64,000 nt of DNA, taken from Qingshengfaniella alkalisoli. GTDB lineage: Bacteria > Pseudomonadota > Alphaproteobacteria > Rhodobacterales > Rhodobacteraceae. The first letter of the stretch is position 1, and every line of letters starts with the position of its first letter. Shown here piece after piece: positions 1-64,000 of this stretch. The position numbers and the translations under genes were made by a program. Location of the stretch: the NCBI RefSeq assembly GCF_007855645.1, contig NZ_CP042261.1, positions 1,693,501 to 1,757,500 of the forward strand. The letters are read 5' to 3'. The notes under the pieces are model-generated. The model saw only the letters and a list, made by a program, of their open reading frames with translations. It was not told the DNA's origin and ran no database searches.

Positions 1-1492
1 CTCTGGCAAGAGCCAGGCGATGATGGCGTCGATGGGGCTGCTGGCCTCGAACGGCAAAGCGACAGGGTCCGCGAAATACCGCGATACCGAACTGCTCGGC
101 ATGCCGAAATCGAAACTGGACAAGATCCGCGGCGCCAAGGTCACGATGATCTTTCAGGAACCGATGACCTCGCTAGATCCGCTTTATACGATCGAGCGCC
201 AGATCGCGGAACCGCTGATGGTGCATGGCGGATTGAGCCGATCCAAGGCTAGGGCACGCGCGCTGGAACTACTGGAACTGGTCAAGATCCCCAACGCCAG
301 GGATCGCCTGTCCGCCTATCCGCACGAGATGTCGGGTGGCCAGCGTCAACGCGTGATGATCGCCATGGCACTGGCCAATGACCCGGATCTGCTGATCGCG
401 GACGAACCGACCACCGCGCTCGACGTGACAATCCAGGCCGAAATCCTCGGATTGCTGGCGCAGCTTCAGAAGAAGCTCGGCATGGCGATCCTGTTCATTA
501 CGCATGATCTGGGCATCGTGGAGGCCTTCGCCGACCGCGTCTACGTCATGCGCCACGGCAAGGTCGTCGAAGAAGGCCCGACCGAGCAGATCTTCAACCG
601 CCCGGCGGAGCCCTATACACGCATGCTTCTTGACGCCGAACCGGAAGGCCGAAAAGCCCCCGTGCCGGACAGCGCCGACGTCGTCCTTCAGGCCGAGAAC
701 ATGCACGTGACCTTTGGCCAGCCGGGTGGCCTTTTGCGCAGCTCGACTGAGATTCATGCCGTGAAGGGTGTCGGCCTGACGTTACGCGCCGGCCAAACAA
801 TCGGCATCGTGGGCGAAAGCGGGTCCGGCAAATCCACCCTGGGGCGCGCAATCCTGCAATTGCTGCCCGCCGATGGTCGCGTCGTCTTTGCGGGCACGGA
901 CATCAGCGGATTTGACCGTCGCCAGATGCGCCCCTACCGCAAGTCGCTGCAGGTGGTGTTCCAAGATCCTTATGGGTCGCTCAGCCCCCGTATGACGGTA
1001 GGCGAGATCATCACCGAAGGTCTATTGGTCCATGCCCCTGAAATCAGCGCAAAGGAACGTGACAAACGCGCCATTCAGGCGCTGAAAGAGGTGGATCTTG
1101 ACCCCGCCGTGCGCAACCGCTTTCCGCATGAATTCTCGGGTGGGCAACGGCAGCGTATCGCGATTGCCCGCGCGCTTGTCCTGAAGCCCGGCGTGATCGT
1201 TTTGGACGAGCCGACCTCCGCGCTTGACAGGTCTGTCCAGAAACAGGTCATCACGCTTCTACGGGATCTGCAGGACAAGTACGGACTGTCCTATGTCTTC
1301 ATCAGCCACGACCTCGCTGTCGTGCAGGCACTGTCCGACTACGTGATCGTAATGAAGTCAGGTCAGGTTGTGGATCAGGGCACGACCGAAAAGATCTTCG
1401 AATCTCCCGACAGCGATTACACGCAGCGCCTGATGCGCGCGGCATTCGAGCTGCGCGAAGTGCTCAACCAACAGGCGAAAGGGGCGGCCTGA
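1..1492 (+). CDS. yejF: Peptide-type ABC transporter, duplicated ATPase subunit (YejF/GsiA-like), 5' partial
   Basis: This is the cytoplasmic ATPase of an oligopeptide/microcin-C-type importer with two ABC domains fused in one chain. The reading frame is open to the window edge, and the first complete codons (from base 2) encode SGKSQ, the end of the first Walker A. The gene therefore starts upstream. The first domain shows the signature MSGGQRQR and Walker B LLIADEP. The second shows Walker [10 protein letters not shown], signature FSGGQRQR and Walker B VIVLDEP. A double-domain ATPase is typical of YejF. The matching permease and substrate-binding genes should lie upstream, outside the window. 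A GGGCGG/CCGCCC hairpin (1482-1498) straddles the stop codon before the convergent phasin gene. The family is clear; the substrate is inferred. Confidence 0.93.
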
Positions 1493-1501
1493 CCGCCCTC
1501 G

Positions 1502-1966
1502 TCACCCTTTGTGCGCCTTCATCCCTTCGACGGCTTCGTTGATCTGCGACCGGATGGAGGCGTATGCCTCTTCATTCGCGTCCCGTGCCGCATCGGCCAG
1601 CTTGCGCATCAACCCGAGCGCTTTCTCGACGGCCTCACCATAGGCTTCGGTCTTTTCCGTCATCGCGGCCGGCCCTGCATTCTTCTCGATCCATTCGGCC
1701 TGTTCGCGTGCCGCCGCAGTCAGTTGGCCGAAAATATCCATCTGCTTTTCCAGCAAATCCTTGTAGGCATTTGCTGCCGCCTTGTTTGCCTCAATCATAG
1801 TGTCGAAGTTCTTGCGATTGGAGTCCATCACCGAACTCATGTCGAAGGCCGCGCTCTTTTGCGGCTCGAACATTTCGAACATGCGCGAAGGGTTGAACAT
1901 CTTGCTGACCTCGTCGGGATCAAACATTTTCATCATCGCACTGTAGTCGAATGGATTGGTCGCCAT
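1502..1966 (-). CDS. Phasin family protein
   Basis: This 154-residue protein is a phasin, an amphipathic helical protein that coats polyhydroxyalkanoate granules. It begins MATNPFDYS and has phenylalanine-rich FDP/FNP/FEP repeats near the N terminus (about residues 14-35). A long alanine/glutamate-rich helix follows, with the family-like run of KQMDIFGQL and EQAEWIEKN. The start at 1966 was preferred over an in-frame upstream codon at 2083 because GGAG sits about 8 bases before it and the upstream extension looks unconserved. It is convergent with the ABC ATPase gene. The protein implies PHA storage, but no PHA synthase is in the window. Confidence 0.87.
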   Translation of the reverse strand: MATNPFDYSAMMKMFDPDEVSKMFNPSRMFEMFEPQKSAAFDMSSVMDSNRKNFDTMIEANKAAANAYKDLLEKQMDIFGQLTAAAREQAEWIEKNAGPAAMTEKTEAYGEAVEKALGLMRKLADAARDANEEAYASIRSQINEAVEGMKAHKG

Positions 1967-2181
1967 GGGTTGTCTCCAGATCTGCCTGCGTTCCGCTTGG
2001 TAAAGAGCATGCTGGCACGAAAGCGCCCATTCGCAAAGCGGTGAGTTGCTGCCCGTCGCAGGATGGGCACAGTCTTTGGACAAATCCTGTACGTATTCTT
2101 TCCCTCATGCGCGGCACGTGGCACATTGCGTTTAACAAGAAGTCGGCGCAATGAGCGACTCGGAGCAAGGCAGAGACAGGC

Positions 2182-2703
2182 ATGAACAGGCGGCAGTTAT
2201 GCGCCATTCTGGGCGCGTTCATTTGCATCGGGACCACCCCGTCAGGTGCAGCGCAGCAGAGCGTCGGCCCTGTCACAAACCTTCCCATCCCGCGCTTCGT
2301 TTCGCTGAAGGCATCAAACGCCAATGTGCGGCGCGGACCATCGCTCAATCACCGTGTGGACTGGGTATTTCAGCATCAGGGAATGCCGCTGATCGTGACC
2401 GGTGAATACGGGCATTGGCGGCAGGTGCGTGATCGTGACGGGCTGGGCGGTTGGGTCCACTACGCGATGCTGTCCGGCGTGCGCACCGCAATCGTCGATG
2501 TGAACGGCGCCGAAATTCACGCGCGCCCAGCGACCGACACGCCCATCCGCGCAACCGCCGAGAATGGTGTCATATTGCGTGTCGATGAATGCGAAGGGGG
2601 CTGGTGTCAGGTATCGGCCGACGGCCACAAGGGCTGGATGCAGCAGGGCCAGCTGTGGGGTGTGCTGCTAAGCGATGCGTTACCGGAGCAAGTTGCGAAC
2701 TAA
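2182..2703 (+). CDS. Exported SH3-domain (SH3b-like) protein
   Basis: This 173-residue secreted protein has an N-terminal signal peptide (MNRRQ, then a hydrophobic stretch ending near SGAAQ, about residue 24). Two bacterial SH3-like modules follow. The first carries the ASNANVRRGPSLNHRVDWVF pattern and ends in GGWVHYAML. The second carries AEIHARPATDTPI and ends in GHKGWMQQGQLWG. SH3b domains usually bind peptidoglycan or peptides in the periplasm. The family is recognisable in Rhodobacterales, but no specific substrate is known to me. It stands alone on its strand, with the divergent phasin upstream and a cation transporter gene 40 bases downstream that may be cotranscribed. Confidence 0.85.
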   Translation: MNRRQLCAILGAFICIGTTPSGAAQQSVGPVTNLPIPRFVSLKASNANVRRGPSLNHRVDWVFQHQGMPLIVTGEYGHWRQVRDRDGLGGWVHYAMLSGVRTAIVDVNGAEIHARPATDTPIRATAENGVILRVDECEGGWCQVSADGHKGWMQQGQLWGVLLSDALPEQVAN

Positions 2704-2743
2704 TTGTCTTGCCGCCTCACGTCCCCGAGGCTAGGTCCAAGAC

Positions 2744-3622
2744 ATGATAAGGCCCGACACAAACCACCGTCTTGCACGATCCGCCGGTGTTGCGTCCGTT
2801 CTGGTGGCACTGACCCTTGTGTCGCTCAAGCTGTGGGCGTTTTTTGCCACCGGATCACTCGCCGTCGCGGGGTCGCTTGTGGACAGTGCGCTGGACGCAA
2901 TCATGTCTCTGCTGGGGCTATGGGCGATCCTTTACGCGGCCAAGCCGCCGGATGATGATCACGCTTTCGGGCACAATTCCGCCGAGGATCTCGCCGCCCT
3001 CGCGCAAGCGCTGTTTCTTACCGTTTCAGCCTGCGCGATTGGTTTGTCCGCAGTGCGCCGTCTGCTGTCCGACAACCCGACGCAGTTGCAAGCGCAAGGC
3101 GCGGGAATGGTCGTGATGAGCGTCTCGATCACTCTGACGATCTGTCTGGTGCTGTGGCAGCGCTATGTGGGGCGAAAAACGGGAAACAAGGTGGTTCAAG
3201 CCGACGCGCTACACTATCTGTCCGATCTCCTGCCCAACATCGCCGCGATCGTAGCCCTATGGGCGTCGGCCCATTTCGGGGTCGGGCATATCGACAGTGT
3301 CATTGCGCTGATGACGGCCGCGATCCTGATCCACGGCGCGCGACGGATCGGGAAAGGCGCATGGGATGCGTTGATGGACCGCTCCGCCGACCCTGATCTC
3401 GTGGCGAAGATCGAAGACATCGCAGGCAACTGGCCCGGCGTGGATGGCTACCATGACCTGAAAACGCGCACATCGGGGGCACGCGTCTTCGTCAATCTGC
3501 ATGTTGAGATCGACGGATCCCTCAGCCTGTACGACGCCCACGAAATCGGGGCGGGGCTAAGGCATGCCATTCTGGAGGCATGCCCGCAAGCCGACGTCAT
3601 TATCCACAAAGACCCCGCGTGA
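2744..3622 (+). CDS. Cation diffusion facilitator family transporter (FieF-like)
   Basis: This 292-residue inner-membrane antiporter exports divalent metal (Zn, Fe or similar) in exchange for protons. It has about six hydrophobic segments in the first 210 residues. Metal-site residues are visible in TM2 (SLVDSALDA) and TM5 (HYLSDLLPN), matching the CDF DxxxD/HxxxD signature. The loop DDDHAFGHNSAED is the usual histidine-containing motif after TM2. The C-terminal 80 residues form the cytoplasmic ferredoxin-like domain (VDGYHDLKTRTSG, then FVNLHVEID). The length fits FieF. It is convergent with the M3 peptidase gene, only 3 bases apart. The metal cannot be told from sequence. Confidence 0.92.
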   Translation: MIRPDTNHRLARSAGVASVLVALTLVSLKLWAFFATGSLAVAGSLVDSALDAIMSLLGLWAILYAAKPPDDDHAFGHNSAEDLAALAQALFLTVSACAIGLSAVRRLLSDNPTQLQAQGAGMVVMSVSITLTICLVLWQRYVGRKTGNKVVQADALHYLSDLLPNIAAIVALWASAHFGVGHIDSVIALMTAAILIHGARRIGKGAWDALMDRSADPDLVAKIEDIAGNWPGVDGYHDLKTRTSGARVFVNLHVEIDGSLSLYDAHEIGAGLRHAILEACPQADVIIHKDPA

Positions 3623-3625
3623 CCG

Positions 3626-5650
3626 TCAGGCGACCTTGTCCAGCCCTCGACCCTTCAGCAGCGCTTCGACGCCCGGCATGCGTCCACGGAAAGCACTGTA
3701 AAGCTGATCCGCCTCGCGCGTGCCACCAACCGACAGGATGTTATCTTCCAGCGACTTGGCCGTCGCCGGATCGAACACGCCGTTTTCCTTGAAGACCTCA
3801 AACGCGTCGGCATCCATTACCTCGGACCACATGTAGCTGTAATAACCGCTGGAATAGCCGTCCCCCGCAAACACATGCGCGAAATGGGGTGTCGCGTGCC
3901 GCATTCGGATGGCACGAGGCATACCCATTTCCGCAAGCAACTCCGCCTGGCGTTCCATCGCATCCTTTGGTGCAGGCCCGGAATGGAAGTCCAAATCGAC
4001 CATGGCAGACGCCACATATTCCACAGTCGCAAACCCCTGATCGAAGGTTGCCGCATCCAGAAGACGCTTCAGCATGTCCTGGGGCATCGCTTCACCCGTA
4101 TCGCAATGGGTCGCGAACTCCGCCAGTACCTCCGGCACTTCCAGCCAATGCTCATAAAGCTGGCTGGGCAGTTCAACAAAGTCGCGGGCAACTGAGGTGC
4201 CAGACAGCGATTCATAAGTCACATCGGAAAGCATCTGATGCAGCGCATGGCCGAATTCATGGAACAGCGTACGCGCGTCGTCATAGGACAGCAACGCAGG
4301 CTTTCCCTTTGGTGGCTTCGAAAAATTGCACACATTCAGCACTATGGGGCGGATTTCTCCTTCCAGCTTCTGCTGGCTGCGCATCGTCGTGCACCACGCG
4401 CCGGATCTCTTGGACCCGCGCGCGAAGTAGTCGCCCACGAAAACCGCCATGTGCCGACCGTCCTTGGTCACGTTCCATGCGCGGCAGTCCGGGTGATACA
4501 GGGGCACGTTTACCGGCTCAAACTCCAGCCCGAACAAGCGGTTGGCACAAGTGAACCCCGCCTCCAGCATCCGATCTAGCTGCAGATAGGGCTTCAGGGC
4601 CGATTCATCGAGATCATGCTCCGCCTTGCGACGCTTCTCGGCATAATAGTGCCAATCCCAGGGCTCGAGCTCTCCGTTCATGCCATCTTCGCGCATCATG
4701 GCCGTCATCTTGTCCGCGTCAGCATTGGCCTGCGCAACGGCCGGCGACCAGACCTGCATCAGCAGATCGCGCACCGCTTCCGGCGTCTTTGCCATTTCGG
4801 TTTCCAGCTTGTAACTGGAGAAGCTGCCATAGCCGAGCAGCTTTGCCCTTTCCTCGCGCAACGCGAGTGTCTCATTGGCGAGGTCGCGATTGTCCGTCTC
4901 GCCGCCGTTTGCGCCGCGTGCGGTCCATGCCTCAAAGGCCTTTTCACGCAGATCCCGTCGGGGGCTGAATTGCAGAAACGGCACGATCAGCGACCGCGAA
5001 AGCGTGACAACGGGGCCGTCTTTGCCCTTTTCTTCACCAGCCGAGCGGGCAGATTCCAGGACGAAATCCGGCAGACCTTCCAGATCGGCCTCTGACAATT
5101 CCATGAACCATTCGCGCTCATCTGCCAGAAGGTTCTGTGTAAACTGCGTGCCCAGCACCGCGAGCCGTTGTTTGATCTCTTTCAGCCTGTCGCGCTCATC
5201 ACCCTGCAACTGCGCTCCGGCCCGAACAAACCCGCGATGCGTCACGAACAGAAGACGATGCTGTTCTTCGGTCAGATCCAACGTTTCCCGTGCATGCCAG
5301 ATTTCTTCGATCCGCGCGAACAAATCAGCGTTCATGTAGATTTCGGATGTGAAGGCGGCAAGCTTCGGCGAGAACTCCCGCATCAAGGCTTCACGGGTTT
5401 CGTTGCTGTCCGCACCCGATACTCCGTAAAATACCGCCAGCACACGGTTCAACAGCGCATCCGCCCTTTCCAGCGCCTCGATCGTGTTGGCGAAATCGGG
5501 TACATTCGTATCCGCTGTGATCGCATCGATGTTTGCTCGCGTTTCGGTCAGTGCCTGCTCGAAAGCCGGAGCAAAGTCTCGGTCAGTGATCTGATCGAAT
5601 GGAGGGATCTGAAATGGGGTGTCCCAGTTGGACAGAAGCGGGTTGGTCAT
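3626..5650 (-). CDS. M3 family oligopeptidase (Dcp/OpdA-type zinc metallopeptidase)
   Basis: This 674-residue cytoplasmic zinc peptidase degrades short peptides. The catalytic HEFGH motif lies near residue 464 (LFHEFGHALHQML), and the third zinc ligand is expected in the glutamate-containing ARDFVELPSQ stretch about 25 residues later. The length and N-terminal pattern (NPLLSNWDTPFQIPPFDQI) match dipeptidyl carboxypeptidase and oligopeptidase A. An ATG two codons upstream abuts the AAGGAG ribosome site, so the ATG at 5650, spaced about 6 bases from GGAG, is the better start. It follows the moeB-like gene on the same strand after 24 bases and is probably in an operon with dut and that gene. Confidence 0.94.
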   Translation of the reverse strand: MTNPLLSNWDTPFQIPPFDQITDRDFAPAFEQALTETRANIDAITADTNVPDFANTIEALERADALLNRVLAVFYGVSGADSNETREALMREFSPKLAAFTSEIYMNADLFARIEEIWHARETLDLTEEQHRLLFVTHRGFVRAGAQLQGDERDRLKEIKQRLAVLGTQFTQNLLADEREWFMELSEADLEGLPDFVLESARSAGEEKGKDGPVVTLSRSLIVPFLQFSPRRDLREKAFEAWTARGANGGETDNRDLANETLALREERAKLLGYGSFSSYKLETEMAKTPEAVRDLLMQVWSPAVAQANADADKMTAMMREDGMNGELEPWDWHYYAEKRRKAEHDLDESALKPYLQLDRMLEAGFTCANRLFGLEFEPVNVPLYHPDCRAWNVTKDGRHMAVFVGDYFARGSKRSGAWCTTMRSQQKLEGEIRPIVLNVCNFSKPPKGKPALLSYDDARTLFHEFGHALHQMLSDVTYESLSGTSVARDFVELPSQLYEHWLEVPEVLAEFATHCDTGEAMPQDMLKRLLDAATFDQGFATVEYVASAMVDLDFHSGPAPKDAMERQAELLAEMGMPRAIRMRHATPHFAHVFAGDGYSSGYYSYMWSEVMDADAFEVFKENGVFDPATAKSLEDNILSVGGTREADQLYSAFRGRMPGVEALLKGRGLDKVA

Positions 5651-5674
5651 GCGCATCTCCTTCTTGGCAAGAAG

Positions 5675-6745
5675 CTATGCTTGCGGCGCGCCGGCTTCCA
5701 GCCCCTTCGCCGCATTTCCGCAAATGGGGCAATCCTCGCGGGGATGAAGCGCCACTTTCCGCGTCTCGCCATAGAGCCCGTCGAAGATCAGCAACTGCCC
5801 GGCCAGCGTCCGTCCCGCACCGGTAATGTGCTTGATCGCCTCCAGCGCCATGATGGTTCCGATCACGCCCGGCAACGGGCCGACGACGCCCGCCTCGCTG
5901 CAGGTCGGGACCGATCCAGCAGCTGGAGCTTCAGGGAACGTGCACTGAAAGCAGCCATGAGCGGCTGTCGCGTCATAGAGCGAGACCTGCCCTTCCCACT
6001 GTGCAATAGCGCCACTGATCAGCGGCTTGCCTTCGGTGGCACAGACGCGATTCACCATATAGCGCGTGTCGAAGTTGTCAGACCCGTCGAGCACCAGATC
6101 AAAGTCACGCACCAAATCGGCCGCGATGTCTTCAGTCAGGCGCCGATGATAGGGAAGAATCGTGACATGCGGATTCAATCTGACCGCAAACTGCTGCGCC
6201 GAAAACACTTTCGGCATGCCCAAGGTATCTTCAGAATGAATGACCTGCCGCTGCAGATTAGCAAGCTCAACTTCGTCATCGTCTATCACGCCAATAGTGC
6301 CGACCCCCGCAGCCGTCAGATATTGGATCGCGGGAGATCCAAGACCGCCCGCACCAACCAGCAACACCTTGGCCTTATGCAGCTTCCGCTGACCGCTCCC
6401 GCCAACTTCCCGCAGCACGATGTGGCGAGCGTAGCGATCCAGTTCGCTGTCGGAGAATCCGCCGTTCCTGGTGCGCGTCCCTTTGGCTCGCGGTGCACGG
6501 TGTTTCAGATATGCCACGAGAGAGACATAGGCGACCCCCAGCGCGACAATTCCACCGCCGACGAGCCACGGCTTTACGGACCCGCCAAGCGCCATACGAA
6601 GCCCGGCCCCTTCAGGCAACACGACCAACGCCAGCAGAACGGATAGATACACGATAGCAATGCTCAGCCAGCGGGTTCTGAGCGGCACGCCCATCACCCA
6701 GCCGATCCCCCACAGCACAATCGCCAGCGCAAGAAATATGCCCAT
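5675..6745 (-). CDS. moeB: MoeB/ThiF/HesA-family adenylyltransferase with N-terminal membrane segments
   Basis: This is an E1-like enzyme that adenylates the C-terminal Gly-Gly of a sulfur-carrier protein such as MoaD or ThiS. The nucleotide-binding GAGGLG is at residues 131-136. Zinc-binding cysteines are CFQC (265-268) and CPIC (339-342), and the PTCSEAG motif holds a cysteine at residue 282. The first 80 residues are unusual: they contain three hydrophobic stretches (about 2-18, 27-45, 58-80), which would anchor the enzyme in the membrane. The start codon overlaps the dut stop (TGATG), so the two genes are translationally coupled. A moaD gene is at 46827. MoeB is the likeliest role, with ThiF possible. 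Confidence 0.87.
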   Translation of the reverse strand: MGIFLALAIVLWGIGWVMGVPLRTRWLSIAIVYLSVLLALVVLPEGAGLRMALGGSVKPWLVGGGIVALGVAYVSLVAYLKHRAPRAKGTRTRNGGFSDSELDRYARHIVLREVGGSGQRKLHKAKVLLVGAGGLGSPAIQYLTAAGVGTIGVIDDDEVELANLQRQVIHSEDTLGMPKVFSAQQFAVRLNPHVTILPYHRRLTEDIAADLVRDFDLVLDGSDNFDTRYMVNRVCATEGKPLISGAIAQWEGQVSLYDATAAHGCFQCTFPEAPAAGSVPTCSEAGVVGPLPGVIGTIMALEAIKHITGAGRTLAGQLLIFDGLYGETRKVALHPREDCPICGNAAKGLEAGAPQA

Positions 6746-7194
6746 CAGCTACGCCCGGTTGATCCAAAGCCCCCCTCGCCTCGGCGGGTTTCAGACAGCT
6801 CTTCAACCTCGACCGTCGTGCAATGGCGGACATCGGCAATGACCGCCTGCGCAATCCGATCGCCATGATTGATCGCAAAGGGTTCTTTGCCGAGGTAGTA
6901 GAGCCCGATTTTCACCGTCCCACGATAGTCCTCATCCACCGTTCCCGGAGAGTTCGGGATGATGAACCCATGCTTCAGCGCCAGCCCCGATCTGGGGCGG
7001 ATCTGCATTTCGGTGCCTTCAGGAAGCTCAACGCAGAACCCTGTGGATATCAGTTCAAGCTGCCCATGCTCGAAGGTCACGGGACCGTCTGGCAGGAAAG
7101 CACGCATGTCCATGCCCGCCGCACCCGCTGTCGCATAAGTTGGCAAGGGCAGATCCGTGTTGCCGTCGACCCGCTTGAATTTGACTTCACCCAT
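6745..7194 (-). CDS. dut: dUTP diphosphatase (trimeric dUTPase)
   Basis: This 149-residue enzyme hydrolyses dUTP to dUMP and pyrophosphate. It keeps uracil out of DNA and supplies thymidylate synthesis. All trimeric dUTPase motifs are visible: AAGMDMRA, RPRSGLALKHG, GTVDEDYRG, GDRIAQAV and the C-terminal arm RGEGGFGSTG. The start at 7194 (MGEVKFKRV) gives the usual length. A longer in-frame reading to 7329 adds residues without family resemblance. It overlaps the start of the moeB-like gene by one base. In many Rhodobacterales dut neighbours coaBC, but here metH on the other strand lies between the two. Confidence 0.95.
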   Translation of the reverse strand: MGEVKFKRVDGNTDLPLPTYATAGAAGMDMRAFLPDGPVTFEHGQLELISTGFCVELPEGTEMQIRPRSGLALKHGFIIPNSPGTVDEDYRGTVKIGLYYLGKEPFAINHGDRIAQAVIADVRHCTTVEVEELSETRRGEGGFGSTGRS

Positions 7195-7415
7195 ATCCTG
7201 TTGTCCCTGACTGCTCTCTTGACCGATGCGGGCCGCACAATAGCCCGCAATGCGCACATGTGGTCCCATGCCGCGCTGCATTTCGCAAGTCAGCTTCACG
7301 TCTTCCCTGACAAGATGAGCCGTACTCATATTCTTCTAGCACGAGATCAATTGGACTTCGTGCGATGGAACCGCTATGCCGCCCCATTACCTCGTTGCAA
7401 AGAATGTCCTTAGCC

Positions 7416-10400
7416 ATGCCAACCAAGCCGATTGCCCGTTCCGCCGTATTCGACCAGCTGCAAGAGGCTGCCCGACAGCGCATTCTGATCCTCGACGGCG
7501 CAATGGGTACGCAGATTCAGCAGTTGAGCTTAAGCGAGGACGATTTTCAGGGCGGTCATGGCAATGGCTGCGCATGCCATCATCTGCACGACAGCGACAA
7601 ACCACAGAAGGGCAACAACGACCTTTTGAACCTCACCCAACCCGATGCGATCGAGGATATCCATTACCTCTACGCCATGGCTGGCGCAGATATCGTGGAG
7701 ACGAACACTTTTTCTTCCACGACCATCGCGCAAGCAGATTATGGGCTTGAGACCGCTGTTTACGATCTGAACTTCGAAGGTGCTCGACTCGCGCGCAAAG
7801 CGATGGATCGCGCGCAGGCCGAAGATGGACGGCCCCGCTTCGTCGCTGGTGCTTTGGGTCCGACCAACCGCACTGCGTCGATCAGCCCGGATGTGAACAA
7901 CCCCGGATATCGCGCTGTGACTTTCGACCAGCTTCGCGCAGCCTATGCCGAACAGGCCCGCGCCCTGATCGAGGGCGGCAGCGACATGCTTCTGATCGAA
8001 ACGATCTTTGATACGCTGAACGCCAAGGCCGCCATCTTCGCCTGCGAAGAAATCTTCGCAGAGCGGGGCGAGCGTCTGCCCGTCATGATCTCTGGCACGA
8101 TCACGGACCTGTCCGGCCGCACGTTGTCAGGGCAGACCCCCACAGCCTTCTGGAATTCTGTCTGCCACGCCCAGCCGCTAACTGTGGGGTTGAACTGTGC
8201 CCTCGGCGCAAATGCCATGCGCGCCCATATCGCAGAGCTTTCCGGCGTGGCCGACACGCTGATCTGCGCCTACCCGAATGCTGGCCTGCCTAACGAAATG
8301 GGCGAGTATGACGAAAGTCCCGAAGCCATGGCTGCACAGATCGCGGGCTTTGCGCAAGACGGGCTTGTGAACATCGTCGGCGGTTGCTGCGGCTCGACCT
8401 ATGACCACATCCGCGCCGTAGCCGAGGCAGTGAAGCCATATGCACCCCGCGAGATCCCCGAGCATACCCCCCTGATGCGCCTTTCCGGGCTGGAGCCGTT
8501 CACGCTGACTAGCGACATTCCATTCGTTAATGTGGGTGAGCGCACGAATGTCACCGGCTCGGCCCGGTTCCGCAAGCTGATCACCAATACTGACTATGCG
8601 GCGGCGCTGGAAGTCGCACGGCAGCAGGTCGAAAATGGCGCGCAGATCATCGACATCAACATGGACGAGGGTCTGATCGATTCCAAACAGGCCATGATCG
8701 AATTCATGAACCTGATCGCCGCCGAACCGGATATCGCCCGCGTGCCGATCATGATCGACAGCTCCAAATGGGAGGTGATCGAGGCCGGTCTGCAATGTGC
8801 GCAGGGCAAGTGCATCGTGAACTCAATCTCGATGAAAGAAGGCGAGGAAGCGTTTCTGCAGCACGCACGGCTGTGTCGTGCCTATGGTGCTGCGGTCGTC
8901 GTGATGGCCTTCGACGAGGTCGGACAAGCCGACACCGAAGACCGCAAGGTCGAAATCTGCACTCGCGCCTACAAGCTGTTGACCGAAGAAGTTGGCTTCC
9001 CGCCAGAGGACATCATCTTCGATCCCAACGTCTTTGCCGTCGCCACGGGCATCGAGGAACACGACAATTACGGGGTGGACTTCATCGAGGCCACGCGCCG
9101 TATCACCACCGACTGTCCGCATGTGCATATCTCTGGCGGTGTGTCGAACCTGTCGTTTTCGTTCCGGGGCAACGAACCCGTCCGCGAAGCAATGCATGCG
9201 GTGTTCCTGTATCACGCCATTCAGGCAGGCATGGATATGGGCATCGTCAATGCTGGCCAGCTTGCCGTTTATGACCAGATCGACGAGGAACTGCGCGAAG
9301 CCTGCGAAGACGTCGTTCTGAACCGGACGCCCAAATCCGGAAACGCGACCGAGAACCTGCTTGAGATCGCCGAGAAGTATCGCGGGCAAGGTGGCGGCAA
9401 GGGCCGCGAAAAGGATATGTCCTGGCGCGAGTTGCCCGTTGAAAAGCGGCTGGAACACGCGCTGATCAACGGTATCACGGAATTCATCGAAGCCGATACC
9501 GAAGAAGCCCGCCAAAACGCCGAGCGCCCTCTGCATGTCATCGAAGGCCCGCTGATGGACGGAATGAACGTCGTGGGGGATTTGTTCGGATCGGGCAAGA
9601 TGTTCCTCCCTCAGGTCGTCAAATCCGCGCGCGTCATGAAACAGGCCGTGGCGGTTCTTCTGCCCTATATGGAGGAAGAAAAGCGCCGAAACGGATCGGT
9701 TGGCCGCGACAGCGCGGGCAAGGTGCTAATGGCGACCGTCAAGGGCGACGTGCATGATATCGGCAAGAATATCGTCGGCGTCGTTCTTGCGTGCAACAAC
9801 TACGAGATCATCGATCTCGGCGTCATGGTTCCTTCAGAAAAAATTCTGGCTACCGCGAAGGAGAAAAATGTCGACGTGATCGGGCTGTCCGGCTTGATTA
9901 CTCCCTCGCTCGACGAGATGGTGCATGTCGCCTCCGAGATGGAGCGCGAAGGCTTCGACATCCCGCTGCTGATCGGCGGCGCGACCACCAGCCGTGTCCA
10001 TACGGCGGTAAAAATCCACCCGCGATACAACAAAGGTCAGGCGCTCTATGTCACCGACGCCAGCCGCGCCGTGGGCGTCGTGTCGTCCCTGCTGTCCGAC
10101 ACGATCAAGCCCGATTATGTCGCCAACATTCGGGCCGAATACAGCGATGTGGCCGAAAAACACGCCCGCGCCGAACTGGCAAAGAAGCGGCTGGCGCTGA
10201 GAGACGCACGCGGAAATGCCCTGAAAATCGACTTCTCGCAGTATCAGGTCAAAGCGCCGTCCTTCCTTGGCACACGAGCCTTCGATGATTGGGATCTGGC
10301 AGAACTCGCGCGCTACATCGACTGGACGCCATTCTTCCAGACCTGGGAGATGCGGGGCGTGTATCCCCGCATCCTTGACGATGAAAGACAAGGCGAAGCA

Positions 10401-11192
10401 GCCCGCGCGTTGTTCGCCGATGCGCAGGCCATGCTCAAACGGATCATTGAGGAGAAATGGTTCAGGCCGCGCGCCGTTGTCGGGTTTTGGCCCGCCAATG
10501 CCGTTGGCGATGACATCCACCTGTTCACGGATGACAGCCGCACCCAAACGCTCGACACGTTCTACACGCTGCGCCAACAAACCTCGAAACGTGGCGACCG
10601 ACCGAACGTGGCCCTGTCCGATTTCGTCGCTCCGGAAGGCACAGCGCCCGATTATGTCGGCGGTTTCGTTGTCACCGCGGGCGTCGAGGAAATCGCGATT
10701 GCCGAAGCATTCGAAAACGAGAATGACGACTACTCATCGATCCTCGTCAAGGCGTTGGCCGACCGTTTCGCCGAAGCATTCGCGGAACGGATGCACGAAA
10801 AGGTGCGCCAGGAGTTGTGGGGCTACGCCCCGGACGAGAACTGCTCCACCGAAGATCTGATCGCTGAGAAGTACGCGGGTATCCGCCCCGCACCCGGCTA
10901 CCCGGCGCAACCCGATCACACGGAGAAAACCACTCTGTTCCGCCTGTTGGACGCGACTGCCGCGACCGGGGTGGAACTGACGGAAAGCTTCGCCATGTGG
11001 CCGGGATCGTCTGTATCGGGCCTTTATATCGGGCATCCGGACAGCTACTATTTCGGTGTTGCAAAGGTAGAGCGCGATCAGGTTGAAGACTACGCCGCGC
11101 GCAAGGGCATGTCCGTGGACGAGGTCGAGCGCTGGCTTGGGCCGATCCTGAATTACACTCCCACGCAGAAGAAAGTAATCGCGGCTGAGTGA
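7416..11192 (+). CDS. metH: Methionine synthase, cobalamin-dependent
   Basis: This is the full-length four-module enzyme that transfers a methyl group from 5-methyltetrahydrofolate to homocysteine through methylcobalamin. The homocysteine domain begins [12 protein letters not shown] and carries the zinc cysteines GGCCGS near residue 320. The pterin domain contains [11 protein letters not shown]. The B12 domain holds the base-off DVHDIGKN motif near residue 780. The last third is the AdoMet-binding reactivation domain, with [16 protein letters not shown]. The start is uncertain: ATG codons at 7404 and 7416 are both possible, and neither has a strong ribosome site. The 7416 start gives 1258 residues, close to the family norm. 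No cobalamin or SAM/SAH riboswitch was recognised upstream. A GC-rich hairpin at 11202-11229 follows the stop. Confidence 0.95.
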
Positions 11193-11209
11193 TCCGCGCT
11201 CAGGCCCGG

Positions 11210-12427
11210 TCAGCCTTTTGGCCGGGTCTCATCTGCAAACGCGTCCACGATTTTCTGCGCCAGTCTTCGCGCGACGTCTTTCTTGGACATACGCGGCCAC
11301 GCCTCGGCCCCTGCATCGCTGATCAGGGTCACGGCGTTATCCGAGCCCCCCATGATACCTGTTGCGTCTGATACGTCATTCGCGAGGATCCAGTCACACC
11401 CCTTGCGTGCGCGCTTGGCAGTGGCATGCTCGACGACCTTCTCCGTCTCCGCCGCGAAACCGATGACCAATGACGGGCGCCCATCCGACAGCTTGGACAC
11501 CGTCGCAAGAATGTCGGGGTTCTCTGCGAATTCCAAGGCCGGCATCGCACCATCCGGAGTCTTCTTGATCTTCTGATTCCGCGCGCCTTCGACATGCCAG
11601 TCAGCAACCGCAGCCGCAAAAATGGCCACGTCAGCGGGAAGGGCGGCCTGCACCGCGTCCGCCATTTCCCGGGCGGTTTCAACCTGAACCAGGCGCACAT
11701 GATCAGGCAATGGGGCTGCGGCTGGACCAGTCACGAAGGTCACCTCCGCCCCGAGTTCAACCAGCGCCTGCGCAAGGGCGGTGCCCTGCGCACCCGAGGA
11801 CCGATTGGCGATGTAGCGTACCGGATCAATCGGCTCATGCGTCGGACCGGACGTCACCACGACATGCCGACCAGCAAGCGGACCACCCCCAATCATCGCA
11901 GCAATAGCTTCGCGAATTTCCAGCGGTTCCGCCATGCGACCCGGTCCATATTCGCCGCACGCCATATCCCCTGAGTTTGGCCCAACAACACCAATGCCGT
12001 CCTGCTGCAGCATCGCAAGATTGCGCTGTGTCGCGGGATGTTTCCACATCCGCACGTTCATGGCTGGCGCGATCAGAACAGGCTTGTTGGTCGCCATCAG
12101 CAGTGTCGAGGCCAGATCATCCGCGTGCCCGCCCGCCATCTTGGCCATCAGATTCGCGGTCGCAGGCGCAACAACAACCAGGTCCGCCGCACGCGACAAT
12201 TCGATATGCCCCATCTCGGCTTCATCGGTCAGATCGAACAGGTCACGGTAACACTTGCGTCCAGCCAAAGCAGACACCGATAGAGGGGTCACGAATTCTT
12301 CGGCGGCGCGGGTCAGCACCGGCGTTACTTTCGCGTTCTGTTCACGCAACCGCCTGATCAGGTCTAGCGACTTGTAAGCAGCGATCCCACCGCCGATGAT
12401 CAAGAGAATGCGTTTCGCTGCCAGCAT
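11210..12427 (-). CDS. coaBC: Bifunctional phosphopantothenoylcysteine decarboxylase / phosphopantothenate-cysteine ligase
   Basis: This 405-residue enzyme catalyses two successive steps of coenzyme A synthesis. The N-terminal flavoprotein half (CoaC) begins with IIGGGIAAYKS. It carries the active-site histidine in GHIELSR, the PAMN motif and the substrate-recognition CGEYGPGRM. The C-terminal half (CoaB) has SGPTHEPIDPVRYIANRSSG and the nucleotide-binding ILANDV. The length is typical. It is convergent with metH. The 163 bases between its start and the divergent GST gene must hold both promoters. Confidence 0.96.
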   Translation of the reverse strand: MLAAKRILLIIGGGIAAYKSLDLIRRLREQNAKVTPVLTRAAEEFVTPLSVSALAGRKCYRDLFDLTDEAEMGHIELSRAADLVVVAPATANLMAKMAGGHADDLASTLLMATNKPVLIAPAMNVRMWKHPATQRNLAMLQQDGIGVVGPNSGDMACGEYGPGRMAEPLEIREAIAAMIGGGPLAGRHVVVTSGPTHEPIDPVRYIANRSSGAQGTALAQALVELGAEVTFVTGPAAAPLPDHVRLVQVETAREMADAVQAALPADVAIFAAAVADWHVEGARNQKIKKTPDGAMPALEFAENPDILATVSKLSDGRPSLVIGFAAETEKVVEHATAKRARKGCDWILANDVSDATGIMGGSDNAVTLISDAGAEAWPRMSKKDVARRLAQKIVDAFADETRPKG

Positions 12428-12590
12428 AAGGACCCCCTTCGATCACCATCGCTTCATGGCGGGAAATGTGCCCGCAAGCGGACCACAGTCAACATGTGAT
12501 TGCAATCGCAAGGATCACATCACCGATCATGATGCATGGACGCACAATAATTCGTTATACTGAAGTCCGAAATTCGGGCCATATGGCGCC

Positions 12591-13292
12591 ATGACACATA
12601 CACTTCTTCTTGCAGATCGCGCCTATTCGAGCTGGTCCATGCGGATCGGGCTGCTCGTGGATCACTTCAACCTGCCTTTGGATGTACGCTATACGCAACT
12701 CTACTGTGATGATTTTACAGAAAAACTATCGGATTTCGATCCAGCCAGAACCGTCCCCGCGCTAAGGCTGGAAACTGGTGCCGTCGTGACCGAGAGCCTC
12801 GCCATTGCCGAAGAACTGGCGGACCGCTTTCCGGACAAACCGCTTTGGCCAGCAAATGAGAACTCACGTGCCGTTGCGCGGGCGATTACTGCTGAGATGC
12901 ACGCAGGATTTAATGCGCTACGCAACTATTGCCCCATGAATCTACGGCTGGCCTATCGCGATGTACCCGTTCCTGAGGACGTGAAAGCAGATCTGGAACG
13001 CCTCGACGTGATCTGGACCTATACCCGCGCTACGACCGCGCCCAGTGGCCCTTGGCTGTGCGGCGACTACTCCATCGCGGACGCATTCTTCGCACCGGTT
13101 GCCGCACGCATCGCCGGTTATGGCCTGCCCGTGTCGGAGTCCGCCAAGGACTACGTCGCCGCTCATCTGACACATCCGGGCTTCCAGCACTGGCGGAAGT
13201 TGGCCCTGATCGAAGGTCCGGACCAGAGCTTTTATGACAAGCCCTACCCGCAGGTGGAGTGGCCGGAAGAGCGTAAAGCGCTCACCCGTTAA
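12591..13292 (+). CDS. Glutathione S-transferase family protein
   Basis: This 233-residue protein belongs to the soluble GST superfamily. It starts with a thioredoxin-like fold (LLLADRAYSSWSMRI), where the serines near residue 13 are candidate catalytic residues. The SNAIL-like position reads VVTESLAIAEEL, the glutathione-binding loop. The C-terminal half is all-helical with GDYSIADAFFAPV, the conserved N-capping/hydrophobic staple region of GSTs. It lies 55 bases upstream of the comM-like gene on the same strand. The substrate is unknown; gshA and gshB elsewhere in the window show that the cell makes glutathione. Confidence 0.88.
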   Translation: MTHTLLLADRAYSSWSMRIGLLVDHFNLPLDVRYTQLYCDDFTEKLSDFDPARTVPALRLETGAVVTESLAIAEELADRFPDKPLWPANENSRAVARAITAEMHAGFNALRNYCPMNLRLAYRDVPVPEDVKADLERLDVIWTYTRATTAPSGPWLCGDYSIADAFFAPVAARIAGYGLPVSESAKDYVAAHLTHPGFQHWRKLALIEGPDQSFYDKPYPQVEWPEERKALTR

Positions 13293-13347
13293 CACTTCTG
13301 CAACCACATGGCCGGACAGTCGCGAGCAGTCAGAGAATGAGGCCAGA

Positions 13348-14859
13348 ATGGTTGCCCGCGCCTTTACGGTAGCGTTCGAAGGGCTGGAAGCCCGCTTGGT
13401 AGAAGTGCAGTGCGCAGTGTCCCCCGGCCTGCCCGCCTTCACTATCGTCGGGCTGCCTGACAAAGCCGTGAGCGAAGCAAAAGAGCGCGTTCGCGCAGCC
13501 CTGACAGCCATGTCCATTGCACTGCCGTCTCGCCGGATCACGATCAACCTATCACCCGCAGACCTGCCGAAAGAGGGGTCGCATTTCGACTTGCCCATCG
13601 CATTGGCCTTGCTTGCTGCGATCGACATCCTGCCTACAGAAGACATTGAAGACACGGTATCGCTGGGAGAGTTATCACTTGATGGCTCGCTCGTCGGTGT
13701 TACCGGGGCACTGCCCGCAGCACTGGCCGCAGCGGCGGAAAAGCTGGATCTCATTTGCCCGAAATCCTGCGGTGCCGAAGCCGCGTGGGTGGGGGATGCG
13801 CGGGTCTTGGGCGCTGCGTCGCTGGCAGAGGTCGTGCGTCACTACTCCGGCCAGTCTCCCCTGCCGGAGGCCAGGCCCGGTATTATCGCCGATGACCAAA
13901 ACGCCTTCGATCTTCGCGACGTCAAGGGACAGGAACGGGCAAAGCGTGCGTTGGAAATCGCCGCTGCGGGCCAGCACCACTTACTGATGGTCGGGCCACC
14001 CGGATCGGGTAAATCCATGATGGCACAGCGCTTGTCGGGATTGCTACCGCCGCTATCCGCTACCGAGGCGCTGGAGACATCCATGATCCACTCCATCGCC
14101 GGGTTGCTCGAAGAAGGCGGCATTTCTCGAACACGCCCCTTCCGCCGCCCCCATCACACGGCGTCGGTTCCGTCAATCGTGGGCGGTGGACGCGGCGCGA
14201 AACCAGGGGAGATATCACTGGCTCATAACGGCGTTCTGTTTTTGGACGAACTGCCCGAATTTCCACGCGTCGTTCTGGAAACGCTGCGGCAGCCCATTGA
14301 AACAGGCGATGTGATGGTGTCCCGCGCAAATGCGCATGTACGTTATCCGGCCCGGTTCCTGTTGGTCGCCGCCGCCAACCCCTGCCGTTGCGGGCATATG
14401 TCCGATGCATCGCAAGCCTGCAGCCGCGCCCCTAACTGCGGCGCGGATTATATGGGACGCATCTCCGGCCCATTGCTCGACCGGTTCGACATGCGGATCG
14501 AGGTTCCTCCGGTGACATTTCAGGATCTTGATTTGCCCGCGAACGGGGAAAGTTCGGCCGCAATCGCTGAACGTGTGACTCAAGCGCGCGAACTACAGGG
14601 GGAGCGCTACAACGACAGGGCCGATGTGACCGTAAACGCAGATGTCGAAGGCGAACTTCTGGAAAAGGTCGCACAACCCGATGCCGAAGGACGCGAGATG
14701 ATGACACGCGCGGCCGACCGCTTTGGTCTGACCGCACGGGGGTTTCACCGCGTCCTGCGCGTCGCGCGCACCATTGCTGATCTGGATGGATCAGACGCAG
14801 TAACCCGCACCCATGTCGGTGAAGCGCTCGGCTTTCGGATGAGTACGGCTACATGCTAG
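13348..14859 (+). CDS. comM: YifB/ComM family Mg-chelatase-like AAA+ ATPase
   Basis: This 503-residue AAA+ protein resembles ComM, a hexameric helicase that promotes branch migration during natural transformation. The N-terminal domain (about 1-190) has the family pattern [20 protein letters not shown] and [20 protein letters not shown]. The AAA core has Walker [11 protein letters not shown] and Walker [11 protein letters not shown], and a cysteine cluster ([10 protein letters not shown]) that may bind zinc. The start at 13348 has GAGG about 8 bases upstream. An in-frame reading back to 13234 would overlap the GST gene. The gene ends inside the convergent gshB, an 11-base tail overlap. A role in transformation is inferred from the family only. 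Confidence 0.9.
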
Positions 14860-15790
14860 CCCTGCGGCCCTCGATCGCTTCCCAGATTTTCCCGGCGACA
14901 TTGATGTCGTCGAAACGCTCAAGTTCTTGGATACCAGTGGGAGAGGTTACGTTGATTTCGGTCAGATAGTCCCCGATTACGTCGATTCCGACAAACACCT
15001 GACCATGCTCGCGCAAATAAGGGCCGATAGCGTCACATATCTCACGATCACGGTCAGTTAACCCAACCTTTTCAGGTCGTCCGCCTACATGCATGTTCGA
15101 CCGTGTTTCACCCTCGGCCGGCACGCGATTGATCGCACCAACCGGCTCGCCATCCACCAGGATGATACGCTTGTCGCCCTTGGAAACCGCAGGCAGGAAT
15201 TTCTGCGCAATCAGCGGTTCGCGCGAAAAGGTAGTAAACAATTCGTGCAGCGAATTGAGATTACGATCGTTGGGATCGAGCCGGAACACGCCTGCCCCGC
15301 CATTGCCATAAAGCGGCTTCAGGATGATGTCGCCGTGTTCTTCCTTGAACGCCTTCAGCGTCGCGACATCGCGCGCGATCGCGGTCGGCGGCGTCAGTTT
15401 CGGAAAGCGCAGCACCAGCAGTTTTTCCGGAAAGTTCCGCACCCAGAAGGGGTCGTTCACAACTAAGGTGGACGGGTGCACCAGATCCAGCAAATGGGTT
15501 GTGGTGATATAGTTCATGTCGAAGGGCGGGTCCTGCCGCAGCCAGACGACATCGAAATCCTTCAACGCACGGCGTTCGCGTGGACCGAGTTTGACATGAT
15601 CCCCCTTGACCCGCTTCACGGTGAAATCCTGACCGGTAGCGTAGATTGTGCCTTCGACGAACGCCAGATCGTCGGGCGCATAAAAGAACATGGTATGCCC
15701 GCGAGCCTGCGCCTCTTCAGCGATCCGAAACGTGCTGTCGGCATCGATGTTGACCGAGGTGATCGGGTCCATCTGGAAAGCGATTTTCAT
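14849..15790 (-). CDS. gshB: Glutathione synthetase
   Basis: This 313-residue ATP-grasp ligase joins gamma-glutamylcysteine and glycine to make glutathione. The N terminus reads [20 protein letters not shown], the GshB hallmark. Further family motifs are [34 protein letters not shown] and the C-terminal [12 protein letters not shown]. The start at 15790 removes a poorly conserved 15-residue extension. It is the third gene of an rsmI-yraN-gshB run on the minus strand, an arrangement common in Rhodobacteraceae. The partner enzyme gshA is at 40427-41797. Confidence 0.96.
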
Positions 15791-15859
15791 GACGGCGATG
15801 TCTCCGTGATGTCGTTCGGGATTTGAATGACGCAAAGCCCGGGCGGACGCAATGGTTGA

Positions 15860-16210
15860 TCAGATCAGGATGTTGGGGATGATTTCTACCTGCCCAACCC
15901 CATTGACGACACCCAGATCAAACTGGCAAGCCGTGTTCAGCCCATCGGGCAGCATCGTCAGATACTCTTCCGCTGTAGTTTGAAGGCGCCGAAGCTGTCG
16001 CGCCGAGAGGCGTTGGGTCGCACGAGCAAAACTGCTAGACGTCTTCACCTCGACGAAAACAATCAGCCCTGACCGTTCGAAAATCAGGTCGATCTCACCA
16101 CTTCTGCCGCGCCACCTGCGTTCAAGGCAAGTGGCGCCGCTGGCCTCATATTGCCGTTGAACAGCATCCTCTGCCGATAGGCCGGCATGGTAGTTCCGCG
16201 CGCCGCTCAC
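15860..16210 (-). CDS. YraN family protein (UPF0102, endonuclease-like)
   Basis: This 116-residue protein belongs to UPF0102, a small restriction-endonuclease-like fold. The catalytic-type pattern is visible as GEIDLIFERSGLIVFVEVK, which supplies the D-(x)n-ExK residues of PD-(D/E)xK nucleases. The upstream LERRWRGRSGEIDLI is the conserved family start. It begins with GTG, whose last bases overlap the rsmI TGA stop (GTGA), so translation is coupled to rsmI. The in vivo role of the family is not established. Confidence 0.9.
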   Translation of the reverse strand: MSGARNYHAGLSAEDAVQRQYEASGATCLERRWRGRSGEIDLIFERSGLIVFVEVKTSSSFARATQRLSARQLRRLQTTAEEYLTMLPDGLNTACQFDLGVVNGVGQVEIIPNILI

Positions 16211-17073
16211 CCTTTCGCGCCGTCATTCAATGACAGGGCAAGCTGATAGACCTGACGCTTCTTCGCGCCGAAGCGGTCCGCGACGATCTGCGCGGCGTCT
16301 TTCAGGGAATTGTTGACCAACTCCGCCCGCAATGCCGCTTCCAAATCAGCCTCATCCACCTCACGCGCTTCCCCTGGTCCGACAATCAGCACGCATTCCC
16401 CGCGCGGCGGGTCGTCCTGCACCGTCTGTGCGACATCAGCAACGGTGCCGCGCCGGACCTGTTCAAACCGCTTTGTCATCTCACGGCATAACGCGACAGG
16501 CCTGTCACCGCCCGCAACCGCCGAAAGATCGTCCAGAAGAGCCGCCACGCGCTTGGGTGACTCGTACAGGATCACGCTCACCGGCAAATCGACGAATGGT
16601 TTCAACGCCTCCCTGCGAGCCTTGGACTTGTTTGGCAAAAAGCCAAGAAACAGGAAGCGGTCGGTCGGCAACCCCGCCAGCGCCATCGCGTTGATCGCAG
16701 CCGACGGTCCGGGCGCAGACGTGACCGAAAAACCGGCCGCCAGCACATCCCGCACCAGATGATAGCCCGGATCAGCAATAAGCGGCGTGCCCGCCTCGGA
16801 CGCATAGGCAACAGATCTTCCGCCCGCGATCAGCGCGACTATACCTGCACGTGACGCTGGTTTACTATGGTCGTGATAGGCAATAACCTTCCGCCCGTCG
16901 AGCGGGACACCGTGGATCATCATCAGGTGCCGCAAGCTGCGCGTGTCCTCCGCCACAAGCGCATCGGCGGATGCCAGCAAGTCCAGTGCCCGCAACGTGA
17001 TGTCTCGTGCTGTACCGATGGGTGTTGCGACAAGGTATAACCCAGCCTGCAGATTGGTCTTTTCAAAATTCAA
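16207..17073 (-). CDS. rsmI: 16S rRNA (cytidine1402-2'-O)-methyltransferase
   Basis: This SAM-dependent enzyme methylates the 2'-O of C1402 in the ribosomal decoding centre. The family start GLYLVATPIGTARDITLRAL is intact. The signature AEDTRSLRHLM and the cofactor-site run SEAGTPLIADPGYHLVRD are also intact. I place the start at a TTG (17073), giving NFEKTNLQAGLYL and about 288 residues, the usual size. An in-frame reading to 17310 adds sequence unlike the family and would run into the divergent lipoprotein gene. About 106 bases separate it from that gene. A four-base overlap couples it to yraN. Confidence 0.92.
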   Translation of the reverse strand: MNFEKTNLQAGLYLVATPIGTARDITLRALDLLASADALVAEDTRSLRHLMMIHGVPLDGRKVIAYHDHSKPASRAGIVALIAGGRSVAYASEAGTPLIADPGYHLVRDVLAAGFSVTSAPGPSAAINAMALAGLPTDRFLFLGFLPNKSKARREALKPFVDLPVSVILYESPKRVAALLDDLSAVAGGDRPVALCREMTKRFEQVRRGTVADVAQTVQDDPPRGECVLIVGPGEAREVDEADLEAALRAELVNNSLKDAAQIVADRFGAKKRQVYQLALSLNDGAKG

Positions 17074-17179
17074 AGGTTGGCCCCCGACCTCCAGCCGCGT
17101 AATGTCGACCCGACCGCGTGCCCTGTGGGGCACGGCGGAAAGACAACCCACACGTTCTGCCATCGGGGGAATGAACGCA

Positions 17180-18349
17180 ATGACTTTCCAGTTTTTTCGG
17201 CAGCTTGGCGCGGGCGTAAAGGCCGGTGCGCTCGCATTGGCCAGCTTTGGCCTGGCGGCCTGTGACCCGTCCGCGATGAATAGCGGATTCTCTGGCGGCT
17301 CCGGTGACACTGTTCAAGTGGCACTGCTCGTGCCATCGGGATCTTCTGACGCCAACGTCGCCTTCATCGGCCAAAGCCTGACAAATGCCGCCCGCCTGGC
17401 CGCAAATGACTTGCAGGGCGTGACCGTCGATCTGCGCGTTTACGACACCGCCGGGTCCGAAGCCCTGACGTCACAAGTCACATCGCAAGCCATCAGCGAA
17501 GGCGCCGATGTCATCGTCGGCCCGCTTTATGCGCAATCGGCCAATGCGGCTGGTCGCATTGCGGCAGGCAGCGGCATCAATGTATTGAGCTTCTCGAACA
17601 ACCCGGCTGTTGCGGGCGGGAACGTCTACATTCTCGGCCAGACATTCGACGATACCGCACAGAGGCTTGTCCGTTACTCCTCCAATCGCGGGCGCAACCG
17701 TTTCATGGTTATCAGCGGCAATACAACGGCTGAGCAGGTCGGGCGCGATGCCGTGGTCCGCGCAGTGCAGAATGGCGGCGGGCAACTGGTCGGCAACCGG
17801 ACCTTCGAGATGTCCCAGGAAGGCGTCGCGGATGCCGCCCCCGGCATTGCAACCACCGCTTTGAATGCAGGCGCAGACGCCGTTTTTCTGACCTCCGGCC
17901 CTGAAGGCGCGCTGCCGTTCCTGGTTCAGCACCTGCCGGAGAACGGCCTGACCACTGACAAGGTACAATATATGGGTCTGACGCGCTGGGATGTCCCGGC
18001 TTCAGCCCTTTCGCTTCCCGGTCTGCAAGGCGGATGGTTCGCGGTTCCTGATCCGGCGGCCGGGCAAAATTTTGCCAACCGCTATACGCAAGCTTATGGT
18101 GCCCCACCCCACGCGATTGCCGGTCTGGCCTATGACGGTATCGCCGCTGTAGGCGCTCTGACAAGCACCGGGCGCGGGCTTTCTTCAACCGCTTTGTCTC
18201 AGGGCAATGGGTTCGCTGGCGCCAACGGGGTCTTTCGTTTTCTGCCAAACGGCACTAATCAACGGGGACTGGCAATCGCCCAGATCGCGAACAACAGGGT
18301 AAATATCATTGACCCAGCCCCAAGGCGCCTTGGCGGAGCAGGTTTCTGA
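17180..18349 (+). CDS. LppC-type penicillin-binding protein activator, lipoprotein
   Basis: This 389-residue predicted outer-membrane lipoprotein has a type I periplasmic-binding-protein fold, as in LppC/LpoA activators of penicillin-binding proteins. The lipobox LAAC is preceded by a hydrophobic signal, so the mature protein starts at Cys near residue 27. The body shows the Peripla_BP pattern: VQVALLVPSGSSD, ISEGADVIVGPLYAQS, VLSFSNNPAVAGGN and HAIAGLAYDGIAAV. The ATG at 17180 is preferred over 17171 because GGGGGA directly abuts the earlier ATG. It overlaps glnD by 41 bases and is divergent from rsmI. This is a common alphaproteobacterial arrangement. Confidence 0.88.
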   Translation: MTFQFFRQLGAGVKAGALALASFGLAACDPSAMNSGFSGGSGDTVQVALLVPSGSSDANVAFIGQSLTNAARLAANDLQGVTVDLRVYDTAGSEALTSQVTSQAISEGADVIVGPLYAQSANAAGRIAAGSGINVLSFSNNPAVAGGNVYILGQTFDDTAQRLVRYSSNRGRNRFMVISGNTTAEQVGRDAVVRAVQNGGGQLVGNRTFEMSQEGVADAAPGIATTALNAGADAVFLTSGPEGALPFLVQHLPENGLTTDKVQYMGLTRWDVPASALSLPGLQGGWFAVPDPAAGQNFANRYTQAYGAPPHAIAGLAYDGIAAVGALTSTGRGLSSTALSQGNGFAGANGVFRFLPNGTNQRGLAIAQIANNRVNIIDPAPRRLGGAGF

Positions 18350-21119
18350 CCGGATAGAAACCGAAGAACCCGCACTTGATCTGATCTGCCCGGCATCGGA
18401 GATATTCGATGCCGGCGCAGTCAAAGCTTCCATCGATGCCCTTGTCGACAACGGCGAAACGGCGCGAGACCTGCGCTCGGGCGTGGTCGACATCTTGCTC
18501 AAGGCCCGATCTGCCGGGAACGCCGCGATAGCCGGCGCCATCGCCAGGAACCCGCTGAGATCCGGCCCCGCGGTCCGGTCCTACGCTTATCTGACCGACC
18601 GGATTGTCCATACCGCCTTCGACACCGCGACCACCCATCTGCATCCCCTCCGTTCCGCAAGCGAAGGTGAAAAGATCGCGCTACTGGCCATCGGTGGCTA
18701 CGGGCGCGCGGAGATGGCTCCTTTCTCCGACGTTGATCTGCTATTTCTCACACCCTACAAGATCACCGCATGGGCGGAGAGCGTCATCGAGTCGATGCTG
18801 TATATCCTTTGGGATCTGCGTCTGAAGGTCGGACACGCCAGCAGGACGGTGGCCGATTGCCTGCGGCTAGGACGCGAAGATTACACGATCCGAACCTCGC
18901 TTCTGGAAAATCGTTTCCTGTGCGGACACGCACCGCTGGCGGAAGAACTGAACGACCGGCTGCGCAAGGATCTGTTCGCCAACACCGCATCTGATTTCAT
19001 CGAGGCCAAGCTCGAAGAACGGTCGCAGCGCCACCACAAGCAGGGTGCGTATCGCTACATGACCGAACCGAATGTAAAAGAAGGCAAAGGCGGGCTCCGC
19101 GACCTGCAATCTCTGTTCTGGATCGCCAAATACGTGCACGGCGTGGACAGCGCGGCGGAACTGGCGGAACTCGGTGTCTTCACCCGCGAGGAATACGGTC
19201 AGTTCCAACGTGCGGAAACCTTCCTCTGGGCCGTTCGCAACCAGCTTCATCTCATCAACAGGCGCGCGATGGATCAACTGGCGTTCGACATGCAGGTCGA
19301 AGTGGCTGAACGCCTGGGCTACACCGATGACACCGAACGACGCGCAGTTGAACGTTTCATGCATGATTACTTCCGTCATGCGACCCGTGTTGGCGATCTG
19401 ACGCGCATCTTCCTCGCATCGCTGGAAGCCAACCACGTCAAGAAAGCGCCCTCATTGATGGGGTTCTTCAAGCGCAAGAAGCGGTTGCGCAAAGGGTTCA
19501 GCCTGATCGAGAACCGGATCATCTGCGATGATCCAGAGGAGTTCCTGGCCGACAAGCTGAACCTCCTGCGGATCTTCGACGAAGCCCTGCGCACAGGCTA
19601 CCTGATGCACCCCGATCTGCTGCGCCTGGTGACATCCAACCTTGGCCTGATCGACGATGAGATGCGGCGTGACCCGCAAGCCAACAAGATATTCCTTCGG
19701 ATGCTGCTGGATCGTGGCAATCCCGAACGCGCTTTGCGGCGGATGAACGAACTTGGGGCCCTGGGAGCGTTTATGCCCGAGTTCCAGAAGATCGTCGCGA
19801 TGATGCAATTCAACATGTATCACCATTACACGGTCGATGAGCACACAATCCAATGTATCTCCACGCTGGCCGATATCGAACGCGGCGAAAAGATCGACTC
19901 GCTACCCTTCAGCACCCGCATTATGCATGAGACAGAGGTAAACCGGCGCATTCTCTATGTCGCGATGCTACTGCACGATATCGGCAAGGGACGGAAAGAG
20001 GACCATTCCATTCTGGGCGCGAAGATCGCGCGTCACGTTGCGCCCAGACTTGGGCTGGATGCCGAAGAATGCGCGACCGTCGAGTGGCTTGTCCGCTATC
20101 ATCTGCTGATGTCAGACATGGCCCAGAAGCGCGATATCGCCGATCCGCGCACAGTCCGGGATTTCGCGAAAGCCGTGAAAACCCAGAAGCGGCTCGACTT
20201 GCTGATCGTGCTGACCACGTGCGACATCATCGGTGTGGGACCGGGGACGTGGAACAACTGGAAGGCAATGCTGCTGCGTAATCTCTATCGTCTGACGACC
20301 GATGCGCTGGCGACAGGCATGGAGGACATGAACCGCGAAGCGCTCGAAACCGACGCGAAATCCGCTCTGCGCAAGGAATTGAACGACTGGCCGAAAGAAG
20401 CCATCGATCATGAGATGTCCCGTCACTACGGGCCATACTGGCAAGGATTGCACACCGAAACCCACCGCGTCTTTGCAGAACTGCTCGACGGTATCTCCAA
20501 CGACGAGATCCGCATCGACATCAAGCAGGACGAGGCCCGCGATGCGACACGCGTTTGCTTCGCGATGGCCGACCATCCCGGCATTTTCGCGCGACTCGCC
20601 GGGGCGCTAGCGCTGGTGGGGGCGAATGTGGTTGACGCCCGCACCTACACCTCGAAAGATGGCTACGCGACTGCCGTGTTCTGGGTACAGGACCAGGACG
20701 GATCGCCCTATGAAAACGCACGCATGGATCGGCTGAAAACCATGATCTATAAATCCCTGCGTGGACAGATCGTGACAGGTGAGGCCATGGAAAGCCGCGA
20801 CAAGATCAAGAAACGCGAACGCGCCTTCCGACACCCGACTTCCATTGCCTTCGACAATGAAGGGTCGGAGATTTTCACCATCATCGAGGTCGACACACGC
20901 GACCGTCCGGGCCTTCTCTTCGATGTCGCGCGGACCCTTGCGGCCGCGAACATCTACATTTCCTCGGCACAGATCGCGACCTATGGCACCCAGGCAGTCG
21001 ATACCTTCTACGTCAAGGATATGTTCGGCCTGAAGCTGCACGCGACGGCGCGACAACAAGCACTGGAGAAACGCTTGAAAGACGCAATCGAGCAGGGCGC
21101 AAACCGAGCCACTACATGA
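18309..21119 (+). CDS. glnD: [Protein-PII] uridylyltransferase / uridylyl-removing enzyme
   Basis: This 936-residue bifunctional nitrogen sensor uridylylates PII when glutamine is low and removes UMP when it is high. The nucleotidyltransferase site is GGYGRAEMAPFSDVDLLFL, with the paired aspartates. The HD-domain hydrolase site is LLHDIGKGRKEDHS, and two C-terminal ACT domains begin near DHPGIFARLAGAL and DTRDRPGLLFDVARTL. It starts with TTG at 18309, inside the lipoprotein gene, with AGGG about 10 bases upstream. Its stop overlaps the murJ start (ATGA). The order glnD-murJ-trpS suggests one transcription unit. Confidence 0.96.
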   Translation: MTQPQGALAEQVSDRIETEEPALDLICPASEIFDAGAVKASIDALVDNGETARDLRSGVVDILLKARSAGNAAIAGAIARNPLRSGPAVRSYAYLTDRIVHTAFDTATTHLHPLRSASEGEKIALLAIGGYGRAEMAPFSDVDLLFLTPYKITAWAESVIESMLYILWDLRLKVGHASRTVADCLRLGREDYTIRTSLLENRFLCGHAPLAEELNDRLRKDLFANTASDFIEAKLEERSQRHHKQGAYRYMTEPNVKEGKGGLRDLQSLFWIAKYVHGVDSAAELAELGVFTREEYGQFQRAETFLWAVRNQLHLINRRAMDQLAFDMQVEVAERLGYTDDTERRAVERFMHDYFRHATRVGDLTRIFLASLEANHVKKAPSLMGFFKRKKRLRKGFSLIENRIICDDPEEFLADKLNLLRIFDEALRTGYLMHPDLLRLVTSNLGLIDDEMRRDPQANKIFLRMLLDRGNPERALRRMNELGALGAFMPEFQKIVAMMQFNMYHHYTVDEHTIQCISTLADIERGEKIDSLPFSTRIMHETEVNRRILYVAMLLHDIGKGRKEDHSILGAKIARHVAPRLGLDAEECATVEWLVRYHLLMSDMAQKRDIADPRTVRDFAKAVKTQKRLDLLIVLTTCDIIGVGPGTWNNWKAMLLRNLYRLTTDALATGMEDMNREALETDAKSALRKELNDWPKEAIDHEMSRHYGPYWQGLHTETHRVFAELLDGISNDEIRIDIKQDEARDATRVCFAMADHPGIFARLAGALALVGANVVDARTYTSKDGYATAVFWVQDQDGSPYENARMDRLKTMIYKSLRGQIVTGEAMESRDKIKKRERAFRHPTSIAFDNEGSEIFTIIEVDTRDRPGLLFDVARTLAAANIYISSAQIATYGTQAVDTFYVKDMFGLKLHATARQQALEKRLKDAIEQGANRATT

Positions 21120-22669
21120 AGCCTACCAGATTGATCAGCGGTTTCATGACCGTTGGAGGGTGGACGTTCGGCAGTCGTATCCTCGGTTTCGTGCGCGACG
21201 CGATGATCGTGGCCCTGCTGGGCACCGGTCCGGCCTACCAGGCCTTCATCGTCGCGTTCTCCCTGCCCAACATGTTCCGCCGCTTTTTCGCGGAAGGCGC
21301 GTTCAACATGGCCTTCGTGCCGATGTTCGCCAAACGGCTGGAAGGTGACGACAACCCGAAAGGATTTGCGCAAGACGCCTTTTCCGGGCTGGCAAGTGTA
21401 CTGCTCATACTGACGCTGGCCGCACAGATATTGATGCCAGCGTTGGTCTTTTCGATGGCGAGCGGCTTTGTCGGACAGGAACAGTTCGATCTGGCCGTGC
21501 TGTTCGGGCGCATTGCCTTTCCCTACATCCTGTTCATATCCCTCGCAGCATTGCTCAGCGGTATTCTGAACTCCACCGGTCGCTTCGCGGCCGCTGCGGC
21601 AGCGCCCATCCTTCTCAACGTAATCTTCATCGCCTTTATGAGTTTTGCCGTCTGGAACGGTGGCAACGTCGCTCGGGCGCTGATCTGGGCCGTTCCGGTG
21701 GCTGGCATTGCGCAATTCATTCTCGTTTGGGGCGCCGCAAGCCGCGCAGGGTTCAAACTGTCAATCACCCGTCCCGTACTGACGCCAGAAATCAAGCAAC
21801 TCATCATCGTTGCCCTGCCTGCCGCAATGGCGTCCGGGGTGGTCCAGATCAACCTGCTGATCGGTCGTCAGGTCGCCAGTTATTTCGACTACGCGATGGA
21901 CTGGATGTATACAGCCGACCGGCTTTACCAACTCCCGCTTGGAGTCGTGGGCATCGCCGTCGGCATCGTGCTTCTGCCGGAACTGTCCCGCCGTTTGCGA
22001 GCGGGGGACGAGGCCGGAGGGCGCCACGCTTTCAGCCGCGCCGGCGAGATATCGTTGGCCCTGACGATCCCCGCTGCGGTCGCGCTACTGGTGATCCCCG
22101 GCCCACTGGTTACCGTCTTGTTCGAGCGTGGAAAATTCACGGCAGAAGACACCGCAGGCACTGCGATCGCAGTAGCAATCTACGGCCTTGGCCTTCCCGC
22201 GTTCGTGCTGCAGAAGGTATTACAACCGCTCTACTTCGCTCGGTCGGATACAAGGACACCGTTCCGCTTCGCCGTAGGCGCGATGATCGTCAACGCAGCC
22301 TGCGCCGTGGGTCTCGCCCCCGTCATCGGCTGGACGGCTGCAGCAATCGGAACAACGATTGCGGCATGGGCCATGGTGGGGATGCTCCTCTGGGGAGCGC
22401 GTAGAATGGGCGACACCGCCCGCTTCGACGACCGTTTTCGCACGCGCGTTCCGAAGCAAATTCTGGCCGCCGTATTTATGGGCGCGGTGCTGATGCTGTT
22501 CCGCCTGCCGCTTACGGAGGCCCTTCATACAGATGGTGTCAGATATTTGGCTTTGGCGGCCTTGGTCGCTGCAGGTGTGATCAGCTACTTCGGCGCGGCC
22601 CATGTGATCGGAGCGCTGCGGTTATCCGACGTGAAGTCTTCAATGCGACGGGGCGGCAGCGCAGGTTGA
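21116..22669 (+). CDS. murJ: Lipid II flippase MurJ
   Basis: This 517-residue inner-membrane protein of the MOP superfamily moves lipid II across the membrane during peptidoglycan synthesis. It has about 14 hydrophobic segments. Conserved features include [18 protein letters not shown] at the N terminus, where the arginine is functionally important in the family. [20 protein letters not shown] and [20 protein letters not shown] are also present. The ATGA overlap with glnD indicates translational coupling. trpS follows after an ambiguous 60-base stretch. Confidence 0.95.
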
Positions 22670-22728
22670 CCCCTATGCGGCCCGCCGCTAATCGAACAAG
22701 CATCAGAAGTTCCAGACGGAGAACAACC

Positions 22729-23769
22729 ATGACGGATGCGGTCCAAACGCAATCCAGCCCAACGCAGTTCAAGCAGCGGGTTTTCTCGGGCATCCAGCCG
22801 ACCAATCATCTGCAGCTTGGCAATTACCTCGGCGCGCTCAAGCGCTTCGCGGGCATGCAGAACAGCGGCATCGAGACGCTCTACTGCATCGTCGATCTGC
22901 ATGCGATTACCGTCTGGCAAGACCCCGCTGATCTCACACGCGCAACGCGCGAACTGGCCGCCGGGTACCTGGCGAGCGGGCTGGACCCAAAGAAATCGAT
23001 CCTGTTCAATCAAAGCCAGGTGCCGGCCCACACCCAAATGGCTTGGGTCTTCAACTGTGTCGCTCGCATGGGCTGGCTGAACCGGATGACGCAGTTCAAG
23101 GACAAGGCCGGCAAGAACCGCGAAAACGCGTCTGTGGGTCTGTTCACCTATCCCAACCTGATGGCGGCCGACATCCTCGTTTACAAGGCGACGCATGTGC
23201 CCGTGGGCGAGGACCAGAAGCAGCATGTGGAACTGACGCGCGACATCGCGATGAAGTTCAACAACGACTTCGGCACGGAATTCTTTCCCATCACCGAGCC
23301 GGTGATCGAAGGCGTCGCGACCCGCGTCATGAGCCTGCGCGACGGCACCAAGAAGATGTCCAAATCCGATCCGTCGGATATGAGCCGCATCAACCTGACC
23401 GATGACGCCGACACCATCGCGAAGAAAATCCGCAAGGCAAAGACCGATCCGGAACCTCTTCCCGAAACGTTGGACGGCTTGCAGGATCGGCCAGAGGCGA
23501 AGAACCTCGTCAACATTTACGCAGCTCTTGCAGACAGCGATCCGGCGACCATCATTGCGGAATTCGGTGGCCAGCCATTCTCCGACTTCAAACCGAAGCT
23601 CGCCGAATTGGCAGTCAACAGCCTGTCACCCATTACCAACGAAATGAACCGGCTGATGGAAGACCCGGCTGAAATCGACCGCATCCTTGCGGATGGAGCG
23701 CGGCGGGCGCAAGAAATTGCGGCTCCGATTGTGGATGAGGCGTATAAAATTATAGGGATGGTCCGGTAG
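22729..23769 (+). CDS. trpS: Tryptophan-tRNA ligase
   Basis: This 346-residue class I aminoacyl-tRNA synthetase charges tRNA-Trp. The HIGH-equivalent motif is [13 protein letters not shown] near the N terminus and the KMSKS loop is intact ([10 protein letters not shown]). Other TrpS blocks include [28 protein letters not shown] and TRVMSLRDG. The start at 22729 has GGAG about 6 bases upstream. An in-frame ATG at 22675 would add a basic tail unlike the family. It is the last gene of the glnD-murJ-trpS run. Confidence 0.96.
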
Positions 23770-23874
23770 ATTTACGCCCACTCCTACATTTTTGCACAAA
23801 AGCCATGCGCGGATAGGCCTTATCTGTCGCATGGTTTGCGGCCATCATTTGAGCAACACCATTAGGAGCTCAAG

Positions 23875-24363
23875 ATGACCAACCCCATTTCCTCCGACGT
23901 CCGCATCGGGCATGTCCACCTCAAAGTTGCCGATCTCGACCGCTCCGTCGCCTTCTATCGCGATGTGCTGGGATTTGAGGTGCAGCAATACTACGGCAGA
24001 CGCGCTGCCTTTCTGTCGGCAGGCGGCTATCACCACCATATCGGCCTGAACACATGGGAGAGCGCGAACGGAACGCCCCCACCCCATGGCCATACGGGTC
24101 TTTTCCATGCGGCGATCCTTTATCCCGACCGCGCCTCTCTTGGTGATGCGCTGCATAGGTTGACCCAAGCAGGCATCGCGCTGGATGGCGCGGCTGATCA
24201 TGGGGTCAGCGAAGCAATCTATCTGCGTGATCCCGATGGCAACGGGCTGGAACTTTACCGTGATCGCCCGCAAGAAGAGTGGCCGCTCGATGAAAGCGGC
24301 GAACTGGCGATGGTCAACGCACCCCTGGATCTCGACGCATTGCTGGCAGATCGCGAGCGCTGA
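23875..24363 (+). CDS. VOC (glyoxalase/dioxygenase) superfamily protein
   Basis: This 162-residue protein has the vicinal-oxygen-chelate fold, built from two beta-alpha-beta-beta-beta modules. The first module begins IGHVHLKVADLDRSVAFYRD and the second begins LFHAAILYPDRASLGDAL. Possible metal ligands are His near residue 14, His near 78 and Glu in DPDGNGLELYRDRP. The pattern resembles catechol-2,3-dioxygenase-like (CatE-type) proteins, but the substrate cannot be deduced. A good ribosome site (AGGAG) precedes the ATG. It stands alone between trpS and a leader region with a terminator. Confidence 0.86.
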   Translation: MTNPISSDVRIGHVHLKVADLDRSVAFYRDVLGFEVQQYYGRRAAFLSAGGYHHHIGLNTWESANGTPPPHGHTGLFHAAILYPDRASLGDALHRLTQAGIALDGAADHGVSEAIYLRDPDGNGLELYRDRPQEEWPLDESGELAMVNAPLDLDALLADRER

Positions 24364-24526
24364 GTTTCACCAAACCTACACAAAGACGACATAAATTCGT
24401 GCCAAAGCACCCTCACCCTGCGCGAGCGTGCGAGTGGTGCCCGTCCCCCAATCCCCGGCGCCTGCCATAAGAACTCAACTCGTCGCGGTCATGCTCACAG
24501 GCATCCCCGGCTTTATGACCCAACTG
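24364..24526 (+). other. Leader-like region ahead of the class IV aminotransferase gene
   Basis: These 163 bases lie between the VOC gene and a clear terminator that sits 61 bases before the aminotransferase start. They contain a GTG-initiated open frame (24428 onward) with many Val, Leu and Ile codons and several Pro codons, but no convincing ribosome site. A GCCTG/CAGGC complementarity (about 24461 and 24498) could form an alternative stem. It could be a small-RNA gene or an attenuator leader; neither is proven. Confidence 0.3.
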
Positions 24527-24551
24527 CCCCGGCCAACGCGCCGGGGTTTTG
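24527..24551 (+). terminator. Rho-independent terminator upstream of the aminotransferase gene
   Basis: A perfect 7-bp stem, CCCCGGC (24527-24533) with GCCGGGG (24540-24546), closes a six-base loop and is followed by TTTT. It lies 163 bases after the VOC stop and 61 bases before the next start. It could therefore terminate the VOC transcript, a small RNA, or act as an attenuator. Confidence 0.75.
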
Positions 24552-24611
24552 CTGTCTGGACGCCTTCTGCAGCAAAGTCTAGGACTACGCCCAACAGACG
24601 GAGCAAGACCC

Positions 24612-25478
24612 ATGGCAACCGGAACCGACATTCGCACCTATTTTAACGGAAAATGGCATGAAGGCGATGTGCCTGTCATGCGCGCCGCAGATCATGGCGC
24701 TTGGTTGGGCTCCACGGTGTTCGATGGTGCGCGCTACTGTTACGGCATGGCACCCGACCTGTGGGCACATTGCGAGCGGGTGAACAAGTCGGCGCAGGCG
24801 TTGATGATCACACCCACATATAGCACACAGGAGATTTTTGACATCGTGTGGGAGGGTTTGAAGCTCTATCCTCAGGATGCCGCGCTTTACATCCGTCCGA
24901 TGTATTGGGCGCTTCAAGGGGATGTCAGCGCCATCGTGCCCGCGCCAGACGCGACGGGTTTTGCGATCTCTCTGGAAGCCATCCCCATGGCTCCCGACGA
25001 TGCAACGGTAACGCTGACAACGACGCGTTTCCATCGACCCGTTCTGTCCGACAACGTAACCAACGCAAAGGCCGGTTGCCTTTACCCTAACAACGCGCGC
25101 ATGTTGGCCGAGGCCCGATCCAAAGGATACGGAAATGCGCTTGTGGCGGACGCGATGGGCAATGTGGCCGAAAGCGCCACTGCCAACGTATTCCTGGTAC
25201 GCAATGGCGAAATCTTCACACCGATTCCGAATGGCACTTTCCTCGCCGGCATCACCCGCAAGCGCCACATCACCAATCTTCGCACGGCAGGCGTCGCTGT
25301 TCATGAGACCGTTTTGACCTTCGACGACTTCAAGCAAGCAGATGAAGTATTCCTGACAGGCAACATGAACAAGGTGACTGGCGTCAGCCGCTTCGATGAC
25401 ACGGAATACGATGCCAATGGCCCGCTGACACGCACGGCTCGGGAACTATACTGGGAATGGGCACGCACGCAGGAGTGA
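24612..25478 (+). CDS. ilvE: Class IV PLP aminotransferase (branched-chain amino acid aminotransferase type)
   Basis: This 288-residue PLP enzyme is of fold type IV, the family that makes valine, leucine and isoleucine from their keto acids. The N terminus reads TYFNGKWHEGDVPVMRAADH. The catalytic lysine is in NVTNAKAGCLYPNN, and the phosphate-binding region is GNVAESATANVFLV with the later GITRKRH. D-amino acid aminotransferase and ADC lyase share the fold, but the pattern fits the branched-chain type best. The start at 24612 (MATGTDIRT) avoids an upstream extension that runs through the terminator. The leader may control it. Confidence 0.84.
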   Translation: MATGTDIRTYFNGKWHEGDVPVMRAADHGAWLGSTVFDGARYCYGMAPDLWAHCERVNKSAQALMITPTYSTQEIFDIVWEGLKLYPQDAALYIRPMYWALQGDVSAIVPAPDATGFAISLEAIPMAPDDATVTLTTTRFHRPVLSDNVTNAKAGCLYPNNARMLAEARSKGYGNALVADAMGNVAESATANVFLVRNGEIFTPIPNGTFLAGITRKRHITNLRTAGVAVHETVLTFDDFKQADEVFLTGNMNKVTGVSRFDDTEYDANGPLTRTARELYWEWARTQE

Positions 25479-25541
25479 TCTGTCCCTTGCCAGCGCAGAT
25501 CGCGCTCGTCATCATGCACAGCGGATCATGCTGGAGGCATC

Positions 25542-25997
25542 ATGCGTAAATTTCTGGTTGTGCTGGATGACAGCCGCGAGTGCCTGAACGCCATGCGCTT
25601 CGCGGCAATGCGCGCGAAAAACACTCGGGGCGGCGTAGATATTCTCGCCGTAATCCCGCCCGAAGAATTCAACCACTGGCTGGGCGTCGGCGACATCATG
25701 CGCGAAGAAGCTCGCGAGCGGATCGAAGCTCATTTCGAAGTTTTCGCGAAATGGATGCGCGACCGGCAGAATGTTGATCCAAACCTCGTGATCCGTGAAG
25801 GGGATCTCTACCCCGAGGTGCTCTCACAGATCAACGAAGACAAACAGATACGGCTTCTGGTTCTGGGAGCCGGCACAGGCAAGAACGGTCCCGGCCCGCT
25901 AGTATCACAGCTGACAAAGAACGCCGGGAACATCCCGATTCCATTCACAGTCGTTCCAGGCAATCTGACCAAGGAGCAGATCGAAGAAGTGACATGA
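25542..25997 (+). CDS. Universal stress protein family protein
   Basis: This 151-residue single UspA domain begins KFLVVLDDSRECLNAMRFAA and has a nucleotide-binding-type glycine run LVLGAGTGKNGPGPLVSQL near residue 110. The last strand reads IPFTVVPGNLT. Such proteins bind ATP or AMP and are induced in stress, though the precise role varies. A strong ribosome site (GGAGG) lies upstream. It is monocistronic, followed by about 185 bases before tRNA-Lys on the other strand. Confidence 0.9.
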   Translation: MRKFLVVLDDSRECLNAMRFAAMRAKNTRGGVDILAVIPPEEFNHWLGVGDIMREEARERIEAHFEVFAKWMRDRQNVDPNLVIREGDLYPEVLSQINEDKQIRLLVLGAGTGKNGPGPLVSQLTKNAGNIPIPFTVVPGNLTKEQIEEVT

Positions 25998-26182
25998 ACA
26001 TTCGGGACACCGCCGAGACCTGTGTTGCCTTCGCCTATTCACGGTGTGCCGTATGGCGGTATCCGGCTTTATACATTTCCTCGGGTTAGCCTCAACGCGA
26101 ACCTCTACGAAGAAACACAGCGCACGCACGAGGCAACCCCGATAGGGGAAAGCGCTACTACTTCTATACTTATTGGTTTCAG

Positions 26183-26258
26183 TGGTGAGCCGTACAGGAT
26201 TCGAACCTGTGACCCACTGATTAAAAGTCAGTTGCTCTACCAACTGAGCTAACGGCCC
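26183..26258 (-). tRNA. tRNA-Lys (anticodon UUU)
   Basis: The reverse complement starts GGGCCGTTAGCTCAGTTGGT and folds as a complete 76-base tRNA. The acceptor stem GGGCCGU pairs with ACGGCUC with one G-U pair. The anticodon loop CTTTTAA gives UUU, the T arm contains GGTTCGAATCC, and the CCA end is encoded. Confidence 0.97.
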
Positions 26259-26356
26259 ACTCTGTGAAGGGGCATCTACAAAGCTGGCGCGGGGGGGTCA
26301 AGGGCGAAATCACGAAAAACTCGCATCCTCTGGATTTATCGTCGCGGCAGGCGTAT

Positions 26357-27211
26357 ATGCGCGCCATGCGGGATAGTGTGAACACAGAACGCCTGGCATT
26401 TCTAAAGATGCACGGGCTTGGGAATGACTTCGTGATCGTCGACTCACGTGGCAGGGATGCCGTTGTAACTCCTGATCTCGCAAGGAAATTAGGCGATCGG
26501 CATCGCGGTGTGGGCTATGACCAGCTTGCAGAAATCCGTGACGGTCGGGATTCGGACATCGCACTGGATTTCTGGAATTCGGATGGAACGAGGGCAGGTG
26601 CTTGCGGCAACGCTACGCGCTGCGTCGCGGATATCGTGATGGATGCCGCTGTACGACGTAACGTTACAATTCGTACCGCCCGAGGACTGCTAAGTGCGAA
26701 ACGGCTCGATGATGGGCTGGTAAGTGTCAATATGGGCCTGCCGGAGTCCGAATGGGACGCAATCCCGCTCGCGCGTCCTGTCAGTGATCTTGATGCGCTA
26801 CCCCTGCCGGGAAAGCCATCCGCTGTCGGAATGGGCAATCCCCATTGCGTGTTCTTTGTGGAAGATGCGGATTCCGTCGATGTCGAAGACAGAGGCCCCA
26901 GCGTCGAAAACGATCCACTCTTCCCCGAAGCCACGAATGTCGAATTCGTTCACGTCATCGACCGAACTGAGATACGGATGCGCGTGTGGGAACGCGGCAC
27001 TGGGATCACGCTCGCCTGCGGATCCGGCGCATGTGCGGCTGCAGTAGCGGCGCATCGGCGTGGACTGATCGATTCTGCCGTGACGGTACGCCTCGATGGT
27101 GGACCTCTGCATATCCGCATCGCGGATGAAGGCGTCTGGATGACCGGCGCGACGGCCAAAGTCTTCGAGGCAGAACTGGACCCTTCGATGTGGGGAACGA
27201 CCGATGGATAA
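26357..27211 (+). CDS. dapF: Diaminopimelate epimerase
   Basis: This enzyme interconverts LL- and meso-diaminopimelate for lysine and peptidoglycan synthesis. The two catalytic cysteines are in ACGNATRC and [11 protein letters not shown], and the N-terminal family motif is [13 protein letters not shown]. The start is uncertain between 26357 (GGCAGG upstream) and 26366. A longer reading to 26264 adds unconserved residues next to the tRNA. The end overlaps the mtaB start by 8 bases, indicating a two-gene operon, an arrangement usual in Rhodobacterales. Confidence 0.94.
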
Positions 27212-28469
27212 GCAGGTACCTGTTTTCACGACTCACGGCTGTCGCCTCAACGCCTATGAGACGGAGGCGATGCGCACACTTGCAGACTCCGCAGGGCTCG
27301 GTGATGCGGTGATCATCAACACCTGCGCGGTAACGTCCGAAGCCGTCCGAAAAGCACGGCAGGACATTCGCAGGCTGCGGCGCGAGAACCCCAAAGCCCG
27401 CCTGATCGTGACTGGATGCGCGGCACAGACGGATCCGGATAGCTTTGCCGCTATGGCAGAGGTCGATCAGGTCGTCGGCAATCACGAAAAGATGCAGCCG
27501 GAAACATGGCGGTCATTGGCTGTTAACGACCTGATCGGCGACACCGAAAAGGTGCAGGTCGACGACATCATGTCCGTCACCGAAACCGCCGGGCATTTGA
27601 TCGACGGCTTCGGCACCCGATCCCGCGCCTATGTTCAGGTGCAGAACGGATGCGATCATCGCTGCACCTTCTGCATCATTCCTTTTGGACGCGGCAATTC
27701 TAGGTCGGTGCCTGCTGGCGTCGTGGTCGAGCAGATCAAGCGCCTTGTGAATCGCGGTTTCAAAGAGATCGTTCTAACGGGCGTCGATCTGACCAGCTGG
27801 GGGGCGGACCTTCCCGCGACACCACGGCTCGGCGATCTGGTGCGTCGCATCCTGAAACTGGTGCCCGATCTGCCACGCTTACGGATTTCGTCCATCGACT
27901 CGATTGAAGCAGACCCCGCCCTGATGGAAGCGATTGCCACGGAAAAGCGCTTAATGCCGCATTTGCATCTGAGCCTTCAGGCCGGTGACGACATGATACT
28001 CAAACGCATGAAACGCCGTCACCAGCGAGATCACGCAATCGCCTTTTGTGAAGAAGCTCTGCGTCTGCGTCCGGACATGACATTCGGCGCCGACATCATT
28101 GCCGGGTTTCCGACCGAAACCGAAGAGATGTTCCAGAACTCGCTGAAGCTGGTCGAAGACTGTTCCCTGACATGGCTGCACGTCTTCCCCTACTCCCCGC
28201 GCCCCGGCACGCCGGCCGCGCGGATGCCACAGGTGAACGGCAAAGCGATCAAGGATCGCGCGGCACGGCTGCGCGCCGCCGGCTCCCAACGCGTGCAGTC
28301 GCATCTCGACGCCCAGATCGGGCGTGAACATCTGGTGCTGATGGAATCTCAGCAGATGGGTCGGACGGAACAGTTTGCCGAGGTGCGTTTCGACGACCCC
28401 CGGGTTGAAGGCCAGATCGTTCCCGCGCGGATCACGGGCGCAAGCGGACAGTCGCTGATGGTAGCCTGA
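27204..28469 (+). CDS. mtaB: tRNA (N6-L-threonylcarbamoyladenosine-37-C2)-methylthiotransferase
   Basis: This 421-residue radical-SAM methylthiotransferase adds a methylthio group to t6A37 of ANN-decoding tRNAs. The N-terminal MTTase domain starts [15 protein letters not shown] and has further cysteines (NTCAVT, VTGCAAQ) for the auxiliary cluster. The radical SAM cluster motif is CDHRCTFC. MtaB and MiaB/RimO differ in these contexts, and HGCRLN points to MtaB. It is translated from within the dapF tail. Confidence 0.94.
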
Positions 28470-28539
28470 ACCGAACCCGCTTCGGGAATTCTGGACAACG
28501 CGCGACCGGCTACTTATCCTTCAATCAAAGGAGAACTCT

Positions 28540-28818
28540 ATGCCACTGCCCATTGCACCTGCAGCAACCATTGCGCTGCGCCTGGCCCCGGTTGCACTAG
28601 CCCTTTATGCAGCGGCTCGGCATGCAGGACCGTCGCCGAGACGGCAGAAGGCCGAAGACGTATTGGATGAACTCGACGACGGGTTGCACGTCAGCGAGGA
28701 GCCAGAAGGTTGGCGTGCGGATGGCCGCCTTCGCCGCAAAATCCGGTTCGGTCATAGTGGACCGGGATTCGAGATCGACGCGTCGGGTTTTGGGCGGCTG
28801 AAGCTGCGCCGAATCTAA
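28540..28818 (+). CDS. Small conserved protein of unknown function
   Basis: This 92-residue protein has a hydrophobic N terminus (about residues 5-25, IAPAATIALRLAPVALALYA) that could be a membrane anchor. A charged middle (EDVLDELDDGLHVSEEPEG) and a basic C terminus (RLRRKIRFG, LKLRRI) follow. I do not recognise a domain. A strong AAAGGAG ribosome site 6 bases before the ATG and codon use like its neighbours support a real gene. It follows mtaB after 70 bases. Confidence 0.75.
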   Translation: MPLPIAPAATIALRLAPVALALYAAARHAGPSPRRQKAEDVLDELDDGLHVSEEPEGWRADGRLRRKIRFGHSGPGFEIDASGFGRLKLRRI

Positions 28819-28845
28819 GCATTGGGGCCGGTGAAACTAACCGCT

Positions 28846-29499
28846 TCAGAAGTTGAAACTGACACCGACATTAAGCGCGTTGGTGACGATGTTTGTCTTT
28901 AAGTCGCCGCCATCATGCAGGTCTGCCTCGTTTTGCGAATAGGTGCCTTTGTATTCGCCAAAAACTGACCAGTTCTCGGAAACCGGGTAAGACACACCTG
29001 CCAACCACTGAACCGCGGGCCCAGTCAGTTGGTATTCGAAAGTCTTACCGCTGCTCGTCTCGACCTCGACATGTGGGACGGATACGCCGACACCTGCACC
29101 CACATAGGGAATCCATGGACGTTCAACGGAGGGCCAGCGCTTCAGTACGTTCACTGTGACAAGGTTGATACCGTCCGAAAACTCGAGGATATCGAAGCCG
29201 TTCTTTTCCTTGTCGTTCTCATCAGCATAAACCTTGGCGTGGTTCATCTCGAGCGCATAGCCGATATTGTTCGGCTGCCACCAAGTTCCGCGAATGCCCC
29301 AATAGGGCGGCATTTCGTTCGAGCGGCCTTCCCAAGCCGTGGTAAAATCGAACTTGCCGATTCCGTTGGGATCATTGCCTTCGACATCACTGTGGGGAGC
29401 GGTCTGGAAGCCAGTATAGAAACTCAGCTCAAACTCCGCATGAGCGGGATTCGCCACTGCAAAGCCCAGAACCAAAGCTGTAAGTGCTAGCCGCATCAT
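28846..29499 (-). CDS. Outer-membrane beta-barrel protein (OmpW / lipid A oxidase-like)
   Basis: This protein of about 217 residues has a signal peptide (MMRLALTALVLGFAVANPAHA, cleaved before EFELSFYTG). The mature part is rich in alternating aromatic/hydrophobic strands and ends in phenylalanine (NVGVSFNF), the classic C-terminal signature of outer-membrane barrels. The YVGAGVGVSVPHVEVE segment and the overall size resemble small eight-stranded barrels, including proteins annotated as lipid A oxidase. The start could also be 29529, which would lengthen the signal region. Function is not established from sequence. Confidence 0.78.
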   Translation of the reverse strand: MMRLALTALVLGFAVANPAHAEFELSFYTGFQTAPHSDVEGNDPNGIGKFDFTTAWEGRSNEMPPYWGIRGTWWQPNNIGYALEMNHAKVYADENDKEKNGFDILEFSDGINLVTVNVLKRWPSVERPWIPYVGAGVGVSVPHVEVETSSGKTFEYQLTGPAVQWLAGVSYPVSENWSVFGEYKGTYSQNEADLHDGGDLKTNIVTNALNVGVSFNF

Positions 29500-29529
29500 C
29501 TTATCGCGCGCCCAAATCCTTGCGATCAT

Positions 29530-29881
29530 CCAATCAGTGAAACTCGAAACCCGACATGTTCAAGCTTTCCATCCGAAAGCTAACAAACAATGAATCACCC
29601 CAACTCCGCCCAACATCGCATTGGAATAACGCGGAAACAATCCCTTGCCTGAACGAATCGCCATGTCTCGCCAAGATGTGACCCATAGGTAGCAGTCCGG
29701 GTAGAAACAACCCGCCGGGTTGACAAGAATGCCAAAAATAAGGCCCTAGAGCGCAGATGCGCTAGATTGTCCGCTAGACGATCCGTTATGGTCCGGCTAG
29801 TTAGCGTCGCAGCAATGGCTGAGAGTTCGCTCTCGGTCCGGGTTTTGCGTTGGTTTAGCCGACGAATAAATGGAGAACTCC
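29530..29881. other. Intergenic region ahead of petABC
   Basis: These 352 bases lie between two divergent starts and contain no credible gene. They must hold the promoters of the outer-membrane barrel gene (minus) and of petABC (plus). Confidence 0.6.
29720..29750 (+). promoter_or_regulatory. petA: Candidate petABC promoter
   Basis: A perfect -35 hexamer TTGACA (29720-29725) is followed by the weak -10-like CCTAGA (29745-29750) at 19-base spacing. It is about 130 bases upstream of the petA GTG. The -35 is striking; the -10 is poor. Confidence 0.35.
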
Positions 29882-30445
29882 GTGTCCCACGCAGAAGATC
29901 ACGAAGGCACCCGCAGGGATTTCCTTTACTACGCGACGGCCGGGGCAGCGACGGTGACTGCCGGCGCCGCCGTTTGGCCGCTTGTCAATCAGATGAACCC
30001 AAGCGCCGATGTTCAGGCGCTGTCGTCGATCCGCGTTGACGTCTCCGGCGTCGAGGTTGGAACGCAGCTGACCGTGAAGTGGCAGGGTAAGCCTGTATTC
30101 ATCCGCCGCCGCACCCAGCAGGAAATCGACGAAGGCCGGGCCGTCGAACTGTCCGATCTCGTGGATCGCAACGCTGAAAACGCGAACATCGACGCCATGG
30201 CGCCCGCCACCGACGAAAACCGCACGCTGGACGAAGCGGGCGAATGGCTGGTGATGCTGGGCGTGTGCACACACCTTGGCTGTGTGCCCCTGGGCGATGG
30301 CGCTGGTGATTTTGATGGCTGGTTCTGCCCCTGTCACGGATCGCACTACGACACAGCTGGCCGCATCCGCCGCGGCCCGGCACCGCGCAACCTGCCCGTT
30401 CCGGTTGCCGCCTTCGAAGACGAAACCACAATCTTGCTCGGTTAA
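29882..30445 (+). CDS. petA: Ubiquinol-cytochrome c reductase iron-sulfur (Rieske) subunit
   Basis: This is the Rieske 2Fe-2S subunit of the cytochrome bc1 complex, which passes electrons from ubiquinol to cytochrome c1 on the periplasmic side. It has a twin-arginine type signal anchor ([11 protein letters not shown], then a hydrophobic segment to about residue 33). The cluster-binding boxes are CTHLGC and CPCHGS. The GTG at 29882 is chosen because GGAG lies 6 bases upstream and the product then begins [13 protein letters not shown], as in Rhodobacter. An ATG 12 bases earlier overlaps the ribosome site. It is first in petA-petB-petC. Confidence 0.96.
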
Positions 30446-30457
30446 GGGAGAGACCGG

Positions 30458-31801
30458 ATGGCTGGAATTCCACACGACCATTACGAGCCCAAGACCAGCG
30501 GCGAGAAATGGCTTCATTCGCGCCTGCCGATCGTCGGGCTGCTCTACGACACGATCATGATCCCCACGCCCAAGAACCTCAACTGGATGTGGATCTGGGG
30601 GATTGTCCTGACATTCTGTTTGGTGCTTCAGATCGCCACAGGCATCGTGCTGGTGATGCACTACACACCGCATGTCGATTACGCCTTTGCGTCGGTCGAG
30701 CATATCATGCGCGACGTCAATGGCGGCTACATGCTGCGCTACCTGCACGCGAACGGCGCCTCGCTGTTCTTCGTCGCCGTTTACCTGCACATCTTCCGCG
30801 GCCTGTATTACGGCTCCTACAAGTCTCCGCGCGAAGTGACCTGGATCATTGGTATCCTGATCTACCTGTGCATGATGGGCACGGCCTTCATGGGCTACGT
30901 TCTGCCTTGGGGACAGATGTCCTTCTGGGGAGCGACCGTGATCACCGGCCTGTTTGGCGCCATTCCTCTGATCGGCGAGCCGATCCAGACCTGGCTTCTG
31001 GGTGGACCGGCGGTGGACAACTATACGCTGAACCGCTTCTTCTCGCTGCACTACCTGCTGCCATTCGTTATTGCTGCACTTGTGGCCGTTCACATCTGGG
31101 CCTTCCACAACACGGGCAACAACAACCCCACGGGTGTCGAAGTTCGCCGTACTTCGAAAGCGGACGCCGAAAAAGACACTGTTCCGTTCTGGCCCTACTT
31201 CATCATCAAGGACTTCTTCGCCCTCGCCGTGGTGCTGGCCATTTTCTTCGCGATTGTCGGCTTCATGCCGAACTACCTGGGCCACCCCGACAACTATATT
31301 GAGGCGAACCCTCTGGCGACGCCTGCACACATCGTGCCGGAATGGTACTTCCTGCCCTTCTACGCTATCCTGCGTGCTTTCACCGGCGATGTCTGGATCG
31401 TGCAGCTGGTACAGTGGATTACCTTCGGGATCGTCGACGCCAAGTTCTTCGGTGTAGTTGCGATGTTCGGGGCGATTGCTGTGATGGCGCTGACACCCTG
31501 GCTCGACACGTCGTCTGTGCGCTCTGGCCGCTATCGCCCGATGTTCAAGTGGTGGTTTGCGCTGCTATGCGTCGACTTCATGGTGCTAATGTGGGTCGGT
31601 GCGCAATCGACCGAGTTCCCCTATGACTGGATCTCGCTGATCGCCGCAACCTACTGGTTTGCCTACTTCCTGGTCATCCTGCCGCTGCTGGGCGTTATCG
31701 AGAAGCCGCTGGAACAACCCGCGACCATCGAAGACGACTTCAACTCCCATTATGGCGCTGACCATGGCAAGGCTTCTGGCGCCACGACGCCGGCCGAGTG
31801 A
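30458..31801 (+). CDS. petB: Cytochrome b subunit of the bc1 complex
   Basis: This 447-residue integral membrane protein carries both b hemes and the Qo and Qi quinol sites. About eight membrane helices are visible. The heme-ligand histidines fall in helices around [12 protein letters not shown] and [16 protein letters not shown]. The Qo-site motif [13 protein letters not shown] is intact. The length and the C-terminal extension match Rhodobacter cytochrome b. A strong GGGAGAGA ribosome site precedes the ATG. It lies 12 bases after petA and overlaps the petC region by a few bases. Confidence 0.97.
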
Positions 31802-31815
31802 GAAAGGATCTGGAC

Positions 31816-32613
31816 GTGATACTCAAGAAACTCACCCTCTCGGCAGTTGCGGCCGTGGCAGTGACCACCGGCACAGCCTTCGCGGCAGGTGAAGGCGGTC
31901 ATATTCACGATGTGGACTATTCGTTTGAAGGTCCGTTCGGTGCTTATGACGAACACCAGCTTCAGCGCGGTCTGCAGGTCTACACAGAGATCTGCTCTGC
32001 CTGCCACGGGCTGAAATTCGTTCCGCTGCGCACGCTCGCAGATGATGGCGGCCCTGCCCTTCCCGAGGATCAGGTTCGTGCATACGCGACCCAATTCGAG
32101 GTTTTCGATCCCGAATTGGACGACTTCCGTCCAGCCAAGAAAACCGACCACTTCCCGGGTTCAGCACTCGAAAACGCACCTGACCTAAGCCTGATGGCCA
32201 AAGCCCGTGCGGGCTTTCACGGTCCCTACGGTACGGGTCTGGCACAGCTGTTCAAAGGCATCGGCGGTCCGGAATATATCCATGCCATCTTGACCGGGTA
32301 CACGGGCGAAACGAAAGAACAGGCTGGCACGACCTTCTACGAAAACACCGCCTTCCCCGGCGGCTGGATAGCCATGGCCCCCCCACTGGCCGGGGACGAT
32401 GTGGAGTTCGCTGACGGGTCGGCAACAGATCTGGATGCGATCTCGACCGACGTTTCCGCCTTTCTGATGTGGACTGCGGAACCCAAGATGATGGCCCGCA
32501 AGCAGGCGGGCCTGACAGGGGTCTTGTTCTTGGTTGTGCTTTCTGTGCTCCTTTACCTGACCAACAAGCGCATCTGGGCACCACTCAAGAAGAAAAACGC
32601 CGGCGCACCATAA
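31816..32613 (+). CDS. petC: Cytochrome c1 subunit of the bc1 complex
   Basis: This is the membrane-anchored c-type cytochrome of the bc1 complex. A signal peptide ([15 protein letters not shown], ending near AFAAG) is followed by the heme motif CSACH at residues 60-64. The axial methionine is probably in AMAPPL. A single C-terminal membrane helix ([20 protein letters not shown]) anchors it. The GTG at 31816 is preferred because AAGGA lies upstream at good spacing and the N terminus matches Rhodobacter. A GTG at 31798 overlapping petB is the alternative. A strong terminator follows. Confidence 0.95.
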
Positions 32614-32634
32614 GCGCCGAACGCGAAAATCATG

Positions 32635-32662
32635 AAAGCCCCGGCAGACGTCGGGGCTTTTC
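32635..32662 (+). terminator. Rho-independent terminator of petABC
   Basis: A 9-bp perfect stem, AAAGCCCCG (32635-32643) with CGGGGCTTT (32652-32660), closes an eight-base loop and runs into a short T tract. It lies 22 bases after the petC stop. Confidence 0.85.
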
Positions 32663-33216
32663 CTATTTGTTCGTCAACTTGGGCCTTGCTGGCTCCGATT
32701 AGTCCAAATGTTGGACCGTCGGCCTGTTCAGCAATTGTGCCGGCCTTTGTCCACAATCACCCGAAATGTACAGAATGCGGTGTTCCAGCCCTCGTGAGAG
32801 GGCCTTCGTAACGACTTCCTGATTCCGGAACACTGAGGCTCTTGGGAACACGCACAGGTCACGCAGCCACGCAAACGAAATCCGCATCCAGGAATGATTA
32901 ACATTCAACTGCCCATTTGAGCTATTCCCCCGATGTTTGGACAGTTTTGGGGTGACTGAAGCTACTCCCTGCTCCTGTGCTGATCGGTTTGGTTCTCTTC
33001 TTTTACTTGCCAAAAGACCACAGCTGAGAGTTTTCCACCAAGAGCGGAGTATGTGCATTCGCGTTGTAGAAATCGGTCCATTTTCCGACGCCCATCCACG
33101 ATCCGAATCCTATCGTGCCTTCGCCCCTCTGCTGCCCTCAGGATCGGGGGCATATATGGAGCATTCGCAAGGCTCTGGTGGCAACGCCGCCTATAGTTCA
33201 AATGTCGTTTATTGTC
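32663..33216. other. Gene-poor region between petABC and tRNA-Gln
   Basis: In these 554 bases I see no gene I can support. Frames on both strands are short, lack ribosome sites and resemble nothing known, and one apparent plus-strand frame runs through the antisense of tRNA-Gln. The base composition looks more AT-rich than the flanking genes. It may be decayed sequence or an unannotated RNA region. Confidence 0.5.
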
Positions 33217-33291
33217 TGGCTGGGGTGGTAGGATTCGAACCTACGATACACGGTACCAAAAACCGCTGCCTTACCACTTGGCTACACCCCA
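33217..33291 (-). tRNA. tRNA-Gln (anticodon UUG)
   Basis: The reverse complement starts TGGGGTGTAGCCAAGTGGTA and folds as a 75-base tRNA with an acceptor stem UGGGGUG/CACCCCA. The anticodon loop is TTTTGGT (UUG). The T arm is GGTTCGAATCC, the discriminator is G, and CCA is encoded. Confidence 0.97.
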
Positions 33292-33491
33292 ACGGTGGCG
33301 TGTGACTTACTCTGAGGACGAAACGGGCGCAAGGGCTATCGGGAAAAAAAGTCGCCCGATTGCGTAGGGTCAAGATAGCGCGTTCAGCCGGTAGGCTAGG
33401 TGATACGAGGGCCAAGTAAATGGGTCAAAATATTCTGCCGAAATTCGTCAGCACAAGGGGCCGCAAGAATTGAGCCCACCAGCTTTCACAA

Positions 33492-34232
33492 CTAGACCGG
33501 CAGCAACTGTACCACGGCTTCACCGGCGCGCATTTCTTTGCCTGCACGGTCAAAACGCAGATAGGCTAACGCCTCGTTGCCTGAACGGGTGTGCAGCGTT
33601 CCTACGGGCTTGCCATCGGCGGTGATCTCAGCGCCTTGCTCTGCATCCCCATCGACCTGGACTCGTGCCAGACCTTTGCGGAGTTCGGCCTTGTGCTTCA
33701 TCCGCGCCGTGACTTCCTGCCCGACATAGCAACCTTTGCGGAAGTCCACACCGTTCAACCGCTCAAACCCCATTTCCAAGATGAAGCTGCTATCCGGCTG
33801 GAGCTCTAGCCCTGCTGCTGGAATGGCATGCGCCACGCGCAACGCGTCCCAGTCGGTTCCGTCGTCGCCTTCCATATCTCCGTAGAGACGCCACCCCAAC
33901 GCGGATGTACGAGGGTCAGGAAAAGCACTCGACGGCATTTCTCCGATGCCTCGGAAGACCTTCATATCAGTTTGGGCGATGGTCACGGCCGCGCGCAGCT
34001 TATACATACCTAGCCGTCTCAACAGCCCGTCGGCTTGCTCGGTCGCAACATCCAGAAGCACGTCGTCGCCGTCAGGGACCAGAAAGAAATCCGCCAGATA
34101 CTTGCCCTGTGGCGACAGTAACGCCGCATAGACCAGCCCGCTTTCCAGCTTGCCGATGTCGTTCGTCACCAGCCCTTGCAGGAATTCACGTGTATCGGTT
34201 CCGGAGATGCGTACCACTGTCCGACTGCTCAT
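33492..34232 (-). CDS. ygfZ: YgfZ/GcvT folate-binding protein
   Basis: This 246-residue tetrahydrofolate-dependent protein is of the YgfZ/IBA57 type and helps assemble or repair iron-sulfur clusters in certain enzymes. The family signature KGCYVGQEVTARMKHKAE is intact, including the conserved cysteine. The N terminus SRTVVRISGTDTREFLQGLV is typical. The start codon overlaps the stop of the upstream ABC transporter gene (ATGA), so it is translated from the same message. Confidence 0.93.
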   Translation of the reverse strand: MSSRTVVRISGTDTREFLQGLVTNDIGKLESGLVYAALLSPQGKYLADFFLVPDGDDVLLDVATEQADGLLRRLGMYKLRAAVTIAQTDMKVFRGIGEMPSSAFPDPRTSALGWRLYGDMEGDDGTDWDALRVAHAIPAAGLELQPDSSFILEMGFERLNGVDFRKGCYVGQEVTARMKHKAELRKGLARVQVDGDAEQGAEITADGKPVGTLHTRSGNEALAYLRFDRAGKEMRAGEAVVQLLPV

Positions 34233-36004
34233 TCTTCGCCCTCGTTGCTACGAAACTGCATATTGTAGAGGTCGTGATAAGAACCACCTTTTGCAAGAAG
34301 GTCGTCATGGCTGCCTTGCTCCACAATACGGCCGCGATCCATGACCAAGATGTTGTCAGCATTCTGCACCGTGGACAGGCGGTGCGCGATGACAAGGGTT
34401 GTCCTGTCCCGGCTGAGCCGTTCCAGCGCCGCCTGCACAACCGTCTCTGACCGGGTATCAAGCGCCGATGTGGCCTCATCCAGCAACAGGATCGGCGTGT
34501 CGCGCAGCAATGCGCGCGCGATGGCCACACGCTGACGCTGCCCGCCCGACAGGTTCGACCCACGCGGACCACAGGGCGTGTCCAGCCCATCGGAAAGCTG
34601 ATCGAGGAAGTTGCTGACATAGGCCGCATCAAGAACCGACCGCAATTGATCCTCGGTCACGTCCGTGCGGCCCAGTAGAACATTGTCGCGCACCGTTTCA
34701 TCAAACAGCAGCGCATCCTGCGTCACGACAGAAAACATCCCGCGCAGTTCTGCCAGATTTATGTCGAGCGACTTCTGACCACCGATGCGAACCTCCCCTG
34801 TCTGCGGGTCGATCAACCGGGTCAGAACGTTGAAGATGGTGCTTTTGCCCGCACCGCTTGGCCCGACCAGCGCAGTTGTCTTGCCCGCCTTCGCCGTGAA
34901 GCTGACACCGCGCAGCACGGGCAATTCGCCATAGGCCAGATGTACGTCATCCATCACGATCTCGGGCCGATCGACATCGGCCTTCTTTGGCCTGGCGGGT
35001 GTCGTGATGCTCGGCTTAGTATTGAACAGATGCTGAACGCGCTCAAGACTCGCAATCGCCACCTGCCAACCGCCACCCATGCCCGCCAGACGGCGCAACG
35101 GCTCGAAGGCCAGCGTCATGGCGGTAAAGAAGCTCATGAAATCACCGATGGTCTTGTCACCCCGAATGATTTCACCGCCGCCATAGAACAATACCGCGAC
35201 AAAGCCGAGCCCCGCCATGATGTCCACCAGCGCCGGAATAACCGCCCGACCGACGGTGGTACGCATTGCAAGTTGCACGGATTGCAATTGTAGTCCGACG
35301 TAACGGTCGGCCTGATAGTCCTCCAGCGCGTTCAGCTTGATCTGGTTAATGCCGTGAAACACCTCGTCCAGTCGCGTCGTAACCTGGCTGGCAACCTCGC
35401 GGCTTTCACGCGCGCGACGGCGCACATATTTCTGTGCAAGCAGAAGGGGCGACACGGCAAGCGGCGCGCCGATCAGTGCGATTGCGGTCCACACCCAATC
35501 CACGCGGATAGCAACAAACATGAGCGCAATAAGGGCTACAAAGTCTCGCCCAGCCCCGGAGATCAGGGCCTTCCAGACAGAACTGATACCATTCACGTCA
35601 CCTTCGACACGCGCCATCAGATGACCCGGCGGGTGGGTCGCGTGGAAAGTCGTATCCAACTGCATAACATGGTTCAGCAAATCGATCCGCATGTCTGCAA
35701 CCGAATGTTGGCCGACATAGGTCATCAGCAGCTTCTGCAGCGCACCGGTCAAACCCCGCGTACAAAAGATGACAAGAATCGCGATGCCAACCCATTTCAT
35801 CGCATCACGGTTGCCGTCCACGAAAACCAGGTCGAACATCGGCTTCAGCGTATAGCTGAGAAAGCCGAGCATGCTGCCTTCGATGCTCATCAGGACCATC
35901 GCGGCAATCACATAGATCCGGTATTTGAACAGATAGGTCGACCACAGCCACCGAAACAGCGGCCAGCCCTTGGCGAACGGAATTTCCCCGCGCTGGTTGC
36001 TCAT
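34229..36004 (-). CDS. MsbA-like ABC exporter (fused permease/ATPase)
   Basis: This 591-residue half-transporter has six membrane helices in the first 330 residues and one C-terminal ATPase domain. That domain shows Walker A GPSGAGKST, signature LSGGQRQR and Walker B ILLLDEATSALD. By size and pattern it resembles lipid A/lipid flippases of the MsbA family, but related drug exporters look similar. The start at 36004 has a GGAAGGA ribosome site; an upstream in-frame extension to 36064 overlaps the phosphatase gene. Stop/start overlaps tie it to the phosphatase gene upstream and ygfZ downstream. Confidence 0.89.
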   Translation of the reverse strand: MSNQRGEIPFAKGWPLFRWLWSTYLFKYRIYVIAAMVLMSIEGSMLGFLSYTLKPMFDLVFVDGNRDAMKWVGIAILVIFCTRGLTGALQKLLMTYVGQHSVADMRIDLLNHVMQLDTTFHATHPPGHLMARVEGDVNGISSVWKALISGAGRDFVALIALMFVAIRVDWVWTAIALIGAPLAVSPLLLAQKYVRRRARESREVASQVTTRLDEVFHGINQIKLNALEDYQADRYVGLQLQSVQLAMRTTVGRAVIPALVDIMAGLGFVAVLFYGGGEIIRGDKTIGDFMSFFTAMTLAFEPLRRLAGMGGGWQVAIASLERVQHLFNTKPSITTPARPKKADVDRPEIVMDDVHLAYGELPVLRGVSFTAKAGKTTALVGPSGAGKSTIFNVLTRLIDPQTGEVRIGGQKSLDINLAELRGMFSVVTQDALLFDETVRDNVLLGRTDVTEDQLRSVLDAAYVSNFLDQLSDGLDTPCGPRGSNLSGGQRQRVAIARALLRDTPILLLDEATSALDTRSETVVQAALERLSRDRTTLVIAHRLSTVQNADNILVMDRGRIVEQGSHDDLLAKGGSYHDLYNMQFRSNEGEE

Positions 36005-36681
36005 CTGCGGCTGTCCTTCCAGCTTCGGGTCAGCGCTTTGTGATCGTAGACCGTCGCAATCCACGTCTCAAGCGAGATGGGATGTTTGGCGTTGTCGGCC
36101 TCATAAACGTCGAACACGTGGTCCAGAATACCGGTATCCGTAGTAGATAGATGCATGTATTTCCAATGCAGTTGCTGACGCGCTTCTGCAATCGGGCGCC
36201 CTTCGATGATGGCGAGGTAAAGCGCAGACGCAAAGCCGGCCCGGTCAGCCCCCGACTTGCAATGGAACAGGAACGGCTTCTCGGCTGTCCGCATAAGGTC
36301 GATCAGTTGCAGCATGTCTTGACGCGGAACGAGCTTGCGGGCGCTCAGGGTGATGTCATGAAGCGTGATGCCAAGCTTGTCCGCAGCTTCCTTCTCGAAC
36401 AGATAGGGGCTGTGCTTGACCTCACCGCGCAGGTTGATGATCGACTTGATCCCCATCGTCTTATAGCGTTCCATCCGCTTCGGGGAAGGCTGGTTCGACC
36501 GCCAGACACCCGGCGCGATTTCCTCGATGTTCCACCACCATGCGCGCAGGAAAGCATGATCCAGAAGCTGGAAGTGCCACCACGCATGTCGACGCGCTTG
36601 CGGCGTCGAGATATCCCGACCGTATTTGCGGCGCAGACCTTTTTCGATCTCGCGAAATCGGGCTTTCAGTTCAGAACGCAT
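36001..36681 (-). CDS. Tyrosine/dual-specificity phosphatase-like protein
   Basis: This 226-residue protein has the cysteine-phosphatase P-loop HCKSGADRAG (HCx5R) near residue 155. It is preceded by the general pattern of dual-specificity phosphatases (GVWRSNQPSPKRMERYKTMG, then INLRGE). The N-terminal 50 residues are basic and tryptophan-rich (HAWWHFQLLDHAFLRAWWWN), perhaps membrane-associated. The start at 36681 has AAGGA 4 bases upstream; a longer reading to 36852 is unlikely. It overlaps the MsbA-like gene by four bases (ATGA). Its substrate could be protein or an envelope phospho-compound; this is not known. Confidence 0.84.
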   Translation of the reverse strand: MRSELKARFREIEKGLRRKYGRDISTPQARRHAWWHFQLLDHAFLRAWWWNIEEIAPGVWRSNQPSPKRMERYKTMGIKSIINLRGEVKHSPYLFEKEAADKLGITLHDITLSARKLVPRQDMLQLIDLMRTAEKPFLFHCKSGADRAGFASALYLAIIEGRPIAEARQQLHWKYMHLSTTDTGILDHVFDVYEADNAKHPISLETWIATVYDHKALTRSWKDSRR

Positions 36682-36853
36682 GTGATCCTTCAACACTATG
36701 AAGACGCCGCGAAATCCTGAACGCGCGGGGCCAAGTGACCGTGATCTACGCGCTCGTGACAGTGCTTTCAACCTGCACGCTAACGCCGCGTTTGACGAGT
36801 CATTCACGACAGCATAATCCAAACGGGCTGGTTTTCCCTGGAAGGTTCTCAAG

Positions 36854-38056
36854 ATGTCGCTTGCTCACGGTCGCCACTATCTCGCGATTCCCGGCCCTTC
36901 GGTCATGCCTGACCGCGTTCTTCAGGCCATGCACCGCCCTGCCCCCAATATCTATTTCGGGGAACTCGCGGATATGACCGAAAGCATTGTGACCGACCTG
37001 AAAACCGTCGCGCAAACCAAGCACAACGTAGCAATCTACATCTGCAACGGTCACGGTACATGGGAAGCCTCGCTCGCCAACACCGTTGCACCGGGCGAAC
37101 GCATCCTCGTGCTGGCCACAGGTCGTTTCGGGTTCGGCTGGGCGGAAACGGCGGCACGCATGGGGATCATCGTCGAAACAATCGATTTCGGGAAGAGGTC
37201 CACCCTCGATCCGGATCGCGTGCGCGACGCGCTGAACGCCGACACGGAAAAGCAGATCAAGGCCATCCTTGTTACCCAGGTTGATACGGCGACCTCGATA
37301 CGCAATGACATCGCAGCCGTTCGCGCCGTCGTGGATGACGCAGATCACCCCGCGCTTCTTATGGCCGATTGCGTGGCATCGATGGGTTGCGACCGGTTCG
37401 AGATGGACGCATGGGGTGTCGATGTCGCGATCACTGCCTCGCAGAAGGGGTTGATGACACCGCCGGGGCTGGGCTTCGTCTTCTTCAACGACAAGGCCGA
37501 GGCGGTACAGAAATCCCTGAAGGTCACCAGCAATTACTGGGACTGGCAGCCCCGGGCCTATCCCGAAGAACTGTACCAGTATTTCCACGGCACCTCGCCC
37601 ACACATCACATCTTCGGACTGCGCGCCGCCCTGGACATCCTCGTACATGAAGAAGGGATGGAGGCCGCCTGGGCACGTCACGCAACCCTTGCCCGTGCTA
37701 TCTGGGCCGCATGCGAAGCATGGGGCTCCACCGGATCGCTGGAACTGAACGTGCCCAACCCGGCCCTGCGCAGCCATGCGGTCACCGCGCTGCGGATCGG
37801 ATCACCGGACGGGACGCGTCTGCGCGATTGGCTGTCTGAGAACGCGGGTGTCACGCTTGGCATCGGCCTTGGCATGGCCGCACCCGGCGACGACGCCTGG
37901 CACGGCTTCTTCCGCATCGCCCATATGGGGCATGTCAACGCACATATGGTGCTGGGCGTGTTGGGCACGATAGAAGCAGGCTTCACCGCTCTCGATATTC
38001 CTCACGGCAAAGGCGCATTGGAAGCCGCCGCCGCGATCTGCGCTCGCAATCCATGA
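36854..38056 (+). CDS. Alanine/serine-glyoxylate aminotransferase family protein (PLP)
   Basis: This 400-residue class V PLP aminotransferase is of the small-subunit AGT/SGAT type. The PLP lysine is K198 in ITASQKGLM. The upstream LLMADCVASMGCDRFEMDAW supplies the cofactor aspartate. The N-terminal HYLAIPGPSVMPDRVLQAM and STLDPDRVRDAL segments are typical. Such enzymes convert glyoxylate to glycine with alanine or serine as amino donor; the donor cannot be told here. It is divergent from the phosphatase gene and followed by a perfect 15-bp hairpin. Confidence 0.9.
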   Translation: MSLAHGRHYLAIPGPSVMPDRVLQAMHRPAPNIYFGELADMTESIVTDLKTVAQTKHNVAIYICNGHGTWEASLANTVAPGERILVLATGRFGFGWAETAARMGIIVETIDFGKRSTLDPDRVRDALNADTEKQIKAILVTQVDTATSIRNDIAAVRAVVDDADHPALLMADCVASMGCDRFEMDAWGVDVAITASQKGLMTPPGLGFVFFNDKAEAVQKSLKVTSNYWDWQPRAYPEELYQYFHGTSPTHHIFGLRAALDILVHEEGMEAAWARHATLARAIWAACEAWGSTGSLELNVPNPALRSHAVTALRIGSPDGTRLRDWLSENAGVTLGIGLGMAAPGDDAWHGFFRIAHMGHVNAHMVLGVLGTIEAGFTALDIPHGKGALEAAAAICARNP

Positions 38057-38065
38057 AAAGGCCGG

Positions 38066-38110
38066 GCCAATCCGCAGGGTGCGACGGAATCGCGTACCCT
38101 GCGGATTGGC
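38066..38110. repeat. Perfect 15-bp inverted repeat (hairpin) between the aminotransferase gene and nhaA
   Basis: GCCAATCCGCAGGGT (38066-38080) is exactly complementary to ACCCTGCGGATTGGC (38096-38110), with a 15-base interior that can form a further GCGA/TCGC stem. No T tract follows. It may act as a transcript end or a stabilising structure. Confidence 0.7.
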
Positions 38111-38168
38111 AATGGTTGCCCCAACTCGCCCGGTGCTCTATTCCGAATTAAACTGGAGGGGAGACAGG

Positions 38169-39431
38169 ATGTACCGCGTCTGGAATTTCGTTTCTAACTA
38201 CTCACTGCTTTTGATCAGTGGCGCTTCGATCGCCTTGTTCTGGGCCAATCTACATCCACACAGCTATCATAATTTCGTTGAATTCGTCATCGTTGACAAC
38301 TTCTTCATCGGTCACGCGCATCTAGACGCGGAAGGGCATGTCCACCGGACCCTGACACTGCACTATCTTATCAACGATGTGCTGATGGCGCTGTTCTTCG
38401 CGATCGCCGCCAAAGAGGTTTGGGAAGCTGTTATCCTGAGGGAAGGCTCACTGCGCGGTAAGAAGGCGGCGACACCGCTGTTTGCCACGGTCGGTGGAAT
38501 GGTCGGTCCCGTGTCCGTTTATCTTGGCCTCGCTGCGATTCTCGGATCATCAACCTACACCGCCGTGGTGGATGGATGGGCAATTCCCACGGCCACCGAC
38601 ATCGCGTTTTCCTACCTGGTCGGCCGCATCGTATTCGGTGCCGGCCATCCGGCCGTTCGTTTTCTGCTGCTGCTTGCCATTGCGGATGACGCGGCAGGAT
38701 TAGTGATCCTGGCCATTTTCTACCCGTCCGGAGAACTGGCCCCGGAATGGCTCCTATTGTCCGTGGGGACAGCGGTAGCCGTCTTCTTCTTCTTCAACTG
38801 GCTGCCACGACGTCTGGACCGCGGCAAGCAACTGCGGCCCAATTCCACATGGATTCGCGCAAAACTATCCTTCTGGCCCTACGCCATTGCAGGCTGCATA
38901 AGCTGGTACGGATTCCAGCAAGCGGGCGTCCATCCTGCCTTGGGGCTGCTGCCCGTCATTCCGGCCATTCCGCACGCCGACCGTGCCTTTGGTATCTTCG
39001 CGTCAGCCGAGGAACACCTGCACGACCTGCTCAACGAGATGGAACACGCGCTGAAAGTTCCAGTGGAGATCGTCTTGTTCTTCTTCGGACTGGTCAACGC
39101 GGGTGTCGAATTCTCTGCAATCAGCGCTCCGACATGGCTGGTGCTCAGCGGACTGATCATCGGCAAGCCCTTCGGAGTTCTGCTGTTCGGATGGGTCGGT
39201 GCCTATGTGCTGAAACTTGGGTTGCCACAAGGCATGAAGACCTCGGATCTGTTCGTAATCGGCTGCGTGGCGGCAATTGGCTTCACTGTGTCGCTCTTCA
39301 TCGCCTCGGTCGCCTTCGAAAGCGGGCCTGTTCAGGATGCCGCGAAGATGGGTGCACTGCTGAGCTTCTTCGCCGCAGGACTGTCGATAGTAGCCGGCAA
39401 GGTCACACGGGTGCAGAAAGTCGAGCTCTGA
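38169..39431 (+). CDS. nhaA: Na+/H+ antiporter NhaA
   Basis: This 420-residue inner-membrane antiporter exports sodium in exchange for protons. It has about eleven or twelve hydrophobic segments. The paired ion-binding aspartates are in LAIADDAAGLVILAIF. The pre-assembly region WAIPTATDIAFSYLVG and the C-terminal IGFTVSLFIASVAF are typical of NhaA. The ATG at 38169 has GGAGGGGA about 6 bases upstream. An upstream extension to 38079 would run through the hairpin. It suits a marine or saline habitat, though that is inference. Confidence 0.94.
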   Translation: MYRVWNFVSNYSLLLISGASIALFWANLHPHSYHNFVEFVIVDNFFIGHAHLDAEGHVHRTLTLHYLINDVLMALFFAIAAKEVWEAVILREGSLRGKKAATPLFATVGGMVGPVSVYLGLAAILGSSTYTAVVDGWAIPTATDIAFSYLVGRIVFGAGHPAVRFLLLLAIADDAAGLVILAIFYPSGELAPEWLLLSVGTAVAVFFFFNWLPRRLDRGKQLRPNSTWIRAKLSFWPYAIAGCISWYGFQQAGVHPALGLLPVIPAIPHADRAFGIFASAEEHLHDLLNEMEHALKVPVEIVLFFFGLVNAGVEFSAISAPTWLVLSGLIIGKPFGVLLFGWVGAYVLKLGLPQGMKTSDLFVIGCVAAIGFTVSLFIASVAFESGPVQDAAKMGALLSFFAAGLSIVAGKVTRVQKVEL

Positions 39432-39557
39432 CACCGTTTCACTTTGGCTCTCACGCAAACCGTCGGCCAACGCTGGCGGTCAGCTTGAAGGTGCTGCGCG
39501 CTCCAACCAGACCTGCTATCACGCGTGAAGCAGGCAATCCTCTACCACAGGTGGAAA

Positions 39558-40391
39558 ATGAAAAACGTAGACATCGGCCCCATCAAGGTCAGCAACGACA
39601 ACCCCCTCACGATCATTGCCGGGCCGTGCCAGCTGGAATCGCTGGATCACGCACTTATGATTGCCACTGCGATGAAGGAAGCATGTGACAAATTCGGCGC
39701 GCAATACGTCTTCAAGGCGTCCTACGACAAAGCGAACCGCACTTCTCTGTCCGGCAAGCGCGGGCTGGGGATCGACGAGGGTCTCGCGATCATGGAGACC
39801 GTGCGCGACCGGCTGGGTGTGCCGACGCTCACCGACATTCATACCCCGGAACAATGCGCGGTTGCCGCGAAAGCCGTAGACATCATCCAGATCCCCGCCT
39901 TCCTTTGCCGTCAGACCGACCTTCTGCTGGCAGCCGGTGAAACCGGTGCGGTCGTCAATATCAAGAAGGGGCAGTTTCTCGCGCCTTGGGACATGGCCAA
40001 TGTCGTCAAGAAGGTGGAATCGACGGGCAATGAACGCCTGCTGCTGACCGAGCGTGGCGCTTCGTTCGGATACAACACGCTGGTTGCCGACATGCGCAGC
40101 CTGCCGACCATGATGCAAACGGGCTATCCTGTTGTGATGGATGCGACGCATTCCGTGCAGCAACCCGGCGGTCTGGGCGGCGCGTCCGGCGGTCAGCGCG
40201 AGTTTGCCCCGGTGATGGCGCGTGCGGCGGTTTCGCTCGGGATCGCATCGGTTTTCATCGAGACACATGAAGACCCGGACAACGCACCCTCAGACGGGCC
40301 GAATATGATCCATCTGTCGGAAATGCCCAAGCTGATCGAAACACTCATGGCCTTCGATAAACTGGCCAAGAACGACCCGATCCGCCTGTGA
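39558..40391 (+). CDS. kdsA: 3-deoxy-8-phosphooctulonate synthase (Kdo-8-P synthase)
   Basis: This 277-residue enzyme condenses arabinose-5-phosphate with phosphoenolpyruvate to make Kdo-8-phosphate for lipopolysaccharide. The family motifs are IIAGPCQLESLDHAL, FKASYDKANRTS, TDIHTPEQ and MDATHSVQQPGG. The asparagine in KANRTS and the absence of a metal cysteine distinguish KdsA subclasses, which I do not assign. The start at 39558 has GGTGGA upstream; a reading to 39525 adds 11 residues. A GC hairpin follows before the convergent gshA. Confidence 0.95.
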   Translation: MKNVDIGPIKVSNDNPLTIIAGPCQLESLDHALMIATAMKEACDKFGAQYVFKASYDKANRTSLSGKRGLGIDEGLAIMETVRDRLGVPTLTDIHTPEQCAVAAKAVDIIQIPAFLCRQTDLLLAAGETGAVVNIKKGQFLAPWDMANVVKKVESTGNERLLLTERGASFGYNTLVADMRSLPTMMQTGYPVVMDATHSVQQPGGLGGASGGQREFAPVMARAAVSLGIASVFIETHEDPDNAPSDGPNMIHLSEMPKLIETLMAFDKLAKNDPIRL

Positions 40392-40400
40392 CCCACGGCA

Positions 40401-40421
40401 GGCGGCGCGAACAGCGCCGCC
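40401..40421. terminator. Possible bidirectional hairpin terminator kdsA/gshA
   Basis: GGCGGCGC (40401-40408) pairs perfectly with GCGCCGCC (40414-40421) across a five-base loop. No T tract follows in either direction, so termination is only suggested by the convergent context. Confidence 0.4.
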
Positions 40422-40426
40422 ATCGA

Positions 40427-41797
40427 TCAGTAGCTGAACTCTTTGTAGATTCTGCTCAGGTCACCCTGCCATTCGCCTTGGTAAAGCGACAGCAATTCAT
40501 CGGCAGGAGTACGACCTGTTTCCACGCTTTCCTGCAGCGCATTCAGGAAATGTGTCTCGTCAGCGATCAGCCCGTCCGCGCCCGGAATCGCCCGCGACTT
40601 CAAGCCCGCTTCGGCAATCGCGACAACTTCCCGCGCCAGATCCTGCATGACCCGACCACCAACCTCCGCTTGCAACCCGTCCCTTGATGCCGCGATCCGC
40701 CAAGCCTCGCGCGTTTCTGTATCCCAATCCTTGACCAGATCCCACGCCGAATCCAGAGATGACTGATCGTAACACAGCCCGACCCAAAGCGCCGGCAACG
40801 CACAGAGCCGTCGCCACGGGCCACCATCGGCTCCTCGCATCTCGATGAATTTCTTGATCCGTGCCTCGGGAAAGATCGTCGTCAGATGATCGGCCCAATC
40901 ACTCAGAGTCGGAACCTCACCGGGCAGCGCGGGCAACTTGCCCTTCAGGAAATCGCGGAAAGACTGGCCGAGCGCGTTGATGTATTTTCCGTCGCGATAG
41001 ACAAAATACATGGGCACATCGAGCGCGTAGTCCACCCACCGCTCGAACCCAAAACCATCCTCGAAGACGAATGGCAACATGCCGGTGCGATCCGCATCCA
41101 GATCCCTCCAAATGCGTGACCGCCAGCTTTTGAACCCGTTCGGCTTGCCTTCCAGGAATGGCGAGTTCGCGAAGAGCGCGGTCGCCACGGGTTGCAAAGC
41201 CAACGCCACGCGCAGCTTCTTCACCATGTCCGCTTCCGAGGCGAAGTCGAGATTCACCTGGACCGTACAGGTCCGGTACATCATCTGCAGACCCAGGTTT
41301 CCGACGGTCTGCATGTAGTCAGTCATCAGCTTGTAGCGACCCTTGGGCATCATCGGCATCTGGTCATGCGTCCAGATCGGGGCGGCACCCAGCCCGATAA
41401 AGCCCGCGCCGATTTCATCTGCTACGGACTGAACCTCGCGCAGATGCTGGTTTACTTCGTCGCAGGTCTCGTGGATCGATTGCAGCGGCGCACCGGACAA
41501 TTCCAGCTGTCCGCCCGGTTCCAGGCTGACATTTGCGCCGTCCTTGGTCAGGCCGATGATATTGTCGCCTTCCAAAACCGGGGCCCAGCCATAACGGTCG
41601 CGCAGCCCTTCGAGGATCGCGCGGATCGACCGTTTCCCTTCATAGGGAAGTGGGTTCAGGGTGTCCTTGCAGTATCCGAATTTCTCATGCTCGGTGCCGA
41701 TGCGCCATTGATCCTTGGGCTTGCTGCCAGCGGACAGATACTCAGCCAGTTGAGACAGGTCCTCGATCGGGCCGCCGCCGCTTTGGGGAATGGACAT
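40427..41797 (-). CDS. gshA: Glutamate-cysteine ligase (plant/alphaproteobacterial type)
   Basis: This 456-residue enzyme makes gamma-glutamylcysteine, the first step of glutathione synthesis. It is the class II type found in alphaproteobacteria and plants, seen in WRIGTEHEKFGYC, NVSLEPGGQLELSGAPL and MYRTCTVQVNLDF. A long C-terminal region reads EMRGADGGPWRRLCALPALW. The start at 41797 (MSIPQSGGG) leaves out a basic extension to 41836. The second enzyme of the pathway, gshB, is at 14849-15790. It is convergent with kdsA. Confidence 0.95.
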   Translation of the reverse strand: MSIPQSGGGPIEDLSQLAEYLSAGSKPKDQWRIGTEHEKFGYCKDTLNPLPYEGKRSIRAILEGLRDRYGWAPVLEGDNIIGLTKDGANVSLEPGGQLELSGAPLQSIHETCDEVNQHLREVQSVADEIGAGFIGLGAAPIWTHDQMPMMPKGRYKLMTDYMQTVGNLGLQMMYRTCTVQVNLDFASEADMVKKLRVALALQPVATALFANSPFLEGKPNGFKSWRSRIWRDLDADRTGMLPFVFEDGFGFERWVDYALDVPMYFVYRDGKYINALGQSFRDFLKGKLPALPGEVPTLSDWADHLTTIFPEARIKKFIEMRGADGGPWRRLCALPALWVGLCYDQSSLDSAWDLVKDWDTETREAWRIAASRDGLQAEVGGRVMQDLAREVVAIAEAGLKSRAIPGADGLIADETHFLNALQESVETGRTPADELLSLYQGEWQGDLSRIYKEFSY

Positions 41798-41860
41798 GGG
41801 TTGGGCTCCGCTCTTCCTGCCTCTGATCCAATCCACAACTGCTGTGAATTGCTCCGGGTG

Positions 41861-42373
41861 TCAACTCAGCCATGTGACAGGTCGTTGCCAGACGATGGTG
41901 GGGTTCCTTCCCGGTCGCTCCAGTCTGTGAAGCATGGCTTGGACATTCAGGCCCGGAAGCTTGGCGAAGGCGTCAAACAACTGATCTGCACCTTTCGCGG
42001 TCACCGGAATGTGAAGAGGCGTCCCGCCATCATGGTCCAACACCCAATGCAAGGGGTGGGAATTGGGGTCGAGCGTCAGGCGGCTTAGGCCATCAGTATC
42101 GACTATGCCGCCTTCCAGCGGTCCGAAATAGGCGATCCGTCCTTCTGTTACCTGCACAACGCCCGGGCCGTCCCCCGGTCGACGGAACCTCTGACGCTGG
42201 ATGCCCGTCACGATCAGCGCGGTCCCGACGAAGCAAATCGCAACCCCGAGCCAGAACAGGATGCCACCTGACGTAAGCACGGCAAGCAGCCCAAGCAGCA
42301 GCACTCCGGCCCCGATGAGGATTTCACGATACCGGATCGCGGCTTCTCGGATCTCGGGTCGTATGATACTCAT
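41861..42373 (-). CDS. Two-helix membrane protein of unknown function
   Basis: This 170-residue protein has two adjacent hydrophobic segments near the N terminus (EILIGAGVLLLGLLAVLTSG and then FWLGVAICFVGTALIVTGI). A soluble C-terminal domain of about 110 residues follows (IAYFGPLEGGIVDTDGLSRL, PLHWVLDHDGGTPLHIPVTA). I do not recognise the domain, although similar proteins occur beside rsmE in Rhodobacterales. GGGAG lies about 8 bases before the ATG. Its start overlaps the rsmE stop (ATGA), so it is cotranslated. Confidence 0.8.
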   Translation of the reverse strand: MSIIRPEIREAAIRYREILIGAGVLLLGLLAVLTSGGILFWLGVAICFVGTALIVTGIQRQRFRRPGDGPGVVQVTEGRIAYFGPLEGGIVDTDGLSRLTLDPNSHPLHWVLDHDGGTPLHIPVTAKGADQLFDAFAKLPGLNVQAMLHRLERPGRNPTIVWQRPVTWLS

Positions 42374-43095
42374 CGCCAATCTCCCAGGGCCGATTGCCAA
42401 AGGGTCAGCGCGGCAACGGCGGCTGTGTCTGCGCGCAAGATGCGGGGGCCCAGCGATAGCACATGTGTCTGCGGCATATTACGCAACCGTTTGCGCTCAG
42501 CGTCGCTGAACCCGCCTTCCGGTCCGATCAGTATCGCCCAAGGTGCACTCGTGGCATCGGGGATCATCAGCCTGTCCCCAACCCTCGCCTCGTCGCAAAA
42601 CAACAAGTTGCGATCCTGCGGCCAACCGGAAATCAACCGGTCAAGCCGTTCCATTTCTTCAACTTTCGGCACAAAGGTTCCACCGCATTGCTCGGCAGCC
42701 TCAACCGCGTGTTTCTGCAGCCGGTCAGCGCGAACACGTTCCGAATTAGTGAAGTCGGTCTGCACGGGCAGGATACGCGCAGCGCCCATTTCAGCCGCCT
42801 TCTCAACGATGAAATCCGTACGGGCTTTCTTGATCGGGGCGAATAAGAGCCACAAATCGGGCGGCAAGTGCAGGGGCTTCGTTTGATGTAAACAGTGCAA
42901 CTCTCCCGCCCGTTTGCCCGCTTGCGCGACCTCGGCAAGCCATTCACCCGATTGCCCGTCAAACAACAGGACATGATCACCCGGCTTCAGCCGCATGACG
43001 CCGAACAGGTAGTGTGCCTGATCGCGCTCCAAAGGAACAGTTTGCTCTGGACCGAGCGGATGATCTACAAAAAGCCTGACTTTCGCGACTGACAT
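42370..43095 (-). CDS. rsmE: 16S rRNA (uracil1498-N3)-methyltransferase
   Basis: This 241-residue SPOUT-class enzyme methylates U1498 of 16S rRNA. The cofactor-binding knot motifs are ILIGPEGGFSDAERKRL and VLSLGPRILRADTAAVAAL, both intact. The PUA-like N terminus reads VRLFVDHPLG and AHYLFGVMRLKPGD. The ATG at 43095 is chosen over a GTG at 43101. It is divergent from ubiA with only 12 bases between start codons. The membrane protein gene downstream overlaps by four bases. Confidence 0.94.
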   Translation of the reverse strand: MSVAKVRLFVDHPLGPEQTVPLERDQAHYLFGVMRLKPGDHVLLFDGQSGEWLAEVAQAGKRAGELHCLHQTKPLHLPPDLWLLFAPIKKARTDFIVEKAAEMGAARILPVQTDFTNSERVRADRLQKHAVEAAEQCGGTFVPKVEEMERLDRLISGWPQDRNLLFCDEARVGDRLMIPDATSAPWAILIGPEGGFSDAERKRLRNMPQTHVLSLGPRILRADTAAVAALTLWQSALGDWR

Positions 43096-43107
43096 GGACA
43101 CCTAGAT

Positions 43108-44067
43108 ATGACGCAGACCACCCGAACGCCAGAGGCCGGAATCGTCGACGCCGTAAAAGGCAACTGGGTGGACCGGAGTGCGCCGGACTGGGCAAAACCC
43201 TATCTGCGCCTTTCACGCGCTGACCGCCCCATCGGGACGTGGCTTCTACTGCTGCCCTGCTGGTGGGGAGCACTGCTGAGCGCGGCAAGTGGCGAGGGGC
43301 TGAGCCTGCGTCTGATCTGGATCCTGTTGGCGTGTAGCGCAGGAGCATGGTTGATGCGCGGCGCAGGCTGCACCTGGAATGACATAACCGACCGCGACAT
43401 CGACGGCAGCGTGGAACGGACACGCATGCGGCCCATCCCCTCCGGCCAAGTCAGCGTGAAACAGGCCTTGGCGTGGATGGTGATACAATCGCTCATTGCG
43501 CTTTGCCTGCTGCTGACATTCAATCTGAACGCCATTCTACTTGGATTCCTTTCCTTGGCGACAGTTGCGATCTATCCATTCGCAAAGCGTTTCACATGGT
43601 GGCCGCAGATCTTCCTGGGGCTGGCTTTCAACTGGGGTGCTTTGCTGGCATGGACGGCAGAATCGGGCCGGCTCGGCTTGCCCGCTATCATCCTGTATCT
43701 GGCGGGTATCGCTTGGACCCTGTTCTATGACACGATCTACGCGCACCAAGACAAAGAGGACGATGCGCTGATCGGAGTGAAATCTACCGCCCGATTGTTC
43801 GGAGAGGACACGCCGCAATGGCTTTGGCGGTTCGCGATCGCTTCGACCGCGCTGATGGCCGTCGCCGCTGTGATGGCCTTCAACTTCACCTTCGGAGCGG
43901 GGTTGATCCTGTCGCTGGTCGGCGTGGCGGCGTTCTTCACACATATGGCCTGGCAGATGCGCATCCTCGACATCGACGACACGAAAACGTGTTTGCGGCT
44001 GTTCCGAAGCAATCGTGATGCGGGGTTGCTCGCTGCGCTGTTTCTTGCCATCGCCGTGCTGGCCTGA
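43108..44067 (+). CDS. ubiA: 4-hydroxybenzoate polyprenyltransferase
   Basis: This 319-residue membrane prenyltransferase attaches the isoprenoid tail to 4-hydroxybenzoate in ubiquinone synthesis. The first aspartate-rich motif is NDITDRDIDGSVERTRMRP, and the second lies in YDTIYAHQDKEDDALIG. About eight membrane segments are visible. The N terminus (LRLSRADRPIGTWLLLLPCW) is typical of Rhodobacterales UbiA. No good ribosome site precedes the ATG, and the rsmE start is only 12 bases away. The ubiA message may therefore be nearly leaderless. Confidence 0.95.
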   Translation: MTQTTRTPEAGIVDAVKGNWVDRSAPDWAKPYLRLSRADRPIGTWLLLLPCWWGALLSAASGEGLSLRLIWILLACSAGAWLMRGAGCTWNDITDRDIDGSVERTRMRPIPSGQVSVKQALAWMVIQSLIALCLLLTFNLNAILLGFLSLATVAIYPFAKRFTWWPQIFLGLAFNWGALLAWTAESGRLGLPAIILYLAGIAWTLFYDTIYAHQDKEDDALIGVKSTARLFGEDTPQWLWRFAIASTALMAVAAVMAFNFTFGAGLILSLVGVAAFFTHMAWQMRILDIDDTKTCLRLFRSNRDAGLLAALFLAIAVLA

Positions 44068-44129
44068 TTGCACGCGCGTCTTGCACAGCCTAAACCTGCC
44101 CTGTTTCGCAGAACAGTATAGAGACACAC

Positions 44130-46046
44130 ATGGCGATTTCCCGAACCACGATTTTTCGAGCTCTGGCCCTGCTTGCGGGCGGTGCGGCCTGCTTTGGCGC
44201 AGCGACCCTTGTTGCTCAGCGGATGGAGGCCAAGACCGAAGAAACCGTGAGGGCGCATCTCTCTGGCCAAGGCTTCGACTGGACGGAAATCTCCGCCGAT
44301 GGGTTGGTCGCCACAATCCATGGGACCGCGCCGGATGAAGCTGCCCGCTTCCGCGCTCTGACCTCAGCCGGTGAAGTTATCAGTCCAGCCAACATACTTG
44401 ACGGCATGACCGTCGCTGCGCAGACGGATTTCATCACGCCTGCCTACCGGCTGGAGTTTATCCGCAACGGGCGGGATCTGACACTTCATGGCCTGATGCC
44501 GGGCGATCAGGATGCAGAAGCCAGCCTTCTCGCCCTGCTTGGCGCGACCATCGATAACCCCAACCTGTCAGAGCTGATCACTGCCACTGGTGAAGACGCC
44601 CCCGACGGCTGGTCCGAGGCGTTGCAAACCGCCATTGAAGCGCTGTTGGAGATGGAGAACGCACGAGTCGTGGTAGAACCCGGCAAGGTCGGGGCCACCG
44701 GGTTGGTTCAAACGCGGCTCGATGCGTCCAACCTGCGTCGCGAACTGGCTGCGACGGCCGGCGACGCGGTTGAACTGGCATTGGAACTTAAACTTCCGCG
44801 CCCGATCGTATCGCCCTTCACGACGCGGTTCAGAATCGACGACCAGGGTGCGCGGTTCGAGGCTTGTGTCGCCGAAAGCGATGCCGGGCTTGCACGCATT
44901 CGCGTCGCCGCCGAAGCCGCTGGGGCGACAGACAGTTCCACCTGCCGTGTTGCCCTTGGCGCGCCAGACCCAAGTTGGGGCGAGGCCGTGTCCACCGGTC
45001 TGACGGCACTTGCGGAAATGGGCGAAGGCACGATCACCTTCTCTGATCTTACCGTGACACTCTTTGTCGGCGAAAACGTTGAAGCGGAAGATGCAGACAC
45101 CATCGCCAATGATCTGGAAGGAGAACTACCCACGATCTATTCGCTGACGCTGCTGACGCCGGATACAGGCGAAGACACCTCACCCGCGCGGACACTCAGC
45201 TTCACCGCAACAATCAGCCCCGAAGGCCTGACAGTTCTGCGTGGTGCCGTGCCAGACGCACAGTCTCTCGACGCCGTCGAAAGCCTCGCCTCCGCGCGTT
45301 TCGGTACTGAAGATCTCGACATCAACGTCCGTCCTGACGAATCCCTACCCCTAGGTTGGTCAGTCAAGGTTCTCGCGGGCCTGAATGCGCTCAGCACACT
45401 GAACAATGGCGCCTTGAGAGTAACTGCCGATCGTATTTCCCTGAATGGCATGTCCTATGACGAGGATGCACAGGCCAGCATCGCCGGAAGCCTGTCCGAT
45501 GCGCTCGGCCCTGACGTGCATTACGAGTTGGACATCGCCCATGAGGACAGACCGGAGCCCGTGAACGATCTACCGACCCCCGAAGAATGTGTCGCACAGG
45601 TCAATGAACAAATCGCACTAAACAAAATCACGTTTGATCCGGGCTCAATCGAATTGAACGCAAGTGGCTATGAAACGGTCGGACAGATCGCAACGGTTCT
45701 GCGAAAATGCCCCCAGGTTCCAATGGAAATCAGCGGGCATACGGACAGCCAGGGTCGAGAGGAACTGAACCAGCAACTTAGCCAGGCGCGTGCCGATGCC
45801 GTCCTGAACGCATTGATGGCCCGTCGCGTGCTGGTCGGTAATCTCTCCGCCAAGGGCTACGGCGAGAACGAGCCCATCGCCGACAACGACACAGAAGAAG
45901 GCCGCGAGACAAACCGCCGGATCGAGTTCCGTCTGACGCCGACGGAAGAGGAAGTCGCCACCGAAGGGGACGAGCCGCTTGAATCAGACGGCGAAGCTGG
46001 TAGTGAAACAGAAAACCAGCCGGAAGCCGAAGATGGACAGAACTGA
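44130..46046 (+). CDS. OmpA-family outer-membrane protein with triplicated N-terminal repeat
   Basis: This 638-residue envelope protein has an N-terminal signal or anchor (about residues 8-30). Its C-terminal OmpA/MotB peptidoglycan-binding domain spans about 497-605 (ISGHTDSQGREELNQQLSQA, then GENEPIADNDTEEGRETNRR). The N-terminal 470 residues hold three similar units with tryptophans at about 161, 283 and 410, each with the pattern W...A...L..L...G....V...G. They may be BON-like domains. The acidic C-terminal tail (EEEVATEGDEPLESDGEAG) is unusual. The protein probably tethers the outer membrane to the cell wall. It overlaps the next gene by 14 bases. Confidence 0.86.
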   Translation: MAISRTTIFRALALLAGGAACFGAATLVAQRMEAKTEETVRAHLSGQGFDWTEISADGLVATIHGTAPDEAARFRALTSAGEVISPANILDGMTVAAQTDFITPAYRLEFIRNGRDLTLHGLMPGDQDAEASLLALLGATIDNPNLSELITATGEDAPDGWSEALQTAIEALLEMENARVVVEPGKVGATGLVQTRLDASNLRRELAATAGDAVELALELKLPRPIVSPFTTRFRIDDQGARFEACVAESDAGLARIRVAAEAAGATDSSTCRVALGAPDPSWGEAVSTGLTALAEMGEGTITFSDLTVTLFVGENVEAEDADTIANDLEGELPTIYSLTLLTPDTGEDTSPARTLSFTATISPEGLTVLRGAVPDAQSLDAVESLASARFGTEDLDINVRPDESLPLGWSVKVLAGLNALSTLNNGALRVTADRISLNGMSYDEDAQASIAGSLSDALGPDVHYELDIAHEDRPEPVNDLPTPEECVAQVNEQIALNKITFDPGSIELNASGYETVGQIATVLRKCPQVPMEISGHTDSQGREELNQQLSQARADAVLNALMARRVLVGNLSAKGYGENEPIADNDTEEGRETNRRIEFRLTPTEEEVATEGDEPLESDGEAGSETENQPEAEDGQN

Positions 46047-46362
46047 ATTCATACTTGCCGCCACAATTCTGCTGTTCTGCGCATTCTGCTTCGGGATGCT
46101 TTGTCACTGGATGGTGACCCGGTTGTCGCGCGTATCCAAAGCCGAAATCGGCGAATTGGACGGGATGGCTGAAGCCCTGCACGAAGCGGAAGCGCAGCGT
46201 GACAGCGCCTTGGCCGAACGTGAAGCGACGGAGGCACGTCTGCGTGGACGACTGGCACAAACCGAGGCCGAGCTACGCGCGGCTATGGATGGACTACGCG
46301 CCGCGCGCGCGGAAACGCAGGAATTGCAGGAATACATCTCGCGCCAGAACATGACGTCGTGA
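46033..46362 (+). CDS. Small membrane protein with coiled-coil tail
   Basis: This 109-residue protein has one hydrophobic segment (about residues 6-28, ILAATILLFCAFCFGMLCHW). A charged helical coiled coil (EALHEAEAQRDSALAEREA, then LRAAMDGLRAARAETQELQ) follows. The start at 46033 is inside the end of the OmpA gene, a 14-base overlap, so it is translationally coupled to it and may work with it. I do not recognise a family domain. It is convergent with moaE. Confidence 0.78.
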   Translation: MDRTEFILAATILLFCAFCFGMLCHWMVTRLSRVSKAEIGELDGMAEALHEAEAQRDSALAEREATEARLRGRLAQTEAELRAAMDGLRAARAETQELQEYISRQNMTS

Positions 46363-46366
46363 TCGT

Positions 46367-46825
46367 CTAAAGCTTGGGTTCGTCCCATCTGGCGAGCGCG
46401 TCTTCGTCTTCACCCCGCGCGTCAACCCATGCTTCTCCCGAGCCGGAGTGTTCCTTTTTCCAGAACGGCGCGCGGGATTTCAAATAGTCCATCAGAAATT
46501 CACTCGCAGCGAAAGCGTCAGCGCGATGCGGCGCTGCGGTCGCAACCATCATGATCGTATCGCCCGGTACCAGACGACCATAACGGTGGATGATCAACGC
46601 ACCCGTCAGCAACCAGCGATCAACTGCTTCGGCCCGACACGTTTCCAGCGCTTGCTCGGTCATTGCGGGATAGTGCTCGATTTCCATCGCGACCAAATCG
46701 CCTGTGGCGTTATTCCGGACAATGCCAGAAAATGACACCACGGCCCCCGCGCCAGACTGCGCCAACGTGAAAACATTCAGCTCCGCACCTGCATCGAATG
46801 CTTCGGACTGCACCCGCACCGACAT
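46367..46825 (-). CDS. moaE: Molybdopterin synthase catalytic subunit
   Basis: This 152-residue large subunit of molybdopterin synthase uses MoaD thiocarboxylate to add the dithiolene sulfurs to cyclic pyranopterin monophosphate. Family motifs are GAVVSFSGIVRNNATGD, MEIEHYPAMTEQAL and HRYGRLVPGD, and KSRAPFWKKEHS contains the catalytic-type lysines. It lies one base after the moaD stop and forms the end of a pgsA-moaD-moaE run. Confidence 0.94.
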   Translation of the reverse strand: MSVRVQSEAFDAGAELNVFTLAQSGAGAVVSFSGIVRNNATGDLVAMEIEHYPAMTEQALETCRAEAVDRWLLTGALIIHRYGRLVPGDTIMMVATAAPHRADAFAASEFLMDYLKSRAPFWKKEHSGSGEAWVDARGEDEDALARWDEPKL

Positions 46826-46826
46826 C

Positions 46827-47075
46827 TTAGCCTCCGGTCATGGGCGGGAAGAATGCCACCTCGCGAGCGCTGGCCAGAGAGGTATCAAACTCAGCCAGCT
46901 CCTGATCTATCGCTACACGGATCGCGGACAAGTCAGCGAAGGCAGCGGCGTAATTCTCATCCCGCATCTTCAACTCTTCTACCAGATCGCGCGCAGTGGC
47001 CGCTGATGTGTCCAGCCGCTCCTTCGGAAGACCAATACGCTCACGCACCCAAGCAAAGTAGACGACATCGATCAT
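46827..47075 (-). CDS. moaD: Molybdopterin synthase sulfur carrier subunit
   Basis: This 82-residue ubiquitin-fold protein ends in Gly-Gly (FFPPMTGG), the site that MoeB adenylates and a sulfurtransferase then thiolates. The N terminus is MIDVVYFAWVRERIGLP. The start at 47075 has a strong AAGGAGG site and overlaps the pgsA stop by four bases (ATGA). It works with moaE downstream. The probable activating enzyme is the moeB-like protein at 5675-6745, which is unusually separated. Confidence 0.93.
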   Translation of the reverse strand: MIDVVYFAWVRERIGLPKERLDTSAATARDLVEELKMRDENYAAAFADLSAIRVAIDQELAEFDTSLASAREVAFFPPMTGG

Positions 47076-47740
47076 CGGCCCGCCTCCTTCAGCAACGGGA
47101 GCGCCTTCGAGAAATAATCCCATCCCGTGATGCCCGTCAGAAGTCCCGCGATCCAGAAGAGCGCGACGCCCAGATACCACGACCATTGCTCGATCATCGC
47201 GTCACGCCACACCGGGTTGTGATTTTGCGCACCGCTGGTCAACAGGTCCTGATATTCCTGTGGCTGCATGGAACGGAACAACCAGTCATTTTGCTCCGTC
47301 ATCCCCAGCGCAAGCAGCAGAAAAGTCAGTGCTAGCATCTGCAGCGTGGTTTTCCACTTGGCCAGTTTCGTGACCTTCAGCAGCCCCGCTTGCGCCCCGA
47401 GAAATTCCCTCAGGCCGGATACAAAAACCTCGCGGAACAGGATCACCGTTCCGGGAATGACCAACCAGGGGCTGAGACGGCTTGCGCCCAACACAACCAC
47501 AATCGTCAGCATCACCATCGCCTTGTCCGCTATCGGATCCAGCATCGCACCGAAGCGGCTTTCCAGCTTGTATTTCCGCGCGATGTAGCCGTCCACCCAA
47601 TCGGTGACAGATGCCAGAACGAACAAACCGAGCGCCAGCCAATAGGACAGCGGCGTCGGCACGGCCACGAAGACGAGCAAAACAAGCGGGGCCGCGATCA
47701 ACCGCGCGACCGTCAGTATATTTGGAAGGGTCCAAGTCAT
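47072..47740 (-). CDS. pgsA: CDP-diacylglycerol-glycerol-3-phosphate 3-phosphatidyltransferase
   Basis: This 222-residue membrane enzyme makes phosphatidylglycerophosphate, the precursor of phosphatidylglycerol and cardiolipin. The CDP-alcohol phosphotransferase signature is complete: DWVDGYIAR, followed after eight residues by GAMLDPIADK. Four or more hydrophobic segments are visible. Its tail overlaps the moaD start, so lipid and molybdopterin genes are cotranslated, which appears conserved in the order. No strong ribosome site precedes the ATG. Confidence 0.95.
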   Translation of the reverse strand: MTWTLPNILTVARLIAAPLVLLVFVAVPTPLSYWLALGLFVLASVTDWVDGYIARKYKLESRFGAMLDPIADKAMVMLTIVVVLGASRLSPWLVIPGTVILFREVFVSGLREFLGAQAGLLKVTKLAKWKTTLQMLALTFLLLALGMTEQNDWLFRSMQPQEYQDLLTSGAQNHNPVWRDAMIEQWSWYLGVALFWIAGLLTGITGWDYFSKALPLLKEAGR

Positions 47741-47833
47741 GCCGCAGGTTTATCCGTTCAGGTTCCGGGTGAGAAGTTGAAAACCACACGCACCACTGAA
47801 AACAGTATCAAACCGGCGACGGGAAGTGCCGAC

Positions 47834-48628
47834 CTATGGCCGGCCGGATACGAGTTGCCAAAGCTGCGACACCGAAAAGAAGATCGCGGCGAGACAAACA
47901 ATCGTCGGTCCTGCGGGCGTGTCGAGCCAGTAGGCCGCCCAAAGCCCTCCGATTGCGGAGGCGCCGCCGAGCAGCGCCGCAACCAGCACCATGCGTTCAG
48001 GCGTCGAGGAAAACACGCGCGCGGAAGCGGCAGGGATGACCAGCATCGCGCCGATCAGCAGAGCCCCCACCACCTTGATCGCAACCGCGACGACCACCGC
48101 CAAGGCAATTGTCAAAACAAGCTGCTCGCGTTTCGGATCACCACCTGCAGCATAGGCCAGATCAGGATTGACAGTCGCAGTCAGCAAGCCTTGCCAACGC
48201 AGCGCAATCAGCAGCACGACCAGGACGCCGCCACCCCAAATCACGGCCAGATCACCCTTGCCGACCGCAAGGATGTCCCCGAACAGATAGGCCATCAGAT
48301 CCACACGAACGCCATGCAGAAAGGAAACCGCCACAAGTCCAAACGCAAGGGCCGAATGCGCCAGCACACCCAACATCGTGTCCATTGCATATGCCTTGTG
48401 GCTCAGTCCGGACACCAGCAGCGCCATCAACAGGACGGCACCCAGCACACCTGCAAAGATCGACACCGAGAGCGCCAGCGCCAGCGCCACGCCCAGAATA
48501 GCGGCATGTGCGGTGGCATCTCCGAAATAGGCCATGCGCCGCCATATCACGAAGCACCCCAGCGGGGCTGCCGCAAGCGCAACGCCCAACCCGGCGAGAA
48601 CAGCACGCATCATGAAATCGTCAAGCAT
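47834..48628 (-). CDS. znuB: Zinc ABC transporter permease ZnuB
   Basis: This 264-residue permease of the metal ABC3 family moves zinc across the inner membrane. It has about eight hydrophobic segments. Motifs are GCFVIWRRMAYFGDATAHAA and VVGALLIGAMLVIPAASAR, both typical of ZnuB. The start at 48628 has GAGG upstream; an extension to 48775 would overlap znuC. It lies one base after the znuC stop in a zur-znuC-znuB operon. Confidence 0.94.
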   Translation of the reverse strand: MLDDFMMRAVLAGLGVALAAAPLGCFVIWRRMAYFGDATAHAAILGVALALALSVSIFAGVLGAVLLMALLVSGLSHKAYAMDTMLGVLAHSALAFGLVAVSFLHGVRVDLMAYLFGDILAVGKGDLAVIWGGGVLVVLLIALRWQGLLTATVNPDLAYAAGGDPKREQLVLTIALAVVVAVAIKVVGALLIGAMLVIPAASARVFSSTPERMVLVAALLGGASAIGGLWAAYWLDTPAGPTIVCLAAIFFSVSQLWQLVSGRP

Positions 48629-48629
48629 T

Positions 48630-49361
48630 CTAGCCCTCGGCCCTGTGGTGATGATCGTGATGGTGGCTATGTTCGTGGCGGTAGAGCGCCAAGGCCCCTT
48701 GCGTACCGGAACCGAACAAAGCGCGGTATTCCGGCGCGGATGCCACGACCTCCGGTGTACCGTGACAGCAGACATGTCCGTTCAGGCAGATGACACGATC
48801 CGACGCGCTCATGACCACGTGCAACTCGTGGCTGACCATGATGACAGCGCATCCGCGGCGCGTGCGCAAATCTTCGATCAACCGGTAAAAGGCCGCGGAG
48901 CCGGGCTGGTCCAGCCCTTGTGTCGGCTCATCCAGCAACAACAAATCCGGGTCGCTCAACAACGCCCGCGCCAATAAGACACGTTGCAATTGACCGCCAC
49001 TGAGCGATGACATCTGACGGGATTGCAGCCCCCCCGCTCCGGCCTCCACCAAGGCGTGGGAGATGTCATCGGACCCCGCCCGCACCGGCAGTCGCATGAA
49101 GCGCTTCACCGTCATCGGTAATGTCGGGTCGATATGCAGTTTCTGCGGCACATAGCCCAAGCGAAGCCCGTCCCGACGCACGAGCCGACCGGCGGACAGG
49201 GATTGGGCACCAATCAGGCTTCGCAGGAATGTCGATTTGCCTGACCCGTTGGGGCCCACGACCGTGACAATCTCGCCGCGATCAATCGAGAAATCGACGT
49301 CATGCAGGACCGTGTTTTCGCCATGACGCACGGCGAGCCCTTGAGTTGTCAGAAGGCTCAT
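48630..49361 (-). CDS. znuC: Zinc ABC transporter ATPase ZnuC
   Basis: This 243-residue ATPase powers zinc import. It shows Walker A VGPNGSGKST, signature LSGGQLQRV and Walker B LLLLDEPTQGLD. A histidine-rich C terminus (HEHSHHHDHHHRAEG) may bind zinc and is a feature of some ZnuC proteins. The start at 49361 overlaps the zur stop (ATGA), so zinc import is cotranslated with its own regulator. A reading to 49391 adds a basic tail inside zur. Confidence 0.95.
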   Translation of the reverse strand: MSLLTTQGLAVRHGENTVLHDVDFSIDRGEIVTVVGPNGSGKSTFLRSLIGAQSLSAGRLVRRDGLRLGYVPQKLHIDPTLPMTVKRFMRLPVRAGSDDISHALVEAGAGGLQSRQMSSLSGGQLQRVLLARALLSDPDLLLLDEPTQGLDQPGSAAFYRLIEDLRTRRGCAVIMVSHELHVVMSASDRVICLNGHVCCHGTPEVVASAPEYRALFGSGTQGALALYRHEHSHHHDHHHRAEG

Positions 49362-49840
49362 TGACGCTGATCTCCGGCGCAGGCCGGGCAAAGCCCTTCA
49401 ACTTCTATGACGGCCCGCTCGACCGAGAAGCCCGTTGTTTCAACTTCCGCGCCCAGTATTGACAGGGCATCTGGCCGACACGCTTCGGCCACGCCACTGC
49501 AAAGACGACAGATCAGGAACACGGGCGCGTGGTGCTCACCGGGATGGGTGCAGGCTACAAATGCATTCAGACGTTCGATCTTGTGAACAAAACGATGCTT
49601 CATCAGAAAGTCCAAGGCGCGATAGGCGACAGGGGGCTGCGAGCCCAGCCCCTCTTCCTTTAAAACGTCAAGTATCTCATAGGCACCCATTGCGCGATGG
49701 CCTTCCAGCAGCAAGCGGTAGACACGCTGGCGCACGGGCGTGAACTGCAACCCTTCGTCGGAGCAAATGGATCGCGCCGTTTCCAGACTGTCGGTAATGC
49801 AGCCCTGATGATCATGCTTGTGGAACCCTATGACATCCAT
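49358..49840 (-). CDS. zur: Zinc uptake regulator (Fur family)
   Basis: This 160-residue Fur-family repressor senses zinc and shuts off zinc uptake. The winged-helix part reads GLQFTPVRQRVYRLLLEGHR and YEILDVLKEEGLGSQPPVAYRALDFL. Zinc-site cysteines are in LICRLCSG and EGLCPACAGD, with the sensory histidines in CTHPGEHHAPVF. The start at 49840 has GAGG 6-7 bases upstream. It is divergent from znuA, with a palindrome resembling a Zur operator between them. Confidence 0.94.
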   Translation of the reverse strand: MDVIGFHKHDHQGCITDSLETARSICSDEGLQFTPVRQRVYRLLLEGHRAMGAYEILDVLKEEGLGSQPPVAYRALDFLMKHRFVHKIERLNAFVACTHPGEHHAPVFLICRLCSGVAEACRPDALSILGAEVETTGFSVERAVIEVEGLCPACAGDQRQ

Positions 49841-49907
49841 CGTGCGCCTCAACCTTATCAATTCAAGGGTTGCTATGTTATTTCATTCATCATATCAAGC
49901 CCAGAAA

Positions 49908-49922
49908 TGTTACAACATAACA
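49908..49922. promoter_or_regulatory. Zur operator-like palindrome between zur and znuA
   Basis: TGTTACAACATAACA (49908-49922) is nearly a perfect inverted repeat (GTTAcaacaTAAC core). It differs at two bases from the general alphaproteobacterial Zur consensus TGTTATAATATAACA as I recall it. It lies 12 bases before the znuA start and 68 bases before the zur start, so it could control both. Confidence 0.7.
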
Positions 49923-49933
49923 CGAGAACGCAC

Positions 49934-50872
49934 ATGCGACTTTCCGGAACTAGCTTCGCGGCGATGCTTGCCATCGCCGTCCCTGCATTTGCCGACGCCC
50001 CACAGATCGCAGTGGATATTCCTGCGGTTCATTCACTTGTTGCGCAGGTGACAGGAGACATTGCCACCCCGGCCCTCGTCATGCAGGCGGGAGCGTCACC
50101 GCACGGCTACTCGATGCGTCCATCGGAAGCACAGTCCCTCAGCGAGGCGGATGTAATCTTCTGGATCGGCGAAGCATTGGAGCCATGGCTCGCCGGAAGC
50201 ATCGGCAAGCTGGCCCCCGACGCCGTATCCGTCGAGTTGTTGGAAGCCGAAGGAACGACCACCTTCCCGTTCCGCGACAGCGCAATTCACGGTCATGAAG
50301 AACACGACCACGACGATCACGGGCACGACCACCACGGTCATGACCACGGCGACGGCGTGGATCCGCATGCGTGGCTTGACCCGGAAAACGCAGCCATTTG
50401 GCTCGACGTGATCGCCCGTGAGCTGGCCGAACTGGACCCGGACCGGGCAAACACTTACGCAAAGAATGCCGAAGCCGCCAAAGCAGATCTGGTTGTATTA
50501 AGGGAAGAACTCACTGCCCAGCTTGCACCAATTTCCGAGCAGCCCTTTGTCGTGTTCCACGATGCCTACCAGTATTTCGAACATCGGTTCGGCTTGACCT
50601 CGCTCGGAGCGATCAGCCTTGGCGACGCATCCGCCCCAAGCCCCGCGCGCATCGCGGAACTGCAACACGAAATAGAACATGAAGGCATCGTATGCGTCTT
50701 CAGCGAACCGCAGTTCAACGCGGGCCTCGTGGACGCGGTGACCGGAGGAACAGAGGTCGCCCACGGCGTGCTTGACCCGGTCGGCGCAGACATTCCAGCC
50801 AGCCAGGATTTCTACGCGACATTGTTGCGTGACATCGCAGCCAATGCAGTGGAATGTCTGGCGAAGGATTGA
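49934..50872 (+). CDS. znuA: Zinc ABC transporter substrate-binding protein ZnuA
   Basis: This 312-residue periplasmic protein captures zinc for ZnuBC. It has a signal peptide (about residues 1-21, ending AFADAP). Zinc ligand histidines are in PAVHSLVAQV, GVDPHAWLDPEN and VFHDAYQYFEHRFG. A histidine/aspartate-rich loop (HGHEEHDHDDHGHDHHGHDH) is the typical acidic zinc loop. The start at 49934 gives the normal length. A reading back to 49697 crosses the operator region and zur and is rejected. It is divergent from zur-znuC-znuB. Confidence 0.95.
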   Translation: MRLSGTSFAAMLAIAVPAFADAPQIAVDIPAVHSLVAQVTGDIATPALVMQAGASPHGYSMRPSEAQSLSEADVIFWIGEALEPWLAGSIGKLAPDAVSVELLEAEGTTTFPFRDSAIHGHEEHDHDDHGHDHHGHDHGDGVDPHAWLDPENAAIWLDVIARELAELDPDRANTYAKNAEAAKADLVVLREELTAQLAPISEQPFVVFHDAYQYFEHRFGLTSLGAISLGDASAPSPARIAELQHEIEHEGIVCVFSEPQFNAGLVDAVTGGTEVAHGVLDPVGADIPASQDFYATLLRDIAANAVECLAKD

Positions 50873-50898
50873 GTTGTAACTCTGATCGAGCAGACGAC

Positions 50899-51900
50899 AT
50901 GACGCTACCCGACTTCCTGAAATCAAGACGTGACGCGATGCAGCACAGTCTTGGCTTCAGGAACCGGCGAGACGATGCACGGTTCTGGCGGAAACAGGTT
51001 CAGTACGCTTACCTTGCGGCCATCCCTCCCTGCAGCCGAGCTGCGAACAGCGTTGATAGGTCCGCTTTGGACCCGGAGCGACAAAGGCTGAAATTGCGTT
51101 TCGAAAGTGGCGCCGAAAGCGATGCGCTTTTCATTTTCCCAACTTCGGACAAACCGTTGCCCGCAGTTCTCATGCTGCACGACCACGGTGGAGAATTTGA
51201 CATAGGCTGGCAGAAAATGTCAGCCGATTCTGCAGGTCGTCACTGGGTTGATCGTTACTATGGCGGAGTGTTTGCAGCAGATAGGCTTGCGGCGCAGGGT
51301 TTTGCGGTATTGGTCGTGGATGCCTTCGGGTGGGGTAGTCGCTACGCTGGCGGCTTTGAGGCACAACAAGCCAATGCCGCAAATGCAATGCAACTGGGGT
51401 GGAGTCTTGCGGGCATCGTCGCCTCCGAAGATGTGCAAGCCGCCCGTTGGCTGGCGCAACAAGACGGTGTGGACCCTAACCGCGTCGCAAGTTGGGGGTT
51501 TTCCTTCGGCGCTTTCCGCGCATGGCAAGTCGCCGCATTGTGCCCCGACATCAAAGCGAGCGTGTCCATCGCGTGGATGGCGCGGCGTCACGGGCTGATG
51601 CTTGAAGGAAACAAGCTCCTACTCGGACAATCCTACTTTTACATGCTACATCCTTCACTGACTGGCGCGCTTGATTTTCCTGACATGGCTGGTGCGGGGG
51701 CGGGAAAACCGTTGTTCATGCGGTGCGGAGATGCAGACCCGCTGTTTCCCGCGCAATCGGTAGTAGGCGCATATCAGGACTTGAGCGACATCTGGGCGGA
51801 CTTTGACGCGAAGGTCGACTGCACCCTGTTCACGGGTGGCCATGAATGCTCACCTGACGTTCAAGATCAGGCGGCCCGGTTCCTCGCGCGCTGTATGTAG
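50899..51900 (+). CDS. Alpha/beta-hydrolase (dienelactone hydrolase or acetyl-xylan-esterase-like)
   Basis: This 333-residue protein has the alpha/beta-hydrolase fold. The nucleophile elbow is SWGFSFGAF (serine in GFSFG) near residue 200, the acid candidate is in RCGDADPLFPAQ, and the histidine candidate is in FTGGHECSPD. The HDHGGEFDIGW segment is the oxyanion-region pattern of dienelactone hydrolase and carbohydrate-esterase relatives. Substrate and role are unknown. It starts 26 bases after znuA and may be cotranscribed. It is convergent with the export-cluster gene, only one base between stops. Confidence 0.82.
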   Translation: MTLPDFLKSRRDAMQHSLGFRNRRDDARFWRKQVQYAYLAAIPPCSRAANSVDRSALDPERQRLKLRFESGAESDALFIFPTSDKPLPAVLMLHDHGGEFDIGWQKMSADSAGRHWVDRYYGGVFAADRLAAQGFAVLVVDAFGWGSRYAGGFEAQQANAANAMQLGWSLAGIVASEDVQAARWLAQQDGVDPNRVASWGFSFGAFRAWQVAALCPDIKASVSIAWMARRHGLMLEGNKLLLGQSYFYMLHPSLTGALDFPDMAGAGAGKPLFMRCGDADPLFPAQSVVGAYQDLSDIWADFDAKVDCTLFTGGHECSPDVQDQAARFLARCM

Positions 51901-51901
51901 T

Positions 51902-54031
51902 CTAGAGTCCTGCCTCGCGGACGAGAACCTTCAACACCTGCCGCCAAGCACGTTCAAGAAAGCTTTCAGGCTCTCCGGCTATGAGAAGCACCCCGCGTGT
52001 GACCCGCTGACTGTAGCGCACGTCACGAACAAGCGCCGACACGGCATACTGGCCACTGGTCGGGATCGGCCTGCCGGCCTCGGTCACCCCCTGGTCGGCG
52101 ATGCCCCCGCCGAAGCTGGCAGCCAATTCGGGAATATCTAGACCACGCACACTGTTGGCGGATACCGTCGTAAGCGTCGCCTCGACCTTGGGAAGAGCCA
52201 GATCATCTGGGATGAACTGGGCGACGGCCTCTTTGCTGACGCGGCCACGGTCGCGGGCCGCGAGATAGCCCCGGATGATCGTGCTATCGCCCGATGACAG
52301 CAGCGCAAGCTTGTGATCGCGACCGACCCATTGGCCCACGCTTAACGTCGGGTCCAAGTCAGAGACAACGGCATCTTGTGGTGCTCGCATGACCAGCGCC
52401 TGTTGCCTTTCATCAAACCCGTCGCGACGAGCGATGGCGCGACCACGTTCCCATGCCAGCACCTCGCGCCGCTGGCGATCTTCTGGGTTTGCACCGATTC
52501 TCGCGATTCGCGACTGCGCAAGATCCGCTTCCAAGGCGGCCAGATGACGCTCATTGGCCAACGACTCGGAAGTAATCGTGAACAGAACTTCTCCCTCAGC
52601 GACCCGTTGGCCGTTCTGGACATGTATATCATCTATACGACCTTCTTCGGGTGGGTACAGACGCGTGAAGTCCTCGGGGTAGGCCATGGCAGGTGCACGG
52701 ACGTGGGTGGACAGGGGAATGGCAGCCAAAGCGACAAGCCCTGCAAGAACCAAAAGGGTGATATAACTTCTTGCTGATGCCAAGATTTCCCCGCGCAGCT
52801 CCCACCATTTGCCTAACTCGTTGAAAACCGGCCGCACGATCAGCAAGCCGATCTCGATCAGGAACAGGATCACGCCCAGAACCTTGAAAGTGAAGTGATA
52901 GACCAACAACGCGATGCCAAGGAACAGAAAAAAACGATAGATAGCCGTTCCAATGGCGTAGAGTGTCAGCGTGACATCCAGTTTTCGCGGAAACGGTTCT
53001 GGTGGAGGGTGGCCGAGTCGAAACAGAAATTCGCGCAGCCGCCAGCGCATATGGCGAAACCCCCTCGTTTGGAGGTTCTCGATTCCGATGGCATCCGACA
53101 GCAGATAGTAACCGTCGAACCGCATGAAGGGATTGAGGTTCACCAACAAGCTTAGCAGCCAACTCGTCGCCGCCAATACGAACACCGCTGAGCGCGCCGG
53201 ACCATCGGGTAGAAACGCCCATAAAAACAAAGCGAAAGCGCCGACACACAGCTCCGTAGCAATCCCAGCCGCGTCGATGGCAAGCCGCCTGCGTCGGTCC
53301 TTCAATTTCCAGGCGTCGGTGACATCAGTGTAGAGCAACGGCATCATCACCATGAAGGCTACGCCCATCGTCGGAACGCGGCATCCGTAGCGATGCGCGG
53401 TGTAGGCATGGCCCATCTCGTGCAACGACTTCACCAGGGCAATGGACAACAGTGAGACCGCCGCGCCTTTGAACGAGAAGACAAAGGGAAAGGTGCCGAT
53501 AAAGTCTTCCCATTGCCGCGACACAAGGTAGAGACCCAACAGCCCCACCAGACAGCTGAACAACAAAAACCCGCGCGAAAACAGGGGCGCAACATAGGGC
53601 CACGTCACACGGATAAATCCGTCGGGTCGAACCAGCGGCACCTTGAAAAAAAGATACCCGTGCAACAATCGCGCCAGCCGCCCGTGCCTTGGTTTGCTTC
53701 TGTCCCGAATGCGCCGCCAACTGCCCGAAGTGGTCGTCGCTTGGAATGCGCTGGCTTCCAGCATCTGCGCAGCGTTTCGGATTTCAGCGTCATCAGGTAT
53801 CCGGCCAAAACGGCGCTCGACCGATGCCTTCAGCCCATGCGCGGTGCCCGATACATTCCAAAGCGACAGAATCTGGAACATCTCGTAGGTAACGCGGAAA
53901 AAGCGATTGCGCAGCGGATCATGCACAAGCCAGACCGGCGCACCCGAATAGCTTGGTCCACCGCGCAGGATTTGCAGGTCCTCCCGTAACGGAGGCAACT
54001 GGAAATCCGCAGATTCTACTGCCCCAGCCAT
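51902..54031 (-). CDS. Membrane zinc protease (M50) with PqqD/RRE-like N domain and HlyD-like C domain
   Basis: This 709-residue membrane protein has three parts. Residues 15-95 (PVWLVHDPLRNRFFRVTYEM, then helices to MLEASAF) resemble a PqqD/RiPP-recognition domain. Residues 150-440 form a multi-pass core with the zinc motif HEMGH (204-208) and the downstream ligand region NLNPFMRFDGYY (D306), as in M50 site-2 proteases. From 440 onward there is a lipoyl/HlyD-like segment (EEGRIDDIHVQNGQRVAEGE). It resembles putative peptide zinc metalloproteases of export clusters (YydH-like). It overlaps the preceding adaptor gene by 16 bases. The active-site residues are present. Confidence 0.87.
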   Translation of the reverse strand: MAGAVESADFQLPPLREDLQILRGGPSYSGAPVWLVHDPLRNRFFRVTYEMFQILSLWNVSGTAHGLKASVERRFGRIPDDAEIRNAAQMLEASAFQATTTSGSWRRIRDRSKPRHGRLARLLHGYLFFKVPLVRPDGFIRVTWPYVAPLFSRGFLLFSCLVGLLGLYLVSRQWEDFIGTFPFVFSFKGAAVSLLSIALVKSLHEMGHAYTAHRYGCRVPTMGVAFMVMMPLLYTDVTDAWKLKDRRRRLAIDAAGIATELCVGAFALFLWAFLPDGPARSAVFVLAATSWLLSLLVNLNPFMRFDGYYLLSDAIGIENLQTRGFRHMRWRLREFLFRLGHPPPEPFPRKLDVTLTLYAIGTAIYRFFLFLGIALLVYHFTFKVLGVILFLIEIGLLIVRPVFNELGKWWELRGEILASARSYITLLVLAGLVALAAIPLSTHVRAPAMAYPEDFTRLYPPEEGRIDDIHVQNGQRVAEGEVLFTITSESLANERHLAALEADLAQSRIARIGANPEDRQRREVLAWERGRAIARRDGFDERQQALVMRAPQDAVVSDLDPTLSVGQWVGRDHKLALLSSGDSTIIRGYLAARDRGRVSKEAVAQFIPDDLALPKVEATLTTVSANSVRGLDIPELAASFGGGIADQGVTEAGRPIPTSGQYAVSALVRDVRYSQRVTRGVLLIAGEPESFLERAWRQVLKVLVREAGL

Positions 54032-55404
54032 TGACGCGCGGCAGCCAGTGGTTTTCGGAAAAGATAGTAAGCCAGCGAAACCTGCTCGCCGTAGATTTGC
54101 GCCGTTCCACGCGTCCCGAGTTGCATCGGCGCGTGATCTTCCGAGAACCGGGCATAGATGCGATAGGCCATCACGTCTTCCTCGGTTCTCTGGGCCTCGA
54201 ACGATGCGGATATGACTGTCGCAGGCACAGGTTTGAGCGGGTCCGAATCTAGAAAGGCGCGCGCAGATGCCCCTTCGCGCATGACGATGGAGTCGGCTAC
54301 TGGCACATCGATGCGAAGTTGCACCCGCGTCGGATCTGCTATTTCCATGAGCCGCTCACCAACCTGCACGGGTCGCCCGATCCATTCACGGCGATCCCCG
54401 TAGATGACGACCCCAGCCGCCGGGGCCGCAACCACCGTACGGTTCAGCAACTCTTGCGCATAATCCCGGCGGGCCGTGGCAAGCGACAATTCCGTACGTG
54501 CCACCGCGAAGTCAGCCCGCGCCGAAGGATCGGTCACGGCGCTTTGGGCGATCCGCTTGAAATCGGCTTCGGCCACGCGAACTTCCTGCTCCGCGACGGC
54601 AAGATCATTGCGCAGAGTGGTATCCGACATACGAAATAGCTCGTCTTCTGCGGCCACTTCGGCATTGGGATCGACCGCAATGCTGTCGATAGTCCCGTCC
54701 AGAGGTGCCGCTATAATGCGCGGCTCGACCGACACCACCTGTGCAGGCGCGAGGACCGTCAGCGGAACAGGGACAAACCCCGCCGCAACCAGACATATCA
54801 CCAGGGCTGCAAGCACCGGCCCGATACGGACACGCCGCTTCAGCCGACGCTTGCCCGCCATCGCCGCCCAGCAATACCCGCCAGTCTCCGCAACACGTTC
54901 AGACACAAGCACATCGGAGTCCGACCAGGGTCGTTCCCGCGCGAGCAGCAGCCCGCCGAAAACATGCCCCCCAGGTAGGATAAACGGCACCCAGAGCATG
55001 AACGGATAAGGAAAGCTATCGGAATGCTCGCCTTCCGGTGGGGCGTAGGCCGGTAGTCGGAAATCGCGCCGCGCCTGTAACCCCGCATCTTCGGCCAAGC
55101 CACCAATCACAGCCTCGATCCATCGGATGCGCGGAGCGTTGCGTTCTACGACACCGATGCCTGTGACCGCCTCCACGCGCCGGCGGCGACCCTTCACCGA
55201 CACGACAAACACCTGGCTTGCGCGCGACAGCACTGGCGTTTCGTTGGCGAGAACGAATTTCAGCTCCTGCACGCTTTCGACCTGGCGCAGCTCGCTTTCG
55301 ATCCTGAGAAGAAGCTCGACCGCGTTTGGCTTTCGGGCGTCCGCCCGCGGTACGGTGCGGTCTCGAGACGCCTTGGATGAGATGGGCTGCCCGCTAACCA
55401 TCAT
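54016..55404 (-). CDS. GAF-like/HlyD-family membrane fusion protein
   Basis: This 462-residue protein has an N-terminal soluble domain (about 30-180, VELLLRIESELRQVESVQEL, then WVPFILPGGHVFGGLLLARE) that reads like a degenerate GAF domain. One membrane helix (195-215) follows, then a periplasmic adaptor part (from about 215). That part has the lipoyl half-motifs PLDGTIDSIAVDPNAEVAAE and APAAGVVIYGDRREWIG, joined by a coiled coil. Such adaptors connect an inner-membrane pump to a TolC channel. It is embedded between the M50 gene and a second HlyD gene with short overlaps on both sides. Confidence 0.84.
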   Translation of the reverse strand: MMVSGQPISSKASRDRTVPRADARKPNAVELLLRIESELRQVESVQELKFVLANETPVLSRASQVFVVSVKGRRRRVEAVTGIGVVERNAPRIRWIEAVIGGLAEDAGLQARRDFRLPAYAPPEGEHSDSFPYPFMLWVPFILPGGHVFGGLLLARERPWSDSDVLVSERVAETGGYCWAAMAGKRRLKRRVRIGPVLAALVICLVAAGFVPVPLTVLAPAQVVSVEPRIIAAPLDGTIDSIAVDPNAEVAAEDELFRMSDTTLRNDLAVAEQEVRVAEADFKRIAQSAVTDPSARADFAVARTELSLATARRDYAQELLNRTVVAAPAAGVVIYGDRREWIGRPVQVGERLMEIADPTRVQLRIDVPVADSIVMREGASARAFLDSDPLKPVPATVISASFEAQRTEEDVMAYRIYARFSEDHAPMQLGTRGTAQIYGEQVSLAYYLFRKPLAAARQWLGQ

Positions 55405-56140
55405 TCCCGCCCGGCTGCTCGAAGCGAACAGGCCCGCTCATCCCGGGCAGGACATTCTCAGCCGGACCGGAAAATTGCCCGATAACCTTCACAGTTTGGC
55501 TGACGGCATCGACCTGCGGCACGATACGTATGATACGCGCTGCCAACTCCTGCCCTGTCTCGTCAATCGCGATGTCGAATTCAGCCCCCGGAGACAGCCA
55601 GCGCAACCAGTCAGACGGCACAAGCAGGTCGATTTCCAAATCGTTCGTATCGACGATTTCGATGAAGGGCTCTGATGGATTTGCCAACTCAAATGCGTTC
55701 GCATAGACGGCAGCGACAGTGCCATCAAACGGCGCCTCAATTTCACAACGATCAAGGCGCGAGTGGATCGCCTCCACCTGTGCTGTGGACTGCGCCACTT
55801 TTGCTTCGGACAATCGAACTTCGAAAGTGCCCGTTGCATTCAACTCAGCCAGTCTTGCGTTGTTTGCGCGGGTCAACTCTTCCTGCTGCATCAGCGCTTC
55901 CGCAGCGCGCAACTCCGCCTCCAGATCGCGGCAGTCGAATGCCGCCAGCACATCGCCTTTCTTGAAGCGATCTCCTTCTCGAAACGGTAATCGCGACAGG
56001 ACGAACCCCAGATCATTCCCGATCTCTGCCCGCTGGACGGCACGCACGATCCCGCGATGTGCCGGATCCACGGGCTGTGCAGGCACCGCAGTTGCGGCAC
56101 AGATCAAAAGAACGCTGCCCGCCCAAAGGTTACGTGTCAT
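55394..56140 (-). CDS. HlyD/RND-type periplasmic adaptor protein
   Basis: This 248-residue exported adaptor has a signal peptide (about 1-20, ending AVPAQPV). A lipoyl domain is split by a helical hairpin (RGIVRAVQRAEIGNDLG, FREGDRFKKGDVLAAFDCRD and the return half IEAPFDGTVAAVYANAFE), and a beta-barrel region follows. It is shorter than most RND adaptors. The start at 56140 gives a clear signal peptide; a reading to 56215 is not supported. It follows the TolC-like gene after 23 bases and overlaps the GAF-like/HlyD gene by 11 bases. Confidence 0.87.
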   Translation of the reverse strand: MTRNLWAGSVLLICAATAVPAQPVDPAHRGIVRAVQRAEIGNDLGFVLSRLPFREGDRFKKGDVLAAFDCRDLEAELRAAEALMQQEELTRANNARLAELNATGTFEVRLSEAKVAQSTAQVEAIHSRLDRCEIEAPFDGTVAAVYANAFELANPSEPFIEIVDTNDLEIDLLVPSDWLRWLSPGAEFDIAIDETGQELAARIIRIVPQVDAVSQTVKVIGQFSGPAENVLPGMSGPVRFEQPGGNDG

Positions 56141-56163
56141 GACGGCCGTTTCGGCACCTCGCG

Positions 56164-57621
56164 TCAATTCGCGGCGGCAACCGTCTGAGTGGGCGCACTG
56201 CCGCGACCTTCCCACATGTTCTGCAGCTGGGCCGCGACCGTCTGAACATTGTCTTCAAGGCTCAAACCGCGCGGAAATGGATCTATCCCCAGCGACGCAT
56301 ACACATTCGCATAGGCATTTTGCAGGTCGGCATAGGCCATGTCCAGTTCCGCATCCGCGACAAGCGCATTCATTTCCTCGCGGATCAGCACCTGCTCACT
56401 GGTTCGGTCGGCAGAGGCTTCGGCCTCTACCTGATCCAGAATGCGGTGAGACACATTCGAAAGCGACGCAGCGGTCTGGTAGGAGGAATTGAGATGGCCA
56501 TAACGCAAGCGGCTGATCTGCACCTGCGTCATGATCGCCATCGCAACTGACAGGGACCGCGCATCCAGCGCTGCGGCTTCCGCATCCACACGGCGGCGAT
56601 TGGCGGGACCGCGCGCGACATCCAGCAGGTTCCAACTGACCTGTGCGCCCCAGCTGACCCAGTCATTGGCGTCGATGAATTCGTTGGAATCGTAATTGCT
56701 GCCCGCATAAAGGTTGATCCCCGGCAGCATGTCCAGCAGCGCGGCATCGACCTCTTTTTCGTTGATACGCATCTGGTAAGCAACTTCGCGCATCTCGGGA
56801 CGGTTGGTCACGGCGATCTGGTACATCTGCGATAGATCATTCGGCACACCCAGCTTGGTGCCGCCCCGCGGCGGGGGGCTGAGCGTGAAATTCGTGCCCG
56901 GGCGTACATTCATCAGCGCGGCAAGCTGGCTTTGCGCGACCTGCAATTCGCCTTCCATGCGTTCGATGTCACGGCGGATCTCGATCAGCTCGCGCTCATA
57001 AGTCAGCGCCAGAAGCGCCGAGGTCTCGCCGCTTTCGGAAAGCTGGCGTGTATCACGCAGGGCCTTGTCGATACGCCCTTCAAGCCCGCGCATCCGACCG
57101 ATCAGGCGTTGGTAGCTGACCGCCCGCCAGTAAGACGTCCGCACGTCTTCAATCGTCCTATTGACGATCTTGCGTTTCATTTCCTCCTGCATCAGCGCCT
57201 TGTCGGACGCCTGCTTGGCACGGACATAGGACAGGCCGAAATCCAGAATATTCCATGAAAATTCCAGGCTCGCATCGACCACATCGTCATCCGCGGTCGT
57301 GACCGAGCTGACATCAGTATTGTCGCGCCCGGCATACCCCGTGCTGGCCACGAGATTGGGCAGCATGTCATAGCTGGCCAGATCGCGCTCGCGCACACGC
57401 AGGGCGGCTTCCATCAGCTCAACCCGCGTATCGAGGTTGTATTTCAACGCCCGCGCCATGGCCTCGTAAAGCGTGATCGACCCAGTGATCGGCTCCTGGT
57501 TCGCCGTTGCGCGCGTGACGCGTTCAACCCCGAATACACGGTTCTCGTCCTGCGTGAACGGATTGCTCGATACCGTGCAACCCGCGCAGAAAATGGCCAC
57601 AGATACAGCCGCAAATTTCAC
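56164..57621 (-). CDS. TolC-family outer-membrane factor, lipoprotein type
   Basis: This 485-residue outer-membrane channel protein begins with GTG and a lipoprotein signal (lipobox CAGC, Cys about residue 15). The body shows two repeated OEP halves with long helices (RVELMEAALRVRERDLASYD, AYQMRINEKEVDAALLDMLP) and the typical NLYAGSNYDSNEF-type strand region. It would form the exit duct of the export cluster. GAGGG lies 8 bases before the start codon. It is first in a four-gene minus-strand operon running down to 51902. Confidence 0.9.
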   Translation of the reverse strand: MKFAAVSVAIFCAGCTVSSNPFTQDENRVFGVERVTRATANQEPITGSITLYEAMARALKYNLDTRVELMEAALRVRERDLASYDMLPNLVASTGYAGRDNTDVSSVTTADDDVVDASLEFSWNILDFGLSYVRAKQASDKALMQEEMKRKIVNRTIEDVRTSYWRAVSYQRLIGRMRGLEGRIDKALRDTRQLSESGETSALLALTYERELIEIRRDIERMEGELQVAQSQLAALMNVRPGTNFTLSPPPRGGTKLGVPNDLSQMYQIAVTNRPEMREVAYQMRINEKEVDAALLDMLPGINLYAGSNYDSNEFIDANDWVSWGAQVSWNLLDVARGPANRRRVDAEAAALDARSLSVAMAIMTQVQISRLRYGHLNSSYQTAASLSNVSHRILDQVEAEASADRTSEQVLIREEMNALVADAELDMAYADLQNAYANVYASLGIDPFPRGLSLEDNVQTVAAQLQNMWEGRGSAPTQTVAAAN

Positions 57622-57807
57622 CGCCTCAACCCTCGCTCTGCGACCGCCATTCCGGCAGCCAGTTGATGCTTGCCTCTGTTTCGGGCGTTTTTGAAACCTT
57701 GAGCACGCCTTTTGAGACAGTGTTGAGTAGGGGGTATCAATCCGTCAACAGTTTTGATCAGTAGCGCCGGATTACTTCCTAACCTAGGGTAAATATGACT
57801 CTATTCG

Positions 57808-58701
57808 TCACGAGGCCTGGACATAACGCGACCACGGATGTTGTTCCTTGAAGCCCAGAACGTCACGGATCTTCTTGTTGGAATAAATCGCTTCGTGTTC
57901 CCCAAGCTCGCGGGTCCGGGGGACGCCCTGATAGTAGCGTTCGATGATTTCAGGCGTTGTCAGGGCAACCGAATTTCCGTCATTCCCCGCATTAAATATT
58001 TGAAACCCAAGATCATTTTTCTTCAGGCAAAGGTCGACGATCTGACCGAGGTCGCGGGCGTCGATGTAGCAGAACGCATTGCGCAGACGGACATCCGGGT
58101 TCGCGAAATAGGTCGGGAAATTCTGTTCGTACTCGTGTGGCTCGATCACGTTGCCGATGCGCAGGCCGTAAATGTCGAAGCCGGAACGGGTCTGGAAGGC
58201 ACAGGCCGTGGCCTCGTTGCAGACCTTGGACATGGCGTAGCTGTCCATCGGATCGGTGTCCAGATCCTCGGTCAGCGGGATGGCGGGTGGATTGCGCGGA
58301 CCGTCGGCGAAACACACGCCATAGGTGGTTTCGGACGACGCGAAAACGATCTTGCGGATACCCAGCTTTACCGCCGCCTCGATCACGTTATAGGTGCCTA
58401 ACGTGTTGATCCGAAAGGTTTCATTGTCCGAATTGATCAGGATGCGCGGCACGGCGGCGAAGTGTACGACCGCATCGAAAGACGGCACGCCCGTGCCCGG
58501 CAGGAGCTCGTCGAAATCGGCGTAGCTGGTCATGACATTGAACATCTGGCCGCTGTCGGTGATGTCCGCGATCAGGTTGTCGACGCGCGGATCGTCCAGC
58601 GCTTTGAGGTCCACATTGACCACCCGATGCCCCTGATCGAGCAGGTAGGGAATGACGTGGCGACCCGCCTTGCCGGAGCCGCCTGTGAAAAGGATACGCA
58701 T
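57808..58701 (-). CDS. NAD(P)-dependent epimerase/dehydratase (extended SDR)
   Basis: This 297-residue extended short-chain dehydrogenase has the cofactor motif FTGGSGKAGRHV at the N terminus. The catalytic tyrosine-lysine pair is in DSYAMSKVCNE, with the serine in FASSETTYGV. Family relatives modify nucleotide sugars or uronates; the substrate cannot be told here. It is upstream of the TolC-like gene on the same strand, with 186 bases between. Cotranscription with the export cluster is possible but not shown. Confidence 0.88.
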   Translation of the reverse strand: MRILFTGGSGKAGRHVIPYLLDQGHRVVNVDLKALDDPRVDNLIADITDSGQMFNVMTSYADFDELLPGTGVPSFDAVVHFAAVPRILINSDNETFRINTLGTYNVIEAAVKLGIRKIVFASSETTYGVCFADGPRNPPAIPLTEDLDTDPMDSYAMSKVCNEATACAFQTRSGFDIYGLRIGNVIEPHEYEQNFPTYFANPDVRLRNAFCYIDARDLGQIVDLCLKKNDLGFQIFNAGNDGNSVALTTPEIIERYYQGVPRTRELGEHEAIYSNKKIRDVLGFKEQHPWSRYVQAS

Positions 58702-58875
58702 GGATGCCTCCCGTCTTCATGCCTGATTTTGAGCGCAGGTTGAGGCCGCGCGGGGCGGATTGCAAGCCTGTGACATCTGTACACCGCGCGTACACCGACC
58801 GTGCACCGCTCACGTTTTCGGGAACCGGCAACGGATGCGGGCGTTGGCGATGTAAGGTATGTAAAGGAGACAGTC

Positions 58876-59013
58876 ATGAAATTCGCAATCGCATCGCTGC
58901 TGATGGTTCTGGGTCTTGCTGCTTGCGAGACGATGGAAGGCGCCGGTCAGGATATCGAGAAAGCCGGTGAAGCGCTGACCGACGAGGCGCAGGAGACGCA
59001 GAGCGAGATGTGA
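58876..59013 (+). CDS. Entericidin-like small lipoprotein
   Basis: This 45-residue protein has a lipoprotein signal with lipobox LAAC (Cys about residue 17), followed by a short charged tail (ETMEGAGQDIEKAGEALTDE). This is the layout of entericidin A/B family lipoproteins. An AAAGGAG ribosome site precedes the ATG. A strong terminator follows the stop, so it is monocistronic. Entericidins are associated with stress or cell death in enterobacteria, but the role here is unknown. Confidence 0.86.
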   Translation: MKFAIASLLMVLGLAACETMEGAGQDIEKAGEALTDEAQETQSEM

Positions 59014-59039
59014 GCGCTACACGTCACGTGATCAACGGC

Positions 59040-59065
59040 AAGGGCGGGGATTTCCCCGCCCTTTG
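59040..59065 (+). terminator. Rho-independent terminator after the entericidin-like gene
   Basis: A 10-bp perfect stem, AAGGGCGGGG (59040-59049) with CCCCGCCCTT (59054-59063), closes an ATTT loop and continues into a short T run. Confidence 0.82.
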
Positions 59066-59243
59066 TCGTTTGGGGTGGGTGATCGTCCGCGCGTATCGAC
59101 CGGAGGGAGTGCGGGAGAGAGGGCAGCGCCCGGCCCCCGGAGGGCGGGAAGCGAAGCACATTGATCCTTCGCCCGCATCAAGAAAAAATGTTGAAATACC
59201 GACTCGCCAGGGTAACGTTAGGTCATGATGGTTGGTTTAAATC

Positions 59244-59894
59244 ATGACTGAAAAGTTTGTAGCAGCGTGCGGGGTTGCCTTTGTGGCGCTTTTGTATTTG
59301 GCTGGCTACGCTTACCTTGATGGCTACTATGAGTTCTTCGATATTGGGGTGAATGAACTTGAACTTTCGCCACAACACATATTTGCGCACTCGGCGCCAG
59401 TTTACCTGGGACCACTTAGAGAACTTCGCGGGCAAATTCTGAACGAAGTCGCACCTACCGTCACAATATGCATCCTGTTGGTTTTTATTTCATCCATCCT
59501 GTTGGTTTTTATTTCGATCATCTTTTATAAATATCCGAATATTGCACTCACTCTGGTGACTGTCTTTGCGATAGGTGGAATGGTAATCGTTCCGTACTTT
59601 TATGCACACGACTTAGGAAAGAGTAGAGCCGAAAAGGAGCTTCACACAATTCTTCCCGCGGTTGTCCTAGAAAAGCCCGGAGAAACATATCTATCCGAAT
59701 TCCAAAGCAAGTTTAACGAGATTGGACTACTGTACTTTCTTACAGCGAGCACCACAAAATACTTCTTTGTATACAGAATTGGAGATAAGAGATGGTGGGT
59801 TTTAAGAGTGCCTATAACTGCTATCGCGGGACTTTCTGTGCATCAGAATGGTCTAAAGGTTCCGCAAGATCGCGAGCAGTCGCGACCGCAGTAA
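59244..59894 (+). CDS. Multi-pass membrane protein of unknown function in an AT-rich island
   Basis: This 216-residue protein has hydrophobic segments at about 6-24, 71-94 and 100-120. The motif after the first helix (YLDGYYEFFDIGVNELELSP) recurs in poorly characterised membrane proteins, but I assign no function. Residues 77-84 and 85-92 are a near-exact duplication (ILLVFISS/ILLVFISI) from a 24-base tandem repeat. The C-terminal KYFFVYRIGDKRWWVLRVP looks like a small soluble domain. Codon use is clearly AT-richer than the flanks, suggesting transfer. It overlaps the next gene by 103 bases. Confidence 0.72.
   Translation: MTEKFVAACGVAFVALLYLAGYAYLDGYYEFFDIGVNELELSPQHIFAHSAPVYLGPLRELRGQILNEVAPTVTICILLVFISSILLVFISIIFYKYPNIALTLVTVFAIGGMVIVPYFYAHDLGKSRAEKELHTILPAVVLEKPGETYLSEFQSKFNEIGLLYFLTASTTKYFFVYRIGDKRWWVLRVPITAIAGLSVHQNGLKVPQDREQSRPQ
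59471..59515 (+). repeat. 24-base tandem duplication inside the AT-rich membrane-protein gene
   Basis: A 21-base identical block starting CATCCTGTTGG occurs at 59471-59491 and 59495-59515, a period of 24 bases. It keeps the reading frame and duplicates eight residues within a membrane helix. Confidence 0.9.
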
Positions 59895-60418
59895 TTGCAT
59901 ACCTATCTGCTGCGTCAATTGGGTTTGCTGCGGATAACTCAGCAATGTATGGAGGACTAAAAATAATTCTGAAGAAAAGCTTTTATCGAGTTGCTGACCC
60001 GTACGACCCAAGACGAGGCTTCATCCTGGACCCAGAAGATGGCACCAACGGAGAAGAAAATTTTGAGTATTGCGATGGCGAGAGAGCAGAAATTGACTTA
60101 GCTAGCCTTCAAGAAATAAATTCAAATTGCGATGGAAGTCCCACGGGTCCATGGCAGGTTGATGCGTATGCTTTGGAAGGCGCTGCGGTATACGATGCAG
60201 AGTTGGAGAAAATTGGATACATCAGTCCAGACGAGATCCTTGGAAAAACTCACACCGAGCTTATACGATTCAGGATGTCAGAGCAAAAAACCGAGAGCGG
60301 CGATGATGCCGCGACTTTTGTAGGCCAACAGTACCTTGACTTTAAACAATCCGAGACCGGAGAGTTTTCCATCATCGCTCGCGACCCAGAAAAGCTGATC
60401 GAACTGAACAACGACTAA
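59792..60418 (+). CDS. Hypothetical protein with signal-like N terminus, AT-rich
   Basis: This 208-residue protein of unknown function starts at an ATG with GGAG 7 bases upstream. A hydrophobic stretch at about 29-46 (AVATAVIAYLSAASIGFAAD) resembles a signal peptide or anchor ending in an A-x-A-type site. The remainder is acidic (DPEDGTNGEENFEY, AEIDLASLQEINSNCDGS), consistent with a secreted domain. The N-terminal 30 residues overlap the end of the preceding gene in another frame. A later start is possible but no good codon is seen. I recognise no family. Confidence 0.62.
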   Translation: MVGFKSAYNCYRGTFCASEWSKGSARSRAVATAVIAYLSAASIGFAADNSAMYGGLKIILKKSFYRVADPYDPRRGFILDPEDGTNGEENFEYCDGERAEIDLASLQEINSNCDGSPTGPWQVDAYALEGAAVYDAELEKIGYISPDEILGKTHTELIRFRMSEQKTESGDDAATFVGQQYLDFKQSETGEFSIIARDPEKLIELNND

Positions 60419-60433
60419 GTTGTTCGGTTCTCC

Positions 60434-62232
60434 TCACCCATCCATCTTCAGCGCGTTGATAAACGCCTGCTGCGGGATTTCTACCTTCCCGAACTGGCGC
60501 ATCTTCTTCTTGCCCGCTTTCTGCTTGTCCAGCAGCTTGCGTTTACGCGTCGCGTCGCCGCCGTAGCATTTGGCGGTCACGTCCTTGCGCATGGCGGACA
60601 GGGTTTCGCGGGCGATGACGCGGCCGCCGATGGCGGCCTGGATCGGGATCTTGAACATATGGCGGGGGATCAGCTCTTTGAGCTTTTCGCACATCATGCG
60701 GCCGCGCGCCTCTGCCCGGTCGCGGTGGACCATCATCGACAGCGCGTCCACGGGTTCGTCGTTCACCAGCACCTGCATCTTGACCAGGTTGTCGGTGCGG
60801 TAGCCGATCATTTCATAGTCAAAAGACGCGTAGCCCTTGGTCACGGATTTCAGGCGATCGTAAAAGTCGAACACCACCTCGTTCAACGGCAGGTCATAGA
60901 CCACCATCGCGCGGGTGCCCGCATAGGTCAGGTCCATCTGGATGCCGCGGCGGTCCTGGCACAGCTTCAGCACATCGCCCAGGAATTCGTCGGGAACGAG
61001 AATGGTGGCCTTGATGCGCGGTTCCTCTACATGGTCCACATGGGTCATGTCGGGCATGTCGGCGGGGTTGTGCAGCTCCATCACCTCGCCGTCGCGCATA
61101 TGGACATGATAGATCACGCTGGGCGCGGTGGTGATCAGGTCGATGTCGTATTCACGCTCGATCCGGTCGCGGATCACCTCGAGGTGCAGCAGGCCAAGGA
61201 AACCACAGCGGAAGCCGAAGCCAAGCGCGGCGGAGGTTTCCATTTCATAGCTGAAGGACGCGTCGTTGAGGGCCAGTTTCTCGATGGCGTCGCGCAGGTC
61301 TTCGAATTCGGCGCTGTCCACGGGGAACAGGCCACAGAACACCACCGGCTGCGACGGCTTGAAGCCCGGAAGCGGCGTGTCGGTGCCCTTCTTCTCGGTG
61401 GTGATGGTGTCGCCGACGCGGGTGTCGCGGACCTGTTTGATCGACGCGGTCAGGAAGCCGATTTCGCCGGGGCCAAGTTCCTTGATGTCTTCCATCTTGG
61501 GGCGGAAGATGCCGAGACGTTCGACGGGATAGGTGCCGCCGGTCTTCATCATGCGGATGCGGTCGCCCTTTTCAGCACACCGTCCATAATGCGGACGATG
61601 ACGACAACGCCCAGATAGGGATCGTAATAGCTGTCCACCAGCATGGCCTTGAGCGGTGCATCGCGTTCGCCCGTCGGTGCCGGCAGGCGGTTGACAATGG
61701 CTTCCAGCACATCGGGGATGCCGATGCCGGTCTTGGCGGAGATTTCCACGGCGTCCGATGCGTCGATGCCGATCACGTCCTCGATCTGTTCACGCACGCG
61801 GTCGGGTTCGGCGGCGGGCAGGTCGACCTTGTTCAGAACGGGGACGATTTCATGGTTCGCGTCGATGGCCTGGTAAACATTGGCGAGCGTCTGCGCCTCG
61901 ACCCCCTGGCTTGCGTCCACGACCAGCAGCGATCCTTCGACGGCGCGCATGGACCGGCTGACCTCATAGGCGAAGTCGACATGTCCGGGCGTGTCGATCA
62001 GGTTCAGCACATATTTGTGGCCGTCCTTCGCGGGGTATTCGATGCGGACGGTGTTCGCCTTGATGGTGATCCCGCGTTCGCGTTCGATATCCATCGCGTC
62101 AAGAAGCTGTTCCTTCATGTCACGTTCGGCCACCGTCCCGGTGAGCTGGATCAGCCGGTCGGCGAGGGTGGATTTGCCATGGTCGATATGGGCGACGATG
62201 GAGAAGTTACGGATACGCGAAAGCTCTGTCAT
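60434..62232 (-). pseudogene. lepA: Elongation factor 4 (LepA), single-base frameshift
   Basis: LepA is a ribosome-associated GTPase that back-translocates or remodels stalled ribosomes. The N-terminal part (start 62232) has G1 [10 protein letters not shown]3 DTPGHVD and G4 NKVD, and ends in a premature stop at 61549. The C-terminal part in another frame (from 61552) continues [14 protein letters not shown] through domains III-V to FINALKMDG. The break is in an A-run (read as T at 61569-61572), which has four A where five would restore LepA (KKGDRIR). One base is missing. It could be a sequence error, a true mutation or ribosomal slippage. All other parts look intact. Confidence 0.9.
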
Positions 62233-62290
62233 GCAAGGGCATATGCTGTTGTTTCGGGGTCTGGTCAATGGGGCGCGTTACGGCGCGGCG

Positions 62291-62950
62291 TTACTGGAAG
62301 GTTTCAACCCACCATTCGCGCATGCGTTGCCAGCGGCCACGCGCCTTGACGCGAGCCTCGGACACGCCGTCTTCGGCATGGTCGAACGCGTCGGCCACAT
62401 CGGCGACCACCGGGTCCACCCGGTTGCGTTTGAACCGCGCGAGCATGCGCCAGATCCACAGAACCAGCACGGCGAGGCCGGTCAGAAGCGCGATGTTGAA
62501 CCACGGGATGATGCGCGGGTCGGGGCTGTCGGTCGCTTTCAGGCTGAGAACATTGGGGTAGATCGAGAAGAACTGGTTGCGCCAGCCATAGCGTTTCACG
62601 ATCACCCATTGCGGCGCGGCGGCCGTGGAGGTCAGATCGGCGGCGCGCGCCTGCACATCGGCGGAGTTGATCTTGAAGTAAGGCGGCCAGCCCCAGCCGG
62701 TGTCTTCGTTGCGGTAGACGATGGTGCGGCCGTTGGGCTTGATGCCCGAGATGAATTTCACATCACGGTTGCCGGCATTGGCGGCCGAGGGTTCGGCGCT
62801 GCCCCAGAACAGAGTGTTGTTGCCCAACTCGATCCGGCGGACCTCGGATTCGACGATGCGCACCACGTCATGGCGCGGCAGGGTGTAGTGCAGGAAACCC
62901 AGCACGATCAGGACCGGAAGGGCGATCAGCACCCATTTGACGTAACGCAT
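62291..62950 (-). CDS. DUF1523-like membrane protein
   Basis: This 219-residue protein has an N-terminal membrane segment (about 4-22) and a second one around 148-167 (PWFNIALLTGLAVLVLWIWR). A periplasmic domain lies between them (RHDVVRIVESEVRRIELG, then WVIVKRYGWRNQFFSIYPNV). The pattern matches DUF1523 proteins of Rhodobacterales, as far as I can tell from memory. A basic, tryptophan-containing cytoplasmic tail ends the protein. It is followed by lepA and preceded by a small membrane protein gene, all on the minus strand. Function unknown. Confidence 0.75.
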   Translation of the reverse strand: MRYVKWVLIALPVLIVLGFLHYTLPRHDVVRIVESEVRRIELGNNTLFWGSAEPSAANAGNRDVKFISGIKPNGRTIVYRNEDTGWGWPPYFKINSADVQARAADLTSTAAAPQWVIVKRYGWRNQFFSIYPNVLSLKATDSPDPRIIPWFNIALLTGLAVLVLWIWRMLARFKRNRVDPVVADVADAFDHAEDGVSEARVKARGRWQRMREWWVETFQ

Positions 62951-62957
62951 TGTCGCC

Positions 62958-63224
62958 TCACATGAAGTTGGTGACGTAGATATACACCGCGAGGCCGGTC
63001 AGCGGCAGTCCGAAAACCACCAGCGCGAGCCATGGCGCGATACGCGAAGAATAGGCATCCACGGCTGATTTCACAAACGCCTCGCGTTCGCGGTCGGTGG
63101 CGGATTCGGGATAGTCCGCTTCCAGCCGTTCCCGTTTCCCCGCGCGCAGGTAGAAGAACAGGCAGACGTAAAGTATCGCCAGCCCACCCAGCAAAAGCGC
63201 GGCCAATCTGAGAAACTGCATCAT
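62958..63224 (-). CDS. Small two-helix membrane protein
   Basis: This 88-residue protein has hydrophobic segments at about 3-24 (LRLAALLLGGLAILYVCLFF) and about 63-86 (APWLALVVFGLPLTGLAVYI). A charged helical loop (KRERLEADYPESATDREREA) joins them. No family is recognised. The start at 63224 (two consecutive ATGs) is preferred to 63404, because the extension has no family-like features. It lies 7 bases before the DUF1523-like gene and is probably cotranscribed. Confidence 0.72.
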   Translation of the reverse strand: MMQFLRLAALLLGGLAILYVCLFFYLRAGKRERLEADYPESATDREREAFVKSAVDAYSSRIAPWLALVVFGLPLTGLAVYIYVTNFM

Positions 63225-63387
63225 GAAATCCGCCTTGTGCCCATTGGCACCCATCGAACTACAGCGGCGCGGAATGGTCAATCGGTTGGGGACAAGCCGG
63301 GGTGGTTTGGCAGACACAAAGCACTTGTGTTGTGGCGACCGACCTGCTGAGATGGTTCCCGATTTGTTCCAGATGAGGGGCCGCCGA

Positions 63388-64000
63388 ATGACCGTGAAGA
63401 ACATAATCTTCGACTGGGATGGGACGCTGGTGCGGACGCTCGATCTTTGGCTGCTGGGTTATCAGACGGCGCTTGGAAGCCGAGGGTACAATTTCGACCC
63501 GCAGACCATCGTGAAAGAGTTCTTCTACAACCATCACGAGGTTCCTGCCCGGCACCCGCAGATCGATTTCGCCGCGGTTTTCGAGGAAACCAGAAACCAT
63601 GTTTTCGACTCCCTGATTTCGGTCGAGCTATATGAAGATGTTGCCGAGACCCTTCAAACGCTGAAAGAGAACCGCAAAACGCTTACGCTGGTCACATCGA
63701 GTTCGCGGAGCCTGTTGAACCGTGCGTTGCACGGCCACGGTCTGGAGGGGTATTTCGAGTCCATCGTCGCCGGTGATGACGGCTTCGGGCACAAACCGAG
63801 CGCTTTGCCTTTCGAGGAAACGCTGGGCCGTATCCGTGCAGATGCGCATGAAACACTGATCATTGGCGATTCGCATGTCGATATCCAGGCGGGCAAAACG
63901 AGCGGCTGTCACACCTGTTGGTTCGCACCGGAAGCCAATACGATCTTCCACGACTTTGCCCATGTGAAATCCCTGTCGCCCGATCATGAAATCACGGGCA
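63388..64000 (+). CDS. HAD-superfamily phosphatase (phosphoglycolate-phosphatase-like), 3' partial
   Basis: This HAD hydrolase is cut by the window end; about 204 residues are visible and no stop is reached. Motif I is FDWDGTLV with both catalytic aspartates. Motif II is TLVTSSS. Motif III lysine is probably in GHKPSALPF, and motif IV is IIGDSHVDIQAG. The small alpha-helical cap between motifs I and II is of the C1 type. Such enzymes hydrolyse phosphoglycolate or similar phosphate esters; the substrate is not determined. It is divergent from the small membrane protein gene. Confidence 0.9.
   Translation, partial: MTVKNIIFDWDGTLVRTLDLWLLGYQTALGSRGYNFDPQTIVKEFFYNHHEVPARHPQIDFAAVFEETRNHVFDSLISVELYEDVAETLQTLKENRKTLTLVTSSSRSLLNRALHGHGLEGYFESIVAGDDGFGHKPSALPFEETLGRIRADAHETLIIGDSHVDIQAGKTSGCHTCWFAPEANTIFHDFAHVKSLSPDHEITG

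What the first reader, a model, noticed from the sequence alone, without database searches (positions are those of the whole stretch)
51902..57621. Four-gene export-like cluster with an M50 membrane protease in place of a pump
Seen directly: TolC-like lipoprotein, HlyD-like adaptor, GAF-like/HlyD fusion and an M50 protease genes run in one strand with short overlaps or a 23-base gap. None is an ABC, RND or MFS pump. Known: TolC and HlyD normally serve a pump. M50 proteases of the YydH/site-2 type process peptides in membranes. Inference: the M50 protein may act as the inner-membrane component of a peptide processing and export system whose cargo is not in this window. The M50 protein itself carries an HlyD-like arm, so it may dock directly with the adaptors.
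Basis: partly seen in the sequence, partly recalled or inferred. Interest (0 to 1): 0.7.

Follow-up and report, generated by a model that had tools for sequence, protein, structure and literature searches.

The report
Leader-guided exporter for giant surface proteins
These four genes look like a pump-less export machine, built around a membrane protease with a leader-binding domain, for one enormous (about 5,100-residue) sticky surface protein encoded on another contig of the same genome; no such secretion system was found described in the papers and databases searched.

Summary
TolC, HlyD, GAF-like/HlyD and M50-HlyD genes form one co-conserved unit in 80 related loci (Alphaproteobacteria, Betaproteobacteria, Gammaproteobacteria, Nitrospira). 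No ABC exporter is conserved nearby (1 of 81 loci).

The cargo is not a small peptide. In most related loci a giant cadherin/Ig-repeat protein gene adjoins the cluster, and its N-terminus carries a leader motif, L-E-x-R-x-x-F-D-(A/G). A motif search of the window's own genome gave one hit. It is the start of a 5,149-residue repeat protein on another contig, whose C-terminal domain also matches cluster-linked giants (E=3.5e-19).

In 200 genomes of the same family, this leader at the start of a giant ORF occurs only where the system occurs. A sister M50 branch pairs with LEPR-XLL giants of up to 17,824 residues (20/28 versus 1/172 genomes, p=4e-20) and adds its own short SecA.

The M50 protein is an RRE-like leader-recognition domain, an intact HExxH intramembrane protease and an HlyD arm, as in the RRE-site-2 proteases of daptide maturation.

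Best reading: leader-guided processing and export of giant surface proteins through HlyD/TolC without a dedicated ABC pump. The inner-membrane motor, leader cleavage and secretion are inferred, not shown.

The parts
56164..57621 (-). TolC-type outer-membrane channel (485 aa ORF, GTG start), lipoprotein-like N-terminus (MKFAAVSVAIFCAGC)
   Evidence: Pfam OEP E=2.6e-37, two stretches; TIGR01844 subthreshold; homologue in 63 of 81 loci
55394..56140 (-). HlyD/RND-type periplasmic adaptor (about 248 aa from the internal ATG; the ORF extends to 56215)
   Evidence: Pfam HlyD_3 1e-16, HlyD_D23 6.4e-14; RND_mfp above cut-off; hydrophobic N-terminal signal; in 74 of 81 loci
54016..55404 (-). GAF-like domain - TM helix - HlyD adaptor fusion (462 aa)
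   Evidence: HlyD_3 4.6e-16; AF2 pLDDT 91 with separate N-terminal alpha/beta domain 28-183, TM about 195-208, MacA/AcrA-like C-terminal part; GAF only weakly supported
51902..54031 (-). M50 site-2-type protease with N-terminal RRE (PqqD-like) domain and C-terminal HlyD arm (709 aa); proposed inner-membrane component that reads the leader of the giant cargo
   Evidence: Peptidase_M50 5.7e-7, HlyD_3 6.7e-11; daptide RRE-protease model 8.9e-48 over residues 34-398, below its cut-off; HExxH and DG motifs invariant; AF2 pLDDT 88.5; RRE evidence
53750..53974 (-). RRE/PqqD-like winged-helix domain inside the M50 protein (residues about 20-94), proposed leader-binding site
   Evidence: beta-beta-beta-alpha-alpha-alpha in the model; profile hits TbiB1 lasso RRE (5v1u/5v1v) E=0.0024 and PqqD 3g2b E=0.32; Pfam PqqD 4e-9 in sister-branch members
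53408..53422 (-). HExxH zinc site (H204-E205-M-G-H208) of the M50 protein
   Evidence: invariant in 48 aligned relatives; HExxH present in the full-length sister-branch M50s checked

Best explanation
The four genes are the envelope part of a dedicated export and processing system for one giant surface protein. The cargo is made with a non-hydrophobic N-terminal leader containing L-E-x-R-x-x-F-D-(A/G). The RRE-like domain of the M50 protein binds this leader at the inner membrane, and the HExxH site removes the leader, as RRE-site-2 proteases do for daptides. The HlyD arms of the M50 and GAF-HlyD proteins, plus the separate HlyD, connect to TolC, so that the repeat chain leaves the cell and acts as an adhesin or matrix protein. 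In the window's genome the cargo is the 5,149-aa ORF on contig C4 (158461-173907, minus strand). Shown by sequence: the gene unit, its conservation, the leader, the tight co-occurrence, the domain make-up, the absence of a linked pump, and a SecA paralogue in the sister branch. Inferred: leader binding, leader cleavage, secretion through TolC, adhesion. Unknown: what drives the chain through the inner membrane. The dedicated SecA of the sister branch points to SecA/SecYEG (housekeeping SecA here), but this is not shown.
For: Giant gene beside the cluster: 47 + 12 loci by clustering, more unclustered. Leader present at the visible giant N-termini examined, and in 29 of 34 system-positive genomes counting the FDG variant. 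In the 200-genome family sample a leader at the start of a long open ORF occurs only in system-positive genomes: G000, G047, G058 by pattern and G001 with FDG, against none of the other 196 for the FDA pattern. Prediction that worked: one hit in the own genome, control 0, opening a 5,149-aa repeat protein with DUF4347 and cadherin/Big repeats and a C-terminal domain matching linked giants at 3.5e-19. Sister branch: LEPR-8K giants with M50, 20/28 vs 1/172, p=3.9e-20, most on the same contig as the M50 gene; short SecA beside them. RRE domain. No linked ABC exporter. Leader not a typical Sec signal: maximum mean hydropathy 1.1-1.9, versus 2.6-2.8 for the signals of TolC and HlyD. Precedents: RRE-fused site-2 protease removes daptide leaders with motif ELExMEAP (PMC10036551); M50 EpeP is thought to cleave and export an epipeptide (PMC10885120).
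Against: No experiment. In this genome the cargo is unlinked to the four genes, so the pairing rests on the leader, the C-terminal domain and co-occurrence. The own genome has three LssB-type T1SS ABC exporters elsewhere, so an ABC acting in trans is not excluded. Five of 34 system-positive genomes gave no leader (several are MAG-like or lack a visible giant). In type-1 members the RRE assignment rests on profile E=0.0024 and fold topology; Pfam PqqD itself does not hit the window protein. The similarity of the giant leader to the daptide leader is by eye.
Confidence: 0.72

Rival explanations
1. A variant type 1 secretion system: the HlyD/TolC proteins work with a type 1 ABC exporter encoded elsewhere, and the M50 protein is only a leader peptidase or quality-control protease for the giant adhesin.
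For: Own genome carries three LssB-type ABC exporters; giant RTX/Bap-type adhesins such as LapA and SiiE are known T1SS substrates (literature, PMC12153261); EpeP deletion did not abolish epipeptide production, so other exporters can help (PMC10885120).
Against: No ABC exporter is linked in 80 of 81 loci although the cargo usually is. The M50 protein itself carries an HlyD arm in all 48 members scanned, which a mere peptidase would not need. The sister branch has a SecA, not an ABC, in the cluster. In G001 and G058 no ABC reaches the LssB cut-off, although other ABC exporters exist there.
Confidence: 0.2
2. Peptide (RiPP-like) processing and export: M50 cuts a short precursor peptide that leaves through HlyD/TolC.
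For: The RRE-M50 part is closest to the daptide and epipeptide proteases, which act on short peptides.
Against: No RiPP-modifying enzyme is conserved in the cluster; conserved clusters other than the core are the giant gene and generic neighbours. Small peptide genes below 80 aa were not searched for systematically. The genome-wide co-occurrence is with giant proteins.
Confidence: 0.04
3. Efflux or stress-related adaptor cluster unrelated to giants; the adjacency reflects a shared horizontally moved island.
For: The four genes alone resemble efflux components, and in this genome the giant is on another contig.
Against: Two M50 branches of different make-up both sit beside leader-bearing giants, in several orders and orientations (upstream, downstream, divergent), and the pairing persists without linkage in this genome.
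Confidence: 0.04

Closest known systems
Type 1 secretion system for giant adhesins (LapEBC/LapA, SiiCDF/SiiE)
   Same: HlyD adaptor and TolC channel; very large repeat-built surface protein as cargo
   Different: No linked ABC transporter; adaptor fused to an RRE-M50 protease and a GAF-like domain; conserved N-terminal leader on the cargo
Daptide RRE-site-2 protease MpaP (PMC10036551)
   Same: RRE domain N-terminally fused to an M50 intramembrane protease; cargo leader has an L-E-x motif; NF041824 covers residues 34-398 with E=8.9e-48
   Different: Score below the NF041824 cut-off (163 vs 300); extra HlyD arm; cargo thousands of residues long; linked TolC/HlyD; no modifying enzymes
Epipeptide protease EpeP/YydH/LiaK
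   Same: M50 enzyme thought to both cleave and export its substrate (PMC10885120); weak NF058609 hit, 1.6e-5
   Different: Short peptide substrate in Gram-positive bacteria; no HlyD or TolC
LEPR-XLL (NF012209) giant proteins
   Same: Leader motif of the same shape near the N-terminus; sister-branch giants hit this model above cut-off
   Different: The window's own cargo carries the FDAA form and does not reach the model (G000 has no hit)
Accessory SecA (SecA2) pathways
   Same: The sister branch has a second, shorter SecA next to its giant gene
   Different: Known SecA2 systems are Gram-positive or mycobacterial (own knowledge); here with TolC/HlyD and M50; the window's branch has no second SecA

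Membership tests
Type 1 secretion system | dedicated ABC exporter in or near the locus | tested here: not met
   1 of 81 loci has a full-length ABC exporter within about 10 kb; unlinked ABCs exist in the own genome
Type 1 secretion system | HlyD adaptor and TolC channel | tested here: met
Type 1 secretion system | C-terminal secretion signal on the cargo | tested here: inconclusive
   giants share a C-terminal domain and tail, function unknown
RND/MFS/ABC tripartite efflux pump | inner-membrane pump gene | tested here: not met
   no pump in the four genes; none among conserved neighbours
M50 site-2 protease | HExxH and DG motifs in TM segments | tested here: met
   invariant H204 E205 H208 D306
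Daptide protease (NF041824 equivalog) | score above curated cut-off | tested here: not met
   163.3 vs 300 bits
RRE/PqqD-like domain | three strands then three helices; profile similarity to solved RREs | tested here: met
   secondary structure; TbiB1 E=0.0024; Pfam PqqD 4e-9 in sister members
RRE/PqqD-like domain | binds the cargo leader | not testable with these tools
   needs binding assay or complex model
LEPR-XLL giant proteins (NF012209) | hit above the model's cut-off | tested here: not met
   own cargo gives no hit, though its LEQRIAFDAA has the same shape; sister-branch giants do hit
RiPP biosynthesis cluster | short precursor gene and modifying enzymes | tested here: not met
   no conserved modifying enzyme in 81 loci; precursor genes shorter than 80 aa not searched

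The most novel reading that the evidence does not exclude
A separate class of protein secretion system in which an RRE-site-2-protease-HlyD fusion replaces the ABC pump: a SecA/SecYEG-driven, leader-guided route that takes proteins of 3,000 to 18,000 residues through TolC, with one branch using housekeeping SecA and the sister branch its own SecA.
Probability: 0.45. Interest if true: 0.95.

Novelty: categorically new. Interest (0 to 1): 0.87.

Why it matters
The largest proteins known in bacteria have no assigned export route. If true, this links a whole class of them (LEPR-XLL and LExRxxFDAA giants, here up to a 17,824-residue ORF) to a machine with a readable N-terminal address. It would add a pump-less way of using HlyD and TolC, extend RiPP leader recognition from short peptides to giant proteins, and suggest a job for a second SecA in Gram-negative bacteria. 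It gives direct tests: leader mutation, HExxH mutation, SecA and ABC knock-outs.

Tried and rejected
First two domain scans of giants failed on length. An S-layer paper (PMC13274458), BapP (PMC12153261) and polymorphic-toxin work (PMC3482391) were read and concern ABC-type or other systems. Eight literature searches found no description of this system; LEPR-XLL is only mentioned in passing. Using TIGR03375 to exclude ABC exporters genome-wide was not decisive because every genome has ABC exporters. Fold searches were dominated by MFP hits and did not reach the RRE or GAF parts. A first C-terminal profile from all giants was too gappy to hit; one from seven giants worked. The nearby ABC ATPase (48630-49391) beside a Fur-type regulator and a metal-binding protein looks like a zinc uptake operon and was judged unrelated. 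The giant in G001 was first missed because its leader reads FDG and its ORF overlaps a start-extended TolC ORF.

Full report
OBSERVATION. The four ORFs exist as described on the minus strand. Domain scans give OEP for the first, HlyD_3/HlyD_D23 for the second and third, and Peptidase_M50 plus HlyD_3 for the last. No pump gene is in the cluster.

CONSERVATION. One scan of 84,980 species genomes with the M50 protein kept 80 relatives from Rhizobiales, Rhodobacterales, Azospirillum, Variovorax, Nitrosomonas, Methylomonas, Nitrospira and others. Clustering of all ORFs in these loci and the window shows the M50/GAF-HlyD family in 81 of 81, HlyD in 74 and TolC in 63, mostly in the same order and on the same strand. 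Using three type 1 ABC exporters from the own genome as probes, only one of 81 loci (L008) has a full-length ABC exporter within about 10 kb.

THE CARGO. The next most common neighbour is a very long repeat protein gene (47 plus 12 loci by clustering, others unclustered), divergent from TolC in Rhizobiales, upstream in Azospirillum and Variovorax, downstream of M50 in Nitrospira. Visible N-termini share L-E-x-R-x-x-F-D-A, about 20-115 residues from the ORF start, for example MLMELEQRIAFDAAG in Rhizobium and LLSLESRLMFDAAA in Nitrospira. Its hydropathy is too low for a typical Sec signal (1.1-1.9 against 2.6-2.8 for the TolC and HlyD signals here).

A PREDICTION THAT WORKED. The window has no such gene, so the motif was sought in the rest of its genome. 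There was one hit, with none for the reversed control, on contig C4. It opens an ORF of 5,149 residues, C4:158461-173907 minus, with DUF4347 (7.8e-48), many cadherin/Big repeats and a C-terminal domain. A profile of that domain, built from seven giants linked to the cluster in other genomes and without this protein, finds it at residues 4884-5141 with E=3.5e-19. Leader and C-terminal domain thus independently tie the unlinked giant to the system.

CO-OCCURRENCE. In 200 genomes of the same family only four carry close M50 relatives, one of them twice. The strict pattern hits 14 genomes. Inspection of each hit shows that the motif lies at the start of a long open ORF only in G000, G047 and G058; G001 has the FDG form in a 4,113-residue ORF beside its cluster. 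So four of four system-positive genomes have a leader-bearing giant, and none of the other 196 has one with the FDA form (the FDG form was not searched in them). Outside the family sample 29 of 34 system-positive genomes have one, counting the FDG form.

SISTER BRANCH. A second group of M50-HlyD proteins (about 120-340 bits, about 24 further genomes) sits next to GAF/HlyD-type proteins and still larger giants, with N-termini such as TLEPRLLLSGDP. NCBIfam's LEPR-8K model hits such an N-terminus above cut-off. Across the 200 genomes strong LEPR-8K hits occur in 20 of 28 M50-positive and 1 of 172 other genomes, Fisher p=3.9e-20; the ORFs reach 17,824 residues. Most of the clusters examined include a short SecA paralogue of about 660-700 residues with SecA_DEAD, SecA_PP_bind and P-loop_SecA domains. 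Genomes of the window's branch mostly have only the housekeeping SecA: G000, G047 and G058 have one each.

THE M50 PROTEIN. HExxH and the DG motif are invariant in the 48 close relatives and HExxH is kept in the sister branch. The AF2 model (pLDDT 88.5) has an N-terminal beta-beta-beta-alpha-alpha-alpha domain, the membrane protease, and an MFP arm. The N-terminal profile's best solved relative is the lasso-peptide RRE TbiB1 (E=0.0024), with PqqD also listed (E=0.32); sister-branch members hit Pfam PqqD at up to 4e-9. The daptide RRE-protease model covers RRE and M50 together, though below its cut-off. In daptides such a protease removes a leader with motif ELExMEAP (PMC10036551). EpeP, another M50 enzyme, is thought to cleave and export its product (PMC10885120).

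MECHANISM. The most likely reading is that the RRE reads the LExR leader, M50 cuts it, and the HlyD arms with TolC form the way out. The driving force through the inner membrane is open. SecA/SecYEG is favoured because the sister branch brings its own SecA; an ABC acting in trans is the main rival, since the own genome has three LssB-type exporters elsewhere. The DUF4347 domain just behind the leader keeps an SHG and, in most, a YGC[DN] motif, which would fit a caspase-like self-processing domain; this is inference.

NOVELTY. The locus fails the defining feature of type 1 secretion (ABC exporter) and of tripartite efflux (pump), and its cargo is not a RiPP peptide. No description was found in eight literature searches of the held library, which lacks bioRxiv and most subscription papers. 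All parts are known families; the combination and its pairing with leader-bearing giants are what is new. Function is untested.

Noticed in passing
G065:C4:103221 onward; L158, L139: Single open frame of 17,824 residues starting with a LEPR-XLL leader, directly upstream of an M50-type cluster.
   Followed up: partly
L138:16535-18562, L145:10990-13047, L146:3991-5973, L149:4859-6781: Second, short SecA (about 660 aa, no SecA_SW hit) beside giants and M50 genes in genomes of the same family.
   Followed up: partly
L084/L085 giant residues about 98-252 and other type-1 giants: DUF4347 behind the leader keeps HxxSHG and, in most members, YGC[DN], suggestive of a caspase-like (clan CD) self-processing peptidase.
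   Followed up: partly
L135-L137 (genome G058): Two complete type-1 systems on different contigs, each next to its own giant gene.
   Followed up: no
G000:C1:2162774-2163445: A further 559-aa frame whose HlyD part resembles the M50 HlyD arm (81 bits); partner unknown.
   Followed up: no
L085 (G000:C4:151811-154419): Response regulator and sensor kinase genes near the giant cargo gene on the same contig; possible regulators.
   Followed up: no
window 48630-50872: Zinc-uptake-like genes (ABC ATPase, Fur-type regulator, His-rich metal-binding protein) near the metalloprotease cluster; judged coincidental.
   Followed up: no
G118:C186:29179-29244: The only genome in the sample with a strong LEPR-8K hit and no M50 relative; a fragmented assembly.
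   Followed up: no
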